The position numbers were made by a program, and so were the translations under genes. From contig CALXSA010000005.1 in the NCBI GenBank assembly GCA_944390995.1, positions 1 through 42,712 of the forward strand: a stretch of DNA of 42,712 nucleotides. The letters are read 5' to 3'. The notes under the pieces are model-generated. The model saw only the letters and a program-made list of their open reading frames with translations. It did no database searches and was not told where the DNA came from. This DNA is from an uncultured Clostridia bacterium (GTDB lineage Bacteria; Bacillota_A; Clostridia; TANB77; CAG-508). Within the stretch, counting starts at the first letter, position 1, and every line of letters begins with the position of its first letter. Of the stretch, positions 1-42,712 are shown piece after piece.

Positions 1-82
1 ACATAATTGTATTACCAAATTTAAGAATAAAAAAAGCACATATTATTATAATTCCTATTATCAACCATTTTTTATCTTCCAT
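1..82 (-). CDS. N-terminus of a small membrane protein (partial, runs off window start)
   Basis: An ATG at 82 opens a frame of 27 codons with no stop before the window edge. It encodes Met-Glu-Asp-Lys-Lys followed by a strongly hydrophobic stretch rich in Ile and Phe, so it looks like an N-terminal membrane anchor or signal sequence. An AGGGA ribosome binding site lies about nine bases upstream. The protein cannot be identified from this fragment. It sits downstream of helD in the same direction, beyond two hairpins, so it is probably a separate transcription unit. Confidence 0.5.
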   Translation of the reverse strand, partial: MEDKKWLIIGIIIICAFFILKFGNTIM

Positions 83-224
83 AAATAAATTCCCTACAAA
101 TTTCTATTTTATTTTTCATTAAATCTATAAATTATCAAACAAACAAATTTATGCCATATCTCCTTAAAATTAATTTATATTATATATATCATACTTTATC
201 TAAAAAGCAAAGAACTTTTTTAGT

Positions 225-279
225 GCTCTGGAAATTTCAATAGAAATTTCCAGGGCAACAAGGTTAATTTTCTTAACCT
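225..279 (-). terminator. Two hairpins downstream of helD
   Basis: Positions 261-279 form a 7-bp stem with a 5-base loop (AGGTTAA/TTAACCT). Positions 225-238 and 243-256 form a 14-bp stem with one wobble pair and the loop AATA. Neither has a clean U-tract on the minus strand, so termination is plausible but not certain. They lie just after the helD stop. Confidence 0.45.
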
Positions 280-283
280 ATCC

Positions 284-2446
284 TTATGAAGCCTCACTTT
301 GCAAAGGCTTAACAATTTTATCATTATATAATATATTAAGCTCATGTAAAGGCCTTGTCATGGCAACATACAATAATTTCATATCAGTATTTCTGTCTGA
401 ATTATATTCGCCTTCTGTGGCATTAGCTACAATAGCTCCATCAAACTCCAAGCCTTTTGCCAGATAGCTCGGTATTGTACAAATTCCTCCTTTATATTCT
501 GTATCGGAATCTGTTATGTTTTTAATGTTTTCGTCGGCAAGCTTATTGTTTATCAATGTAGCCTCTTTCTCATTTTTACATATTATCGCAATGGTTTTAT
601 ATTCATTTTCTCTATATCTATTCAAAACCGTTTTGATTAAATTAATTTGTTCATTTTCATTGCTATAGCTTATATACTTAACGCTCTTTCCATGCCTTAT
701 TACAGGTTTCGCACTATTTAGTTTTATATAATTTGTTATATTGTTTGCTGAGTGCATTATTTCAGTGGTTGTCCTATAGCTTTTTAATAAATATTTCATC
801 TCGCATTTTTGATTAAACGTATTTTCAATAACAGATTTCCAATTATCAATACCTCTATATTGATATATTGATTGTGCTAAATCTCCAAACACACTGAAAG
901 TTGCATTTTTCAAAAGACATTTTAAGGCATAAAAATTAAATTCTCCAAAGTCTTGTGCTTCATCTATTGCTACCTGCCTATATTTCTCATAAGGTTCTAC
1001 ACCATGTACTTTGCATTTGAGGTATATTAAAGCACTTAAATCTTCAAACTCTATCTTTTTATCTTTTATATTTTTTATATTTCTTTGCACTTTTTCTTTT
1101 ATTTCATTGTAAAGGTCCGCATCAATATATTTATGTATATTTGTAAGAAAAGTTATATAAACTTTTAATATATCAAGTGCAAGGCTCTTAAAATATCGCT
1201 TTATACTGGTTTTGCAACCATTCTTTACTTCCTTTTCTACAAAATTAAATTTTTCTAATTCATTTTTGTTAAGTTCCTTAGATAATACATTAATTTTTCT
1301 TTGGTACTCATCCTTAATTTTTGACATAATTTCATCGTAGTTATCTTCAACATATTTAGATAACATTAGGTTTGTTGCATCAATTTTCCTCTTTATAGTG
1401 TCATACACACTGGAATCCTTTATAGAAAAATATATATTCTTTATAATGTCTTTAGGTATTACTGTATATCCTTTTACTTCTATGCTTTTGTCTGGAATTA
1501 TATTTTCCTTTAGTTCTTTCAAAAATTTATCTAATATTTCCTTGAAATTCATAGAGACTTTAAACTTTTCATATTTTAGTGAGTTTTCATTTGAAATAGA
1601 TATAATTATTTTCTCGTCTTCGTCAATAATTTTTATATCCTCATTTAAGAATTCGGCACATAATTCTTCGTAAGTTAATTGAGCAACATTTTCAACATCT
1701 AGGTCTGGTAATACTCCTGAAATATAATTAACGAAAAATTTATTAGGTCCGATAACTAAATATTGATTAGGCTTAACTTTGTCGCGATTATTGTATACTA
1801 AATATGCTATTCTATGTAATGCGACCGTTGTTTTTCCACTTCCTGCAACGCCTTGAATAATAATGTTCTTAGATAATGGTTCTCGTATAATTGAATTTTG
1901 TTCTTGCTGAATTGTAGATACAATATTTTTTAATCTGTTGTCTGCACTTGCACTCAAATATGGCTTTAATAATTCATCGTTCGAAACAGTATCCACATCT
2001 TGATAGCTTTTTAGCTCTCTGTCTTCAATGTCATATTGTCTTTTTAATAATAGTTCTCCTGTGCAAGTTCCCTCTGGTGCTTCGTATGAGGCTCTACCAA
2101 TATTACTATCATAGTACATTGAAGATATAGGTGCTCTCCAATCTATTGTAATATTGTTATTGTCTTCGTCCATTACTCCAACTTTCCCTATGTACAACCT
2201 CTCCACTTTTGTTTCACCATCTCTAGCGAAATCTAATCTGGCAAAGTAAGGTTTATTTATGCTTTTTTCCATTAATCGTAGCTTTTCGCCGTATAACATA
2301 ATTGCATTGTTTATCATTACCTCATTGCCTTTGTACACTTTCGGTGCTACTTCAAGTCTTCGTTCGTAATAATGCATAACATCTTTAAACTTTTGTATAA
2401 CATTATGCAGAGTTTCTTTCTCTTTTTCAAACTCAACAGTGTTCAT
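284..2446 (-). CDS. helD: HelD-type superfamily 1 helicase/RNA polymerase recycling factor
   Basis: A 720-residue UvrD-like superfamily 1 ATPase. The Walker A sequence GVAGSGKT is at residues 199-206, the DEAQD Walker B motif near 497, the SYRTTTE motif IV region near 560, and YVAMTRP (motif VI) close to the C-terminus. The N-terminal 180 residues are charged and helical, as in HelD proteins, where this arm enters RNA polymerase. In Bacillus, HelD releases stalled RNA polymerase from DNA and helps it recycle; a role in cytosolic transcription is inferred here from family likeness. The ATG start follows TAGGAGGT by a normal spacing, and the gene is monocistronic behind a consensus sigma-A promoter. 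A generic UvrD/Rep DNA helicase is the alternative, but the long N-terminal arm favours HelD. Confidence 0.88.
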   Translation of the reverse strand: MNTVEFEKEKETLHNVIQKFKDVMHYYERRLEVAPKVYKGNEVMINNAIMLYGEKLRLMEKSINKPYFARLDFARDGETKVERLYIGKVGVMDEDNNNITIDWRAPISSMYYDSNIGRASYEAPEGTCTGELLLKRQYDIEDRELKSYQDVDTVSNDELLKPYLSASADNRLKNIVSTIQQEQNSIIREPLSKNIIIQGVAGSGKTTVALHRIAYLVYNNRDKVKPNQYLVIGPNKFFVNYISGVLPDLDVENVAQLTYEELCAEFLNEDIKIIDEDEKIIISISNENSLKYEKFKVSMNFKEILDKFLKELKENIIPDKSIEVKGYTVIPKDIIKNIYFSIKDSSVYDTIKRKIDATNLMLSKYVEDNYDEIMSKIKDEYQRKINVLSKELNKNELEKFNFVEKEVKNGCKTSIKRYFKSLALDILKVYITFLTNIHKYIDADLYNEIKEKVQRNIKNIKDKKIEFEDLSALIYLKCKVHGVEPYEKYRQVAIDEAQDFGEFNFYALKCLLKNATFSVFGDLAQSIYQYRGIDNWKSVIENTFNQKCEMKYLLKSYRTTTEIMHSANNITNYIKLNSAKPVIRHGKSVKYISYSNENEQINLIKTVLNRYRENEYKTIAIICKNEKEATLINNKLADENIKNITDSDTEYKGGICTIPSYLAKGLEFDGAIVANATEGEYNSDRNTDMKLLYVAMTRPLHELNILYNDKIVKPLQSEAS

Positions 2447-2498
2447 ATTTTACCTCCTATCTATATGTTTTTTGCTCATTAACTAGCAACAATTCCAT

Positions 2499-2527
2499 AT
2501 TATAGGATAAATAATTACTCTTGTCAA
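2499..2527 (-). promoter_or_regulatory. Sigma-A promoter of helD (perfect consensus)
   Basis: On the minus strand TTGACA (2522-2527) and TATAAT (2499-2504) are separated by exactly 17 bases, so both hexamers match consensus. The helD ATG is about 50 bases downstream with an AGGAGGT site. This predicts strong constitutive transcription. Confidence 0.85.
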
Positions 2528-2562
2528 TATTTTAGAATAAGTTTTATCATTATCCAGTAACA

Positions 2563-3867
2563 TCATAACTCTAAAAGTCTATCTAAATATTCTACCATGA
2601 ATAGTGGTATATTAATTAAATTATCGTCTTTGTTCAAATTTTTCATTGAAAACCTAACTCTTGTCTTTGGAGCATATTTTTCATTATATACTTTTAGGCT
2701 TGTATTATTAACATTTTCACTAGACTTCACTTCAGTTGGAACAATTTCATTTTTGTATTGAATGATGAAATCTATTTCATATCTATTGTCGAACGCATAA
2801 TAATATGGTTTAATCCCACTTGCTATTAGAGCTTGTAAAACATAGTTTTCTGTTAAAGCCCCTTTAAATTCCTCAAACAACTTATGCCCTTCTACTACAA
2901 TTTTACTGTCTAAGTCAGTCATTTTTCTTAGGAGTCCAACATCATCTAAGTATATCTTAAAGGAAGACAAATCATTGTAGCTAATAAGTGGCATACTAGG
3001 TTTTGTTACATTGTATACTTTGCTTACAATATTAGCATCTTTAAGCCAGTTTAAAGCACTTTCATATTCTCTTGCTCTGGCTCCCTCTTTTGCAACTTGA
3101 TATAAAAACTTCTTGTTTTCTCTTGAAAGTTGCGAAGGAATACTATTCCATATTATAGAAATTCTATTAGCCTCAATATTAGAAGTATGTTTAGAAAAGT
3201 CACTTTCGTAAGCTAACAAAATATCATTTTGTATTTTACTCACTTTTTCAACGTCCTTTTCCTGTACCCAGGAATTCACCGCCTCAGGCATACCACCTAT
3301 AATAAAATATGCTTTCAATTTTTCTTCTAATTGATTAAAAAATATATCAGGAATGTTCTCTATTTTAGTTATTGAATTCATATATTCTACTAAATTCTTG
3401 CATCCATCAGCTTCCAAAAATTCTGTGAAAGTCATTGGATACATATCTAGAAAATTTACTTTTCCAACTGGAAATGAAGTATGTGATAATCGTATTCCAA
3501 GTAATGAACCAGCGCTGATTATATGGTAATTGTTTGCTTCTTCTGCAAAATATTTTAAACAGTTTAATGCATTTGGGCACTCTTGAATTTCATCAAAAAC
3601 AATTAATGTTTTTTCCGGAGTAATTGCCTTTCCATAGATAAAGGCTAGCTGTTCTAATATTCTAAAAGGGTCTTTTGTGTTTTCAAACAAATTATATAAT
3701 TCCGTGTCATGGTCAAAGTTGAAATATGCTACACCCTCATAGTTTTTTTCTCCAAATTCTTTTATAATATATGTCTTTCCAACTTGCCTTGCACCACGTA
3801 TTATCAGTGGTTTTCTATTCTTATTTTCTTTCCAACTTAGCAAATCATTCATTATTTTTCTATACAT
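2563..3867 (-). CDS. AAA-type ATPase with C-terminal DUF4143 (intact copy)
   Basis: About 434 residues. The Walker A motif GARQVGKT lies around residues 25-32 and the Walker B motif LIVFDE near 88-93, followed by an ECP sequence and the sensor-like SAGSLLG; the C-terminal half is DUF4143, ending in a PD-(D/E)xK-like IDFIIQ...VPTEVKSS pattern. This family is common and often multicopy in gut anaerobes and its job is unknown; proposals include toxin-antitoxin or nuclease-like roles. Several ATGs lie close together. The one at 3867 is preferred because GGAG is nine bases ahead of it, while the ATG at 3876 abuts the ribosome binding site. A decayed paralogue lies at 28146-28960, and both are preceded by three-copy repeat arrays. 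Confidence 0.85.
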   Translation of the reverse strand: MYRKIMNDLLSWKENKNRKPLIIRGARQVGKTYIIKEFGEKNYEGVAYFNFDHDTELYNLFENTKDPFRILEQLAFIYGKAITPEKTLIVFDEIQECPNALNCLKYFAEEANNYHIISAGSLLGIRLSHTSFPVGKVNFLDMYPMTFTEFLEADGCKNLVEYMNSITKIENIPDIFFNQLEEKLKAYFIIGGMPEAVNSWVQEKDVEKVSKIQNDILLAYESDFSKHTSNIEANRISIIWNSIPSQLSRENKKFLYQVAKEGARAREYESALNWLKDANIVSKVYNVTKPSMPLISYNDLSSFKIYLDDVGLLRKMTDLDSKIVVEGHKLFEEFKGALTENYVLQALIASGIKPYYYAFDNRYEIDFIIQYKNEIVPTEVKSSENVNNTSLKVYNEKYAPKTRVRFSMKNLNKDDNLINIPLFMVEYLDRLLEL

Positions 3868-3889
3868 TTGCATCATCTCCTACACATAT

Positions 3890-3917
3890 ATTATATCACA
3901 TTTTAATGGAATTTACA
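3890..3917 (-). promoter_or_regulatory. Promoter of the AAA/DUF4143 gene, -35 inside a repeat unit
   Basis: On the minus strand TGTAAA (3912-3917) and TATAAT (3890-3895) are 16 bases apart. The -35 hexamer is part of the gene-proximal repeat copy, so whatever binds the repeats would compete with or contact RNA polymerase. Confidence 0.6.
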
Positions 3918-3990
3918 CATTTTTTACAAGTTTTTTAATAAATTTTACACGTTTTTTCGCTAATTTTCGTGCAATTTTACACGCTTTTTG
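3912..3990 (-). repeat. Iteron-like array, three units, 32-bp period
   Basis: TTTACAC followed by a T-rich run recurs at 3912, 3944 and 3976, exactly 32 bp apart; units 2 and 3 extend to TTTACACG. A half-copy (TTTACAAG) starts at 3923. Read toward the gene, the unit is GCGAAAAAACGTGTAAA-like. The array sits 45-120 bp upstream of the chosen start, suggesting an operator or a binding array for the gene product. See the matching array at 29016-29100. Confidence 0.65.
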
Positions 3991-4005
3991 CATCGAAAAC
4001 AAATT

Positions 4006-4036
4006 CAAGCTTAGTATAAATTTTATACTAAGCTTG
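4006..4036 (-). terminator. Terminator of the SPFH-TIR operon
   Basis: A perfect 15-bp inverted repeat (CAAGCTTAGTATAAA at 4006-4020, complement at 4022-4036) follows the stop at 4044 by a few bases. On the minus strand it runs into TTTGTTTTC. This closes the four-gene operon. Confidence 0.8.
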
Positions 4037-4043
4037 TGCTGTA

Positions 4044-5372
4044 TTAATCAATTTGTTGTAATTCGCTTCCATCTTTCTTCATTTTATAAGTCTCAGTATC
4101 CGCTTGAATTGGTTTCCAAGTTTCAGCTTTATAGTCTGAATATTCTATAGTAAAATAAACATATTCTCCTTCCATATTAATATCTACTCTGTATGAATCT
4201 ACTGTATAGCCTTCTTTTATTTCTTTTGAAAACAATCTTTCTAGGCCTTCATAATCTGTTCCAGCTTTATATTTTGCAATATTGAAACTTTTTCCGTCAG
4301 TTAAAGATGCAGTATAAACATAGCCGTCCTCATCAATTTTATCTCCCATTGAGAATGTATCCTTTGATACCTCATTATTTTTTAGGTTAACCCTATAATC
4401 ATCAAAATATAGGTATCCATCATATATTATTAAATCTGGAGTATAACCAAACTCGCCACTAGCAATAGCTAGTTCTGTATAGTCTGTTCCATCTTTTTTC
4501 ACGCAACAAATTTTACCATAATAAGCCAACATGCCTCCATCTTGAGCTCCTACTGAGTAATATACATAATCTCCATAGCTAACAAAATTATATATTCCAT
4601 AGCTTGAACCAGAATAAGTACTATTTTCCGCTAGTTTTATTTCTTTTTGAGTTTCTTTATTTACACTATATATTGTTATTAATACTTGGGCATCAAGTGT
4701 AGTCTCTTGTTCGTCATAGAAAGTCACAGCATAATATATATACTTTTCATCTGAACCAATTATTTCTTTATTTCCATTTTTTTCTTGAATAGGTATTTTG
4801 ATTTTTATCTCTCCATCTAAACCAGCTATGCCGATTCCTTCTTCATAAAAAAAATATAATAATTGATTATCCAGGTCAAGTTGTGATGCCCTGAAATACG
4901 AATTTTCTAATATGCTTTTTTCATCAGTACCCTCAAGGTTAAAAGATTTTACTTTATTTTCAACAATTAGATACATCCTGTTATTATATATCCAAAAGCC
5001 TTCTAGTCCACCACTTTCCGGCATAAAAGATAATACTTCTACTTTATCTTCGCTTTCATTTTCGTTGTATCTATCTACAACAACCTTAAAGCTTTCATAA
5101 TCAAAGTAAGCTTCATAAATATAACCATTATATGAAAACGTATTTTCTTTAATCTCTACTCCAACTGTCTGCTCAGTAATTGCTTCATTCTCAAAATTAT
5201 TTACGCTTGTTGTTTCATTGCTTATATCTTGAGTTTCCTGTCTTGGCATTAAGAAGTATAATGATATTATAGCAATTATAATCACTATTAAGATTATTAT
5301 TATTGGAAGTATCACTTTTTTTATAGTTTTTCTTCTCTTTTCTTTTTTCGCTATTTTTTCTTCAATATTCAT
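4044..5372 (-). CDS. DUF5050-like single-pass membrane protein
   Basis: About 442 residues. A basic N-terminus (KEKRRKTIKK) precedes one strongly hydrophobic segment at about residues 20-45, then a low-complexity linker, then about 360 residues of repeated short beta-strand blocks such as NNRMYLIVEN, DEKYIYYAV, YGDYVYYSV, YDGYLYFDD and EGEYVYFTIEY. That periodicity matches a beta-propeller of the DUF5050 type. Basic residues before the span predict a cytosolic N-terminus and an extracytoplasmic propeller. The ATG at 5372 overlaps the upstream TIR gene stop as ATGA, with GGAG nine bases ahead, so the two are translationally coupled; an ATG five codons earlier is less well placed. Last gene of the operon. 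Function unknown. Confidence 0.75.
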   Translation of the reverse strand: MNIEEKIAKKEKRRKTIKKVILPIIIILIVIIIAIISLYFLMPRQETQDISNETTSVNNFENEAITEQTVGVEIKENTFSYNGYIYEAYFDYESFKVVVDRYNENESEDKVEVLSFMPESGGLEGFWIYNNRMYLIVENKVKSFNLEGTDEKSILENSYFRASQLDLDNQLLYFFYEEGIGIAGLDGEIKIKIPIQEKNGNKEIIGSDEKYIYYAVTFYDEQETTLDAQVLITIYSVNKETQKEIKLAENSTYSGSSYGIYNFVSYGDYVYYSVGAQDGGMLAYYGKICCVKKDGTDYTELAIASGEFGYTPDLIIYDGYLYFDDYRVNLKNNEVSKDTFSMGDKIDEDGYVYTASLTDGKSFNIAKYKAGTDYEGLERLFSKEIKEGYTVDSYRVDINMEGEYVYFTIEYSDYKAETWKPIQADTETYKMKKDGSELQQID

Positions 5373-7588
5373 TTTACACTTCTCCATTCATTATAAATTT
5401 TTAAGCCTGTCCAAGTGGTTATGCCATTATAGTTGCTGTCTTCATATTGTCCAACTATTGAGATTGTTGCATCTTTCGTTATACCTATTGTAAATGTGTC
5501 TCCAGCATATAGGAAAACAATATCATCAAATGTAGAAAGATTACATTGACCTTCAAAATTCTCTCCTAATGCTTTAATTGTTCCATCTGATTTGATAAAA
5601 GCAAAATGTCCTGAAGAATAATTGTTACTAGACAACTGTATTACGTCAGTTTCATTTTCTATATTTAATACTCCCTCTCCATTCGAACCTGCTCCAACAA
5701 GTGTTCCATCTGCTTTAAGGCCTATAAGGAAATATCTTCCACCTGTCAATTGAACTACGTCATTCCACTCATCTATATTTAATATAGCACTTCTATCAAT
5801 ACCGCTACGAACCAATGTACCATCTTCTTTAAGACCTACTACACCACCAAGACAAGGAAGAACTTGTACAATTTGAGTCCAATCGCTTGTATCTATATCT
5901 CCATTAGTTGTCTCATATTCCTCATATTCTTTATATTGTTGAGTTAATACTGTACCATTGTCTTTTAGTCCAAATATAAATCTATCAGATGCTTTTATTG
6001 ATATTATATTGTTCCATGAACTTAATAGGTCTCTATCTTCTTGATTTTCTTCTTGCATATATACTAGAACAGTACCATCATCTTTAAGCCCAAATATATA
6101 ATCGCTAGAGGTTTCAATTTGTACTATGTTTGAAAAACTATTGAAGACACTACTTAAGTTAAATACACTTCCAATTTCTTTTACAGCATAAATTTTGTTA
6201 GAGTCACCAGATACTGTACCTAAATTTGATATTCGCCAATTATTCTTTGATGTTTCAATTAATTGTTGACTATCTTTATAATCTCCCAACTCATTAAAGG
6301 CTTTTATTGCGCTATAGTATTCCTTATTATTATATTTGTCTAGTGCTGCTTCATATTCATTATTAGGTTTAACCGCAAATGTGTAAACTACTGTTCCTGC
6401 AATGGCTAAGACTAATAGTAGTACAATAAGAACTCTTAGCGTCAGCGTGAGGCTTTTTCTCTTTTCTGTTTTATTCAACTCGTAGCATTTCTCTGCTAAT
6501 TTTGGTGCATCTTTATATGCACCAACTCTTTCAAAATCAGTTGCTAAATTTTTATATATTTTTTTCTTTTCTCTGTGGCTTAGTACTTTTGCGTTTGTTG
6601 TAACTTCCATATTTTTTATAGCATTACTGTAAATTTCTTCTTTTTGTTCATTTGTCATGCCGCTACTCGATATATTTACGTTTTGTTCTACTTTATTAGA
6701 GTTTACAATCTTTAGTACTCCACGAGTTAAATCTTGAATAAAACCTATTTTTTCCATATTTTGCGCTTGTAAGTGTGCAAATTCTTCTGGCAAATCATAT
6801 GCATCCATTTTACTATAACATGGTATTAGTACCTTTTCCTCATCATCTTTGGCTAATGCTAAAAATCTCGACCATTCATTTCTAACCCATACTGCATTAA
6901 AGTTTTCTTTTTTTGTTCCCACAACAAGCATTACCTTAGATGAATTTAATGCCGAGAAAATATATGGCTCATATGCAGTCCCAATTTTATCTTCAAGCGT
7001 TATTCTTGAAAAAAAAACTCTAAGACCTTCTTTTATTAAAGAACTATATATATCTTGTGCTAAAACACTGTCTTCGGTTCTGTCTCCATCTTCGTCAGTC
7101 TCTTTATAACATATAAAAACATCATATGGAGCTTCTTTTCTAGATATTTCCAGAATACCTTTTTGTATCTCATTTATCTTGTTTGCTTCACTCTTATATA
7201 ATTCTCTCTGTTCATCACTGGCATGTTCCAAAGCCTGTTTATAGTTTTCATCAGCTAGAATAGACGCCTTTTGTGTTCTATTGCACGTTGGTATATACTC
7301 TTGTGTGTTTGGGTCTTTAACATATTCCACACCATACTTGCATAATAGCAAAGACCAATATGCTTCTGCATCACTACTATCCTCATTTAATATCATTTCA
7401 TATAGGCCTTCTGCTTTGTCATATTCATTATTTCGCCTAAGATGGTTTGCTCTATCGTATAAATTTGCTATTCTCTCATTTTCTAATTTTGGAAGCGTTT
7501 GTTTTGTTCCACAATATTCACAAGTTGCAATTTTACTATTTGTTTGAACATCTAAGTTACCACCACATATTTTACACTTAAATACCAT
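5369..7588 (-). CDS. Zinc ribbon-TPR-TIR-TM-RCC1-like membrane protein
   Basis: A 739-residue multidomain protein. An N-terminal zinc ribbon has cysteines at 5, 8, 23 and 26. A TPR-like helical stretch covers about 40-130. The TIR domain at about 154-295 begins YDVFICYKETD and contains TAYEPYIFSAL, whose Glu207 sits where NADase TIR domains carry their catalytic glutamate. A transmembrane helix spans about 384-406. A KPNNEY...YKDSQQ linker leads to RCC1-like beta-propeller repeats from 455 to the end (motifs such as GLKDDGTVLV and GLKADGTLVGAG). The TIR part should be cytosolic and the propeller outside. Bacterial TIR proteins commonly cleave NAD or make cyclic ADP-ribose signals in phage defence; that role here is inference. 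The GGAGAAAG site supports the ATG at 7588. It lies third in the operon. Confidence 0.85.
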   Translation of the reverse strand: MVFKCKICGGNLDVQTNSKIATCEYCGTKQTLPKLENERIANLYDRANHLRRNNEYDKAEGLYEMILNEDSSDAEAYWSLLLCKYGVEYVKDPNTQEYIPTCNRTQKASILADENYKQALEHASDEQRELYKSEANKINEIQKGILEISRKEAPYDVFICYKETDEDGDRTEDSVLAQDIYSSLIKEGLRVFFSRITLEDKIGTAYEPYIFSALNSSKVMLVVGTKKENFNAVWVRNEWSRFLALAKDDEEKVLIPCYSKMDAYDLPEEFAHLQAQNMEKIGFIQDLTRGVLKIVNSNKVEQNVNISSSGMTNEQKEEIYSNAIKNMEVTTNAKVLSHREKKKIYKNLATDFERVGAYKDAPKLAEKCYELNKTEKRKSLTLTLRVLIVLLLVLAIAGTVVYTFAVKPNNEYEAALDKYNNKEYYSAIKAFNELGDYKDSQQLIETSKNNWRISNLGTVSGDSNKIYAVKEIGSVFNLSSVFNSFSNIVQIETSSDYIFGLKDDGTVLVYMQEENQEDRDLLSSWNNIISIKASDRFIFGLKDNGTVLTQQYKEYEEYETTNGDIDTSDWTQIVQVLPCLGGVVGLKEDGTLVRSGIDRSAILNIDEWNDVVQLTGGRYFLIGLKADGTLVGAGSNGEGVLNIENETDVIQLSSNNYSSGHFAFIKSDGTIKALGENFEGQCNLSTFDDIVFLYAGDTFTIGITKDATISIVGQYEDSNYNGITTWTGLKIYNEWRSVK

Positions 7589-7610
7589 TTTTCTTTCTCC
7601 TTTAGAATAA

Positions 7611-9329
7611 TTAATCTAGGCTCAACCAAAGACAAGGTCTTACGCCATGCAATCTTGTTACAATATCTCCATCTTCATTAATACTACCATTCTCTGTAAC
7701 ATACATCGCTTTTGTACTATCTTCACCTTGTGTCCTTATCCACCATGACTGACTAGCATTCTTTAGCTCATCATAACTTTCTACTCCTTCTTTAGATAAT
7801 AGGAATACATTATCATTTAATTCTGAGTTTTTAACTATTCTAGATTTTTCGCTACTATCAAAAGAATTATAGAACTCTCCATTTATCCAATTTCTTATTG
7901 CTGAGTTTGTCCACTCAGCCGATTCATATTCTGTATTGTATGCCATTTCATCTATAGGTTCCTTCGTTATCAGTAAAACTTCATCTTCTCTGGTTTCCAA
8001 TATCTGCCATTCAATTGGTTCCTCATTGTACTTGCCAAAATAAACCACATCATTTTCACCAAACAAATTATATATTTCTATTACTTTATCTTTTGAGTCT
8101 TTGTAATTGTCTAGTTTCAAAAATTGTTCTGCTGCTTTTGAATATTCTTTGTTGTCAAGTAACTCTGTTGCATATTCATAAATAACTTCATCTATCTTGT
8201 CTTCACTATCTTTATAAGATTGTATTTCGTTAAATTGTTCTATTGCTTCTTCGTACTGTCCAACCTCAAACAATTCATTTGCATATGTATATATAGATTC
8301 TTGAATTAGGTCTTTACTGTCTTTGTATTCCTCTATTGTTCTAAATTGCTCTACTGCATCTATATATTGTCCATTATTCTTTAGTTCAGATGCATATAAG
8401 TATATTGCTTCCTTGCTCATATCCTCACTATCTTTATAACCAGCCATTTTTTTAAAAGCTTGTTGAGCTTCGAAATATTGTTTGTTTTGAAGAAGTCTCA
8501 TCGCTTGATTATATTCAGTGTTTGGCTGTATAGTCGTAACATATAAAGTAATTCCAATAATAATTAATACTATTATTGTAACTCCTGCAATTGAAACAGT
8601 TTTATTATTAACTGTGTTTTCGCTTGTTTCTCCAACTTCTGGTTTACCCTTGTATAATTTTGCTTTTCTATTACGCTCTGATATTTGGCTTTGTATTTCT
8701 GTTATTTTGGTTTTTAATTGTTCTTCATCATCACTACCATTGTCCATTGCTTCGTTTAATTGTTTTACATTGATTTCAATTTTATTTTCAATATCTGCCA
8801 AATTAGAGTTAGTCATTGGGTCGCTATATCTAATTACTTCTGATAAATCTTGTAACATTTTTTTTAGATTGTTACTGTTTGTTTTCTCTATCATTGTATC
8901 AATTTCCACTTGTAACTCTTTAATAAAGAAAACTTTTTCATTAACTTTATTATCTACTCTTTCAATTTCTTTTTTGCCTGTACTAACCAACACCAGAAGA
9001 ATTGCGGTAATTCCTAATATCACTACATTTATAAGTAATGAAGTCCTATAGTCTGTATTGCAAGCAAGCTCTATTACACTTGCTATAGACTGAACTATAA
9101 AGTATCCCCATACAACCCAGTCCAATGCCAAATTATTAAATTTAGCCTCCATGCTCTTTTTGGTAAGTGTGCATAAAAAGACTACACATGCCAATATAAT
9201 AGATGTCATTGATGAAACGTATACTACCCAGAAATTGTTGTTCCTATCGATTGGTAGTAAAAAGACTAATAAATTGAATAGTGCAATAACTATTACACCT
9301 GTCGATAAAATTGTTTTTTTAGAATTCAT
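7611..9329 (-). CDS. Multi-span membrane protein with coiled coil, TPR-like repeats and DUF6273
   Basis: 572 residues. Three hydrophobic segments lie in the first 105 residues and a charged, coiled-coil-like cytosolic region at about 115-235. A further membrane helix lies near 248-268. Four repeats ending in YKDSEDM, YKDSKDL, YKDSEDK and YKDSKDK at about 275-420 look like TPR or bacterial tetratricopeptide-like units. The C-terminal DUF6273-like domain (VYFGKYNEEPIEWQIL... WWIRTQG ... RPCLWLSLD) is a fold often seen on secreted Clostridia proteins. The region just after the membrane helix resembles the same position of the TIR protein, so the two are probably related or partner proteins. Ribosome binding site GGGGGAG; 22 bp upstream of the TIR gene. 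Function unknown. Confidence 0.75.
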   Translation of the reverse strand: MNSKKTILSTGVIVIALFNLLVFLLPIDRNNNFWVVYVSSMTSIILACVVFLCTLTKKSMEAKFNNLALDWVVWGYFIVQSIASVIELACNTDYRTSLLINVVILGITAILLVLVSTGKKEIERVDNKVNEKVFFIKELQVEIDTMIEKTNSNNLKKMLQDLSEVIRYSDPMTNSNLADIENKIEINVKQLNEAMDNGSDDEEQLKTKITEIQSQISERNRKAKLYKGKPEVGETSENTVNNKTVSIAGVTIIVLIIIGITLYVTTIQPNTEYNQAMRLLQNKQYFEAQQAFKKMAGYKDSEDMSKEAIYLYASELKNNGQYIDAVEQFRTIEEYKDSKDLIQESIYTYANELFEVGQYEEAIEQFNEIQSYKDSEDKIDEVIYEYATELLDNKEYSKAAEQFLKLDNYKDSKDKVIEIYNLFGENDVVYFGKYNEEPIEWQILETREDEVLLITKEPIDEMAYNTEYESAEWTNSAIRNWINGEFYNSFDSSEKSRIVKNSELNDNVFLLSKEGVESYDELKNASQSWWIRTQGEDSTKAMYVTENGSINEDGDIVTRLHGVRPCLWLSLD

Positions 9330-9348
9330 TTTTCTCCCCCTTTTATTT

Positions 9349-10470
9349 TTACAAATTTTCTAATAGTTTCTTCTTTTCATTTTCATATTCTTCATCAGTA
9401 ATAATTCCATTTTCTTTCATGATTTTTAACTTCTCCAATTTTTTCTTAAAAGCTGTCATTTCTTCGTCGTCATCTTTCTTATCTTCTTTGCTGTTGTCTA
9501 TTTCCCTAAAAGTATCTCCAACTGTATTTCCTATAGTCCCAGCTACACCTCCCATTATTCCAAGACCAATACCCAAGTTTGAGAAATCACCTACTCCTTC
9601 ATTTTGAGCAATTTTCTCTGCGACATCATAAGAACGTTCTTGTTGATAAGTATATCCTTCAATTTCACGTTTTTTTGCTTGAGCCTCTGCTTCAATCACT
9701 TTACGTCTTGCTTCGGTTTCTTGGTCTATAATTCCAACTTGTTGACGTAAATTTGCCTCTGCAACATCAGAATATTGTCTAATATGTAATTCTTTAAACT
9801 TTTCATAAGCAGCTTCACCATCTGGTTTTGCTATTGTAGTTACGAAAAAATGTTGTAAAGATAAGCCATACTCAGCAAAATCGCTTTTTAATAATTTTTC
9901 AATATTCTCAGAAATTTCTGCCATATGTGAATCAACTTCAAAAATTGAAAATGGTGCTTTTTGCATAGTTTCTGCTATATATGGTTTTATTCGTCCCATT
10001 AGGAAAGCTCTTAGTTTTACTAGTAGTTCTGCATTGTTAAGCTCTTTTTCTGTTCCGACTACTTTTACTAGTAGTTTTCTTGAATCTTCTACCTTAAAAA
10101 TAAGTTCTCCACTTGCTCCGATTTGTAATGGGAAATTATACTTTGGTTCCATATATTGAACTTGTGAGTTTGTTCCCCATTTCATAGACATTTGTTCAGC
10201 CTTATTTATAAAATAAATTTCACAATGATAAGGTGTTTCGCCACCAGTAGATTTATTAAAAAATTTACTTAAAAGTGGTATATTTTGAGTTTCTAATGTA
10301 TATCTTCCTGGTCCAAATAAGTCTAATGCCTGACCATTCATAAAAAACACAACTTCTTGTGACTCGTGAACAATTAACTGTGTACCCGTGTTAAAATCTT
10401 CAACAGGATGTTTCCAAATTAAACTGTTGGTGGTTTCATCATCTTTAATTACATCTACAATTTTTGCCAT
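9349..10470 (-). CDS. SPFH-domain protein (YdjI-like) with C-terminal SHOCT motif
   Basis: 373 residues. The central part (about 20-230) resembles the SPFH/virion-core-like family to which Bacillus YdjI belongs, with GPGRYTL and a YGLSLQHFFVTTIAKPD block. A coiled-coil segment rich in Glu, Ala and Lys follows (about 230-280), then a Gly-rich stretch and an acidic linker. The last 35 residues, LEKLKIMKENGIITDEEYE, match the SHOCT oligomerisation motif. SPFH proteins form membrane-associated rings or scaffolds, and YdjI belongs to an envelope-stress operon. It is the promoter-proximal gene of the TIR operon. No transmembrane segment is evident, so it probably docks on membrane partners. Start supported by AAGGAG. 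Confidence 0.85.
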   Translation of the reverse strand: MAKIVDVIKDDETTNSLIWKHPVEDFNTGTQLIVHESQEVVFFMNGQALDLFGPGRYTLETQNIPLLSKFFNKSTGGETPYHCEIYFINKAEQMSMKWGTNSQVQYMEPKYNFPLQIGASGELIFKVEDSRKLLVKVVGTEKELNNAELLVKLRAFLMGRIKPYIAETMQKAPFSIFEVDSHMAEISENIEKLLKSDFAEYGLSLQHFFVTTIAKPDGEAAYEKFKELHIRQYSDVAEANLRQQVGIIDQETEARRKVIEAEAQAKKREIEGYTYQQERSYDVAEKIAQNEGVGDFSNLGIGLGIMGGVAGTIGNTVGDTFREIDNSKEDKKDDDEEMTAFKKKLEKLKIMKENGIITDEEYENEKKKLLENL

Positions 10471-10501
10471 ATTTTTTTCTCCTTTTTTACTTTTTTGTCT
10501 T

Positions 10502-10529
10502 ATTATATCATATTAAATTTTGTTTTCAA
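10502..10529 (-). promoter_or_regulatory. Promoter of the SPFH-TIR operon
   Basis: TTGAAA (10524-10529) and TATAAT (10502-10507), 16 bases apart, lie 30-60 bases before the SPFH start. It resembles a strong sigma-A promoter. No other promoter was seen within the four-gene set, whose gaps are 22 bp or less. Confidence 0.7.
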
Positions 10530-10554
10530 TATCTTTTCTTTTATTTTTTGCATC

Positions 10555-10582
10555 CAAAAAAGAGGCAATTTCTTACCTCTTT
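10555..10582 (-). terminator. Terminator of metG
   Basis: AAAGAGG (10559-10565) pairs with CCTCTTT (10576-10582). On the minus strand the stem is followed by six T residues, a classical intrinsic terminator a few bases after the metG stop. Confidence 0.85.
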
Positions 10583-10589
10583 CTCTCCC

Positions 10590-12176
10590 CTACATTCTTG
10601 TGAATAAAGGCTCAATATTTTCTAATTTAATTCCAGCTTTAGGACAAATTAATTCCCATGACTTATCCTCTATTTGAAGATATTTACGAATTTGCTCGCA
10701 TGCACTAGGCATAAATGGTTCGAATATATTAGATAAGTTTGCAATAATAGTTGCGCATGTGTAAATTGTGTTGTTAAATTCTTCTACATTCTCTTTGTTT
10801 TGTATCCAAGGTTTTTGGTCGTCATAATATTTGTTAGCGGTTTCTACAAGTTCCATTGCCTTGTTTGTAGCTTCTTTAAATTCAAGAGTTTCTATATTTT
10901 TCCCAACTACCTCGTATGTTTCTTGTATTTTGCTTTTTATTTCTTCGTCAAGTTTACCTTCTGGCAAAGTCTCCAACCCTTTAAACTTCAATGTTCTGTT
11001 TACGAGATTACCAAATTTGTTTAACAATTCTCCATTATTTGTAGCTATCAGTGCTTCTTCTGTAAAGTTTGAGTCCTTTTTCTCTGGTCCGTTGTTTATC
11101 AAATGAAATCTTAGTGAATTTACTCCATACTTATCTACTAATTCAATCGCAGGAATTCCATTTCCTTTGCTTTTTTTTTTTTTTTTATCATTTATGTTTA
11201 AGTATTCTGATGAAACTATTGTATCTACCAAATGGTAATTTTCTTTTAGTGCTAGAAGTAACGCATTAAATATGATGCTGTGGAAAACTATATTGTCCTT
11301 TCCATGAACCATATATATTGTTGGGTGGTATTCTTCTTTCCAAAATTTTTCCCAGTTTTCGCCTATTTCTTCGCATTTTTTCATTGACGCTGTAATATAT
11401 CCTAAAACAGCCTCTATCCAGACATACATTTTTTTGTCTTCGTATCCATCAACAGGTATGTCAACACCCCAGTCTAAGTCTCTAGTTACGGCTCTATCCA
11501 CTAAGCCCTGTTTTAAGTACTTATCCGTTTCGTTTTTGGCATTAACTCTCCAAAGCGTATTATTTTCTTTTACATAGTCTTCTATCTGTTTTTGAAATTT
11601 AGATAGTTCTAAGTATAAATTTTTATTATCTTTTAGAACTGTGTCTGAAGAACATGTAAGGCAAACTCCTTCTTTCATATCTTCTATAGTTGGCACATAG
11701 CCACAATTGTCACATTGTTCAGCTTTTGTCTCTTGTCCACATTTTGGGCAAATAATTTGTATTTCTCTATCTGATAAAAATTTGTTACATTTTTCGCAAA
11801 ATGGTTGTGGTTCAATCTTTTCATATATATACCCATTATCATAAATCTTTTTAAATATTTTCATAGCCTCATTTTTGTGAAATTCTGTATCAGTGTTTGT
11901 GTATAGGTCATATGAGAAATCGAATTTTTCTAATGTTTCTTTGTCTCTACTATGATAATATTCAGAAATTTCTTTTGGGGTTCTTTTTTCTTTTTTTGCC
12001 CTCTCTGTAATTGGTGTTCCATGGCAATCTGTACCAGAAACAAACATTACATTGTCTCCTTGTAGTCTATAGTATCTAGCTAAAATATCTCCGGATATTA
12101 GACCCGCAATATGCCCTAAGTGCAAGTCGCTATTAGCATATGGCCATGCACCACCTATTAAAATATTCTTATTCAT
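10590..12176 (-). CDS. metG: Methionyl-tRNA synthetase with unusual KMSKS loop
   Basis: 528 residues, class I aminoacyl-tRNA synthetase charging tRNA-Met. The HIGH-type motif HLGHIAG is at 19-25. Two zinc-knuckle sets of Cys-x2-Cys lie at about 125-180 (CEKC, CPKC, CDNC, CLTC). The WIEA and HGKDN motifs of the active site are present. The KMSKS signature appears as KKKKSKGN (residues 332-339), so Met and the first Ser are replaced by Lys. These lysines come from a run of 16 A residues (11171-11186). The short length means no C-terminal dimerisation domain. ATG with GGAGG just ahead. Function is certain at family level; activity of the altered loop is not established. Confidence 0.95.
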   Translation of the reverse strand: MNKNILIGGAWPYANSDLHLGHIAGLISGDILARYYRLQGDNVMFVSGTDCHGTPITERAKKEKRTPKEISEYYHSRDKETLEKFDFSYDLYTNTDTEFHKNEAMKIFKKIYDNGYIYEKIEPQPFCEKCNKFLSDREIQIICPKCGQETKAEQCDNCGYVPTIEDMKEGVCLTCSSDTVLKDNKNLYLELSKFQKQIEDYVKENNTLWRVNAKNETDKYLKQGLVDRAVTRDLDWGVDIPVDGYEDKKMYVWIEAVLGYITASMKKCEEIGENWEKFWKEEYHPTIYMVHGKDNIVFHSIIFNALLLALKENYHLVDTIVSSEYLNINDKKKKKSKGNGIPAIELVDKYGVNSLRFHLINNGPEKKDSNFTEEALIATNNGELLNKFGNLVNRTLKFKGLETLPEGKLDEEIKSKIQETYEVVGKNIETLEFKEATNKAMELVETANKYYDDQKPWIQNKENVEEFNNTIYTCATIIANLSNIFEPFMPSACEQIRKYLQIEDKSWELICPKAGIKLENIEPLFTRM

Positions 12177-12249
12177 TGCAAATTCCTCCTTGTCATTTTG
12201 TGTATTATGGCTTTTTTCTATTTTTAAGAATTTTCGCCTTATATGTAAA

Positions 12250-12274
12250 TAGCAAAGTAAAAATTACTTTGCTA
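12250..12274 (-). terminator. Hairpin after the small membrane gene
   Basis: A perfect 11-bp stem, TAGCAAAGTAA with its complement, and a three-base loop at 12261-12263. It lies about 40 bases after the stop of the 112-residue gene and before metG. The tail is only moderately T-rich. Confidence 0.6.
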
Positions 12275-12312
12275 CATAAATATTATCAAGTATTGTATGC
12301 TCATTAACTACC

Positions 12313-12651
12313 TTATATTTTTTGCCAGAACCAGTCTAGGCTGTTGTCAATACTTTTCTTCTTTTTGTATTTTGCTTCAATATCATCAATCCATAAATAG
12401 CCAATAAATGAAATTAAGATAAATACTAGGTCTATTACCATTGTGAATATCAAATTGCTTCTAACTTCTTCTGTAACGTCGGTGCCTGTAGTAAGTAGTA
12501 TTGTATGTGCTACTAATAGGCCAACAAAAACGAATAGTAACACAGCAATTATTGCACTTTTTTTAGTCTCTTTAGAAAGTATTAGAACTAATACAAAAAG
12601 TAATGTGGCTATTAGCAAAGTTACTGGATTGGTAAAGTTTATCATTGGCAT
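12313..12651 (-). CDS. Small four-helix membrane protein of unknown function
   Basis: 112 residues with hydrophobic segments at about 8-24, 30-52 and 66-90 and a short charged C-terminal tail (KYKKKKS). A GGGGGAAG ribosome binding site supports the ATG at 12651. It starts 20 bp after the glmM stop and is probably cotranscribed with it. Nothing in the sequence allows a functional call. Confidence 0.65.
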   Translation of the reverse strand: MPMINFTNPVTLLIATLLFVLVLILSKETKKSAIIAVLLFVFVGLLVAHTILLTTGTDVTEEVRSNLIFTMVIDLVFILISFIGYLWIDDIEAKYKKKKSIDNSLDWFWQKI

Positions 12652-12670
12652 TTTTTCTTCCCCCTTTTTA

Positions 12671-14038
12671 TTAATTTAAGTTTTTTTCAATTAATTTAGC
12701 AAGGTTTTCTGCTTTTGTTGTAATATATTCTATGTCTTCTCCTTCTATCATTACTCTGACTAATGGCTCTGTACCTGATGGCCTAATTAAAATTCTTCCA
12801 TTACCAGAGAATTCTTTCTCAAGTTTTTCAATCTCTGCTTTTATTTCTGGAACGCTTTCATAGTCATGTTTTTTCTCGCTTGAAACTTTTGCATTAATTA
12901 ATACTTGAGGATATATGGTTATTATATCACAAAGTTTTGATAAAGGTAAACCCTTTTCTAAAATTATTTTTAAAATCATTAAAGAAGTTAAAATTCCGTC
13001 TCCTGTAGGGTTGTAATCAAGCATTATAATATGTCCTGATTGCTCTCCTCCAAGATTATATCCCTCCTTTAACATTTTTTCAAGTACATATCTGTCTCCA
13101 ACTTTGGTTGCTTCAAAATTAATATCATTTGCTGAAGCATATTTCCTTAGGCCTAAATTGCTCATTACTGTTGCTACCACAGTGTCCTTCTTTAGAGTTC
13201 CCTTTTCTTTCATGTATTTTGAAATAACTGCTAGAATTTTATCACCATCAACTTCATTTCCTTTGTCATCTATTATTAAGCATCTGTCTCCATCTCCATC
13301 ATACGCTACACCCAAATTGCAATTATTTTCTATAACATATTTCTTCAATACGTCTAAATGAGTTGAACCACAATTTTCATTTATGTTTGTGCCGTTAGGA
13401 GTGTTATTTATAATATAATGTTTTATTCCAAGTGCTGTGAAAACTTTTTCTGCCACAACTGATGTAGCACCATTGGCTGTATCAATTGCTACGACAAAAT
13501 CTTCAGGCATATCTAGGTTTTCAAAGTCTTCTTCAAAGTTTTTTCTAAAGAAGTATACATATTCGTCTAATAGGTCTGTTCTTATTTCAGATACGCCAAT
13601 TTTATCATTAACGGCTGAAAAGTCGTCTAGTTTTCCTGAGTCCATTACTTCCTCGATTTCTTCTTCTAGTTCATCCGGTATTTTCATACCTTTGTTGCTG
13701 AAGTATTTTACTCCGTTGAATTCGTATGTATTGTGTGATGCAGATATAACCACACTAGCATCTGCTTTTAATTTTTTTGTTAGATATGCAACACCAGGTG
13801 TAGGTAATACTCCAAGAATTTTTACATTTGCGCCATAGCTCAAAAAGCCTGCAACCATCGCGCTTTCAATTAATGTTCCAGAAATTCTTGTGTCTCTGCC
13901 TATTAAAATTGTTGGCATATGGTCTGTGTGTTTAGATAGAACATACGCACCTGCTTTTGCCACCCTATACACTAAGTTTGGTGAAAGCTCCGTGTTGGCT
14001 ATTCTCCTAATGCCATCCGTTCCAAAATACTTTCTCAT
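12671..14038 (-). CDS. glmM: Phosphoglucosamine mutase
   Basis: 455 residues. It converts glucosamine-6-phosphate to glucosamine-1-phosphate for UDP-GlcNAc and peptidoglycan synthesis in the cytosol. Key sites are the N-terminal MRKYFGTDGIRR block, the active-site serine in VISASHNTYEFNG, the metal loop AYDGDGDRCL, the GEQSGH sugar-binding loop, and the phosphate-binding RPSGTEPLVRVM near the end. The reading frame is open upstream to 14092, but the ATG at 14038 is chosen because GGAGGT stands five bases ahead of it and the protein then begins exactly like other GlmM. A promoter lies about 180 bp upstream. Confidence 0.95.
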   Translation of the reverse strand: MRKYFGTDGIRRIANTELSPNLVYRVAKAGAYVLSKHTDHMPTILIGRDTRISGTLIESAMVAGFLSYGANVKILGVLPTPGVAYLTKKLKADASVVISASHNTYEFNGVKYFSNKGMKIPDELEEEIEEVMDSGKLDDFSAVNDKIGVSEIRTDLLDEYVYFFRKNFEEDFENLDMPEDFVVAIDTANGATSVVAEKVFTALGIKHYIINNTPNGTNINENCGSTHLDVLKKYVIENNCNLGVAYDGDGDRCLIIDDKGNEVDGDKILAVISKYMKEKGTLKKDTVVATVMSNLGLRKYASANDINFEATKVGDRYVLEKMLKEGYNLGGEQSGHIIMLDYNPTGDGILTSLMILKIILEKGLPLSKLCDIITIYPQVLINAKVSSEKKHDYESVPEIKAEIEKLEKEFSGNGRILIRPSGTEPLVRVMIEGEDIEYITTKAENLAKLIEKNLN

Positions 14039-14215
14039 TTTTACCTCCATTTGAGTGAATTCACACTCACTTTTGATTGACCTTTTTATCACATTAACCT
14101 TTCAAAGAAACGAATTTGATTGGTTGTTTTAATTTGTTATTCTATATTATTATTTTTGTATTTTATTGTTACAAAATATTAGTTTTTTTATAGAACTATA
14201 ATTTTCACACAATCT

Positions 14216-14243
14216 ATTATACTATAATTTATAAATTATGCAA
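14216..14243 (-). promoter_or_regulatory. Promoter of glmM within the 290-bp gap
   Basis: TTGCAT (14238-14243) and TATAAT (14216-14221) are separated by 16 bases on the minus strand. This implies a leader of about 170 nucleotides before glmM. I see no riboswitch or clear attenuator in that AT-rich leader, and nothing else in 14039-14329. Confidence 0.55.
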
Positions 14244-14329
14244 GTAGTTTTTATTATATAGAAAAAATCGACAGAGTTTTGTTATACAATAAGGTTAAGT
14301 TTTCTTGGGCTATACATGTTACAGTCGTC

Positions 14330-15799
14330 TCATATTGCGCAAAAATATAATGTATCTCCTTCTAGTACCACCTGCTCTATGGAGAAGCTATTCCAATGCT
14401 TGTCTCCCCACCATGGTATGTATTGTTCTGGCGAAATATCCACAAACAACAGCTTTCTATCTAAATAAAAAGAAATTGTTTCTCTCGTAGCCCATGTTCC
14501 TAATGCTTTTTGAGTGATTGCTCCCGCATGAATCATATTTGGATAGTATGCTTCAACACGTGGATGTATTATTGAAGCAATCTTAGTAATTGTTATGCCT
14601 GTATCTTCTTCATATTCTTCGACCTTCTGTTTGATTAGTAGGCAACTTTCTTTGTCAATCTTGTTTGTTAATATGTGTTGGTTAGTGAGTGCCACATATA
14701 ATCCAAAATTTAATATAAATGTAATAATTGTTATGATAGACACTATAATTAATTGATACTTCTTTTTGCTATTTTGTACTATGTATAACATAACAAGTAA
14801 TGAAATTCCTATAGTAGTTCCATAAGCTATTGATATTCTTGGATAAATAAACGTTGCAGAACCCACGAACACAGGAGCCATGCATATTGTTATTGCAACC
14901 AATATAACCAGTAGATATTTTAATATGTAAATTGTCTTTTGTTTTATTCCTGATTTATTAAACAATAATATACATAATATAGTAAAAATTATTACGCCAA
15001 TATTCACGTAGGGTGGTATCACACCCAGAGAATTGACTACCAAATCTTTTAGTGTGCTAATGATAGTACTTATATTTACAGCATCGAAATTCATTGATAT
15101 TCTAGATGCATCCGCCATAATTCTTGCAAATATGATAGTTAAAAACATTGCAATTCCATATACAAGTGTAGTTTTTAAGAGTTCCATGAAATTTTCTTTG
15201 AATGACTGTTTCTTTAATAGTAATTCGTGTGCAAAGACTATTATAGGAAATATTGCAATAGACCCTTGATAGCAGAATGCGCCTATTACGAGTATGATAA
15301 AAGCCTTGATGTGTGCGTATTGCTCTTTGTTTATAACCACTTTTGCTGCTAGCACGCTAAGTAATATTCCTAGCGCAAACATGCAACATTCTACAAAAAA
15401 TATGTGTTCTATTGCAAGGTAGTTAAATATTATTACAAATGATGTTATTAATATTAGAACATGCATCCATTTCGAGTTTTTTGTTAATTCTTTTTCAAAA
15501 ATTTTATAGACAATTATAATAGAACACGTTAAAAATATAATTGCCAATAAAAAAGATATTAAAGAATAGTTCTCTATGGACAGACCTATTGCACCAGCAC
15601 CGAATGTCAACAATGCAGAAAAGGGTCTAGCTTCTTTTAAAAACCAGTTTTGTGCATAGTCAGCATACCCATCATAAACTATTCTATAAGTATCATGTGT
15701 ATAATGTGGCTGTAGAAACGCTCCACACATTGTAAGTGCAATTACAAAAACAATTGCAAATAATATTAGTTCCTTCTTATGTTTCTTTAGTTGTTCCAT
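14330..15799 (-). CDS. GtrII-like membrane glucosyltransferase (multi-pass)
   Basis: About 489 residues with a charged N-terminus (KKHKKE), some 10-12 hydrophobic segments, and the extracytoplasmic early loop PHYTHDTYRIVYDGYADYAQ followed by the WFLKEARPFSALL block. This pattern matches the glucosyl transferase GtrII family, integral-membrane GT-C-like enzymes that move sugars from lipid carriers onto surface glycans. The C-terminal 80 residues are soluble. The ATG at 15799 is preferred: its GGGGGA ribosome binding site overlaps the earlier ATG at 15811, which lacks one. It starts 25 bp after the argS stop. Substrate unknown; the family assignment is from pattern recognition only. Confidence 0.7.
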   Translation of the reverse strand: MEQLKKHKKELILFAIVFVIALTMCGAFLQPHYTHDTYRIVYDGYADYAQNWFLKEARPFSALLTFGAGAIGLSIENYSLISFLLAIIFLTCSIIIVYKIFEKELTKNSKWMHVLILITSFVIIFNYLAIEHIFFVECCMFALGILLSVLAAKVVINKEQYAHIKAFIILVIGAFCYQGSIAIFPIIVFAHELLLKKQSFKENFMELLKTTLVYGIAMFLTIIFARIMADASRISMNFDAVNISTIISTLKDLVVNSLGVIPPYVNIGVIIFTILCILLFNKSGIKQKTIYILKYLLVILVAITICMAPVFVGSATFIYPRISIAYGTTIGISLLVMLYIVQNSKKKYQLIIVSIITIITFILNFGLYVALTNQHILTNKIDKESCLLIKQKVEEYEEDTGITITKIASIIHPRVEAYYPNMIHAGAITQKALGTWATRETISFYLDRKLLFVDISPEQYIPWWGDKHWNSFSIEQVVLEGDTLYFCAI

Positions 15800-15824
15800 A
15801 TTTTCCCCCATTAATTTTCAACTG

Positions 15825-17531
15825 CTACATTCTCTCAGGCATTTCGATTCCCAAAAGTGCTGCTCCCTCTTTTAACACAACATTTGTGCAATATGTCAAA
15901 TATACTCTTGCTTGCTTTATGTCTTCATCCTCATCAATAATTTTATTTTCATTATAAAATGTGCTAAATAATTGCGCTAAATTAATTAAATATCTTGATA
16001 TAACATATGGCTCATTTTTCGAAGCGGCAAGCTTCACACTGTCAGTGAAATTATATATTGCCTTTATCAAATTGATTGATGCCTCATCATTTAATAGCTC
16101 ATAGTCCACTTCATTTCCATTAGGCAAGTGGTCTACTTTTTCTAAAATACTATTTGTTCTAACATACATATATTGCAAATATGGTCCTGTTTCTCCATTA
16201 AAGTTTAGCATTGTATCCCAGTCGAATATTTCGTCTTTAATTCTACTGTTATATAGGTCGTTAAATATTACAGCCCCAATTCCAACTTTTTTAGCGATTT
16301 CCTCTTTGTCTTCAAGACCAGGGTTCTTTTCCTCGATAATTTCTCTTGCCCTAGAAATCGCTTCATTTAACAAGTCTTCTAGTTTAATAATATTGCCTTC
16401 CCTTGTTGACATTTTTCCAGTTGCGAGTTGAACCATTCCAAATGGAACATGTATTAACCCATCTGTATATTTTTTATCTAAACCTAGTAATTTTGCAACC
16501 TCGAAAATTTGCTTAAAATGCAAAATTTGCTCATATGAAGTTACATATATTGCTTTGTCAAAGTCATATGTTCTAGCTCTATATAGTATAGCAGCCAAAT
16601 CACGCGTAGCATATGTAGTAGAACCGTTTGACTTAATTATTAGGCATGGTGGCATTCCCTTGTCTTCTAAATTAATAACCTCCGCACCTTCTGATTCTTC
16701 AAGTTTTCCACTTTTTCTTAGTAAGTCAACTACTTCTTGCATTTTGTCAGCATAAAACGCTTCTCCATTCAAAGAGTCAAATTCTATATTTAACAAATCA
16801 TATATCCTTTGAAATTCCTTTAGGCTAAGCTCTCTAAACTTTTGCCATAAATTTGTGCAATATTCGTCTCCATCTTCCAATTTTTTGAAGTTATTTCTAC
16901 ATTCATCTAACACTTTTTCGTCTTCTTTGCAAAGAGCATTTATTCTTACATATATTTTTGTTAGCTCATTTATTGGGTCTTCTTCAATATTGTACTCGTT
17001 TCCCCATCTTTTATATCCTTCAATCAATTTGCCAAACTGGGTACCATAATCTCCTAAATGGTTAATTCCAACAACATTGTACCCTAGAAATTTGTAAATT
17101 CTATAAAGTGCTCCACCAATTACTGTAGAACGCAAATGCCCTATGTGGAAAGGTTTTGCTATGTTTGGCGCAGAATAATCTATTACTATATTTTTTCCGT
17201 TTCCATCTTCACACTCGCCATATTTTTCGCCTTCATTTTCCATTTCCTCAAACACAGTTTTATATATGGCATTAGGTGCGATATAGAAATTTAAATAGCC
17301 ATTAACAACTTCTACATTTTTTACAATTTCATTATCAATATTTAATTTCTCTTTTATCTCATTTGCAATAACTTGCGGTGCCTTTTTCATCTCTTTTGCT
17401 AATTTAAAGCATGGGAGCGAATAATCTCCCATCTCTTTATTTGAAGGCACTTCAATATATTCCTCAATTGTTTCAATATTTGTTGCTTCTTTTATTTCTT
17501 CTGCTATTATTTTTTTGAAATCTAACATCAT
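15825..17531 (-). CDS. argS: Arginyl-tRNA synthetase
   Basis: 568 residues, class I synthetase for tRNA-Arg. The HIGH motif is in APNIAKPFHIGHLRST (about residues 118-133). The N-terminal Add-1-like domain has the YIEVPSNKEMGDYSLPCFKLAK segment split around a conserved GD, and FGMVQLATGKMSTREGN holds the KMSK-like element, here KMSTR as in most ArgRS. The DALR anticodon-binding domain ends the protein, terminating in LLGIEMPERM. AAGGAG precedes a double ATG, so the second ATG (17528) is equally possible. Two REP-like copies lie between it and pfkA. Confidence 0.95.
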   Translation of the reverse strand: MMLDFKKIIAEEIKEATNIETIEEYIEVPSNKEMGDYSLPCFKLAKEMKKAPQVIANEIKEKLNIDNEIVKNVEVVNGYLNFYIAPNAIYKTVFEEMENEGEKYGECEDGNGKNIVIDYSAPNIAKPFHIGHLRSTVIGGALYRIYKFLGYNVVGINHLGDYGTQFGKLIEGYKRWGNEYNIEEDPINELTKIYVRINALCKEDEKVLDECRNNFKKLEDGDEYCTNLWQKFRELSLKEFQRIYDLLNIEFDSLNGEAFYADKMQEVVDLLRKSGKLEESEGAEVINLEDKGMPPCLIIKSNGSTTYATRDLAAILYRARTYDFDKAIYVTSYEQILHFKQIFEVAKLLGLDKKYTDGLIHVPFGMVQLATGKMSTREGNIIKLEDLLNEAISRAREIIEEKNPGLEDKEEIAKKVGIGAVIFNDLYNSRIKDEIFDWDTMLNFNGETGPYLQYMYVRTNSILEKVDHLPNGNEVDYELLNDEASINLIKAIYNFTDSVKLAASKNEPYVISRYLINLAQLFSTFYNENKIIDEDEDIKQARVYLTYCTNVVLKEGAALLGIEMPERM

Positions 17532-17548
17532 TTTCTCCTTTCTCTTTT

Positions 17549-17603
17549 TTCGTTTTGGGGACAGGTCTCACGGCGAAAAAAATTTCGTTTTGGGGACAGG
17601 TCT
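17549..17603. repeat. REP-like direct repeat pair upstream of argS
   Basis: The 20-bp sequence TTCGTTTTGGGGACAGGTCT occurs at 17549-17568 and again at 17584-17603 (35-bp period). Between them CGAAA and TTTCG can pair. A degenerate relative, AGACGTGTCCCTAAA on the minus strand, lies at 41243-41257. Short intergenic GGGGACAGGTCT-type elements resemble REP sequences mobilised by RAYT transposases, but no such gene is present here. Confidence 0.6.
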
Positions 17604-17657
17604 GAAGTAAACATGCTAGTGGGCAAGGTTTCCATCACACCAAAACTCAATTATTTG

Positions 17658-18800
17658 CTAATCTCCTAAGTTAATACCAATAGCTCTAGCCGTCTTCACT
17701 AGCTCATCATCCATTGTAACTTTTCTTAAATTGCTTTCAGGCGTATTGCCTGATACTGCTCCAATTTTAGTATTGTTTCCGACAACGTCCTCAAGAGGAA
17801 CACTATTTAGTTTTCCGTCCTTTATAACGGTTAACACATTAAATTTTCCTTCCATTGCAAGCTCCATAGCCTTTGTGCCGTATTTTGTTGAAAGTACTCT
17901 ATCAAAAGCAGTTGGAGTTCCGCCTCTTTGCATATAGCCAAGAACTGTGCATCTTGCCTCAAGTCCTGTTAATTCTTCAAGTTCCCTTGCTACTCTCTCT
18001 CCTATTCCTCCAAGCTTTGTGTTGTCTACTCCAGCTCCATTGTTTCGAATATTCTTTATGCTTATTTCTCCATCTTTTGGTCTAGCACCTTCTGCTACAA
18101 CAACAATGCTAAAAGATTTGCCTCTGTTTTTTCTGTTAATAATCTTTCTGGCTGCACTGTTTATGTCGTAAGGAATCTCTGGTATTAGTGCAACATCTCC
18201 TCCTCCAGCAATTGCAGATTCCAGTGCTATCCAGCCAGCGTATCTTCCCATTACTTCTAAAACCATTATTCTGTGATGGGTTTCACCTGTTGAGTGCAAT
18301 CTGTCAATAGCCTCAGTTGCAACAGAAACAGCTGTATTGTATCCAAAAGTAATTTCAGTACATGCAACATCGTTGTCAATTGTTTTAGGCACGCCAATAA
18401 CATTAATTCCTTTTAAAGATAAATCTCTAGCTGATTTTTGCGTTCCGTCTCCGCCTAATGTGAATAGACAATCAATCTCATCCTTTTTAATATTTTCCAC
18501 ACAAATGTCCGATAAATCCTTATATACAGTCTCACCGTTTTCCTCTACTGGGTAATTAAAAACATTTGCATTTGTTGATGACCCAATAATAGAACCACCT
18601 TTTGGCAAAATCCCTACAGCATTTCCATTCGAACTTGTTCCCAGTTGAATTATATTGTTTTTTAGTAATCCTCTAAATCCATCAATATATCCATAGCATT
18701 CTATGCCTTTATTTTCAGCTGTTTTAATAATTGCTCTAATAACGGCATTAAACCCTGAGACATCTCCACCATTAGCAAGTATGGCTACTTTCTTTATCAT
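17658..18800 (-). CDS. pfkA: 6-phosphofructokinase
   Basis: 380 residues. It phosphorylates fructose-6-phosphate in glycolysis. The nucleotide loop is ILANGGDVSGFNAVIRA at about 7-23, GGDGTQ lies near 116-121, the catalytic PKTIDNDV near 139-146, and the MGRYAGWIAL substrate block and GYMQRGGTPTAFDR near 284-298 are intact. Gly in GGDGT indicates ATP use, since PPi enzymes have Asp there, while Lys in PKTIDND instead of Gly is the residue seen in PPi enzymes and in a subset of ATP enzymes. The likely donor is therefore ATP, not proven. A strong promoter is directly upstream. The ATG follows AGGAAGG. Confidence 0.92.
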   Translation of the reverse strand: MIKKVAILANGGDVSGFNAVIRAIIKTAENKGIECYGYIDGFRGLLKNNIIQLGTSSNGNAVGILPKGGSIIGSSTNANVFNYPVEENGETVYKDLSDICVENIKKDEIDCLFTLGGDGTQKSARDLSLKGINVIGVPKTIDNDVACTEITFGYNTAVSVATEAIDRLHSTGETHHRIMVLEVMGRYAGWIALESAIAGGGDVALIPEIPYDINSAARKIINRKNRGKSFSIVVVAEGARPKDGEISIKNIRNNGAGVDNTKLGGIGERVARELEELTGLEARCTVLGYMQRGGTPTAFDRVLSTKYGTKAMELAMEGKFNVLTVIKDGKLNSVPLEDVVGNNTKIGAVSGNTPESNLRKVTMDDELVKTARAIGINLGD

Positions 18801-18840
18801 ATTACATCTTCCTTCCTTAAATCCTCTTTTAACTTATATT

Positions 18841-18868
18841 ATTATACCAGTAATTTGAAAAATTACAA
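18841..18868 (-). promoter_or_regulatory. Promoter of pfkA
   Basis: TTGTAA (18863-18868) and TATAAT (18841-18846) are 16 bases apart, with GG just before the -10. It lies about 45-70 bases upstream of the pfkA ATG. Confidence 0.7.
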
Positions 18869-18983
18869 CTTTTTTTAGTATTTTTCTTAACTTATTGCAC
18901 GATAATAATTATATGTCATATGAAGGGAAGCGTTTAAACACTATAATATCAAAGAAAATTCGGCATGCCTGTGTTACACCAAC

Positions 18984-19008
18984 AAAAAGAGGGGAATCAC
19001 CCCTCTTT
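18984..19008 (-). terminator. Terminator of the ankyrin-repeat gene
   Basis: AAAGAGGGG (18986-18994) and CCCCTCTTT (19000-19008) form a 9-bp stem with a 5-base loop. On the minus strand it ends in TTTTTG. It is located 12 bases after the ankyrin gene stop. Confidence 0.85.
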
Positions 19009-19020
19009 CTGCGTTTCAAA

Positions 19021-19857
19021 TCAAAATGTACTTTCAAGTGCTACCACAAGTCCATCTCTCTTCCACTCTTTTGCGAGTTTGAGAGCTCTGTTGTTGTTTG
19101 CATGAATGTCTATGCCTTTTTCGCGCAGCCAAGCAAACGCCTTCATGTTGTTGCGCCAAATAGCCTCAATGAGAACTTCATTGGTCAGCTCTGCACCAGC
19201 CTGATACAAAATTTCTGCTGTATCTAGATGGTTATAGCTAATTGCTTGTACCATGCATTCACTGTTTTGAGTCTTTGGATCAGCTCCATAATTCAGTGCA
19301 TACTTGATAACATCATTCATCCCTTGCTTCGAAAGAATGATTAGAGCTTGGCTATCTCTTGCTTTTACATCAGCTCCAAGCCACAGCAACCATTTTACGG
19401 TGTCTGCATGCCCATGTTCTGCTGCAATGATAAGCGGTTCGTTGTTGTTTGCCTGCACATCCGCTCCTTTGGAAGCCAGATAAAAGACAATGTCAGAATG
19501 GCCATTTCTCGCTGCAAAAATAAGTGCTGCGCTATCAGATGCCTTGACGTCCCCTCCTGCGTTATGCAATTTGACAACATAGTTAAACAAACCTTGTTCT
19601 GCTGCATAAATCAGTGCACGACTTCCTGCTAAGCTCGGATTTGCTCCTAAAGAAAGATACAAATCAACCAGTTCGTATTCTTCTCTCACAAAGGCTCCAA
19701 GCAGAGCCCGGCTGATAGAAGCCTTATACTTGTCATCCTGTCGAATTCTTTTCATGAGTAAATGTTCTTCATACATTTGCTCCCGTTCTTCAATGGGAAG
19801 CTGAAGAATATTGAACATTATCCGCTGCTCTCTTGGTAAATACATTTTGTCCTTCAT
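19021..19857 (-). CDS. Ankyrin-repeat protein of atypical base composition
   Basis: About 278 residues with roughly six to seven ankyrin-like repeats of about 33 residues, for example SDIVFYLASKGADVQANN, ADTVKWLLWLGADVKARD and NDVIKYALNYGADPKTQN, preceded by a charged helical N-terminus. No signal peptide or membrane span is visible, so it is probably cytosolic and protein-binding. The start at 19857 follows GAGGAGG; the frame is open farther upstream without a ribosome binding site. Its GC content (about 45-48% in sampled lines) is far above its neighbours, which suggests horizontal acquisition. It has its own terminator and probably its own promoter. Partner unknown. Confidence 0.8.
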   Translation of the reverse strand: MKDKMYLPREQRIMFNILQLPIEEREQMYEEHLLMKRIRQDDKYKASISRALLGAFVREEYELVDLYLSLGANPSLAGSRALIYAAEQGLFNYVVKLHNAGGDVKASDSAALIFAARNGHSDIVFYLASKGADVQANNNEPLIIAAEHGHADTVKWLLWLGADVKARDSQALIILSKQGMNDVIKYALNYGADPKTQNSECMVQAISYNHLDTAEILYQAGAELTNEVLIEAIWRNNMKAFAWLREKGIDIHANNNRALKLAKEWKRDGLVVALESTF

Positions 19858-19918
19858 AACATTTTTCCTCCTCAAAAAAATTATTTCATAAGGACTTGAA
19901 CGGTTTGCAACATAATAT

Positions 19919-19924
19919 ATTATA
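19919..19924 (-). promoter_or_regulatory. Possible -10 element for the ankyrin gene
   Basis: A TATAAT (minus strand) stands about 60 bases before the start. The -35 region is only T-rich with no good TTGACA match, so this is tentative. Confidence 0.3.
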
Positions 19925-19977
19925 TCATGAATTTTCAAAAAAATAAACCATTCCACCTAAACTTTATGTTAATAGGA

Positions 19978-20670
19978 CTACTTATTCATAATATGTATAT
20001 TTTCTATTTTAGCATCAAGTTCTCTCATAACAATATTTTGAACTTGCGCGATTTGGTTTTTTTCGAGTTCTTCCCCTTTGATTATAACATTCACACTATC
20101 CTCATTTACAAGAATTACTAAGTCTTCTATTCCTTTTGTCTTTATTAAATTTTCTGCTATCATAATTGCGTTCTGCTCCTCTCCTATTGCAGTAATCTCC
20201 TCTTGTGCAAGCTTTTTTTGAGCTTCGCTAACATTCGAATTATTAAGAATTTCTTGATAATTTTCTACTCTCTGAGAATACATAGTCTCCCTTTCTAACT
20301 TAGATGTGGAAAAATATTGGTCTGTATTCATAACACTCGTTTCTTGTAAGTCTCCATCCGAAACAGTATTGCTTACTACATTTGCTTCGGTAAGTACATT
20401 ATCTTCTTGTACCTCATCTTCTATAACATTCTCATTTAATATATTGGTCTCCGCTTCAGCTCCAGTCTCATCTGAAACCGAGTTTGTCTCCACAATATTT
20501 GAACTGCTAACAAGCCTCGCATCTCCCAAACTCGCCAATTCTTCAGCATCAGCAAGCGCTCCTGTCTCTAAAGATTGCTCAGTATTCGTAAAGTTCAAAT
20601 ACCCTGCTGTAATTAGCATAAGCCCAATAACAAAAATAACAATTTGATTTTTCTTAAACACCTTTTTCAT
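19978..20670 (-). CDS. spoIIIAH: Stage III sporulation protein AH
   Basis: About 230 residues. One membrane helix lies at residues 8-25 (QIVIFVIGLMLITAGYLNF), followed by a long acidic, Ser/Thr/Asn-rich linker (30-120) and the folded C-terminal domain (about 120-230), which resembles the YscJ/FliF-like ring-building motif of SpoIIIAH. In Bacillus this mother-cell protein binds forespore SpoIIQ to make the channel across the septum. The start at 20670 has GGAG upstream; seven extra codons upstream are possible. Last gene of the spoIIIA operon. The linker is much longer than in Bacillus, which is common in Clostridia. Confidence 0.85.
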   Translation of the reverse strand: MKKVFKKNQIVIFVIGLMLITAGYLNFTNTEQSLETGALADAEELASLGDARLVSSSNIVETNSVSDETGAEAETNILNENVIEDEVQEDNVLTEANVVSNTVSDGDLQETSVMNTDQYFSTSKLERETMYSQRVENYQEILNNSNVSEAQKKLAQEEITAIGEEQNAIMIAENLIKTKGIEDLVILVNEDSVNVIIKGEELEKNQIAQVQNIVMRELDAKIENIHIMNK

Positions 20671-20732
20671 AGTTAACTCCTTTCGAACCACCTATAGCCT
20701 CTACTAATGGCTCTTACTAAAATTTAATTAAA

Positions 20733-21359
20733 TCAACTAGACATTTTAAAAACCTGTATTTTGTGAGTAGCAAGTCCGGTAACGGCACTAACGGCCTCTA
20801 TTATATTGTTTTTAACATTAGCATCATTTGCTCCTTCAGCAGTTATAATTGCCCCTTCAACTTTTGGGCTTACAACACTTTGAGTAATTAGACTTTTATT
20901 TCCATCGCTTTCTTCATATATAACTTCTTTTCTAGTATCAGTTTGAGTTACCTTTCTTGTACCACCCTCACTATCTGTTTCCTCAGTATTTTCCTCCGTA
21001 CTTTCTTCGTTGTATACAGGCATAACTTTGCTAGTCTCAGAGTAAGTGACCATAACTTTTACTTGTCCGACTCCATTTATATTAGATAATATATTCTCTA
21101 AATCGCTAACCAATTTGCTGTCATCTGTATTTGCCCCTTGCACAATATTATTTTCAAAATTTTCCTCTGCCAATCTTTTATTTGAATCAGCTGGAACCTC
21201 GTTTTTGCTTTCATCATTGCCATTCCATATAACATTAATGACAATTATAGTTATTACCAAAATCACAACAAAAACAACTATATTTTCCAACTTTCTTTTA
21301 TTGCTTGGTTCTTCTCCCTCTTTGCTTGGCAAAAACTTTTTAAATTTATCCTTAAACAT
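20733..21359 (-). CDS. spoIIIAG: Stage III sporulation protein AG
   Basis: About 208 residues. A basic N-terminus and membrane helix at about 25-45 (NIVVFVVILVITIIVINVIW) are followed by the ring-building domain. Typical SpoIIIAG blocks LVSDLENILSNINGVGQVKVMVTYSE and PKVEGAIITAEGANDANVKN are both present. An acidic insertion between them (EESTEENTEETDSEGG) interrupts the domain, as in other SpoIIIAG. It forms the large mother-cell ring of the SpoIIIA-SpoIIQ complex. The ATG at 21359 is nine bases from GGAG, while a GTG two codons earlier is too close. Confidence 0.88.
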   Translation of the reverse strand: MFKDKFKKFLPSKEGEEPSNKRKLENIVVFVVILVITIIVINVIWNGNDESKNEVPADSNKRLAEENFENNIVQGANTDDSKLVSDLENILSNINGVGQVKVMVTYSETSKVMPVYNEESTEENTEETDSEGGTRKVTQTDTRKEVIYEESDGNKSLITQSVVSPKVEGAIITAEGANDANVKNNIIEAVSAVTGLATHKIQVFKMSS

Positions 21360-21412
21360 TATCACCCACTCCTTTATTCTATAATCTCATAAAAGTCGCT
21401 TAGTTTATGGTT

Positions 21413-22078
21413 TCAATTTATTGTAATATTGTCTTCTCTTACCTCGTACACACTACTCAAATACTCCTTTATTTCCTTTATTTCTTTGTTTGACAGTTTT
21501 TCCTCAATCTTTTCCGTAGTATCATTTTCGGTATTACTATGTTCCCCATTCGTTTTGCTATTATCTAAATCTATATCCACCTTTTCTACACTTTCTATCT
21601 TCTCAACTGTATTCACACTTTCTTGTGCCTCTGGCTCGTCTGTGTCCTTATCTTCCTGTAGTCTAACCGCTTGCAGACTTATTGAATTTATAGTGTAATT
21701 TTCCATATCCGCAATTTTTACTTCGATATTGCTAGCCTCATACCCCTTTGTTCTAAGCTTTGCTGCTATATCTTCTTTTAAACCTGAAATATACATACTC
21801 ATAATATTATTCTGGTTGTCAGTACTAATTGAATTACCTGTAACTACAGAGTTTTCTGCCTCTTGTATATACTTGTTTATTTCTAGTTCTTCCGAAACTG
21901 ATATGCTCTCACCTGTAAATTTCGTTATGACTGGGGATACAATTGTAAATACAATATAAATGCCAATTACTACTTTAATGTACTTTTTGCAATTTCCTTC
22001 TGGTAATATCATTTCAATTACAGTGCCAATTATAATGGCCACAACAATTCCACCAGCCCAATTACTTATCCAATCAAT
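21413..22078 (-). CDS. spoIIIAF: Stage III sporulation protein AF with apparent ATT start
   Basis: About 221 residues. Two membrane helices near the N-terminus (about 8-25 and 33-52) contain the family hallmark VIEMILPEGNCKKYIKVVIGI split over a Gly-Asn turn, followed by a mostly polar domain and a long acidic linker. The first conventional start in frame is a GTG at 22042, with no ribosome binding site. In frame upstream lie codons for DWISNWAGGIV, the conserved SpoIIIAF N-terminus, beginning at ATT (22078), and the frame is closed by TAG at 22091-22093. GGAGGGG stands eight bases before the ATT, and no ATG, GTG or TTG is available there. Hence the ATT start is proposed. Confidence 0.85.
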   Translation of the reverse strand: MDWISNWAGGIVVAIIIGTVIEMILPEGNCKKYIKVVIGIYIVFTIVSPVITKFTGESISVSEELEINKYIQEAENSVVTGNSISTDNQNNIMSMYISGLKEDIAAKLRTKGYEASNIEVKIADMENYTINSISLQAVRLQEDKDTDEPEAQESVNTVEKIESVEKVDIDLDNSKTNGEHSNTENDTTEKIEEKLSNKEIKEIKEYLSSVYEVREDNITIN

Positions 22079-22095
22079 ATCTATCCCCTCCTAAC

Positions 22096-23251
22096 TCATC
22101 TATACATCATTCCACTATTGGAAATTTTAATAACTAAAGTTGTTCCTATTATAAACATCACTGACAAACTACACATTATAGCAAGAAGTATTTTAAATGT
22201 ATCTCCCATTTGCTCTAGTAATTTTATAATCTTGTCATCTGCAATCGGTTGGCACAGTGCTGCTCCCAAATAGTATATTGCCATCAAGATTGTTAGCTTT
22301 ATAACTGGTCCTATTGCAATCCCAATTAAAACTATTATTCCAATAATGCCTGTGGCATTTTTTAGTATTGAACTACACCCAATTACTGTATCTACTGCAT
22401 CTCCTAAAATTTTTCCCACAACTGGTATAAAACTAGACACGGCTGCTTTTGCGGTTTTAGCTGTAACCCCATCAACACTACTACTTAATGTACCTTCTAT
22501 GGAAACCAGTCCAACAAACAAAGTAAGTGTCACACCTAAAATCCAAACCACACTTGTTTTGAAAAACTTAGAAAGTTTGTCCACCTGAATTCTGTCAGAT
22601 ATTTTCGACACTATTCCCAATGAGGTTGAAATAAGTACAAGTGGTATTATTATTCCTGTGATAAAATTGCCCATAAAAGTTATTATAAATAGCAATATAG
22701 GCTGCATCATATTTGCAGAAACAATACTTCCTGTCGAAATCATAAGAGTAATTAGTATTGGAATTAATGAATTCATAAAGCCCACTAAACTCTGAATCGA
22801 TTCCCTCACAATGTCCAAAATTTGTACAAAGTTTGTCATGACTAATGCCACTATAAGTATGAATTGTACATAATATGTAATTTGCGCAATGCCCTTATTT
22901 TCAAGTCCATCACTAATATTCTTCAAAATACTATGTATAACAATAATAACTAAGATACTTGCAAGAACTGAAATGCTATCTAATACTTCTCCACCGCATT
23001 GCTCTGGCCAGACTTTTAAAAATCGTCTGATTATCAATGCTTCCCGTAATTGCAGAAGAAAACAGCTCACCCATGTCAATGTCTTCATATACATCTTTTG
23101 TGTATTTTTCCGCCTCTTTAATAAATGAGTTTATATTCAAGCTTTCCTGCTGAGACTGAATTATCTGCTCTTGGCTTAATTCTTCTGTCGCATAAACTAC
23201 ATTCGGGATGAGAAATAATAAAATAAGCAAAACTATAATATATCTTTTCAT
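22096..23251 (-). pseudogene. spoIIIAE: Stage III sporulation protein AE, split by a frameshift
   Basis: The 5' part (23251 down to a stop at 22976) encodes a signal peptide ending near VVYATEE and the soluble segment SFIKEAEKYTKDVYEDIDM through IDNQTIFKSL. The 3' part, in another frame (to 22096), encodes GGEVLDSISVLASILVIIVI and the six or more membrane helices of SpoIIIAE. Joined by removing one base at about 22991-23002 they give a normal protein of about 385 residues. SpoIIIAE is a multi-span mother-cell membrane subunit of the SpoIIIA complex needed for sporulation. The break may be a sequencing or assembly error, a real inactivation, or recoding. The ATG at 23251 has GGGAAAG upstream. 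Confidence 0.85.
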
Positions 23252-23304
23252 TTCTTTCCCTTATATAATATATTTAGGTTTTAAAAAGGTTTTACCTATA
23301 AACC

Positions 23305-23691
23305 CTATGGTAGAATTTCCACAACTGTTTCAAGTAGGCTAGATATAATAGGAATTGACATTGAAACTATTATTACTTTGCCACCCATATCTATTTTATT
23401 TGCTATAGCGCTCTCTCCGCTGTCCTTGCATACACTCACTGCAAATTCAGTAAGGAAAGCAATTCCTGTTATTTTTATTAGCAGAACCAGAAATTCATTA
23501 TTTATTGCAGTTTTATTAGACAACGTCGTAAGCATTGAAATAATTGCATCTATTTTATCCATTAGAAACAGCAAAATAATTGCGCCAGCAAGTAGTGATA
23601 TATATAATGTAAACTCAGGCTTGTACTGCCTAACAATAATAATTATTATCAGAGCAATCAGTCCCACGCCTATTATTTTTACAATATCCAT
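23305..23691 (-). CDS. spoIIIAD: Stage III sporulation protein AD
   Basis: 128 residues, four hydrophobic helices, with the conserved early block MDIVKIIGVGLIALIIIIIV and the RQYKPEF turn, then LLIKITGIAFLTEFAVSVCKD and a GGKVIIVSMSIPI stretch. It is a small membrane subunit of the SpoIIIA complex related to type III secretion export components in shape. GGAAG precedes the ATG. It lies between spoIIIAC and spoIIIAE as in other spore formers. Confidence 0.93.
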   Translation of the reverse strand: MDIVKIIGVGLIALIIIIIVRQYKPEFTLYISLLAGAIILLFLMDKIDAIISMLTTLSNKTAINNEFLVLLIKITGIAFLTEFAVSVCKDSGESAIANKIDMGGKVIIVSMSIPIISSLLETVVEILP

Positions 23692-23771
23692 AAATTGCTT
23701 CCTTTCGCTAAATTCTATTTGCTAACTTAACAAAATTAGCATCATAATTCTTAGCCAATAACTATACTTAT

Positions 23772-23966
23772 TTATAGTCCAAACATTGTTCTAACCGAAT
23801 TAAACAATGTACTTATTTCCTTTATAACAAGAGTAAGAACAATTACAAGTCCTGCCAAAGTCGTCATCATTGCTTGGTCTTCTCTGCCAGCTCTAACTAG
23901 CACTTGATGTAAAACAGCCACCAAAATTCCTATTGCTGCAATTTTAAATAATAAATCAATATTCAT
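23772..23966 (-). CDS. spoIIIAC: Stage III sporulation protein AC
   Basis: 64 residues, two membrane helices. The sequence MNIDLLFKIAAIGILVAVLH and the LVRAGREDQAMM loop between the helices are diagnostic. GGAGGT stands close to the ATG. Membrane subunit of the SpoIIIA complex; length is normal for the family. Confidence 0.93.
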   Translation of the reverse strand: MNIDLLFKIAAIGILVAVLHQVLVRAGREDQAMMTTLAGLVIVLTLVIKEISTLFNSVRTMFGL

Positions 23967-24047
23967 TTCAGACCTCCACTAAATATAGAATAAACTTGAC
24001 TATTTTTAAGTTTTATATAAGTAACCTATTTTCTTCTACTTGCCAGC

Positions 24048-24557
24048 TTAGACCAAAATAATAACAATTGCCAAACCGACTACTCCTCCAAGAGTTCTGT
24101 ATAGCTTTTCGTTTTTTTGTTTTTCTCTTTCCGCCACGTCTATTTGTGTATTTAAAAACTCTTGCACTAGTTTTATTTCGCTAACCTGTCCCTCCAAATC
24201 AGTCTTTCCAAGCAATCTTCCTAAATTCTTTAAAATAGATTTATCTTCATCTTTCAAATTTGTATCAAGCCTATCTATGGTCTCCTCCCAAGCCTCGCCT
24301 GCTGGCTTTTCTTTCATTTGCTCTGCCGAAACTCTAAATATTTTACCAATATTTCCATCTATGCCATCTCCTATCTCTCTAAAGCTCTCTGGGACTGACT
24401 CATATGTAAACCTTATTTTTGTCAAAAACATATTAAGTGCATTTTTCATATCCTTTAATTCAGATACTCTGCTAAAAAATTTTTTTGAAATTATTTTTCC
24501 AGCCTGTAAACTAGCTAGAAAAATTAAAATTAAAATAAACATTTTTATAAAAAACAT
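24048..24557 (-). CDS. spoIIIAB: Stage III sporulation protein AB
   Basis: 169 residues. N-terminal hydrophobic segment (1-20), soluble helical middle with LKDMKNALNMFLTKIRFTYE and LGRLLGKTDLEGQ, and a C-terminal membrane helix (GGVVGLAIVIILV). This is the usual SpoIIIAB arrangement, similar to GspF-like pilus assembly helpers. It starts 15 bp after the spoIIIAA stop with GGAG upstream. Confidence 0.92.
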   Translation of the reverse strand: MFFIKMFILILIFLASLQAGKIISKKFFSRVSELKDMKNALNMFLTKIRFTYESVPESFREIGDGIDGNIGKIFRVSAEQMKEKPAGEAWEETIDRLDTNLKDEDKSILKNLGRLLGKTDLEGQVSEIKLVQEFLNTQIDVAEREKQKNEKLYRTLGGVVGLAIVIILV

Positions 24558-24572
24558 ACTTCATTCTCCTTT

Positions 24573-25472
24573 TCATTTGTTATTTTTCTCATAAACTAGA
24601 CTTATACTTCTATTATTTTCAATCAGAATAATTCTTTCTATAAGTCCCATCTCATATAGCCTACCCAATATGGGACTTTGCACAATATCATTAAAACTTG
24701 ACCCATGTGCACTAAACAACCCCTTTACACCTGAACAAACCGCATAATTGATAGCCTCCACATCTTCGCTTGTACCAATTTCATCCGCCACAATCACCCT
24801 TGGGCTCATAGAGCGCACCAGCATCCTCATTCCTAAAGCTTTTGAAACATTGTCCAAAATGTCTGCTCGGTCTCCTAAGTCGTTTTGCGGAACACCTTTG
24901 TACATGGCTGCAATTTCACCTCTTTCATCAACCACACCAACATTAAGCCCTCTAAAGCCATATTCTGGTATTCCACTGCTTATACTTCTAATGCTATCTC
25001 TTAAAAGAGTCGTCTTTCCTCTACCAGGCGGAGATAAAATAACAGTGTTATATATGCTATTGTCTGGTATGTTTAGAATATATGGCAAAACCTTTTTGCT
25101 GCACCCAATTACTTGCCTTGCTATTCTGAAATTCAAGCTGTATATATGTGAAATATTAATTACCTGTCCATCTTTAAACACTACATTTCCCGTAATGCCT
25201 ACTCTATGTCCACCTTTTACCGTTATGTATCCATTACAAATTTGGCTCTGATATGTATAAATAGAATTATCGCAAACTCTTTGCAAAATTTCCAAAAGCT
25301 CCTCAGTTGTTATAATATGCTCTACTTTTTTCTCCTCTTGTCCTAACTTTAAAAAAATATTTCTATTTGTACGCAAACGTATTTCCTCGAGCTCGTCCAA
25401 ATTGTACCCCATCATCTTATTTCTCGCCTCGCTCGGAAAATATTCCATGAGCGCTAGAACTCTGTTTTTCAT
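24573..25472 (-). CDS. spoIIIAA: Stage III sporulation protein AA, ATPase
   Basis: 299 residues. Secretion-type ATPase with Walker A SPPGRGKTT (147-155), the VVDERGEI Walker-like block near 190, and RVIVADEIGT Walker B near 230, followed by a conserved SAHGSS motif. It probably powers the SpoIIIA channel from the mother-cell side. The ATG at 25472 is 11 bases from GGGGAG; a nearer ATG leads directly to a stop. First gene of the operon. I could not recognise a convincing sigma-E promoter in the 105 bp upstream, most of which is a hairpin. Confidence 0.93.
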   Translation of the reverse strand: MKNRVLALMEYFPSEARNKMMGYNLDELEEIRLRTNRNIFLKLGQEEKKVEHIITTEELLEILQRVCDNSIYTYQSQICNGYITVKGGHRVGITGNVVFKDGQVINISHIYSLNFRIARQVIGCSKKVLPYILNIPDNSIYNTVILSPPGRGKTTLLRDSIRSISSGIPEYGFRGLNVGVVDERGEIAAMYKGVPQNDLGDRADILDNVSKALGMRMLVRSMSPRVIVADEIGTSEDVEAINYAVCSGVKGLFSAHGSSFNDIVQSPILGRLYEMGLIERIILIENNRSISLVYEKNNK

Positions 25473-25503
25473 TTGTTATCCATCTCCCCTGTTAACACAC
25501 ATA

Positions 25504-25547
25504 AAAAAGATACAACATATATACTATAATATATGCTGTATCTTTTT
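25504..25547. terminator. Hairpin between the hypothetical gene and spoIIIA
   Basis: AAAAAGATACAaCATATA and its complement form an 18-bp stem with one mismatch, ending in T-rich sequence in both directions. It lies 30 bases after the stop of the 540-residue gene and acts as its terminator. It also fills most of the spoIIIA upstream region. Confidence 0.75.
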
Positions 25548-25576
25548 ATTTTAGAACTATTTTTATTGAATTTATT

Positions 25577-27199
25577 TTAATATATTGCATTTGCATTTTC
25601 TATATCTACTAATGCTTCATTTACCCAATACTCAACGTTTAGCATATGTTGGTCTTCATACATCATCGCTTCATTGAAAGCTTGCTGTCCTTGTTCTGCT
25701 TCAGCACTTGAGAAATCTGGTTGTGATGACCCAATGGCAGATGCAGCCGTGTTGTATAAAAACATGGCACGTGCAGGACCTACAAACCACGCAATTATAG
25801 GGTTAGTCATATCGGTTGGAAAACCAATTTGGTTCATTTGGTTTTCGTTATTTTGAGCAATTATTTGTCCTACTTGACTTAAAAATGATACAATCTCCTC
25901 TGCACTAGAATTATTAAGATATGCTGTATCTTCTGGGAATGCATCAAAAGTAACTGTATTTCCAAAAGTTAGAGCATTTGTATATGAGTAGTTTTGACTA
26001 TATAGTCCAGGAGCAGTAAGATTCATTGATATAGTTTCTGTCGTATTATTAGTATTTAGACCAGAGTATGCCATTGTAAAAGTAATAGTTGCAGATTCTG
26101 GTGCTCCTTCTGCTACACTTTCTTCGTCGTTATTTGGTACTAGCACAGTAAGTTCATATGTAACACTGCCTTTTGCCTGCTCTTTACCTAATGTAATTGT
26201 TGTACCTTCTTGAGTCGCTGAAATTCTATTTGTAACACCATCATTTTGTGTTACACTTATTGCTACCATAACTTCTTTTAGATTTTCCTCATTTAAATTA
26301 GCAATGGTATTGTCAATATCTTCAGCTGTTATTTCTATTGCATTTGTAGCATCTTCTCCATTCACTGTTTCGCTCAATGCACTGACACTATAAATCTCTT
26401 GCAATATTGTATTAATCTTGTTTAACATCATTGTATCATTCTTTAAAGTTTCAAGCATCTGAACCTCAATATTCCTAAGCTCAATATTAGTTATAGATAA
26501 AGTATATGTGATAGAACCGTCAGTGTTTTCTGCTCTTGTGAATTTTTCATCAGCCAAGCCTTCAAATACCGGCATTACATATTGCTCTAAAATATGTGTC
26601 TTTTCTTCATCTGTAAATTTTAAAGATTGAATTTCCTTAAATTCTATTTTGTTTGGTATGCTACTTACATCAGTCACTCCTAATTTCTGAGCAAATTCCT
26701 GCAAGTTATTATTCTCAAAAGCTATATAGTTTGGCGAAATAACATCTGCCTGTAAGCCATACACATCTCCATCTTGTTTATAGTTAAATGGAAAATTAAC
26801 TGTATCTGAGTAATTTAATACTATGTTTTGTTCAGCTTTTTTATTTGCATTATCTACTCTACCAGAAAAGCTAATATTTGCTGCGTTTGCTTGCTCCAAT
26901 ACACTACTTAATTCCTGTAAAGTTGAATCAGCAGAAGTATCTGCCGTTATCGTTGTATTCGCTGAAATACTACCATTATTCTCATACGCCGTAGTACTCT
27001 TTTTATTTCCATATTCCTCTAAAATCGATGGTATGAAACCATTTTCACTGTCTCCCATCTGTACTGCATATTTTGCAAATAACTCCTTGTCCGTTTTTAA
27101 TAAATCAGTAGCAAAATATATATATGCAAAAGCTCCTCCTGCTAAAACTAAAAGTACAATTAGTACTATAATTGCAATTAAGATTCCTTTTTTCTTCAT
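25577..27199 (-). CDS. Membrane-anchored extracytoplasmic protein, unknown function
   Basis: 540 residues. A KKK start and one hydrophobic helix (4-28, ending GGAFAYIYFAT) are followed by a large soluble region rich in Thr, Asn, Ser and Ala. No lipobox cysteine is visible. The content looks like repeated beta-rich sheets (NITNIELRNIE, YELTVLVPNND, ATITFTMAYSGL), with a helical C-terminus. It could be a cell-surface protein anchored by its uncleaved signal. GGGAG precedes the ATG. It starts 20 bp after the yebC stop, so it is probably cotranscribed. I do not recognise the family with certainty. Confidence 0.7.
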   Translation of the reverse strand: MKKKGILIAIIVLIVLLVLAGGAFAYIYFATDLLKTDKELFAKYAVQMGDSENGFIPSILEEYGNKKSTTAYENNGSISANTTITADTSADSTLQELSSVLEQANAANISFSGRVDNANKKAEQNIVLNYSDTVNFPFNYKQDGDVYGLQADVISPNYIAFENNNLQEFAQKLGVTDVSSIPNKIEFKEIQSLKFTDEEKTHILEQYVMPVFEGLADEKFTRAENTDGSITYTLSITNIELRNIEVQMLETLKNDTMMLNKINTILQEIYSVSALSETVNGEDATNAIEITAEDIDNTIANLNEENLKEVMVAISVTQNDGVTNRISATQEGTTITLGKEQAKGSVTYELTVLVPNNDEESVAEGAPESATITFTMAYSGLNTNNTTETISMNLTAPGLYSQNYSYTNALTFGNTVTFDAFPEDTAYLNNSSAEEIVSFLSQVGQIIAQNNENQMNQIGFPTDMTNPIIAWFVGPARAMFLYNTAASAIGSSQPDFSSAEAEQGQQAFNEAMMYEDQHMLNVEYWVNEALVDIENANAIY

Positions 27200-27218
27200 A
27201 TTTTCTCCCTTCTATTTT

Positions 27219-27947
27219 TCAATTTTCTTCCCAGTTGTGATAAACAGCCATAACATCATCCAAATCTTCCAAGTTGTCAATTAATCTTTGCATTTTTTCC
27301 CCATCTTTTTCGTCTAGTTTGACATATGTAGATGGAACCATTTGTACTTCGGCCTCTAAGAATTCTATACCTTTTTCTTCCAATGCCTCTCTAACTTTTG
27401 AAAAATCTCCTGGCTCTGTTGTTATTTCGTAGCATTCTTCGCTAGCCTCGAAATCTTCAGCTCCGCTGTCTAGTGCAAGCATCATCATATCATCCTCAGA
27501 CAAATTTGTTGTACTCCTATCTATTACAATAACGCCTTTTTTGCTAAACATGTATGATACGCAACCAGATGTTCCTAAGTTTCCACCTGCTTTATCAAAA
27601 GCATGTCTTACATCTGCTGCTGTTCTGTTTTTGTTGTCTGTGCTTGCTTCTACAATTACTGCAACTCCGCTTGGTCCATAGCCTTCATATGTTATTTCTT
27701 CGTAGTTTTCACTGTTGCCTGCTCCTGAAGCTTTCTTTATCGCATTGTTAATTGTGTCGTTTGGCATGTTGTTTGCCTTACATTTTGCTATTACGTCTTT
27801 AAGTTTAGAATTACCAGCCGGGTCAGGGCCACCTTGCTTAACTGCTATTAATAATTCTCTACCTAGTTTTGTAAATATTTTTCCTCTTGCTGCATCTACT
27901 TTACCTTTTCTTGCTTGAATGTTATGCCATTTTGAGTGTCCTGACAT
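27219..27947 (-). CDS. yebC: YebC/PmpR family protein
   Basis: 242 residues with the hallmark N-terminus [20 protein letters not shown] and the blocks [25 protein letters not shown] and [18 protein letters not shown]. Family members are either DNA-binding regulators (PmpR) or translation factors that relieve ribosome stalling on proline-rich stretches (as in Bacillus YebC2 and mitochondrial TACO1). Which applies here cannot be read from sequence. GGAGG precedes the ATG by a normal spacing. Confidence 0.94.
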
Positions 27948-27987
27948 TATAAATTCCTCCTTTATTTTTTATTTTTCATACAATTTT

Positions 27988-28016
27988 ATTGTAGCATACT
28001 TTTTTTATTTTGTGTA
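27988..28016 (-). promoter_or_regulatory. Promoter of yebC
   Basis: TACACA (28011-28016) and TGC-TACAAT (-10 at 27988-27993) with a 17-base spacer on the minus strand; the TGC gives a weak extended -10. About 40 bases upstream of the start. Confidence 0.5.
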
Positions 28017-28145
28017 GGTTTTTTTGTAAAATTGCAAAAAACAAGTTACAGTAATAGTTTTTTACATTCTTATTACATAAAAGCAAAGTATATAAAGCCA
28101 TTATACCGTAAGATTTTTCTATTTGGCGTTAACATTTCTTAGCTT

Positions 28146-28960
28146 TTATTTTATACAAAAGGCTGCATATAACGGAATAGCCTTAATGTTATTTTCAAAG
28201 CCGAAATTTCTAGTTGAAAACCTTATAGCGTATTTAGGCTTATACTCTTTGATATACATGTTTAAGCTTACTGATTTCACATTGTTTCCGCTCTTTACTT
28301 CTATAGGTATAATTCCATCTTCTTCACTATATAAAACAAAGTCAATTTCTGCACTTCTATTTGAGGTCCAGTAATATAATGATTCTCCTTTAGAAGTTAA
28401 CTCTTGCGCAATATAATTTTCTGTAATAGCTCCTTTGTAGATAAAAGTTCTATCTAGCATTATGTCTGGAAATTTTATTTCACTCATATTTGTAAGTATT
28501 CCAACGTCACTTAAATACAATTTAAAATTGTTCTCATCAATATAAACTTTTAAAGGTATCTCCATTCGCTTCGAATTGTAATTTATTAAAACCATTTTTG
28601 AAGCAACTAACCAATCAATAGAGCTTTCGTATTTTCTTTTCCTGCCTCCTTCTTCTATATAGTTATACTGGAAATTTTTGTTATCTTTAGCCAATTGGCT
28701 TGGAATATTTTTATATACTTTCTCAATTTTGACTGTCTCTAAATTGCTACTAACATATTTCTTCATATCAGCCACATACATATCTTTTATGTCTGATAAA
28801 ATATGAGAGTCAAACTTTAATATATCTAGGTCATTTTCTATAAAATTGTTTACTGCCTCTGGCATTCCGCCAACACATAAATACTTTTTGTATAAATTAA
28901 TGGCTTCTTCATTCCTGTTTTTTTCCAATCTTGTAACTTTTTCTCAAATAATCTCTGCAT
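28146..28960 (-). pseudogene. Decayed AAA/DUF4143 protein lacking its ATPase core
   Basis: The ATG at 28960 with a GGAGGG site encodes MQRLFEKKLQDWKK, a typical start of the family. At a run of seven A residues (about 28918-28924) the frame changes, and the sequence jumps to EEAINLYKKYLCVGGMPEAV, the start of the C-terminal half. About 190 residues including Walker A and Walker B are gone. The rest, DUF4143 with IDFVLYSEEDGIIPIEVKSG, stays open to 28146. It aligns by eye to the intact copy at 2563-3867. Remnant with both an internal deletion and a frameshift, or a domain that survives on its own. Confidence 0.8.
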
Positions 28961-29015
28961 AATCTTCCCTCCACATATTAAATTTTATCATAAGAGCATG
29001 CTTTTTTCAATATTT

Positions 29016-29100
29016 TTGCCATTTTTTGCAGGTATCTTTTTTGAAGTATTGCCACTTTTCGCAGGTATCTTTTTTTGTTTTTTGCCACTTTTCGCAAATA
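29016..29100 (-). repeat. Iteron-like array, three units, 33-bp period
   Basis: TTGCCA(C/T)TTTT(C/T)GCAGG-type units start at 29016, 29049 and 29082, exactly 33 bp apart; the first two also share GGTATCTTTTTT. Read toward the gene the unit is GCGAAAAGTGGCAA. It lies 55-140 bp upstream of the decayed AAA/DUF4143 gene, with a possible TTGAAA-17-TAAAAT promoter between. The core GCGAAAA...GTG is also present in the array at 3912-3990. Confidence 0.7.
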
Positions 29101-29139
29101 TAAAAATTTTTTCAAGTTTTTAAAATTGTTTGCTATTAC

Positions 29140-31695
29140 CTACTCCTCACTATCTGCCGGCTCGTCAGCCACCGTAGTATCATTTTCCTGCGGTGGCTCT
29201 GGCACTGTTGTATTCTCTCGAGGTGGCTCTGGTTCTTCTTCATTATCTTCGTTTCCTGATGGTGTGTCGTCTATTACTGTATTTTCCGACTCGGCATTGT
29301 TGTTGTTTGAGCCACTATCCACATTATTTTCTTCCTCTACTGTATTATTCTCAGGTACATCTATTGGCTCGTCGTCTACCGTGTTTTCCTCCTCAATAAT
29401 GTTTGTAGGTTCTACCTCTGGTGCTTCTTCTTCGTCGTTAGGGTTTAGTTCTAAGTCATTGTCATCATCAACATATACTTTATCCTCATCTTCTTGTGTG
29501 GATTGACTTGCTGAAACTTTACTTCCTGAGTGCTTTGTACACAAGTCTGGTTCTGTGCCCCATAAGTAGTATTCTGTATATGTGTTGGTGCAGCCTGTTC
29601 TAGCTAACATTCCGGTGTCGGCACATATTTCTGCTGTAGTTATCCAGCTTGGTTCTGTAAACCTTGCGCCAGTCAAACCATTGTGCACACTTCTCATAAC
29701 ATTTGCCCAAATTATTCCAGCCGGGTTTTGGTTATAGTAGTAGATTGATTCGTTATTATCAAAGCCATACCATGTAACAGCTGTATAGTATGGTGTAAAA
29801 CCGCATAGCCATTTGTCGTAGTTGTCGTCAGTCGTACCAGTTTTCGCTGCTACATCAATACCTGAAATTGAGCAATATGTTGCTGTTCCATATCTTCCTT
29901 CAACTGGTTGTTTTAGCAATTGTTTTAGCACAAATGCTACCTGCTCTGAGAACACTGTTCTTTTTTCTTGTTTTGCTTCAAGAACTGACCTGCCTTTACT
30001 ATTTACAATGGATGTGTAGAATGTTGGCTCTATGTATACACCGTCATTTGCTATTGTTGCATATGCTCCTGCCATTTCAAGTGGAGTGATACCATGTTGC
30101 AAGCCTCCAAGTGCTAATGCCAAGCTTTCATCTTCTTGTGTAAGTGAGGTTATTCCCATGTTTTCAAGATATGAAATCGCCCTTCTAGGAGTGACTTGCT
30201 CCATCATCTCAACAAAAGGTATATTCTGAGACGACTCAAGCGCCCTTCTTACTGTAATTTCTCCTAAATATCCAGAATTATTGCCTGGTGCATATCCATC
30301 ACTGAATGTTGTCTTCTTGTCATTATATATTGTTGAGGCTGTAAATATCTTTTTATCAATACCCGGTGCCAATACTGCAAGTGGTTTTATTGATGAACCT
30401 GTTTGTCTTTGGCTCTGTGTCGCTCTATTTAAGCCTCTAAATGTTTCTTTTTCTCCGAGTCCTCCTGTACAAGCTAAAACTTCTCCTGTTTGATGGTTCA
30501 TAATAACCATTGCAGCTTGGGAAGTTGTTTCCCCATCAGAAGAATATAGCACGTATTGGTTTTTCAAAAACTCGTTTTCCACTTTATCTTGAATTTCAGA
30601 ATTTTGTGTACTGTAAATTGTAGCACCTGATAAATATAAGTAGTTTTGTGCAAACTCTGTAGAAATATTCTTTTCCTCTGCCAAATCATTTATTACATCT
30701 GTAATTAGCGCATCAGTATGGTATGAATATATTATATCGCCAGTATCTATACTTCCTTCATCAAAGTCTAGGCCATTTTTCACCTCTGTTTCAGCCCCGT
30801 TATATTCGCTCTCTGTTATCTCGCCAAGCTCTAACATTTTCTGCAAAACAGTAAGTGTTCTATCCTCTATAAGCTCATTGTTATCACTATCTCCGAATGG
30901 GTTATATGAGTTAGGCGAATTATTTATTCCGGCTAAATATGCACATTCAGCAAGCGAAAGGTTAGACACATCCTTGCTAAAATAATATTCAGCACCCGCT
31001 CCAACGCCATAAATATTAGGTCCTACGTAAATTACATTAAGGTACATCTCCAAAATTTCCTCTTTAGTAAAATAGCTTTCTAATAAAAACGCCTTCCACC
31101 ATTCCTTAATCTTACGAGTAACAGAACCTGTATCGTCACCAGTTAAATTCTTCACCAGCTGCTGTGTTATTGTACTTCCACCATATGAAGAATTGCCAAA
31201 ATGAGTCACATATGAAAGTATTGCTCCACCAGTTCTTTTAATGTCTATTCCATGGTGAGAATAATACCTCTCGTCCTCTATTGACACATAAGCATCCAAC
31301 AAATACTGTGGCATTTCTGATATATCTGTTTTAATTTTTTTCTGTTCATTTCCAAGCTCTGCAATTACATTTCCCTCTTTATCTATTACAGTAGAATGTT
31401 CGTTAACAAACATATCCTCGCTAAGCACTTTCCAACTGTAAGCTGATACTCCCAAAGAAATCGCCAAAATGATAATTGCAACAATAATTATAAATAATAT
31501 TACCTTTTTCAGTAGCTTTTTCTTTTTATCATTCTTTGAACGTTTCGCATCCTTTTTATTTCCAGCGGTTTTTCCATTCTTTCCCTCTCTTTTTGCTCTC
31601 TCCGCTTCTTCCCTTCTCTCTTTCTCCTGCTTCATTTTAAGCACTGACTTAGGAATTTCATCTTCCTGCGCTCTACTTCTCTTATTCTTTGTCAA
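29140..31695 (-). CDS. Class A penicillin-binding protein (PBP1A type)
   Basis: About 851 residues. A basic cytosolic tail rich in Lys and Glu (1-75), one membrane helix (about 77-97), a GT51 transglycosylase domain with IEDERYYSHHGIDIKRT and STITQQLVKNL, then the transpeptidase domain with the SxxK motif GSSIKPL, SSQN, and the KTGT motif AAKTGTTDDN. It polymerises and crosslinks peptidoglycan. The C-terminal 110 residues are an acidic Glu/Asn/Pro-rich tail with no folded look. The TTG at 31695 is chosen since a promoter covers 31733-31761 and GGAAG stands ahead of it; the in-frame ATG at 31761 lies inside the -35. Monocistronic. Confidence 0.93.
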   Translation of the reverse strand: MTKNKRSRAQEDEIPKSVLKMKQEKERREEAERAKREGKNGKTAGNKKDAKRSKNDKKKKLLKKVILFIIIVAIIILAISLGVSAYSWKVLSEDMFVNEHSTVIDKEGNVIAELGNEQKKIKTDISEMPQYLLDAYVSIEDERYYSHHGIDIKRTGGAILSYVTHFGNSSYGGSTITQQLVKNLTGDDTGSVTRKIKEWWKAFLLESYFTKEEILEMYLNVIYVGPNIYGVGAGAEYYFSKDVSNLSLAECAYLAGINNSPNSYNPFGDSDNNELIEDRTLTVLQKMLELGEITESEYNGAETEVKNGLDFDEGSIDTGDIIYSYHTDALITDVINDLAEEKNISTEFAQNYLYLSGATIYSTQNSEIQDKVENEFLKNQYVLYSSDGETTSQAAMVIMNHQTGEVLACTGGLGEKETFRGLNRATQSQRQTGSSIKPLAVLAPGIDKKIFTASTIYNDKKTTFSDGYAPGNNSGYLGEITVRRALESSQNIPFVEMMEQVTPRRAISYLENMGITSLTQEDESLALALGGLQHGITPLEMAGAYATIANDGVYIEPTFYTSIVNSKGRSVLEAKQEKRTVFSEQVAFVLKQLLKQPVEGRYGTATYCSISGIDVAAKTGTTDDNYDKWLCGFTPYYTAVTWYGFDNNESIYYYNQNPAGIIWANVMRSVHNGLTGARFTEPSWITTAEICADTGMLARTGCTNTYTEYYLWGTEPDLCTKHSGSKVSASQSTQEDEDKVYVDDDNDLELNPNDEEEAPEVEPTNIIEEENTVDDEPIDVPENNTVEEENNVDSGSNNNNAESENTVIDDTPSGNEDNEEEPEPPRENTTVPEPPQENDTTVADEPADSEE

Positions 31696-31732
31696 TATCT
31701 CACTTCCTTTGCTTACGCTTATTATGTATTCT

Positions 31733-31761
31733 ATTTTATAACTATTATGCCATTTTTGCAA
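31733..31761 (-). promoter_or_regulatory. Promoter of the class A PBP gene
   Basis: TTGCAA (31756-31761) and TAAAAT (31733-31738) with a 17-base spacer. Transcription would start near 31726, after the upstream in-frame ATG, which supports the downstream TTG start. Confidence 0.55.
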
Positions 31762-31811
31762 CCTCTAAAAAATTAAAGTTTTATTAATTTGTTTTATATT
31801 ATTGACATTTA

Positions 31812-31869
31812 AACCTAGAAACACTGTATATTATGAAAATATTTGATTAATATACAGTGTTTCTAGGTT
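31812..31869 (-). terminator. Perfect 22-bp inverted repeat after the ABC permease
   Basis: AACCTAGAAACACTGTATATTA at 31812-31833 is matched perfectly by its complement at 31848-31869, with a 14-base loop. It lies about 30 bases after the permease stop and probably terminates that operon. The T-tract is short, and the arms are longer than usual for a terminator. Confidence 0.65.
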
Positions 31870-31896
31870 ATTATATAGACATTATTAAATCTAGAA

Positions 31897-33966
31897 TCAA
31901 TCATTATTTCTAATAATTGCCTTGCTACCACTGTAAGTCGCCCAGAAGTATAAACCATATACTACTGCAATTATAACAACAGTTGCAATTATTGAAGGCA
32001 ATAGTTCATCTGCACTTGCTAAGCCTGACAACATGATTAAACCAAACTGTATACCAAATACTGAATGTATTATTGCTAATATAAGTGGTATCATGAAGAA
32101 TATTCCAATCTGTCTAAACAATGCTGAATTTATCATTTTTTCGTCAGCGCCAATTTTCCTTAAAATAATATATCTCTCCTTATTGTCAGAGCTCTCTGTC
32201 AATTGCTTTAATGCAAGAATTGCGCTACTTGCTATAAGAAATACTATTCCTAAGTATATTGCCACAAAAACCACTATTGTAGCGATACCCACACTTGCTT
32301 CAACAATAGAAATCTTTGTAAATCCATCAACTGCAATTCCTTTGCTCATCATATTATTTATCAAGTCTGTTTCGTCTGCATCAACTAAAATTTTCTCAAT
32401 TGCTTGTTTTTCTTCTTCGGTCTCTGCATTATAATTAGCTGCTAAAAAGTATTCCTCTGTTGCCTCTGTTGGAATATTGGCAGTATCTGGAACTAATACA
32501 ATTCCTGTATTAATATGGCTTGTAGACATGTATATAAAGCCACTTTTGCATTCTGTATATTTTGGATAATATTGTTTTCCAAAAAGTTCTATTGGTTCGT
32601 TTTTAGACAATGCCTTATTTCTTAATTCGGCCATATTATCAAAGTCACAAAGCATTATATACTCATTATCTGCTAAGCTATATTCTTCTAGTCCATATGC
32701 TCTTGCAATCTTATTATAATCAGATATTTTAATAATTGTCTCTGCTGTATCATACATTAGCATTGAAAAATTACGTTGTGCTTCTTCAAAAGTACTTCCT
32801 AAAGTATATTTCAACGTTAAGTCATTTGTAGCATATATTGGTATTTCGACTACATCTTTTAACTTATTCATATCAAAGCCATTATTTTCTAAGGTATACG
32901 ATACCGGCTGCTTTGAGTCTTCTATTGCTTCTTCTTGGTGTTTTCCGTCATCTGGTAAATATGCTGGTTTGTATAGATTTACGTCCACAGGCGTCATTTC
33001 GTGTAAGTCTGCTTGCATTGAATTTCTCAAAGATAATGCAGATGAAAGTACAGTAATTGTCATAAATAACATTAAGCAAATTACACTCATGCTAACCACT
33101 GTTGTGTTTATTTTATTGTTTAGTTGCCTTAGTACAAACATGTTGGTATCTTTTAGATAAAGTTTTTTTCGTGATTGTACAACTCTTAAAATAAAGCCTG
33201 ATAGTGACCAGAATATTAAAAATGTTGCCACAATACCCATTAAAATTATTGGTAACATTTGTTCTGCTGTGCGAAGTGTGTTTGCTCCGATTGTTACTTT
33301 ATAATATGCATATGCAAGCATTACTACTGCTATTATAAATATAATAATACATACAACTGGGTTTTTTATCTTTATTTTTTCGTTTTTCTTTGTAGCATTA
33401 ATTAGGTCTATTAGTTTATATCTTGATATGCTTATTGTGTTAAATATAATTACTGCTATATACATTACCGCAAAGTAAATACATGTTTTTATGCAAGCCT
33501 CTTGTGAAAATACAAATTGGAACTGGCTCATATCTGCATCAAACAGTTTTGCTACTAATATAGACATAAACTGTGAGCCAAACACGCCAATTACTAAGCC
33601 AACTGCAAGCGAAATTATTCCAACTAAAATCGTCTCTAGTAAAATTATTTTAGAAATTTGCCTTCTGCCCATTCCCAAAGTCATGTAAATACCAAACTCT
33701 TTTTTCCTTCTGCTAATTAGGAAATTGTTTGCGTACACAATTAGCAAACCTAGGACTACTGCAACAAATACAGACACCATGCTTAGTAACCTTACTAACA
33801 ATTGCACAAGTTCCCTTGTTGAGCTTGATACTTGTAGCATTGCTTCTTGGCTATCTAGTGAGTTGAACATGTAAAATATTGCAACTCCTAATACTAATGT
33901 TAGAAAGTATATTGCGTAATCTTTGAAGCTTTTTTTCATATTTTTAAAAGATAACTTAAATAACAT
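31897..33966 (-). CDS. BceB-type ABC transporter permease (FtsX family)
   Basis: About 689 residues with around ten membrane helices in the 4+2+4 BceB order. Helix 1 lies at about 20-40, a FtsX-like block follows (about 60-220), a large extracytoplasmic domain of about 200 residues occupies 345-545, and the last three helices are near 560-680. The motif ISRRKKEFGIYMTLGMGRRQ is typical. With its ATPase it should expel or detoxify peptide antibiotics or transport signals. The ATG at 33966 overlaps the ATPase stop by 11 bases and has GGAGGTGA ten bases ahead; the longer upstream frame is not supported. Confidence 0.88.
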   Translation of the reverse strand: MLFKLSFKNMKKSFKDYAIYFLTLVLGVAIFYMFNSLDSQEAMLQVSSSTRELVQLLVRLLSMVSVFVAVVLGLLIVYANNFLISRRKKEFGIYMTLGMGRRQISKIILLETILVGIISLAVGLVIGVFGSQFMSILVAKLFDADMSQFQFVFSQEACIKTCIYFAVMYIAVIIFNTISISRYKLIDLINATKKNEKIKIKNPVVCIIIFIIAVVMLAYAYYKVTIGANTLRTAEQMLPIILMGIVATFLIFWSLSGFILRVVQSRKKLYLKDTNMFVLRQLNNKINTTVVSMSVICLMLFMTITVLSSALSLRNSMQADLHEMTPVDVNLYKPAYLPDDGKHQEEAIEDSKQPVSYTLENNGFDMNKLKDVVEIPIYATNDLTLKYTLGSTFEEAQRNFSMLMYDTAETIIKISDYNKIARAYGLEEYSLADNEYIMLCDFDNMAELRNKALSKNEPIELFGKQYYPKYTECKSGFIYMSTSHINTGIVLVPDTANIPTEATEEYFLAANYNAETEEEKQAIEKILVDADETDLINNMMSKGIAVDGFTKISIVEASVGIATIVVFVAIYLGIVFLIASSAILALKQLTESSDNKERYIILRKIGADEKMINSALFRQIGIFFMIPLILAIIHSVFGIQFGLIMLSGLASADELLPSIIATVVIIAVVYGLYFWATYSGSKAIIRNND

Positions 33967-34723
33967 CGCCAAGTTCACCTCCAAGCAAGGTTTGAACTTC
34001 AATAATTTTCTCGAAGAATTGTTTTCTTGTATCTTCACCTTTTATCAATTCATTAAATATTTTTCCATCTTTAATAAATAGAATTCTGTTAGCATATGAA
34101 GCAGAAAAACTATCATGTGTAACCATAAGAATTGTAGCTTTTAAGTTACTGTTTAATGTTTCAAAAGTCTCCAAAAGTTGTCTTGCAGACTTGCTATCTA
34201 ATGCTCCTGTTGGCTCATCTGCTAAAATAAGTTTTGGGTTTGTAATTATAGCTCTTGCTGATGCTACCCTTTGCTTTTGTCCACCTGAAATTTGATATGG
34301 ATATTTCTTTAAAATGTCCGTTATTTCCAACTTTTCAGCAATTTCTCTTACTCTTTTGTCTATCTCCTTGTGTGCTACCCTCTGTATTGTAAGAGCCAAT
34401 GCTATATTTTCATATGCGGTTAAGGTATCTAATAAATTGAAATCTTGAAAAATAAAACCAAGTTGTTCACGTCTAAATTTATTTAAGTGATTTCCTTTTA
34501 GCTTAGTTATATCCTTTCCATCTATTATAATATGCCCTGCTGTTACTCTATCTATTGTTGAAATGCAATTCAAAAGTGTCGTTTTACCGCTTCCAGACGC
34601 TCCCATTATTCCAACAAACTCGCCACTCTGCACATTAAAGCTAATGTTATCAATAGCCTTTGTTAAGTTAGACTTATTACCATAATACTTCTCAATATTT
34701 TTCACCTCTAAAATATTACTCAT
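33956..34723 (-). CDS. BceA-type ABC transporter ATP-binding protein
   Basis: About 255 residues. Walker A GASGSGKTT near 40-48, the ABC signature ISGGQKQRV, Walker B LILADEPT and the switch His in VTHD are all intact. The sequence YGNKSNLTKAIDNISF at the N-terminus is typical of the lipoprotein/BceA-like class. The start at 34723 has GGAGG ahead of it; the earlier ATG at 34738 overlaps that site. Coupled to the permease. Confidence 0.93.
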   Translation of the reverse strand: MSNILEVKNIEKYYGNKSNLTKAIDNISFNVQSGEFVGIMGASGSGKTTLLNCISTIDRVTAGHIIIDGKDITKLKGNHLNKFRREQLGFIFQDFNLLDTLTAYENIALALTIQRVAHKEIDKRVREIAEKLEITDILKKYPYQISGGQKQRVASARAIITNPKLILADEPTGALDSKSARQLLETFETLNSNLKATILMVTHDSFSASYANRILFIKDGKIFNELIKGEDTRKQFFEKIIEVQTLLGGELGDVI

Positions 34724-34758
34724 TTTAACCTCCTTCATTTTCTACTCGGAACAAAATA

Positions 34759-34828
34759 ATTGTTCTTTTGCTAAGCAGTTATTTTTCAATCTACATATAT
34801 TTTAGTAGATTTTTCACAAAAGAACAAT
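34759..34828 (-). promoter_or_regulatory. Nested inverted repeats upstream of the BceA-like gene
   Basis: ATTGTTCTTTTG (34759-34770) and its perfect complement (34817-34828) flank an inner 7-bp stem, AATCTAC/GTAGATT (34788-34794, 34805-34811). This 70-bp structured region is the only space for regulation of the transporter genes. It may be an operator for a BceR-like regulator or an RNA attenuator. Confidence 0.5.
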
Positions 34829-34844
34829 CGATAAATATTACAAT

Positions 34845-34908
34845 AACCTTACAAAAATGTAAGGTTTATCTATTCGCTTTTTAAAACAGTAAACTCCATA
34901 CTGTTTTA
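34845..34908 (-). terminator. Two hairpins after the sensor kinase
   Basis: TAAAACAGTA/TACTGTTTTA (34882-34891, 34899-34908) comes first after the kinase stop, then AACCTTACA/TGTAAGGTT (34845-34853, 34858-34866). They probably separate the kinase from the ABC genes, which would then have their own promoter. Confidence 0.6.
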
Positions 34909-34920
34909 TATCATATGTCT

Positions 34921-35943
34921 CTAACTTAACACTTCGTTTAAAAATGTTCCTTTGGGAAAAGTAATAATAAGTTCAGTTCCAACATTTTCACTAGACGTTA
35001 TTTCTATACTTAACCCTAATTTGTCACATAATTTCTTAGATAGGTACAAACCTATGCCTGTTGACTTTTTCCCATTAATTCTTCCATTAGTTCCTGTAAA
35101 GCCTTTGTCAAACACTCTTGGCAGCTCTCCACTTTTTATTCCTATGCCATTATCCTTTACGTGTAAACTTACCTTCTCCTTGTTTTCCTCTCCAAATATT
35201 TCTATGTTCTTATCATCTTCTTTGCTATACTTTATAGAGTTTTGCACAATCTGGCTAAGAATAAATACAAGCCACTTATTATCAGTATTTACTGTATACT
35301 GTAAATCATGCAGAGCAATATTTATTTTATTTTCAAGCAAGGCATCCTTGTTTTTAATAAGCATATTGTTTACCATTTCTTCTAGGCTTGTCTTTTTTAT
35401 GTAATAATCTTTTTCTACGTTATTACTCCTAGCGTAAAAGAGTGCTTGCTCCACATAGTCATCTATCTTGTCTAATTCTTGGTCAATACTTTTTGTTACG
35501 TCCGACTTGTTGTTTTCAATAATCATTTTGCCTGTTGCAATAGGTAATTTTATTTCATGTATCCATAACTCAATATATTCCTTATAGTCGTTCTGCAAAT
35601 ACTTGTACTTGTCTACCCTTTCAAGCATTGACTTTCCTGTTTCTTGCAAACAATTTTTTAAAATCTTACCTTCAGTAAAATTAGGAGAAGTTATGACTTC
35701 TGAAATTAAATACTTTTCTTCTAATGCATTTAGTCTTTCTTCTAGTGTTTTATAAAAGTTATTTTTTCTATAGTATTCCACCAAAAAAGATATAACCATT
35801 GCCACTATCGGAACAACCCCGATATAAACCTTTATAGGTGCGGCTATCTCAAAAGGTATAAGCAAAATTTCCGAGCTAATAACCGCAAAAAGTATTAAAA
35901 CAATATAGATAAATTTATCTTTCAAAAAATTTTTCCAGCTCAT
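34921..35943 (-). CDS. BceS-type sensor histidine kinase
   Basis: About 340 residues. Two membrane helices (about 9-26 and 33-52) joined by a very short extracytoplasmic loop mark the intramembrane-sensing (BceS) class. The phospho-acceptor is in LWIHEIKLPIA (about 140). ATP-binding N box QIVQNSIKYS, G1 box DNGIGI and F box-like DKGFTG follow, then GIGLYLSKKL. Such kinases sense flux through a paired BceAB transporter, here located downstream. No response regulator gene stands beside it in this window. The ATG at 35943 follows AGGAGG; 11 earlier codons lack support. Confidence 0.9.
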   Translation of the reverse strand: MSWKNFLKDKFIYIVLILFAVISSEILLIPFEIAAPIKVYIGVVPIVAMVISFLVEYYRKNNFYKTLEERLNALEEKYLISEVITSPNFTEGKILKNCLQETGKSMLERVDKYKYLQNDYKEYIELWIHEIKLPIATGKMIIENNKSDVTKSIDQELDKIDDYVEQALFYARSNNVEKDYYIKKTSLEEMVNNMLIKNKDALLENKINIALHDLQYTVNTDNKWLVFILSQIVQNSIKYSKEDDKNIEIFGEENKEKVSLHVKDNGIGIKSGELPRVFDKGFTGTNGRINGKKSTGIGLYLSKKLCDKLGLSIEITSSENVGTELIITFPKGTFLNEVLS

Positions 35944-35968
35944 AATTCCTCCTATTATAACAGCTACA

Positions 35969-36496
35969 CTATCCAATTTTTTCTATATCAATTCTCGCAT
36001 TTGGATATGTGACATCTTCAAGAGATAATGCACCTAATTGTAGAGTATCTCCTGCACTAAGTCTCGAAATTACGGTAGCAGTAAGTGTATATCTATTATT
36101 TACTATATCTTCAGTAAGAACAGCTCCTTCATTTAAAGTATCTTGCTGTGGCACACCATTTACCAGAAGAATTGCATTAAAATTGAATCTACTAACTGTT
36201 TGATCCACACCAGTTAATTGATACGAAATTTGATATATGCCGTCGTCATTAATCATTATTTCACTTGTTCCTGGTGTATGCGATATGGCATTTCCTTCTT
36301 CAATTTGGTTTTCACTAAAATTTATAATTGCATTTCCTACAGCTGTATTGTCACCAGTTCGAGCGACTGCCACAAAAATATCTTTTTGCATATTGGGCAC
36401 ATTTGTTCCCACAAATATTATAACTGCTACAATTATTAATATCAATGCAAAAAAACAAAAAAATTTTACTTTTTTGCAAAAATCAAGTTTACACAT
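35969..36496 (-). CDS. Membrane-anchored protein with TNF/C1q-like (BclA C-terminal-like) domain
   Basis: About 175 residues. One membrane helix (about 10-32), then a domain with the pattern FSENQIEEGNAISH, IMINDDGIYQISYQLTG, LVNGVPQ and AGDTLQLGALS. This resembles the C-terminal trimer-forming TNF/C1q-like domain of exosporium proteins such as BclA. No collagen-like region is present. The ATG at 36496 is eight bases from GGAGGA, while the ATG two codons earlier is too close. It ends 25 bp before the kinase start, so the two are probably cotranscribed. Function unknown; it could be a surface ligand of the kinase module, which is speculation. Confidence 0.7.
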   Translation of the reverse strand: MCKLDFCKKVKFFCFFALILIIVAVIIFVGTNVPNMQKDIFVAVARTGDNTAVGNAIINFSENQIEEGNAISHTPGTSEIMINDDGIYQISYQLTGVDQTVSRFNFNAILLVNGVPQQDTLNEGAVLTEDIVNNRYTLTATVISRLSAGDTLQLGALSLEDVTYPNARIDIEKIG

Positions 36497-36589
36497 AATC
36501 ATTTTCCTCCTATAATATATAGTATGAAAAATAATCATGTGTGTTGAATGTTATTTCTTAACAATAGGTCGTTTAGCCTTATCTGACAT

Positions 36590-37255
36590 TTAAATAATTA
36601 GTCCTCCACCATAATCATAAATATCTAAACCTTTAAAATCAACAAGCTCTAACTTATGTCTTTTTAAGTGCTCTAGCACTTTTGCCTTGTTTGATAAATT
36701 GTCAATATCTCCAAACAACACAAACTTACCATCAAAAACAAATGTTGCCCCACCTATAAAGCCCTTCATGCTTGAAACAGTCCTATCCTTCTTTAGTAGT
36801 TTTATATCATCTTCCTCAATGAATAATGCTTCTATACCATGCTCACTCAAAGTCTTTTCAATTCCTTTGTCAGTTGTAATGCAAGAATTAGAACCCGTAA
36901 CACATACAGAGCACTTCACATATCCTTGTTTGACCAAAATATCTGGCTTAATGCTTTCATCTGTATATTTGCTGCCCACAACTTTATTTCCGATTTGGCA
37001 AGCATTATATAGCACATCATCTGGATAAGTTTTGCCTACTGCCTTTTGTCCTATAGCAATAGGCAACAAGCTATTTATAGGAGCATTTGGTGCAGCAATA
37101 ATTTTATTGTCTATTCTACAATAGAAAATATCGCTGTGACCAGAAATCTCCTCATACACTTCGTCAGACAAAGGTAGTTTTATCACATTAAAATATTGCT
37201 TTAAATACTCGTACTCTATTTCTCTAATTCTTGAATCAATAATTAAGTTTTGCAC
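36590..37255 (-). CDS. DUF6873-like (guanidine-modifying-enzyme fold) protein
   Basis: 221 residues without signal or membrane segments. Motifs include YCRIDNKIIAAPNAP, GYVKCSVCVTGSNSCITTDKG, and GFIGGATFVFDGKFVLFGDI. The arrangement resembles arginine-deiminase-fold proteins grouped as DUF6873 in Clostridia. No catalytic set can be confirmed by reading. It stands alone between the TNF-like gene and the alarmone synthetase gene. Confidence 0.65.
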   Translation of the reverse strand: MQNLIIDSRIREIEYEYLKQYFNVIKLPLSDEVYEEISGHSDIFYCRIDNKIIAAPNAPINSLLPIAIGQKAVGKTYPDDVLYNACQIGNKVVGSKYTDESIKPDILVKQGYVKCSVCVTGSNSCITTDKGIEKTLSEHGIEALFIEEDDIKLLKKDRTVSSMKGFIGGATFVFDGKFVLFGDIDNLSNKAKVLEHLKRHKLELVDFKGLDIYDYGGGLII

Positions 37256-37324
37256 TGTATGCTCCTTTTGTTACATGCTCCCTTAAGCAAAATTTAACAA
37301 ATAATTGTTATTATATATCCTTCC

Positions 37325-38050
37325 TTAGCCACCCACATTTCCAGTAAGCAATGCTGCGCTAGTATTATACACTGTTGTATACTCAGCTGTAATCTCTTTT
37401 ATTATTTGCTTTTCATCTTCCATTAAATTTCTTCCCAAGTGAGACATTCTCTTATCAAGTTTTTGTGTCATTTTAGCACATTCTTTTAATTCCTTTTTAA
37501 TTCCCTTTGGTACTTGCTTATCATACTTGTAATTTATTTTGTGTTCCAAGCTTGCCCAAAAGTCCATAGCCATTGTCCTTATTTGTACTTCAACCTTAAC
37601 CGCAACTGTTCCAACTGATAAACTAACTGGTACAGCTATAATTAGGTGGTAACTTGAATATCCACTTTCTTTAGGTGTTGTTACATAATCTTTTTTCTTC
37701 AAAATTGTAATATCTTGCATATTTTCAAAAAGTTCAACAACCTTAAAAATATCAGGTATAAAAGAACAAATAATACGAATTCCAGCTATATCATTAATAG
37801 TTTTAACCATATTTTCATAGTTTAAATCTAAGCCTTTTTTCATAAGTTTTTTATTTATGCTCTCTTTGCTTTTTATCCTAGCACTAATATGTTCTATAGG
37901 GTTGTATTTATGTAATGTCTTGTACTCATTGTTTATTGATTCAATCCTTGTCTCAATTTGATTTAGCGCTGCTGTGTACATAAGAGTTAACCTCTTATAG
38001 TCCAAATCTTCTTGCAGCTTATTTTCACATTTTTGAATTGCTGTCTCCAT
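37325..38050 (-). CDS. Small alarmone synthetase (RelQ-like (p)ppGpp synthetase)
   Basis: 241 residues, synthetase domain only. Motifs: RIKSKESINKKLMKKG, NDIAGIRIICSF, the G-loop YVTTPKESGYSSYHLII, and EVQIRTMAMDFWASLEHKI. No HD hydrolase domain, TGS or ACT. It makes (p)ppGpp from ATP and GDP or GTP as a stress signal. GGAAGG lies before the ATG at 38050. A promoter lies about 180 bp upstream. Confidence 0.9.
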   Translation of the reverse strand: METAIQKCENKLQEDLDYKRLTLMYTAALNQIETRIESINNEYKTLHKYNPIEHISARIKSKESINKKLMKKGLDLNYENMVKTINDIAGIRIICSFIPDIFKVVELFENMQDITILKKKDYVTTPKESGYSSYHLIIAVPVSLSVGTVAVKVEVQIRTMAMDFWASLEHKINYKYDKQVPKGIKKELKECAKMTQKLDKRMSHLGRNLMEDEKQIIKEITAEYTTVYNTSAALLTGNVGG

Positions 38051-38230
38051 TGTTCTATCCTTCCTTTCTTAAAGGTTCTATTCCAGCAAAAATATTTTCA
38101 AGTCGTTTTCTACTGGCTTCTTGCTAATATTTATACACTAGTTTTATGTCCTTTATGTGTATTTTCTCTGTCAATTGGAAGTTTTTTCTATTTTGTGTTT
38201 TTTTCAGATTTAATGTGTTTCATTTGTATA

Positions 38231-38260
38231 ATTATATACTTATCATAAAATTTTTCTCAA
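38231..38260 (-). promoter_or_regulatory. Possible promoter of the alarmone synthetase
   Basis: TTGAGA (38255-38260) and TATAAT (38231-38236) with an 18-base spacer. Leader about 175 bases. The rest of the 38051-38319 gap shows no small gene. Confidence 0.4.
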
Positions 38261-38270
38261 TTCTTCTAGT

Positions 38271-38310
38271 CTGTGAATTTCATATGTCACCTTGTATTTA
38301 TCATTCACAG
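38271..38310 (-). terminator. Weak hairpin after the AI-2E family gene
   Basis: CTGTGAAT and ATTCACAG form an 8-bp stem with a 24-base loop directly after the stop. No clear T-tract, so it is a weak candidate. Confidence 0.35.
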
Positions 38311-38319
38311 CATTTTTAA

Positions 38320-39591
38320 CTAGCTTTCAAATTCTTTTTCTAGGTTCTTCTCCTTTAGTCTTCTATTAGTGTTTTCTGTAATAATTGCATAAATTATCGA
38401 AACAATAGGTAAACCAACAATCATTCCCATAATTCCAAATAAACTTCCACCCACTGTAATTGCAACTAGAACCCAGATGCTTGGAAGGCCGATATTCTTT
38501 CCAACCACATGTGGATAAATTAAATTTCCTTCGATTTGTTGTAATACAATTATAAATATTATAAATATCAATGCCTTAATTGGGTCAACTGCAACAATCA
38601 AAACCGCGCCTATAAAGCCTCCTATAAATGCTCCAACAATTGGAATAAAAGCTGTTAGCGCTGTAAGGGCACCTATTGGCCCTGCATATGGAATTCCTAA
38701 AATTAGCATTCCAAGAGCACATAGAACTCCAAGTATCACAGCCTCTTTTGCCTGACCTGTTAAAAAGTTTCTGAAAGAATCTCTTGCAAGTCTACAAATT
38801 TTTATAAAACTGTCTGCCTTGTCTTTATCTAGACGTGCATATACAAACTTTTTAGATTGTAGCTTTAGCGCCTCTTTATTAGCCAAAATGTATACTGCAA
38901 AAATTATTGCTATAATAAAGTCTACAACACCTGAAAATAAACCTGAAATTTGATTTATTGTAACATCTAAAACATCTTTCGATATGCTCATAATTCCACT
39001 GCGTAGAGCAGCTGTATCTATAGTTATGCTCTGAATGAAATCATTTACCTCAGGAAATTGCTCTGTAATGTTTATCGCAAATTCTCTAAGCCATAATAAG
39101 TAGCTTGGTATATTTCTTATAAAGTTTGTGATTATTTCTACAAGCTGAGGTATTATTAATATTAAAATTACTGTAACCACTGCAATTATCGTTATAATTG
39201 ATAACGTGATTGAAAAAGCTCTTTCTACCTTACTCTTTTTCTTACTTTTTGAAATATTGCTTTTAAGAATTTCATGCTCTGAAACTTTGTTTTCGGCAAT
39301 ATTGCCTTTTAAACTTTCATTTTCTTTAATCGCCACTTTAGTTTTATTATCTTGTCGTGCTGTTCCTCTTTTATTCTTCTTTCCAAGCCTAAACAACTTA
39401 TTCTCATACAAAGTCATGAAAATGTTAAGAATAAAAGCAATTGCAAGTCCCCAAATAAAAGGCGAAAGAATTGAAAGCGTTGTTTTCACCACATTCCAAA
39501 CAGGCTCAATATTAATTAAAGCAACCAGAACAATAATTGCAATAATAACAATCTTTAAAATTTGCCTTGTGTTTTCTTTATCTAGCTTCAT
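38320..39591 (-). CDS. AI-2E family transporter (putative permease)
   Basis: 423 residues with about eight hydrophobic segments. The family motif GIPYAGPIGALTALTAFIP and the late NLIYPHVVGKNIGLPSIWVL block are both present. A charged insertion of about 60 residues rich in Lys and Asn lies after the second helix (residues about 72-130), which is unusual in length. The family includes YdgG/TqsA and a sodium/proton antiporter; the substrate here is unknown. GGAG precedes the ATG. Confidence 0.9.
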   Translation of the reverse strand: MKLDKENTRQILKIVIIAIIVLVALINIEPVWNVVKTTLSILSPFIWGLAIAFILNIFMTLYENKLFRLGKKNKRGTARQDNKTKVAIKENESLKGNIAENKVSEHEILKSNISKSKKKSKVERAFSITLSIITIIAVVTVILILIIPQLVEIITNFIRNIPSYLLWLREFAINITEQFPEVNDFIQSITIDTAALRSGIMSISKDVLDVTINQISGLFSGVVDFIIAIIFAVYILANKEALKLQSKKFVYARLDKDKADSFIKICRLARDSFRNFLTGQAKEAVILGVLCALGMLILGIPYAGPIGALTALTAFIPIVGAFIGGFIGAVLIVAVDPIKALIFIIFIIVLQQIEGNLIYPHVVGKNIGLPSIWVLVAITVGGSLFGIMGMIVGLPIVSIIYAIITENTNRRLKEKNLEKEFES

Positions 39592-39684
39592 ATTTAAGCT
39601 CCTTTCTCAAGATATTTTTCTATGTTCAAAATTCTTATGTAGTATATTACTAACTAAAGCTTACAATCTCATATTAGCTCAATT

Positions 39685-40518
39685 CTACTCATAAATTCCA
39701 ATTTTTCGCATGTAATTTATATAAGCACTGTCAATATTACTCCATGTTTCAATAGAATTATTCAATGTCTGTTCATCTATTTTTGCATTACTGTACTGCT
39801 CATAACTCTTGACAATCTCATTCTTAAATTCTTCTGGAGACCTACCAATAATTCTTCCAATATCATCATACTTGTTACCATAGCCACCAAAACCAAAGTC
39901 AATAAATGCAACAACCTCATTTTTGTCGTTAATAAGCACATTGCTTGAATTCAAATCACCATGTACTATGCAATTAACCGTCTGACCATGAGAATTATTT
40001 TTCCAAAACTCCATATCCTCTTTGCTAACATGCCTGCTCAAAAGCTCATCTAAGAAATCTGTTAGCTCCAGCCCTATATTATTAATATCAAAAATTTTCT
40101 CCTCTTTATAATCTAATTTATGCATCTGATACATAAACTTAGCAATATCATTTGAAATCTTTTTCACATCCTCAGAAGATAGCTCATCAAACTTATCTGC
40201 CAAAGCTGTTCCCTCAATCTTTTTATGCACACTAAAAGGTCTTCCCTCTTTGTCACGATTTAGCTCCAAATGCGCAGTATCAAACTCAGTCTTTCCGTTT
40301 ATAAAGTCAGAAAACTCACAGTCTTTAACAATAGTCCTTGACCAGAACTCATCTCTCGGAAACCTGAAAAAATACTCTCCATCATTAGTCTTTACGCTAA
40401 ACACTATATTAGTCCAGCCAGTAGAAATTTTGTTAATCTCCTGCACGTCCTTTTCTGGCATTGCATCCTTTATTATTTGCTCAAAATTCTCATCTATATC
40501 AAAATAACTTTTACTCAT
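39685..40518 (-). CDS. Aminoglycoside phosphotransferase (APH) family kinase
   Basis: About 277 residues with the APH catalytic set: IVHGDLNSSN (Brenner motif) and VAFIDFGFGGYG (DFG), separated by normal spacing. An N-terminal nucleotide loop TGWTNIVFSV. Such proteins often act as small-molecule or sugar kinases, not necessarily in antibiotic resistance. No resistance gene neighbour is seen. The start at 40518 has GAGG five bases ahead; a GTG two codons earlier is possible. Confidence 0.85.
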   Translation of the reverse strand: MSKSYFDIDENFEQIIKDAMPEKDVQEINKISTGWTNIVFSVKTNDGEYFFRFPRDEFWSRTIVKDCEFSDFINGKTEFDTAHLELNRDKEGRPFSVHKKIEGTALADKFDELSSEDVKKISNDIAKFMYQMHKLDYKEEKIFDINNIGLELTDFLDELLSRHVSKEDMEFWKNNSHGQTVNCIVHGDLNSSNVLINDKNEVVAFIDFGFGGYGNKYDDIGRIIGRSPEEFKNEIVKSYEQYSNAKIDEQTLNNSIETWSNIDSAYINYMRKIGIYE

Positions 40519-40558
40519 ATACACCTCATGTTTTTTACTAAATTTTACTCCGCTTTAT

Positions 40559-41137
40559 TTACATTGTTGCTCCAACATGTTTTTCTTCTTTTTGTAACTT
40601 TCTCACTAAATTTATAATTTCGTCTTCTGACTCTTTGTCATAATTATTATAAATTATATAATCAAACATTCCCCTTAATTCCTGCTCATTGTTCATTCTA
40701 TTGTAATGTTCCTCTATTTCTGCCAATCTCTTTTCTTCCTGTTCTTTGCTCAAATTTCTCTCTGTAATCTTGCTCTTTGTAATATTAATATCCTTTGGGA
40801 AAATATATATAGTCTTTATATCTGGTCTAACCTTCTTCCAGTCGCCTATTGTTGTATAATGCATTTCAAAAACCATATCCTTGTCAGAAAAAATATCTTC
40901 TTTAAGATATGCATATGTTCCCTCAAACACATCAAACTTATATGCAATTTTCCCTTCTCTCTCTAAACTTTCCAATTCTTCCTTTGTCATGAAAAGTCCC
41001 GTCTTGCCGTTTTGCTCTCCCTTGCGTATTTCTCTAGTTCTAATCGTCTTTACTTTTTCAAAGCCTAATCTTTCTACAATCTTATCTGAATAATATGTCT
41101 TACCTATCCCTGTAATACCTACAAGTGCTAATAACAT
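40559..41137 (-). CDS. Guanylate-kinase-like P-loop protein
   Basis: 192 residues, P-loop GITGIGKT at 7-14. The blocks TIRTREIRKGEQNG and MTKEELESLEREGKIAYKFD (given here as the substrate-binding region) and KITERNLSKEQEEKRL agree with the guanylate kinase fold. The Ser or Thr after the P-loop Lys is Thr, and GMP-binding residues look only partly conserved, so GMP kinase activity is uncertain. GGAG before the ATG; it ends 41 bp upstream of the APH gene start. Confidence 0.75.
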   Translation of the reverse strand: MLLALVGITGIGKTYYSDKIVERLGFEKVKTIRTREIRKGEQNGKTGLFMTKEELESLEREGKIAYKFDVFEGTYAYLKEDIFSDKDMVFEMHYTTIGDWKKVRPDIKTIYIFPKDINITKSKITERNLSKEQEEKRLAEIEEHYNRMNNEQELRGMFDYIIYNNYDKESEDEIINLVRKLQKEEKHVGATM

Positions 41138-41192
41138 GTCTTTCTCCTTTGCAAAATATTGCTTTTAATTTAAGTACCCCTATTATATCAAA

Positions 41193-41220
41193 AAGATAGC
41201 AGTTTTACAACCGCTATCTT
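41193..41220 (-). terminator. Terminator of the surface-protein gene
   Basis: AAGATAGCGGTT pairs with AACTGCTATCTT (one wobble) around a short loop. On the minus strand it is followed by TTTTTGA. Just beyond the stop of the 41284 gene lies a small palindrome with GGGACACGTCT. Confidence 0.8.
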
Positions 41221-41242
41221 AATTTTTTTGGTTCCCTTGCAA

Positions 41243-41257
41243 TTTAGGGACACGTCT
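41243..41257. repeat. Third REP-like element
   Basis: AGACGTGTCCCTAAA on the minus strand matches AGACCTGTCCCCAAA at 17554-17568 and 17589-17603 with two differences. A GTTCCCT arm at 41231-41237 can pair with AGGGAC. Confidence 0.45.
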
Positions 41258-41283
41258 TTTCTTGCAAAAACTTGCAATGTAAA

Positions 41284-42712
41284 TTATTTTACATAGATTT
41301 GTGTACGAAATGAAATGTATCCGTATGCGTTAGATGTTGAAGATGACTGCCTACTACTAGCACTTCTATCTTTTAAGAAGTAATAATCTGCTCCTCTACT
41401 AACACATTCTGTACGCCTTATAAATTCATCTGTTGAATATTCTGTAGTCCATTCTTGGCAATTGCCTATGAAATCGTATATGTTGCTGTACTCGTCTGAC
41501 TCATATTCCCCTGTTAATGTCCTTTCTCCCCCTATATTACCATAATTGCTATCTTCTGTTACAGCAAGATTGTACCCCTCACCATTTGCCTTATTGGTTT
41601 GACAAATAAAATTCAGCGCAGTATCCCACGCATAACTACTCATCAGCTCACTTACTACATGACTATTTCCTGTATACATTGTTTCTGCTTGGTTTTTTGC
41701 ATTATCCCTATCTATGTCTGCATATGGTTCTATTCCTGCTTTAACCGCATTACCTATTCCTTGCTCATAACGCCCTATATAAAAGCCTCCGTTTCCTCCA
41801 TTTGCTGTTGACTCAGCACTTGCTTTAAATGCTCCTATTTGTCCTGATGCTACAGAGCGGCTATCTCCTTCTCCGTAATAATAACTCTCAACCACACTAT
41901 CTCCGCTCACCTCTGTTGCTTGAGTTGAAGTAAATGTTCTTCTACTTAAATTATTAGTTAATTGTCCTGACGAATTAATTGAAGTAGACACTCTATATGT
42001 TCCTGTTTGTATCCACACAAATTGATTGCCATCTCCATCTTCTATTACAATTCCTTCTTCTACTTTTGTTCCGCTATCTTCTGCTACTCCAAACCCTCCT
42101 GGTATTATTACGATATTTCCTAAATCATCTTCTATTGGAGTATTATTAGTAAAGTCTGCACCTCCAACTATATCCGCGATAGTTGTTTTCTTTGTCGTCG
42201 CTGTTGCTGTGCCTGTTCCTATATTATTGCCTTTATCTACAACTTCTACTTTAATGTTGTAGTCTGTGCCACCGGTCAAGCCTGTATATGTGTAAGTATT
42301 GTTACTGCTTGTTGCTCTTGGACTTAATTCACTATTTAAATAATATTTATATGCATTGCTGCTTGCCAAACCACTTTGTCCATCACTTGCAGTTACTGTT
42401 ACTTTTATTGTACTGTCCGTCACTTCATCTAATTTCACACTTACTGTTGGAGCTGTTCGGTCTAGTATGTTTATTGCAGCATAATCTCCTGCATTTACTC
42501 CATCTGTTAGTCTTGCATAAACAGTATTGCCGTGGTCTAAATTGCTTACTGTAACTGGACTATTTGCTACTTCTGACCAACTTCCTTCATTTACTCCATT
42601 TATTTGATATTGTATTTTAAAGCTTGTATTTGTTATCAAAGTTGTACTTGCTTTGTAATTGTCCCATTCTACTGGACTTGCTGTTATATTTCCTGTCTCT
42701 AGCCCTTCATCT
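41284..42712 (-). CDS. Secreted FN3-like/FGE-sulfatase-like surface protein (5' end outside window)
   Basis: The frame is open to the window edge, so at least 476 residues are present and the N-terminus is missing. Order: a Y-QINGVNEGSW type repeat block, FN3-like beta domain (DRTAPTVSVKLDEV ... GLTGGTDYNIKVEVVD), a linker, then a C-terminal domain of about 250 residues with FYIGRYEQG, YDFIGNCQEWTTEY, and YGYISFRTQIYVK, which follows the sulfatase-modifying factor (FGE/C-type lectin) pattern. Catalytic Cys residues of true FGE are not clearly conserved. Probably a cell-surface binding protein; no sortase motif is visible at the end. A TTG at 42639 is not a believable start. Confidence 0.75.
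   Translation of the reverse strand, partial: DEGLETGNITASPVEWDNYKASTTLITNTSFKIQYQINGVNEGSWSEVANSPVTVSNLDHGNTVYARLTDGVNAGDYAAINILDRTAPTVSVKLDEVTDSTIKVTVTASDGQSGLASSNAYKYYLNSELSPRATSSNNTYTYTGLTGGTDYNIKVEVVDKGNNIGTGTATATTKKTTIADIVGGADFTNNTPIEDDLGNIVIIPGGFGVAEDSGTKVEEGIVIEDGDGNQFVWIQTGTYRVSTSINSSGQLTNNLSRRTFTSTQATEVSGDSVVESYYYGEGDSRSVASGQIGAFKASAESTANGGNGGFYIGRYEQGIGNAVKAGIEPYADIDRDNAKNQAETMYTGNSHVVSELMSSYAWDTALNFICQTNKANGEGYNLAVTEDSNYGNIGGERTLTGEYESDEYSNIYDFIGNCQEWTTEYSTDEFIRRTECVSRGADYYFLKDRSASSRQSSSTSNAYGYISFRTQIYVK

Follow-up and report, generated by a model that had tools for sequence, protein, structure and literature searches.

The four-gene operon

The minus strand of the window (the whole stretch of 42,712 nucleotides analysed here, from an uncultured Clostridia bacterium) carries four tightly packed open reading frames, at 9349-10470, 7611-9329, 5369-7588 and 4044-5387, each preceded by a purine-rich stretch resembling a ribosome-binding site. 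This arrangement bears out an earlier note on this DNA, which had proposed a four-gene operon. Its features are as follows.

10502..10529, minus strand: candidate promoter, TTGAAA, spacer of 16, TATAAT with TG before it (11 of 12 matches)
9349..10470, minus strand: gene 1, SPFH protein of 373 aa, core subunit (Band_7_1 and SHOCT)
8643..9329, minus strand: first 229 residues of gene 2, the YSDP membrane subunit, core (alignment to 39 stand-alone proteins)
7611..8642, minus strand: gene 2, residues 230-572, further helix, TPR repeats and DUF6273 (Pfam, hydropathy, predicted structure)
5369..7588, minus strand: gene 3, core receptor of 739 aa, with zinc ribbon, TPR, TIR, helix and RCC1-like repeats
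6755..7120, minus strand: residues 157-278 of gene 3, its TIR domain (Pfam TIR_2 at 8e-10; secondary structure in the predicted model)
6875..6877, minus strand: codon of Glu238, the NADase-position glutamate (alignment with solved TIRs; Trp234 four residues before)
6377..6433, minus strand: predicted membrane helix of gene 3, residues 386-404 (hydropathy 2.75)
5450..6214, minus strand: RCC1-like C-terminal repeats of gene 3, about residues 459-713 (Pfam, predicted structure)
4044..5372, minus strand: gene 4, accessory, 442 aa, one N-terminal helix, outside the conserved core (homologue length, start codon)
4006..4036, minus strand: candidate terminator hairpin of 14 pairs, beginning 8 bases past gene 4

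The promoter and terminator had also been proposed in the earlier note, and their placement stands: the former is one of the two best promoter-like sites in 3700-10800 and is well placed, and the position of the latter fits. As classes, however, such sites are as frequent as chance predicts or nearly so, with 37 promoter-like sites found in that region against 38.7 expected and 2 terminator-like sites against 1.5. Composition gives no clear mark of foreign DNA: GC content is 0.31 in the operon and 0.33 and 0.29 alongside, and GC3 is 0.18-0.23 against 0.24-0.26.

Gene 1 is indeed an SPFH/SHOCT protein, matching Pfam Band_7_1 at 4e-41 and SHOCT at 4e-7. Gene 2 had been described as a TPR/DUF6273 membrane protein; its DUF6273 domain (Pfam 1e-15, match at 7985-7620) and its hydropathic segments (residues 7-25, 35-53, 97-115 and 240-258, the last directly preceding the TPR/DUF6273 part) agree with this, but the description missed a conserved core subunit at the start. 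Residues 1-229 align with 39 proteins that other loci encode separately, at a length of about 232 aa; Arg219 and Lys227 are invariant in this alignment, and gene 2 is not a mere TPR/DUF6273 protein. This subunit, named YSDP for its YSDP motif, has no Pfam match. In the window it is fused to a TM-TPR-DUF6273 part, and the fusion is kept in 32 relatives that are 42-57% identical along 97% or more of the length. For gene 4, a start at 5372, where an ATG overlaps the stop codon of the TIR gene, is more likely than one at 5387; the near-identical homologue P0210 shares its length of 442 aa. The DUF5050 domain once assigned to gene 4 was not recovered by Pfam at E up to 0.1.

Conservation and distribution of the gene set

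We used two short peptide patterns, one spanning Glu238, to fetch 78 loci by TIR similarity. An SPFH gene is present in 52 of them, every time on the TIR strand, and a YSDP-like gene is the next labelled gene in 48 of these 52; SPFH and YSDP profiles both match in 49 of the 78. (Two 52-locus SPFH sets differ slightly: L002 enters through a distant match, and L071 is lost when overlapping reading frames are removed.) In a separate sample of 196 genomes, SPFH adjoins TIR in 8 of 11 genomes with a strong TIR match; of the 25 genomes matched, this count leaves out the 13 whose matches are all weak (best E from 1.3e-11 to 1e-3) as well as G025 (1e-21). In the same sample, 2 of 20 YSDP matches (E above 1e-5) were dropped; of the 18 below 1e-7, 16 have Band_7_1 at most about 3 kb away, sharing both contig and strand. 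By these sequence comparisons, SPFH, YSDP and one or more zinc-ribbon/TPR/TIR proteins form a widespread module. Conservation as a set, as foreseen for all four genes, therefore extends to three. Gene 4 has no relatives among the 78 TIR loci at E of 1e-5, and a protein search with a limit of E 0.001 yielded 7 homologues; we dropped it as a core member, and judged by its homologues it is lineage-specific.

Distances between the proteins of 47 loci, which include host relatedness, correlate at 0.61 for SPFH-YSDP and 0.43 for YSDP-TIR, values reached in none of 999 permutations, and weakly, at 0.22 (13 of 999 permutations), for SPFH-TIR. SPFH is absent from 14 of the 49 loci in which 4.5 kb or more of sequence precedes the first TIR gene; of nine SPFH-less genomes tested, eight have Band_7_1 elsewhere and one has none, and a further genome, G119, combines a strong TIR match with neither partner. 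The presence of the conserved gene set is patchy, with a strong match in 1 of 59 genomes of the family. In the closest relative by metG, the neighbouring gene order is kept and the block is absent, with no SPFH or TIR match. None of 30 pattern-matching stretches from viral contigs encodes a relative of the TIR protein.

These data bear on the idea that the operon is an envelope-stress or membrane-fluidity module, in which SPFH and YSDP act like YdjI with its membrane partners, while the TIR protein signals stress instead of serving as an immune effector. Gene 1 belongs to a Pfam SPFH family also found in Bacillus subtilis (Band_7_1 matches in that control genome), and an excerpt of PMC8581546 describes how YdjI recruits PspA with the membrane proteins YdjG/H and alters membrane fluidity; some SPFH-YSDP pairs, moreover, go with non-TIR zinc-ribbon proteins. 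However, sensor exchange (see below) and absence from most relatives would be odd for housekeeping, and Pfam found neither PspA-like nor YdjG/H-like (TPM) domains in genes 1-4. We consider this explanation rather unlikely.

Searches of PADLOC 2.0.0 gave no strong match of the core proteins to any one system, and the module is not named there. The SPFH protein had no match, gene 2 reached 0.06, the TIR protein matched only PDC-S66 (7e-7) and gene 4 matched PD-T4-6 (7e-4) over its helix region; relatives likewise lacked a strong match to one system. Thoeris models (ThsA-type and ThsB-type TIR) matched neither genes 1-4 nor the next gene at E up to 0.1. In the flanks of the SPFH loci, 144 of 172 reading frames were scanned (71 upstream, 73 downstream; L002 and some short frames were left out). 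Among the families listed (the best 25 of 71 and the best 25 of 84), almost all Pfam families have a single hit, phage integrase occurs in 2 of 71, and reverse transcriptase is absent. PADLOC matches at E up to 1e-10 comprise PDC-S04, SoFic and ThsA upstream (1 protein each) and, downstream, PDC-S48 and DEDDh (2 each) and AbiEi, pAgo and Aga_SIR2 (1 each). Defence genes in the flanks are few, and these uncontrolled counts decide nothing on defence-island enrichment.

The TIR domain and the exchanged sensors

Gene 3 begins with a zinc ribbon (Cys5, Cys8, Cys23 and Cys26) and continues in the order TIR, membrane helix, RCC1 that had been read from it: Pfam matches TIR_2 at 8e-10, above the cut-off of that family, and RCC1_2 at 2e-11, with the hydropathic helix between them. 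In the predicted model the TIR part has the strand-helix order of a TIR fold, but at a pLDDT of only 50-84. Searched against solved structures as a single sequence, the whole protein had no match, and a first profile matched mostly designed TPR proteins; a TIR-only profile matched a TLR chain best (2e-4) and a flax L6 chain too. Its alignment moves the putative catalytic residue. Glu207, claimed to occupy the NADase position, lines up with a glycine in the TIR of flax L6, and it is Glu238, between predicted strands 219-223 and 253-257, that aligns with the conserved glutamate of solved TIRs. Trp234 and Glu238 (Trp-x3-Glu) are present in all 106 rows covering them. Because one of the two fetching patterns covers Glu238, this residue was recounted on the further TIR copies of the loci, those not used for fetching; it is present in all 34 rows that cover the position, and another 23 rows do not reach it.

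The TIR domain of gene 3 may cleave NAD. The NADase-position glutamate is described in PMC7075850, an excerpt of which adds that glutamate at this position, 75, also occurs in TIRs without reported activity and is frequent in many TIR groups with no known activity. Its frequency there fits a TIR that performs no NAD chemistry and, like those of animal TLR adaptors, is only a scaffold for assembly or signalling; assembly alone suffices for some TIRs, according to an excerpt of PMC9153377, and the best solved match is itself a TLR chain. On the other hand, both Trp234 and Glu238 are invariant and the conserved core encodes no partner enzyme, and we regard a pure scaffold as unlikely.

Among 103 TIR proteins, 53 carry DUF6273, 18 RCC1 and 7 LRR_5. 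In two neighbouring copies, identity is 90-98% as far as the membrane helix and 18-36% beyond it. The TIR halves are conserved and the C-terminal sensors (DUF6273, RCC1, LRR and others) are exchanged between copies, a feature that the earlier note had missed. LRR-type repeats follow the helix in four members (L027, L061, L067 and L071), and the fetched stretches of L061 and L067 contain no SPFH gene.

Hydropathy places one helix after TIR in gene 3 and one at the start of gene 4. Together with the helix positions in gene 2, this gives three proteins with a helix and then a large C-terminal domain, which supports that part of the N-in/C-out layout claimed for them; the C-terminal domains would, by prediction, lie outside. 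A clear post-TIR helix is missing in 23 of 103 TIR proteins, including 8 of 18 with RCC1, so the sensor is not always outside. Such proteins make up 14 of 24 with a long SPFH partner and 4 of 56 with a short one (Fisher p = 2e-6, copies within one locus not being independent). That every member uses its C-terminal domain to sense an intracellular ligand, with the helix as an anchor only, is very improbable, for although TM-less RCC1 and DUF6273 forms exist and are linked to long SPFH proteins, a clear helix precedes the C-terminal domain in all three proteins of the window and is present in 52 of 56 TIR proteins with short SPFH.

Proposed mechanism and known systems

Our preferred reading, which may well be right but which we hold tentatively, is that the operon belongs to a TIR receptor system scaffolded at the membrane and patchy in its distribution, with an SPFH/YSDP platform, a NAD-cleaving TIR and an exchangeable sensor. 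Such a system would probably be defensive. The earlier note's idea of an SPFH-TIR membrane system with outside sensing and inside action is partly supported. Gene 1 and residues 1-229 of gene 2 would build a platform on the cytosolic face of the membrane, on which the zinc-ribbon/TPR part of gene 3 would dock. The TIR of gene 3 would stay in the cytosol, and in this operon, as in most members, one helix would cross the membrane to the C-terminal sensor. Ligand binding or a disturbance at the sensor would then cluster the TIR domains, which would cleave NAD+ (or make a nucleotide signal), leading to growth stop or cell death. Sensor exchange on conserved TIR halves suggests that the ligands change, most likely being components of phages or rival cells.

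It is possible, though doubtful, that the system amounts to a bacterial Toll-receptor-like repertoire, with which gut Clostridia face phages and rivals by swapping ectodomains on a constant intracellular TIR enzyme held by the SPFH/YSDP platform. No less speculatively, those ectodomains would be C-lectin-like DUF6273, RCC1, LRR and Listeria-Bacteroides repeats, swapped by recombination near the membrane boundary.

TIR domains link the immunity of bacteria, plants and animals. If the receptor reading is correct, the operon represents a bacterial counterpart of receptor-type TIR immunity, with TIR and an exchangeable, sometimes LRR, sensor across the membrane, and one small enough, at a few genes, to be put to the test. 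SPFH scaffolds would gain a possible part in immune-type signalling, and the DUF6273 fold of variable phage proteins would be connected with cell-encoded sensors.

Thoeris, TIR-pAgo and CBASS TIR systems use a TIR effector with a glutamate in the NADase position, and to our knowledge bacterial TIR systems are cytosolic. The operon shares this glutamate with Thoeris and other bacterial TIR defence; it differs in its predicted membrane receptor architecture and has no Thoeris partner. With YdjI/YdjG/YdjH/PspA of B. subtilis it shares a Band_7_1-family SPFH protein adjoining membrane proteins, but in place of PspA and a TPM-type partner it has the YSDP subunit and the TIR receptor. Sensing at the membrane is likewise proposed for Kiwa and Zorya, at phage entry (in an excerpt of PMC13190303), whereas genes 1-4 have no PADLOC sequence match to them and carry TIR in place of their effectors. 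Phage DUF6273 proteins, which excerpts of PMC10743442 and PMC11792537 describe as C-type-lectin-like targets of diversity-generating retroelements, have the Pfam domain in common with the module, where it is cell-encoded and sits on TIR or YSDP proteins. Animal Toll-like receptors resemble gene 3 in having a single span with TIR on one side and the sensor on the other, as its predicted topology would have it, but here the chain order is reversed, a zinc ribbon and TPR stand in front, SPFH is a partner, and LRR is a minority sensor (7 of 103). A membrane scaffold, an intracellular TIR and an exchangeable, mostly outside sensor would thus give this patchy gene set of gut Clostridia a Toll-like layout.

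The operon and its SPFH-YSDP pair

The window carries four genes on one strand, as the earlier note had described:

4044-5372, minus strand: gene 4, accessory protein
5369-7588, minus strand: gene 3, zinc ribbon, TPR, TIR, helix and RCC1
7611-9329, minus strand: gene 2, YSDP subunit (residues 1-229), TPR and DUF6273
9349-10470, minus strand: gene 1, SPFH (Band_7_1/SHOCT)

Pfam searches bore out its reading of gene 1 as SPFH/SHOCT (Band_7_1 and SHOCT), of gene 2 as TPR/DUF6273 (DUF6273 and TPR-like repeats) and of gene 3 as combining TIR and RCC1 (TIR_2 and RCC1). The DUF5050 label given to gene 4 is unsupported, because this protein, which has one helix, matches no Pfam family above cut-off. 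The most likely start of gene 4 is 5372, which overlaps the gene 3 stop and yields 442 amino acids; a near-identical homologue, P0210, is also 442 amino acids long. The promoter and terminator proposed for the operon are plausibly placed, but similar sites are about equally frequent in shuffled sequence. Adjoining the operon is an AAA_14/DUF4143 ATPase gene (2563-3876, minus strand) with a very strong match to the PADLOC candidate PDC-S01 (2e-182), which is probably separate from it; another DUF4143-like ORF, shorter than this one, was recognized by eye at 28146-28928.

Relatives of the TIR protein numbered at least 7999 in a protein search, in which every scored candidate matched, and at least 518 when the species-genome collection was scanned by pattern. 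Of the best 78 loci of that scan, many of them truncated at contig ends, 52 carry SPFH on the same strand as TIR. The labelled gene that follows SPFH is YSDP-like in 48 of these 52, and the gap to the following labelled gene is at most 72 bases in 48 of 52. Profiles run on non-overlapping ORFs of the 78 loci detected SPFH in 52 and YSDP in 50, with 49 loci having both. Where at least 4.5 kb is available upstream of the first TIR (49 loci), SPFH is present in 35 and absent in 14; among nine genomes whose locus has no nearby SPFH, eight have a Band_7_1 match elsewhere. By eye, tyrosine-recombinase-like ORFs lie directly upstream of SPFH in loci L140 (3667-4611), L133 (2744-3589) and L145 (1138-1980) of three genomes, a possible route of mobility; at the main loci, only 2 of 71 upstream neighbours match Phage_integrase.

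The YSDP subunit is a membrane protein of about 232 residues, with an R-Y-S-D-P motif in at least 90% of alignment rows and invariant Arg219 and Lys227. Hydropathy scored three segments before residue 120 of the window's YSDP part, and the predicted structure of gene 2 has four long N-terminal helices; the YSDP profile found no informative relative among solved structures. In the window's lineage the subunit continues, as one fused protein, into another helix, TPR repeats and DUF6273, an architecture with 32 relatives (42-57% identity, covering 97% or more of the length). Longest-contig values coincide between fusion and TIR relatives (8236 for P0005, P0126 and P0214; 6961 for P0006 and P0128), which suggests that some of them may share contigs.

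A separate sample comprised 196 genomes of the same class as the genome holding locus L002. The YSDP profile matched in 17 and the TIR profile in 25, with 11 of the latter below 1e-50; Band_7_1 matched in 99 (92 above cut-off). Sixteen of the 18 YSDP matches below 1e-7 lie no more than about 3 kb from a Band_7_1 match on the same strand of the same contig; the two others come from genomes G001 and G073, where the G073 match sits on a contig of 3.1 kb. Band_7_1 adjoins TIR in 8 of the 11 strong-TIR genomes. In G001, YSDP adjoins TIR and SPFH is on a different contig; in G121, TIR and SPFH lie at two contig ends; G119 has a strong TIR with neither an SPFH nor a YSDP partner. Beside other SPFH-YSDP pairs, the place of TIR is taken by a zinc-ribbon/DUF6591 protein (L129, L130), a short zinc-ribbon/TPR protein (L135) or small unmatched proteins (L136, L137). 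The pair therefore resembles a platform whose clients can be exchanged, and may serve several kinds of them. L134 is also among the TIR-less pairs with other zinc-ribbon proteins.

Constant TIR halves, variable C-termini

Among 103 TIR C-termini (E up to 1e-4), we found DUF6273 in 53, RCC1 in 18, LRR_5 in 7, Listeria-Bacteroides repeats in 4 and YARHG in 2. TIR copies at one locus can share N-terminal halves and have unlike C-termini. The clearest case is L062, where amino-acid identity stays at 90-98% as far as roughly residue 400, near the membrane helix, and is 18-36% thereafter; at the nucleotide level it goes from 82-96% down to 30-46%. Identity drops shortly after the TIR domain in L036, L070 and L139, the L031 copies are mosaic, the fall is more gradual in the L042 and L066 pairs, and similarity is maintained in the L011, L018 and L068 pairs. 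To judge from these sequences, the sharp cases fit a TIR half that is kept while recombination replaces the sensor; the gradual cases could have arisen by divergence alone. At L139 (G103:C9), several TIR copies have near-identical N-termini and different C-termini, with unrelated small genes between them; the cluster also has, by eye, a transposase-like ORF.

After residue 280, one helix occurs in 78 of the 103 TIR proteins, two in 2 and none in 23. With weak helices counted as none, helix-less forms account for 14 of 24 with a long SPFH versus 4 of 56 with a short one. At least four members run from TIR through one helix to LRR-type repeats, called by motif in L027 and L061 and with Pfam in L067 and L071. 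SPFH is present within the fetched stretch of L027 and L071 only, and the L061 genome has no Band_7_1 match.

The putative catalytic residue was not where the earlier note had put it: a TIR-domain profile searched against solved structures aligns Glu207 with a glycine of the flax L6 TIR, and Glu238 with the conserved glutamate of L6 and of a TLR chain (E 2e-4 for the TLR chain, only 0.09 and 0.12 for L6). In the predicted structure (mean pLDDT 82 overall, only 50-84 within the TIR), Glu238 begins a helix between strands 219-223 and 253-257. As excerpted, PMC7075850 places the NADase glutamate between TIR strands C and D, with a ligand-binding tryptophan four residues ahead, and adds that a glutamate there is not always accompanied by activity. 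Trp234 and Glu238, both present in 106 of 106 covering alignment rows, are the gene 3 counterparts of the pair in that excerpt. Glu207 (6968-6970), although outside the NADase position, is likewise invariant (106 of 106 covering rows) and so may have some role.

Patchy presence and a possible membrane receptor

Among 59 genomes of G001's family, the TIR half has a strong match in G001 only, a partial one in G249 and weak ones in two. The closest metG match (82%) is in G248, whose metG region is intact (locus L150). It shares with the window the order metG, a 112-aa gene and three more (glmM, argS and pfk by eye), has other genes beyond metG, and yielded neither a Band_7_1 nor a TIR match in its genome; either the window's lineage therefore acquired the block or the G248 lineage lost it. 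An ankyrin-repeat-like ORF recognized by eye in the window (19021-19956, minus strand) has no counterpart ORF at the corresponding place in L150.

No paper on the SPFH/YSDP/TIR set was found by title or abstract in the open-licence PMC literature; PMC7159879 was the one paper there to come up for SPFH together with TIR domains, and in the portion of it covered, SPFH occurs only in the reference list. No PADLOC (2023) model matches the core strongly: the tested SPFH and stand-alone YSDP proteins drew none, and the tested TIR proteins had weak matches or none. The set is classed as a putative TIR-effector system, one for whose platform and receptor layout we found no description in these two sources.

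From the anatomy of the operon and its proteins, and established facts on TIR clustering, we prefer a model in which the TIR enzyme would act within a membrane-scaffolded receptor. This receptor would sense phage or rival cells, a reading we favor because exchanged sensors and a scattered distribution are consistent with an arms race. Several points speak against it: the flanks hold few defence genes, a count made without a control set; some members have no helix; and YdjI-type SPFH is described, in the part of PMC8581546 covered, as serving membrane stress in Bacillus. DUF6273 is reported, in excerpts of PMC10743442 and PMC11792537, as a C-type-lectin-like, retroelement-diversified domain of phage proteins, so the C-terminal domain of gene 2 likely has a binding role. 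Defence systems located in the membrane and acting at phage entry are known, according to the portion of PMC13190303 covered.
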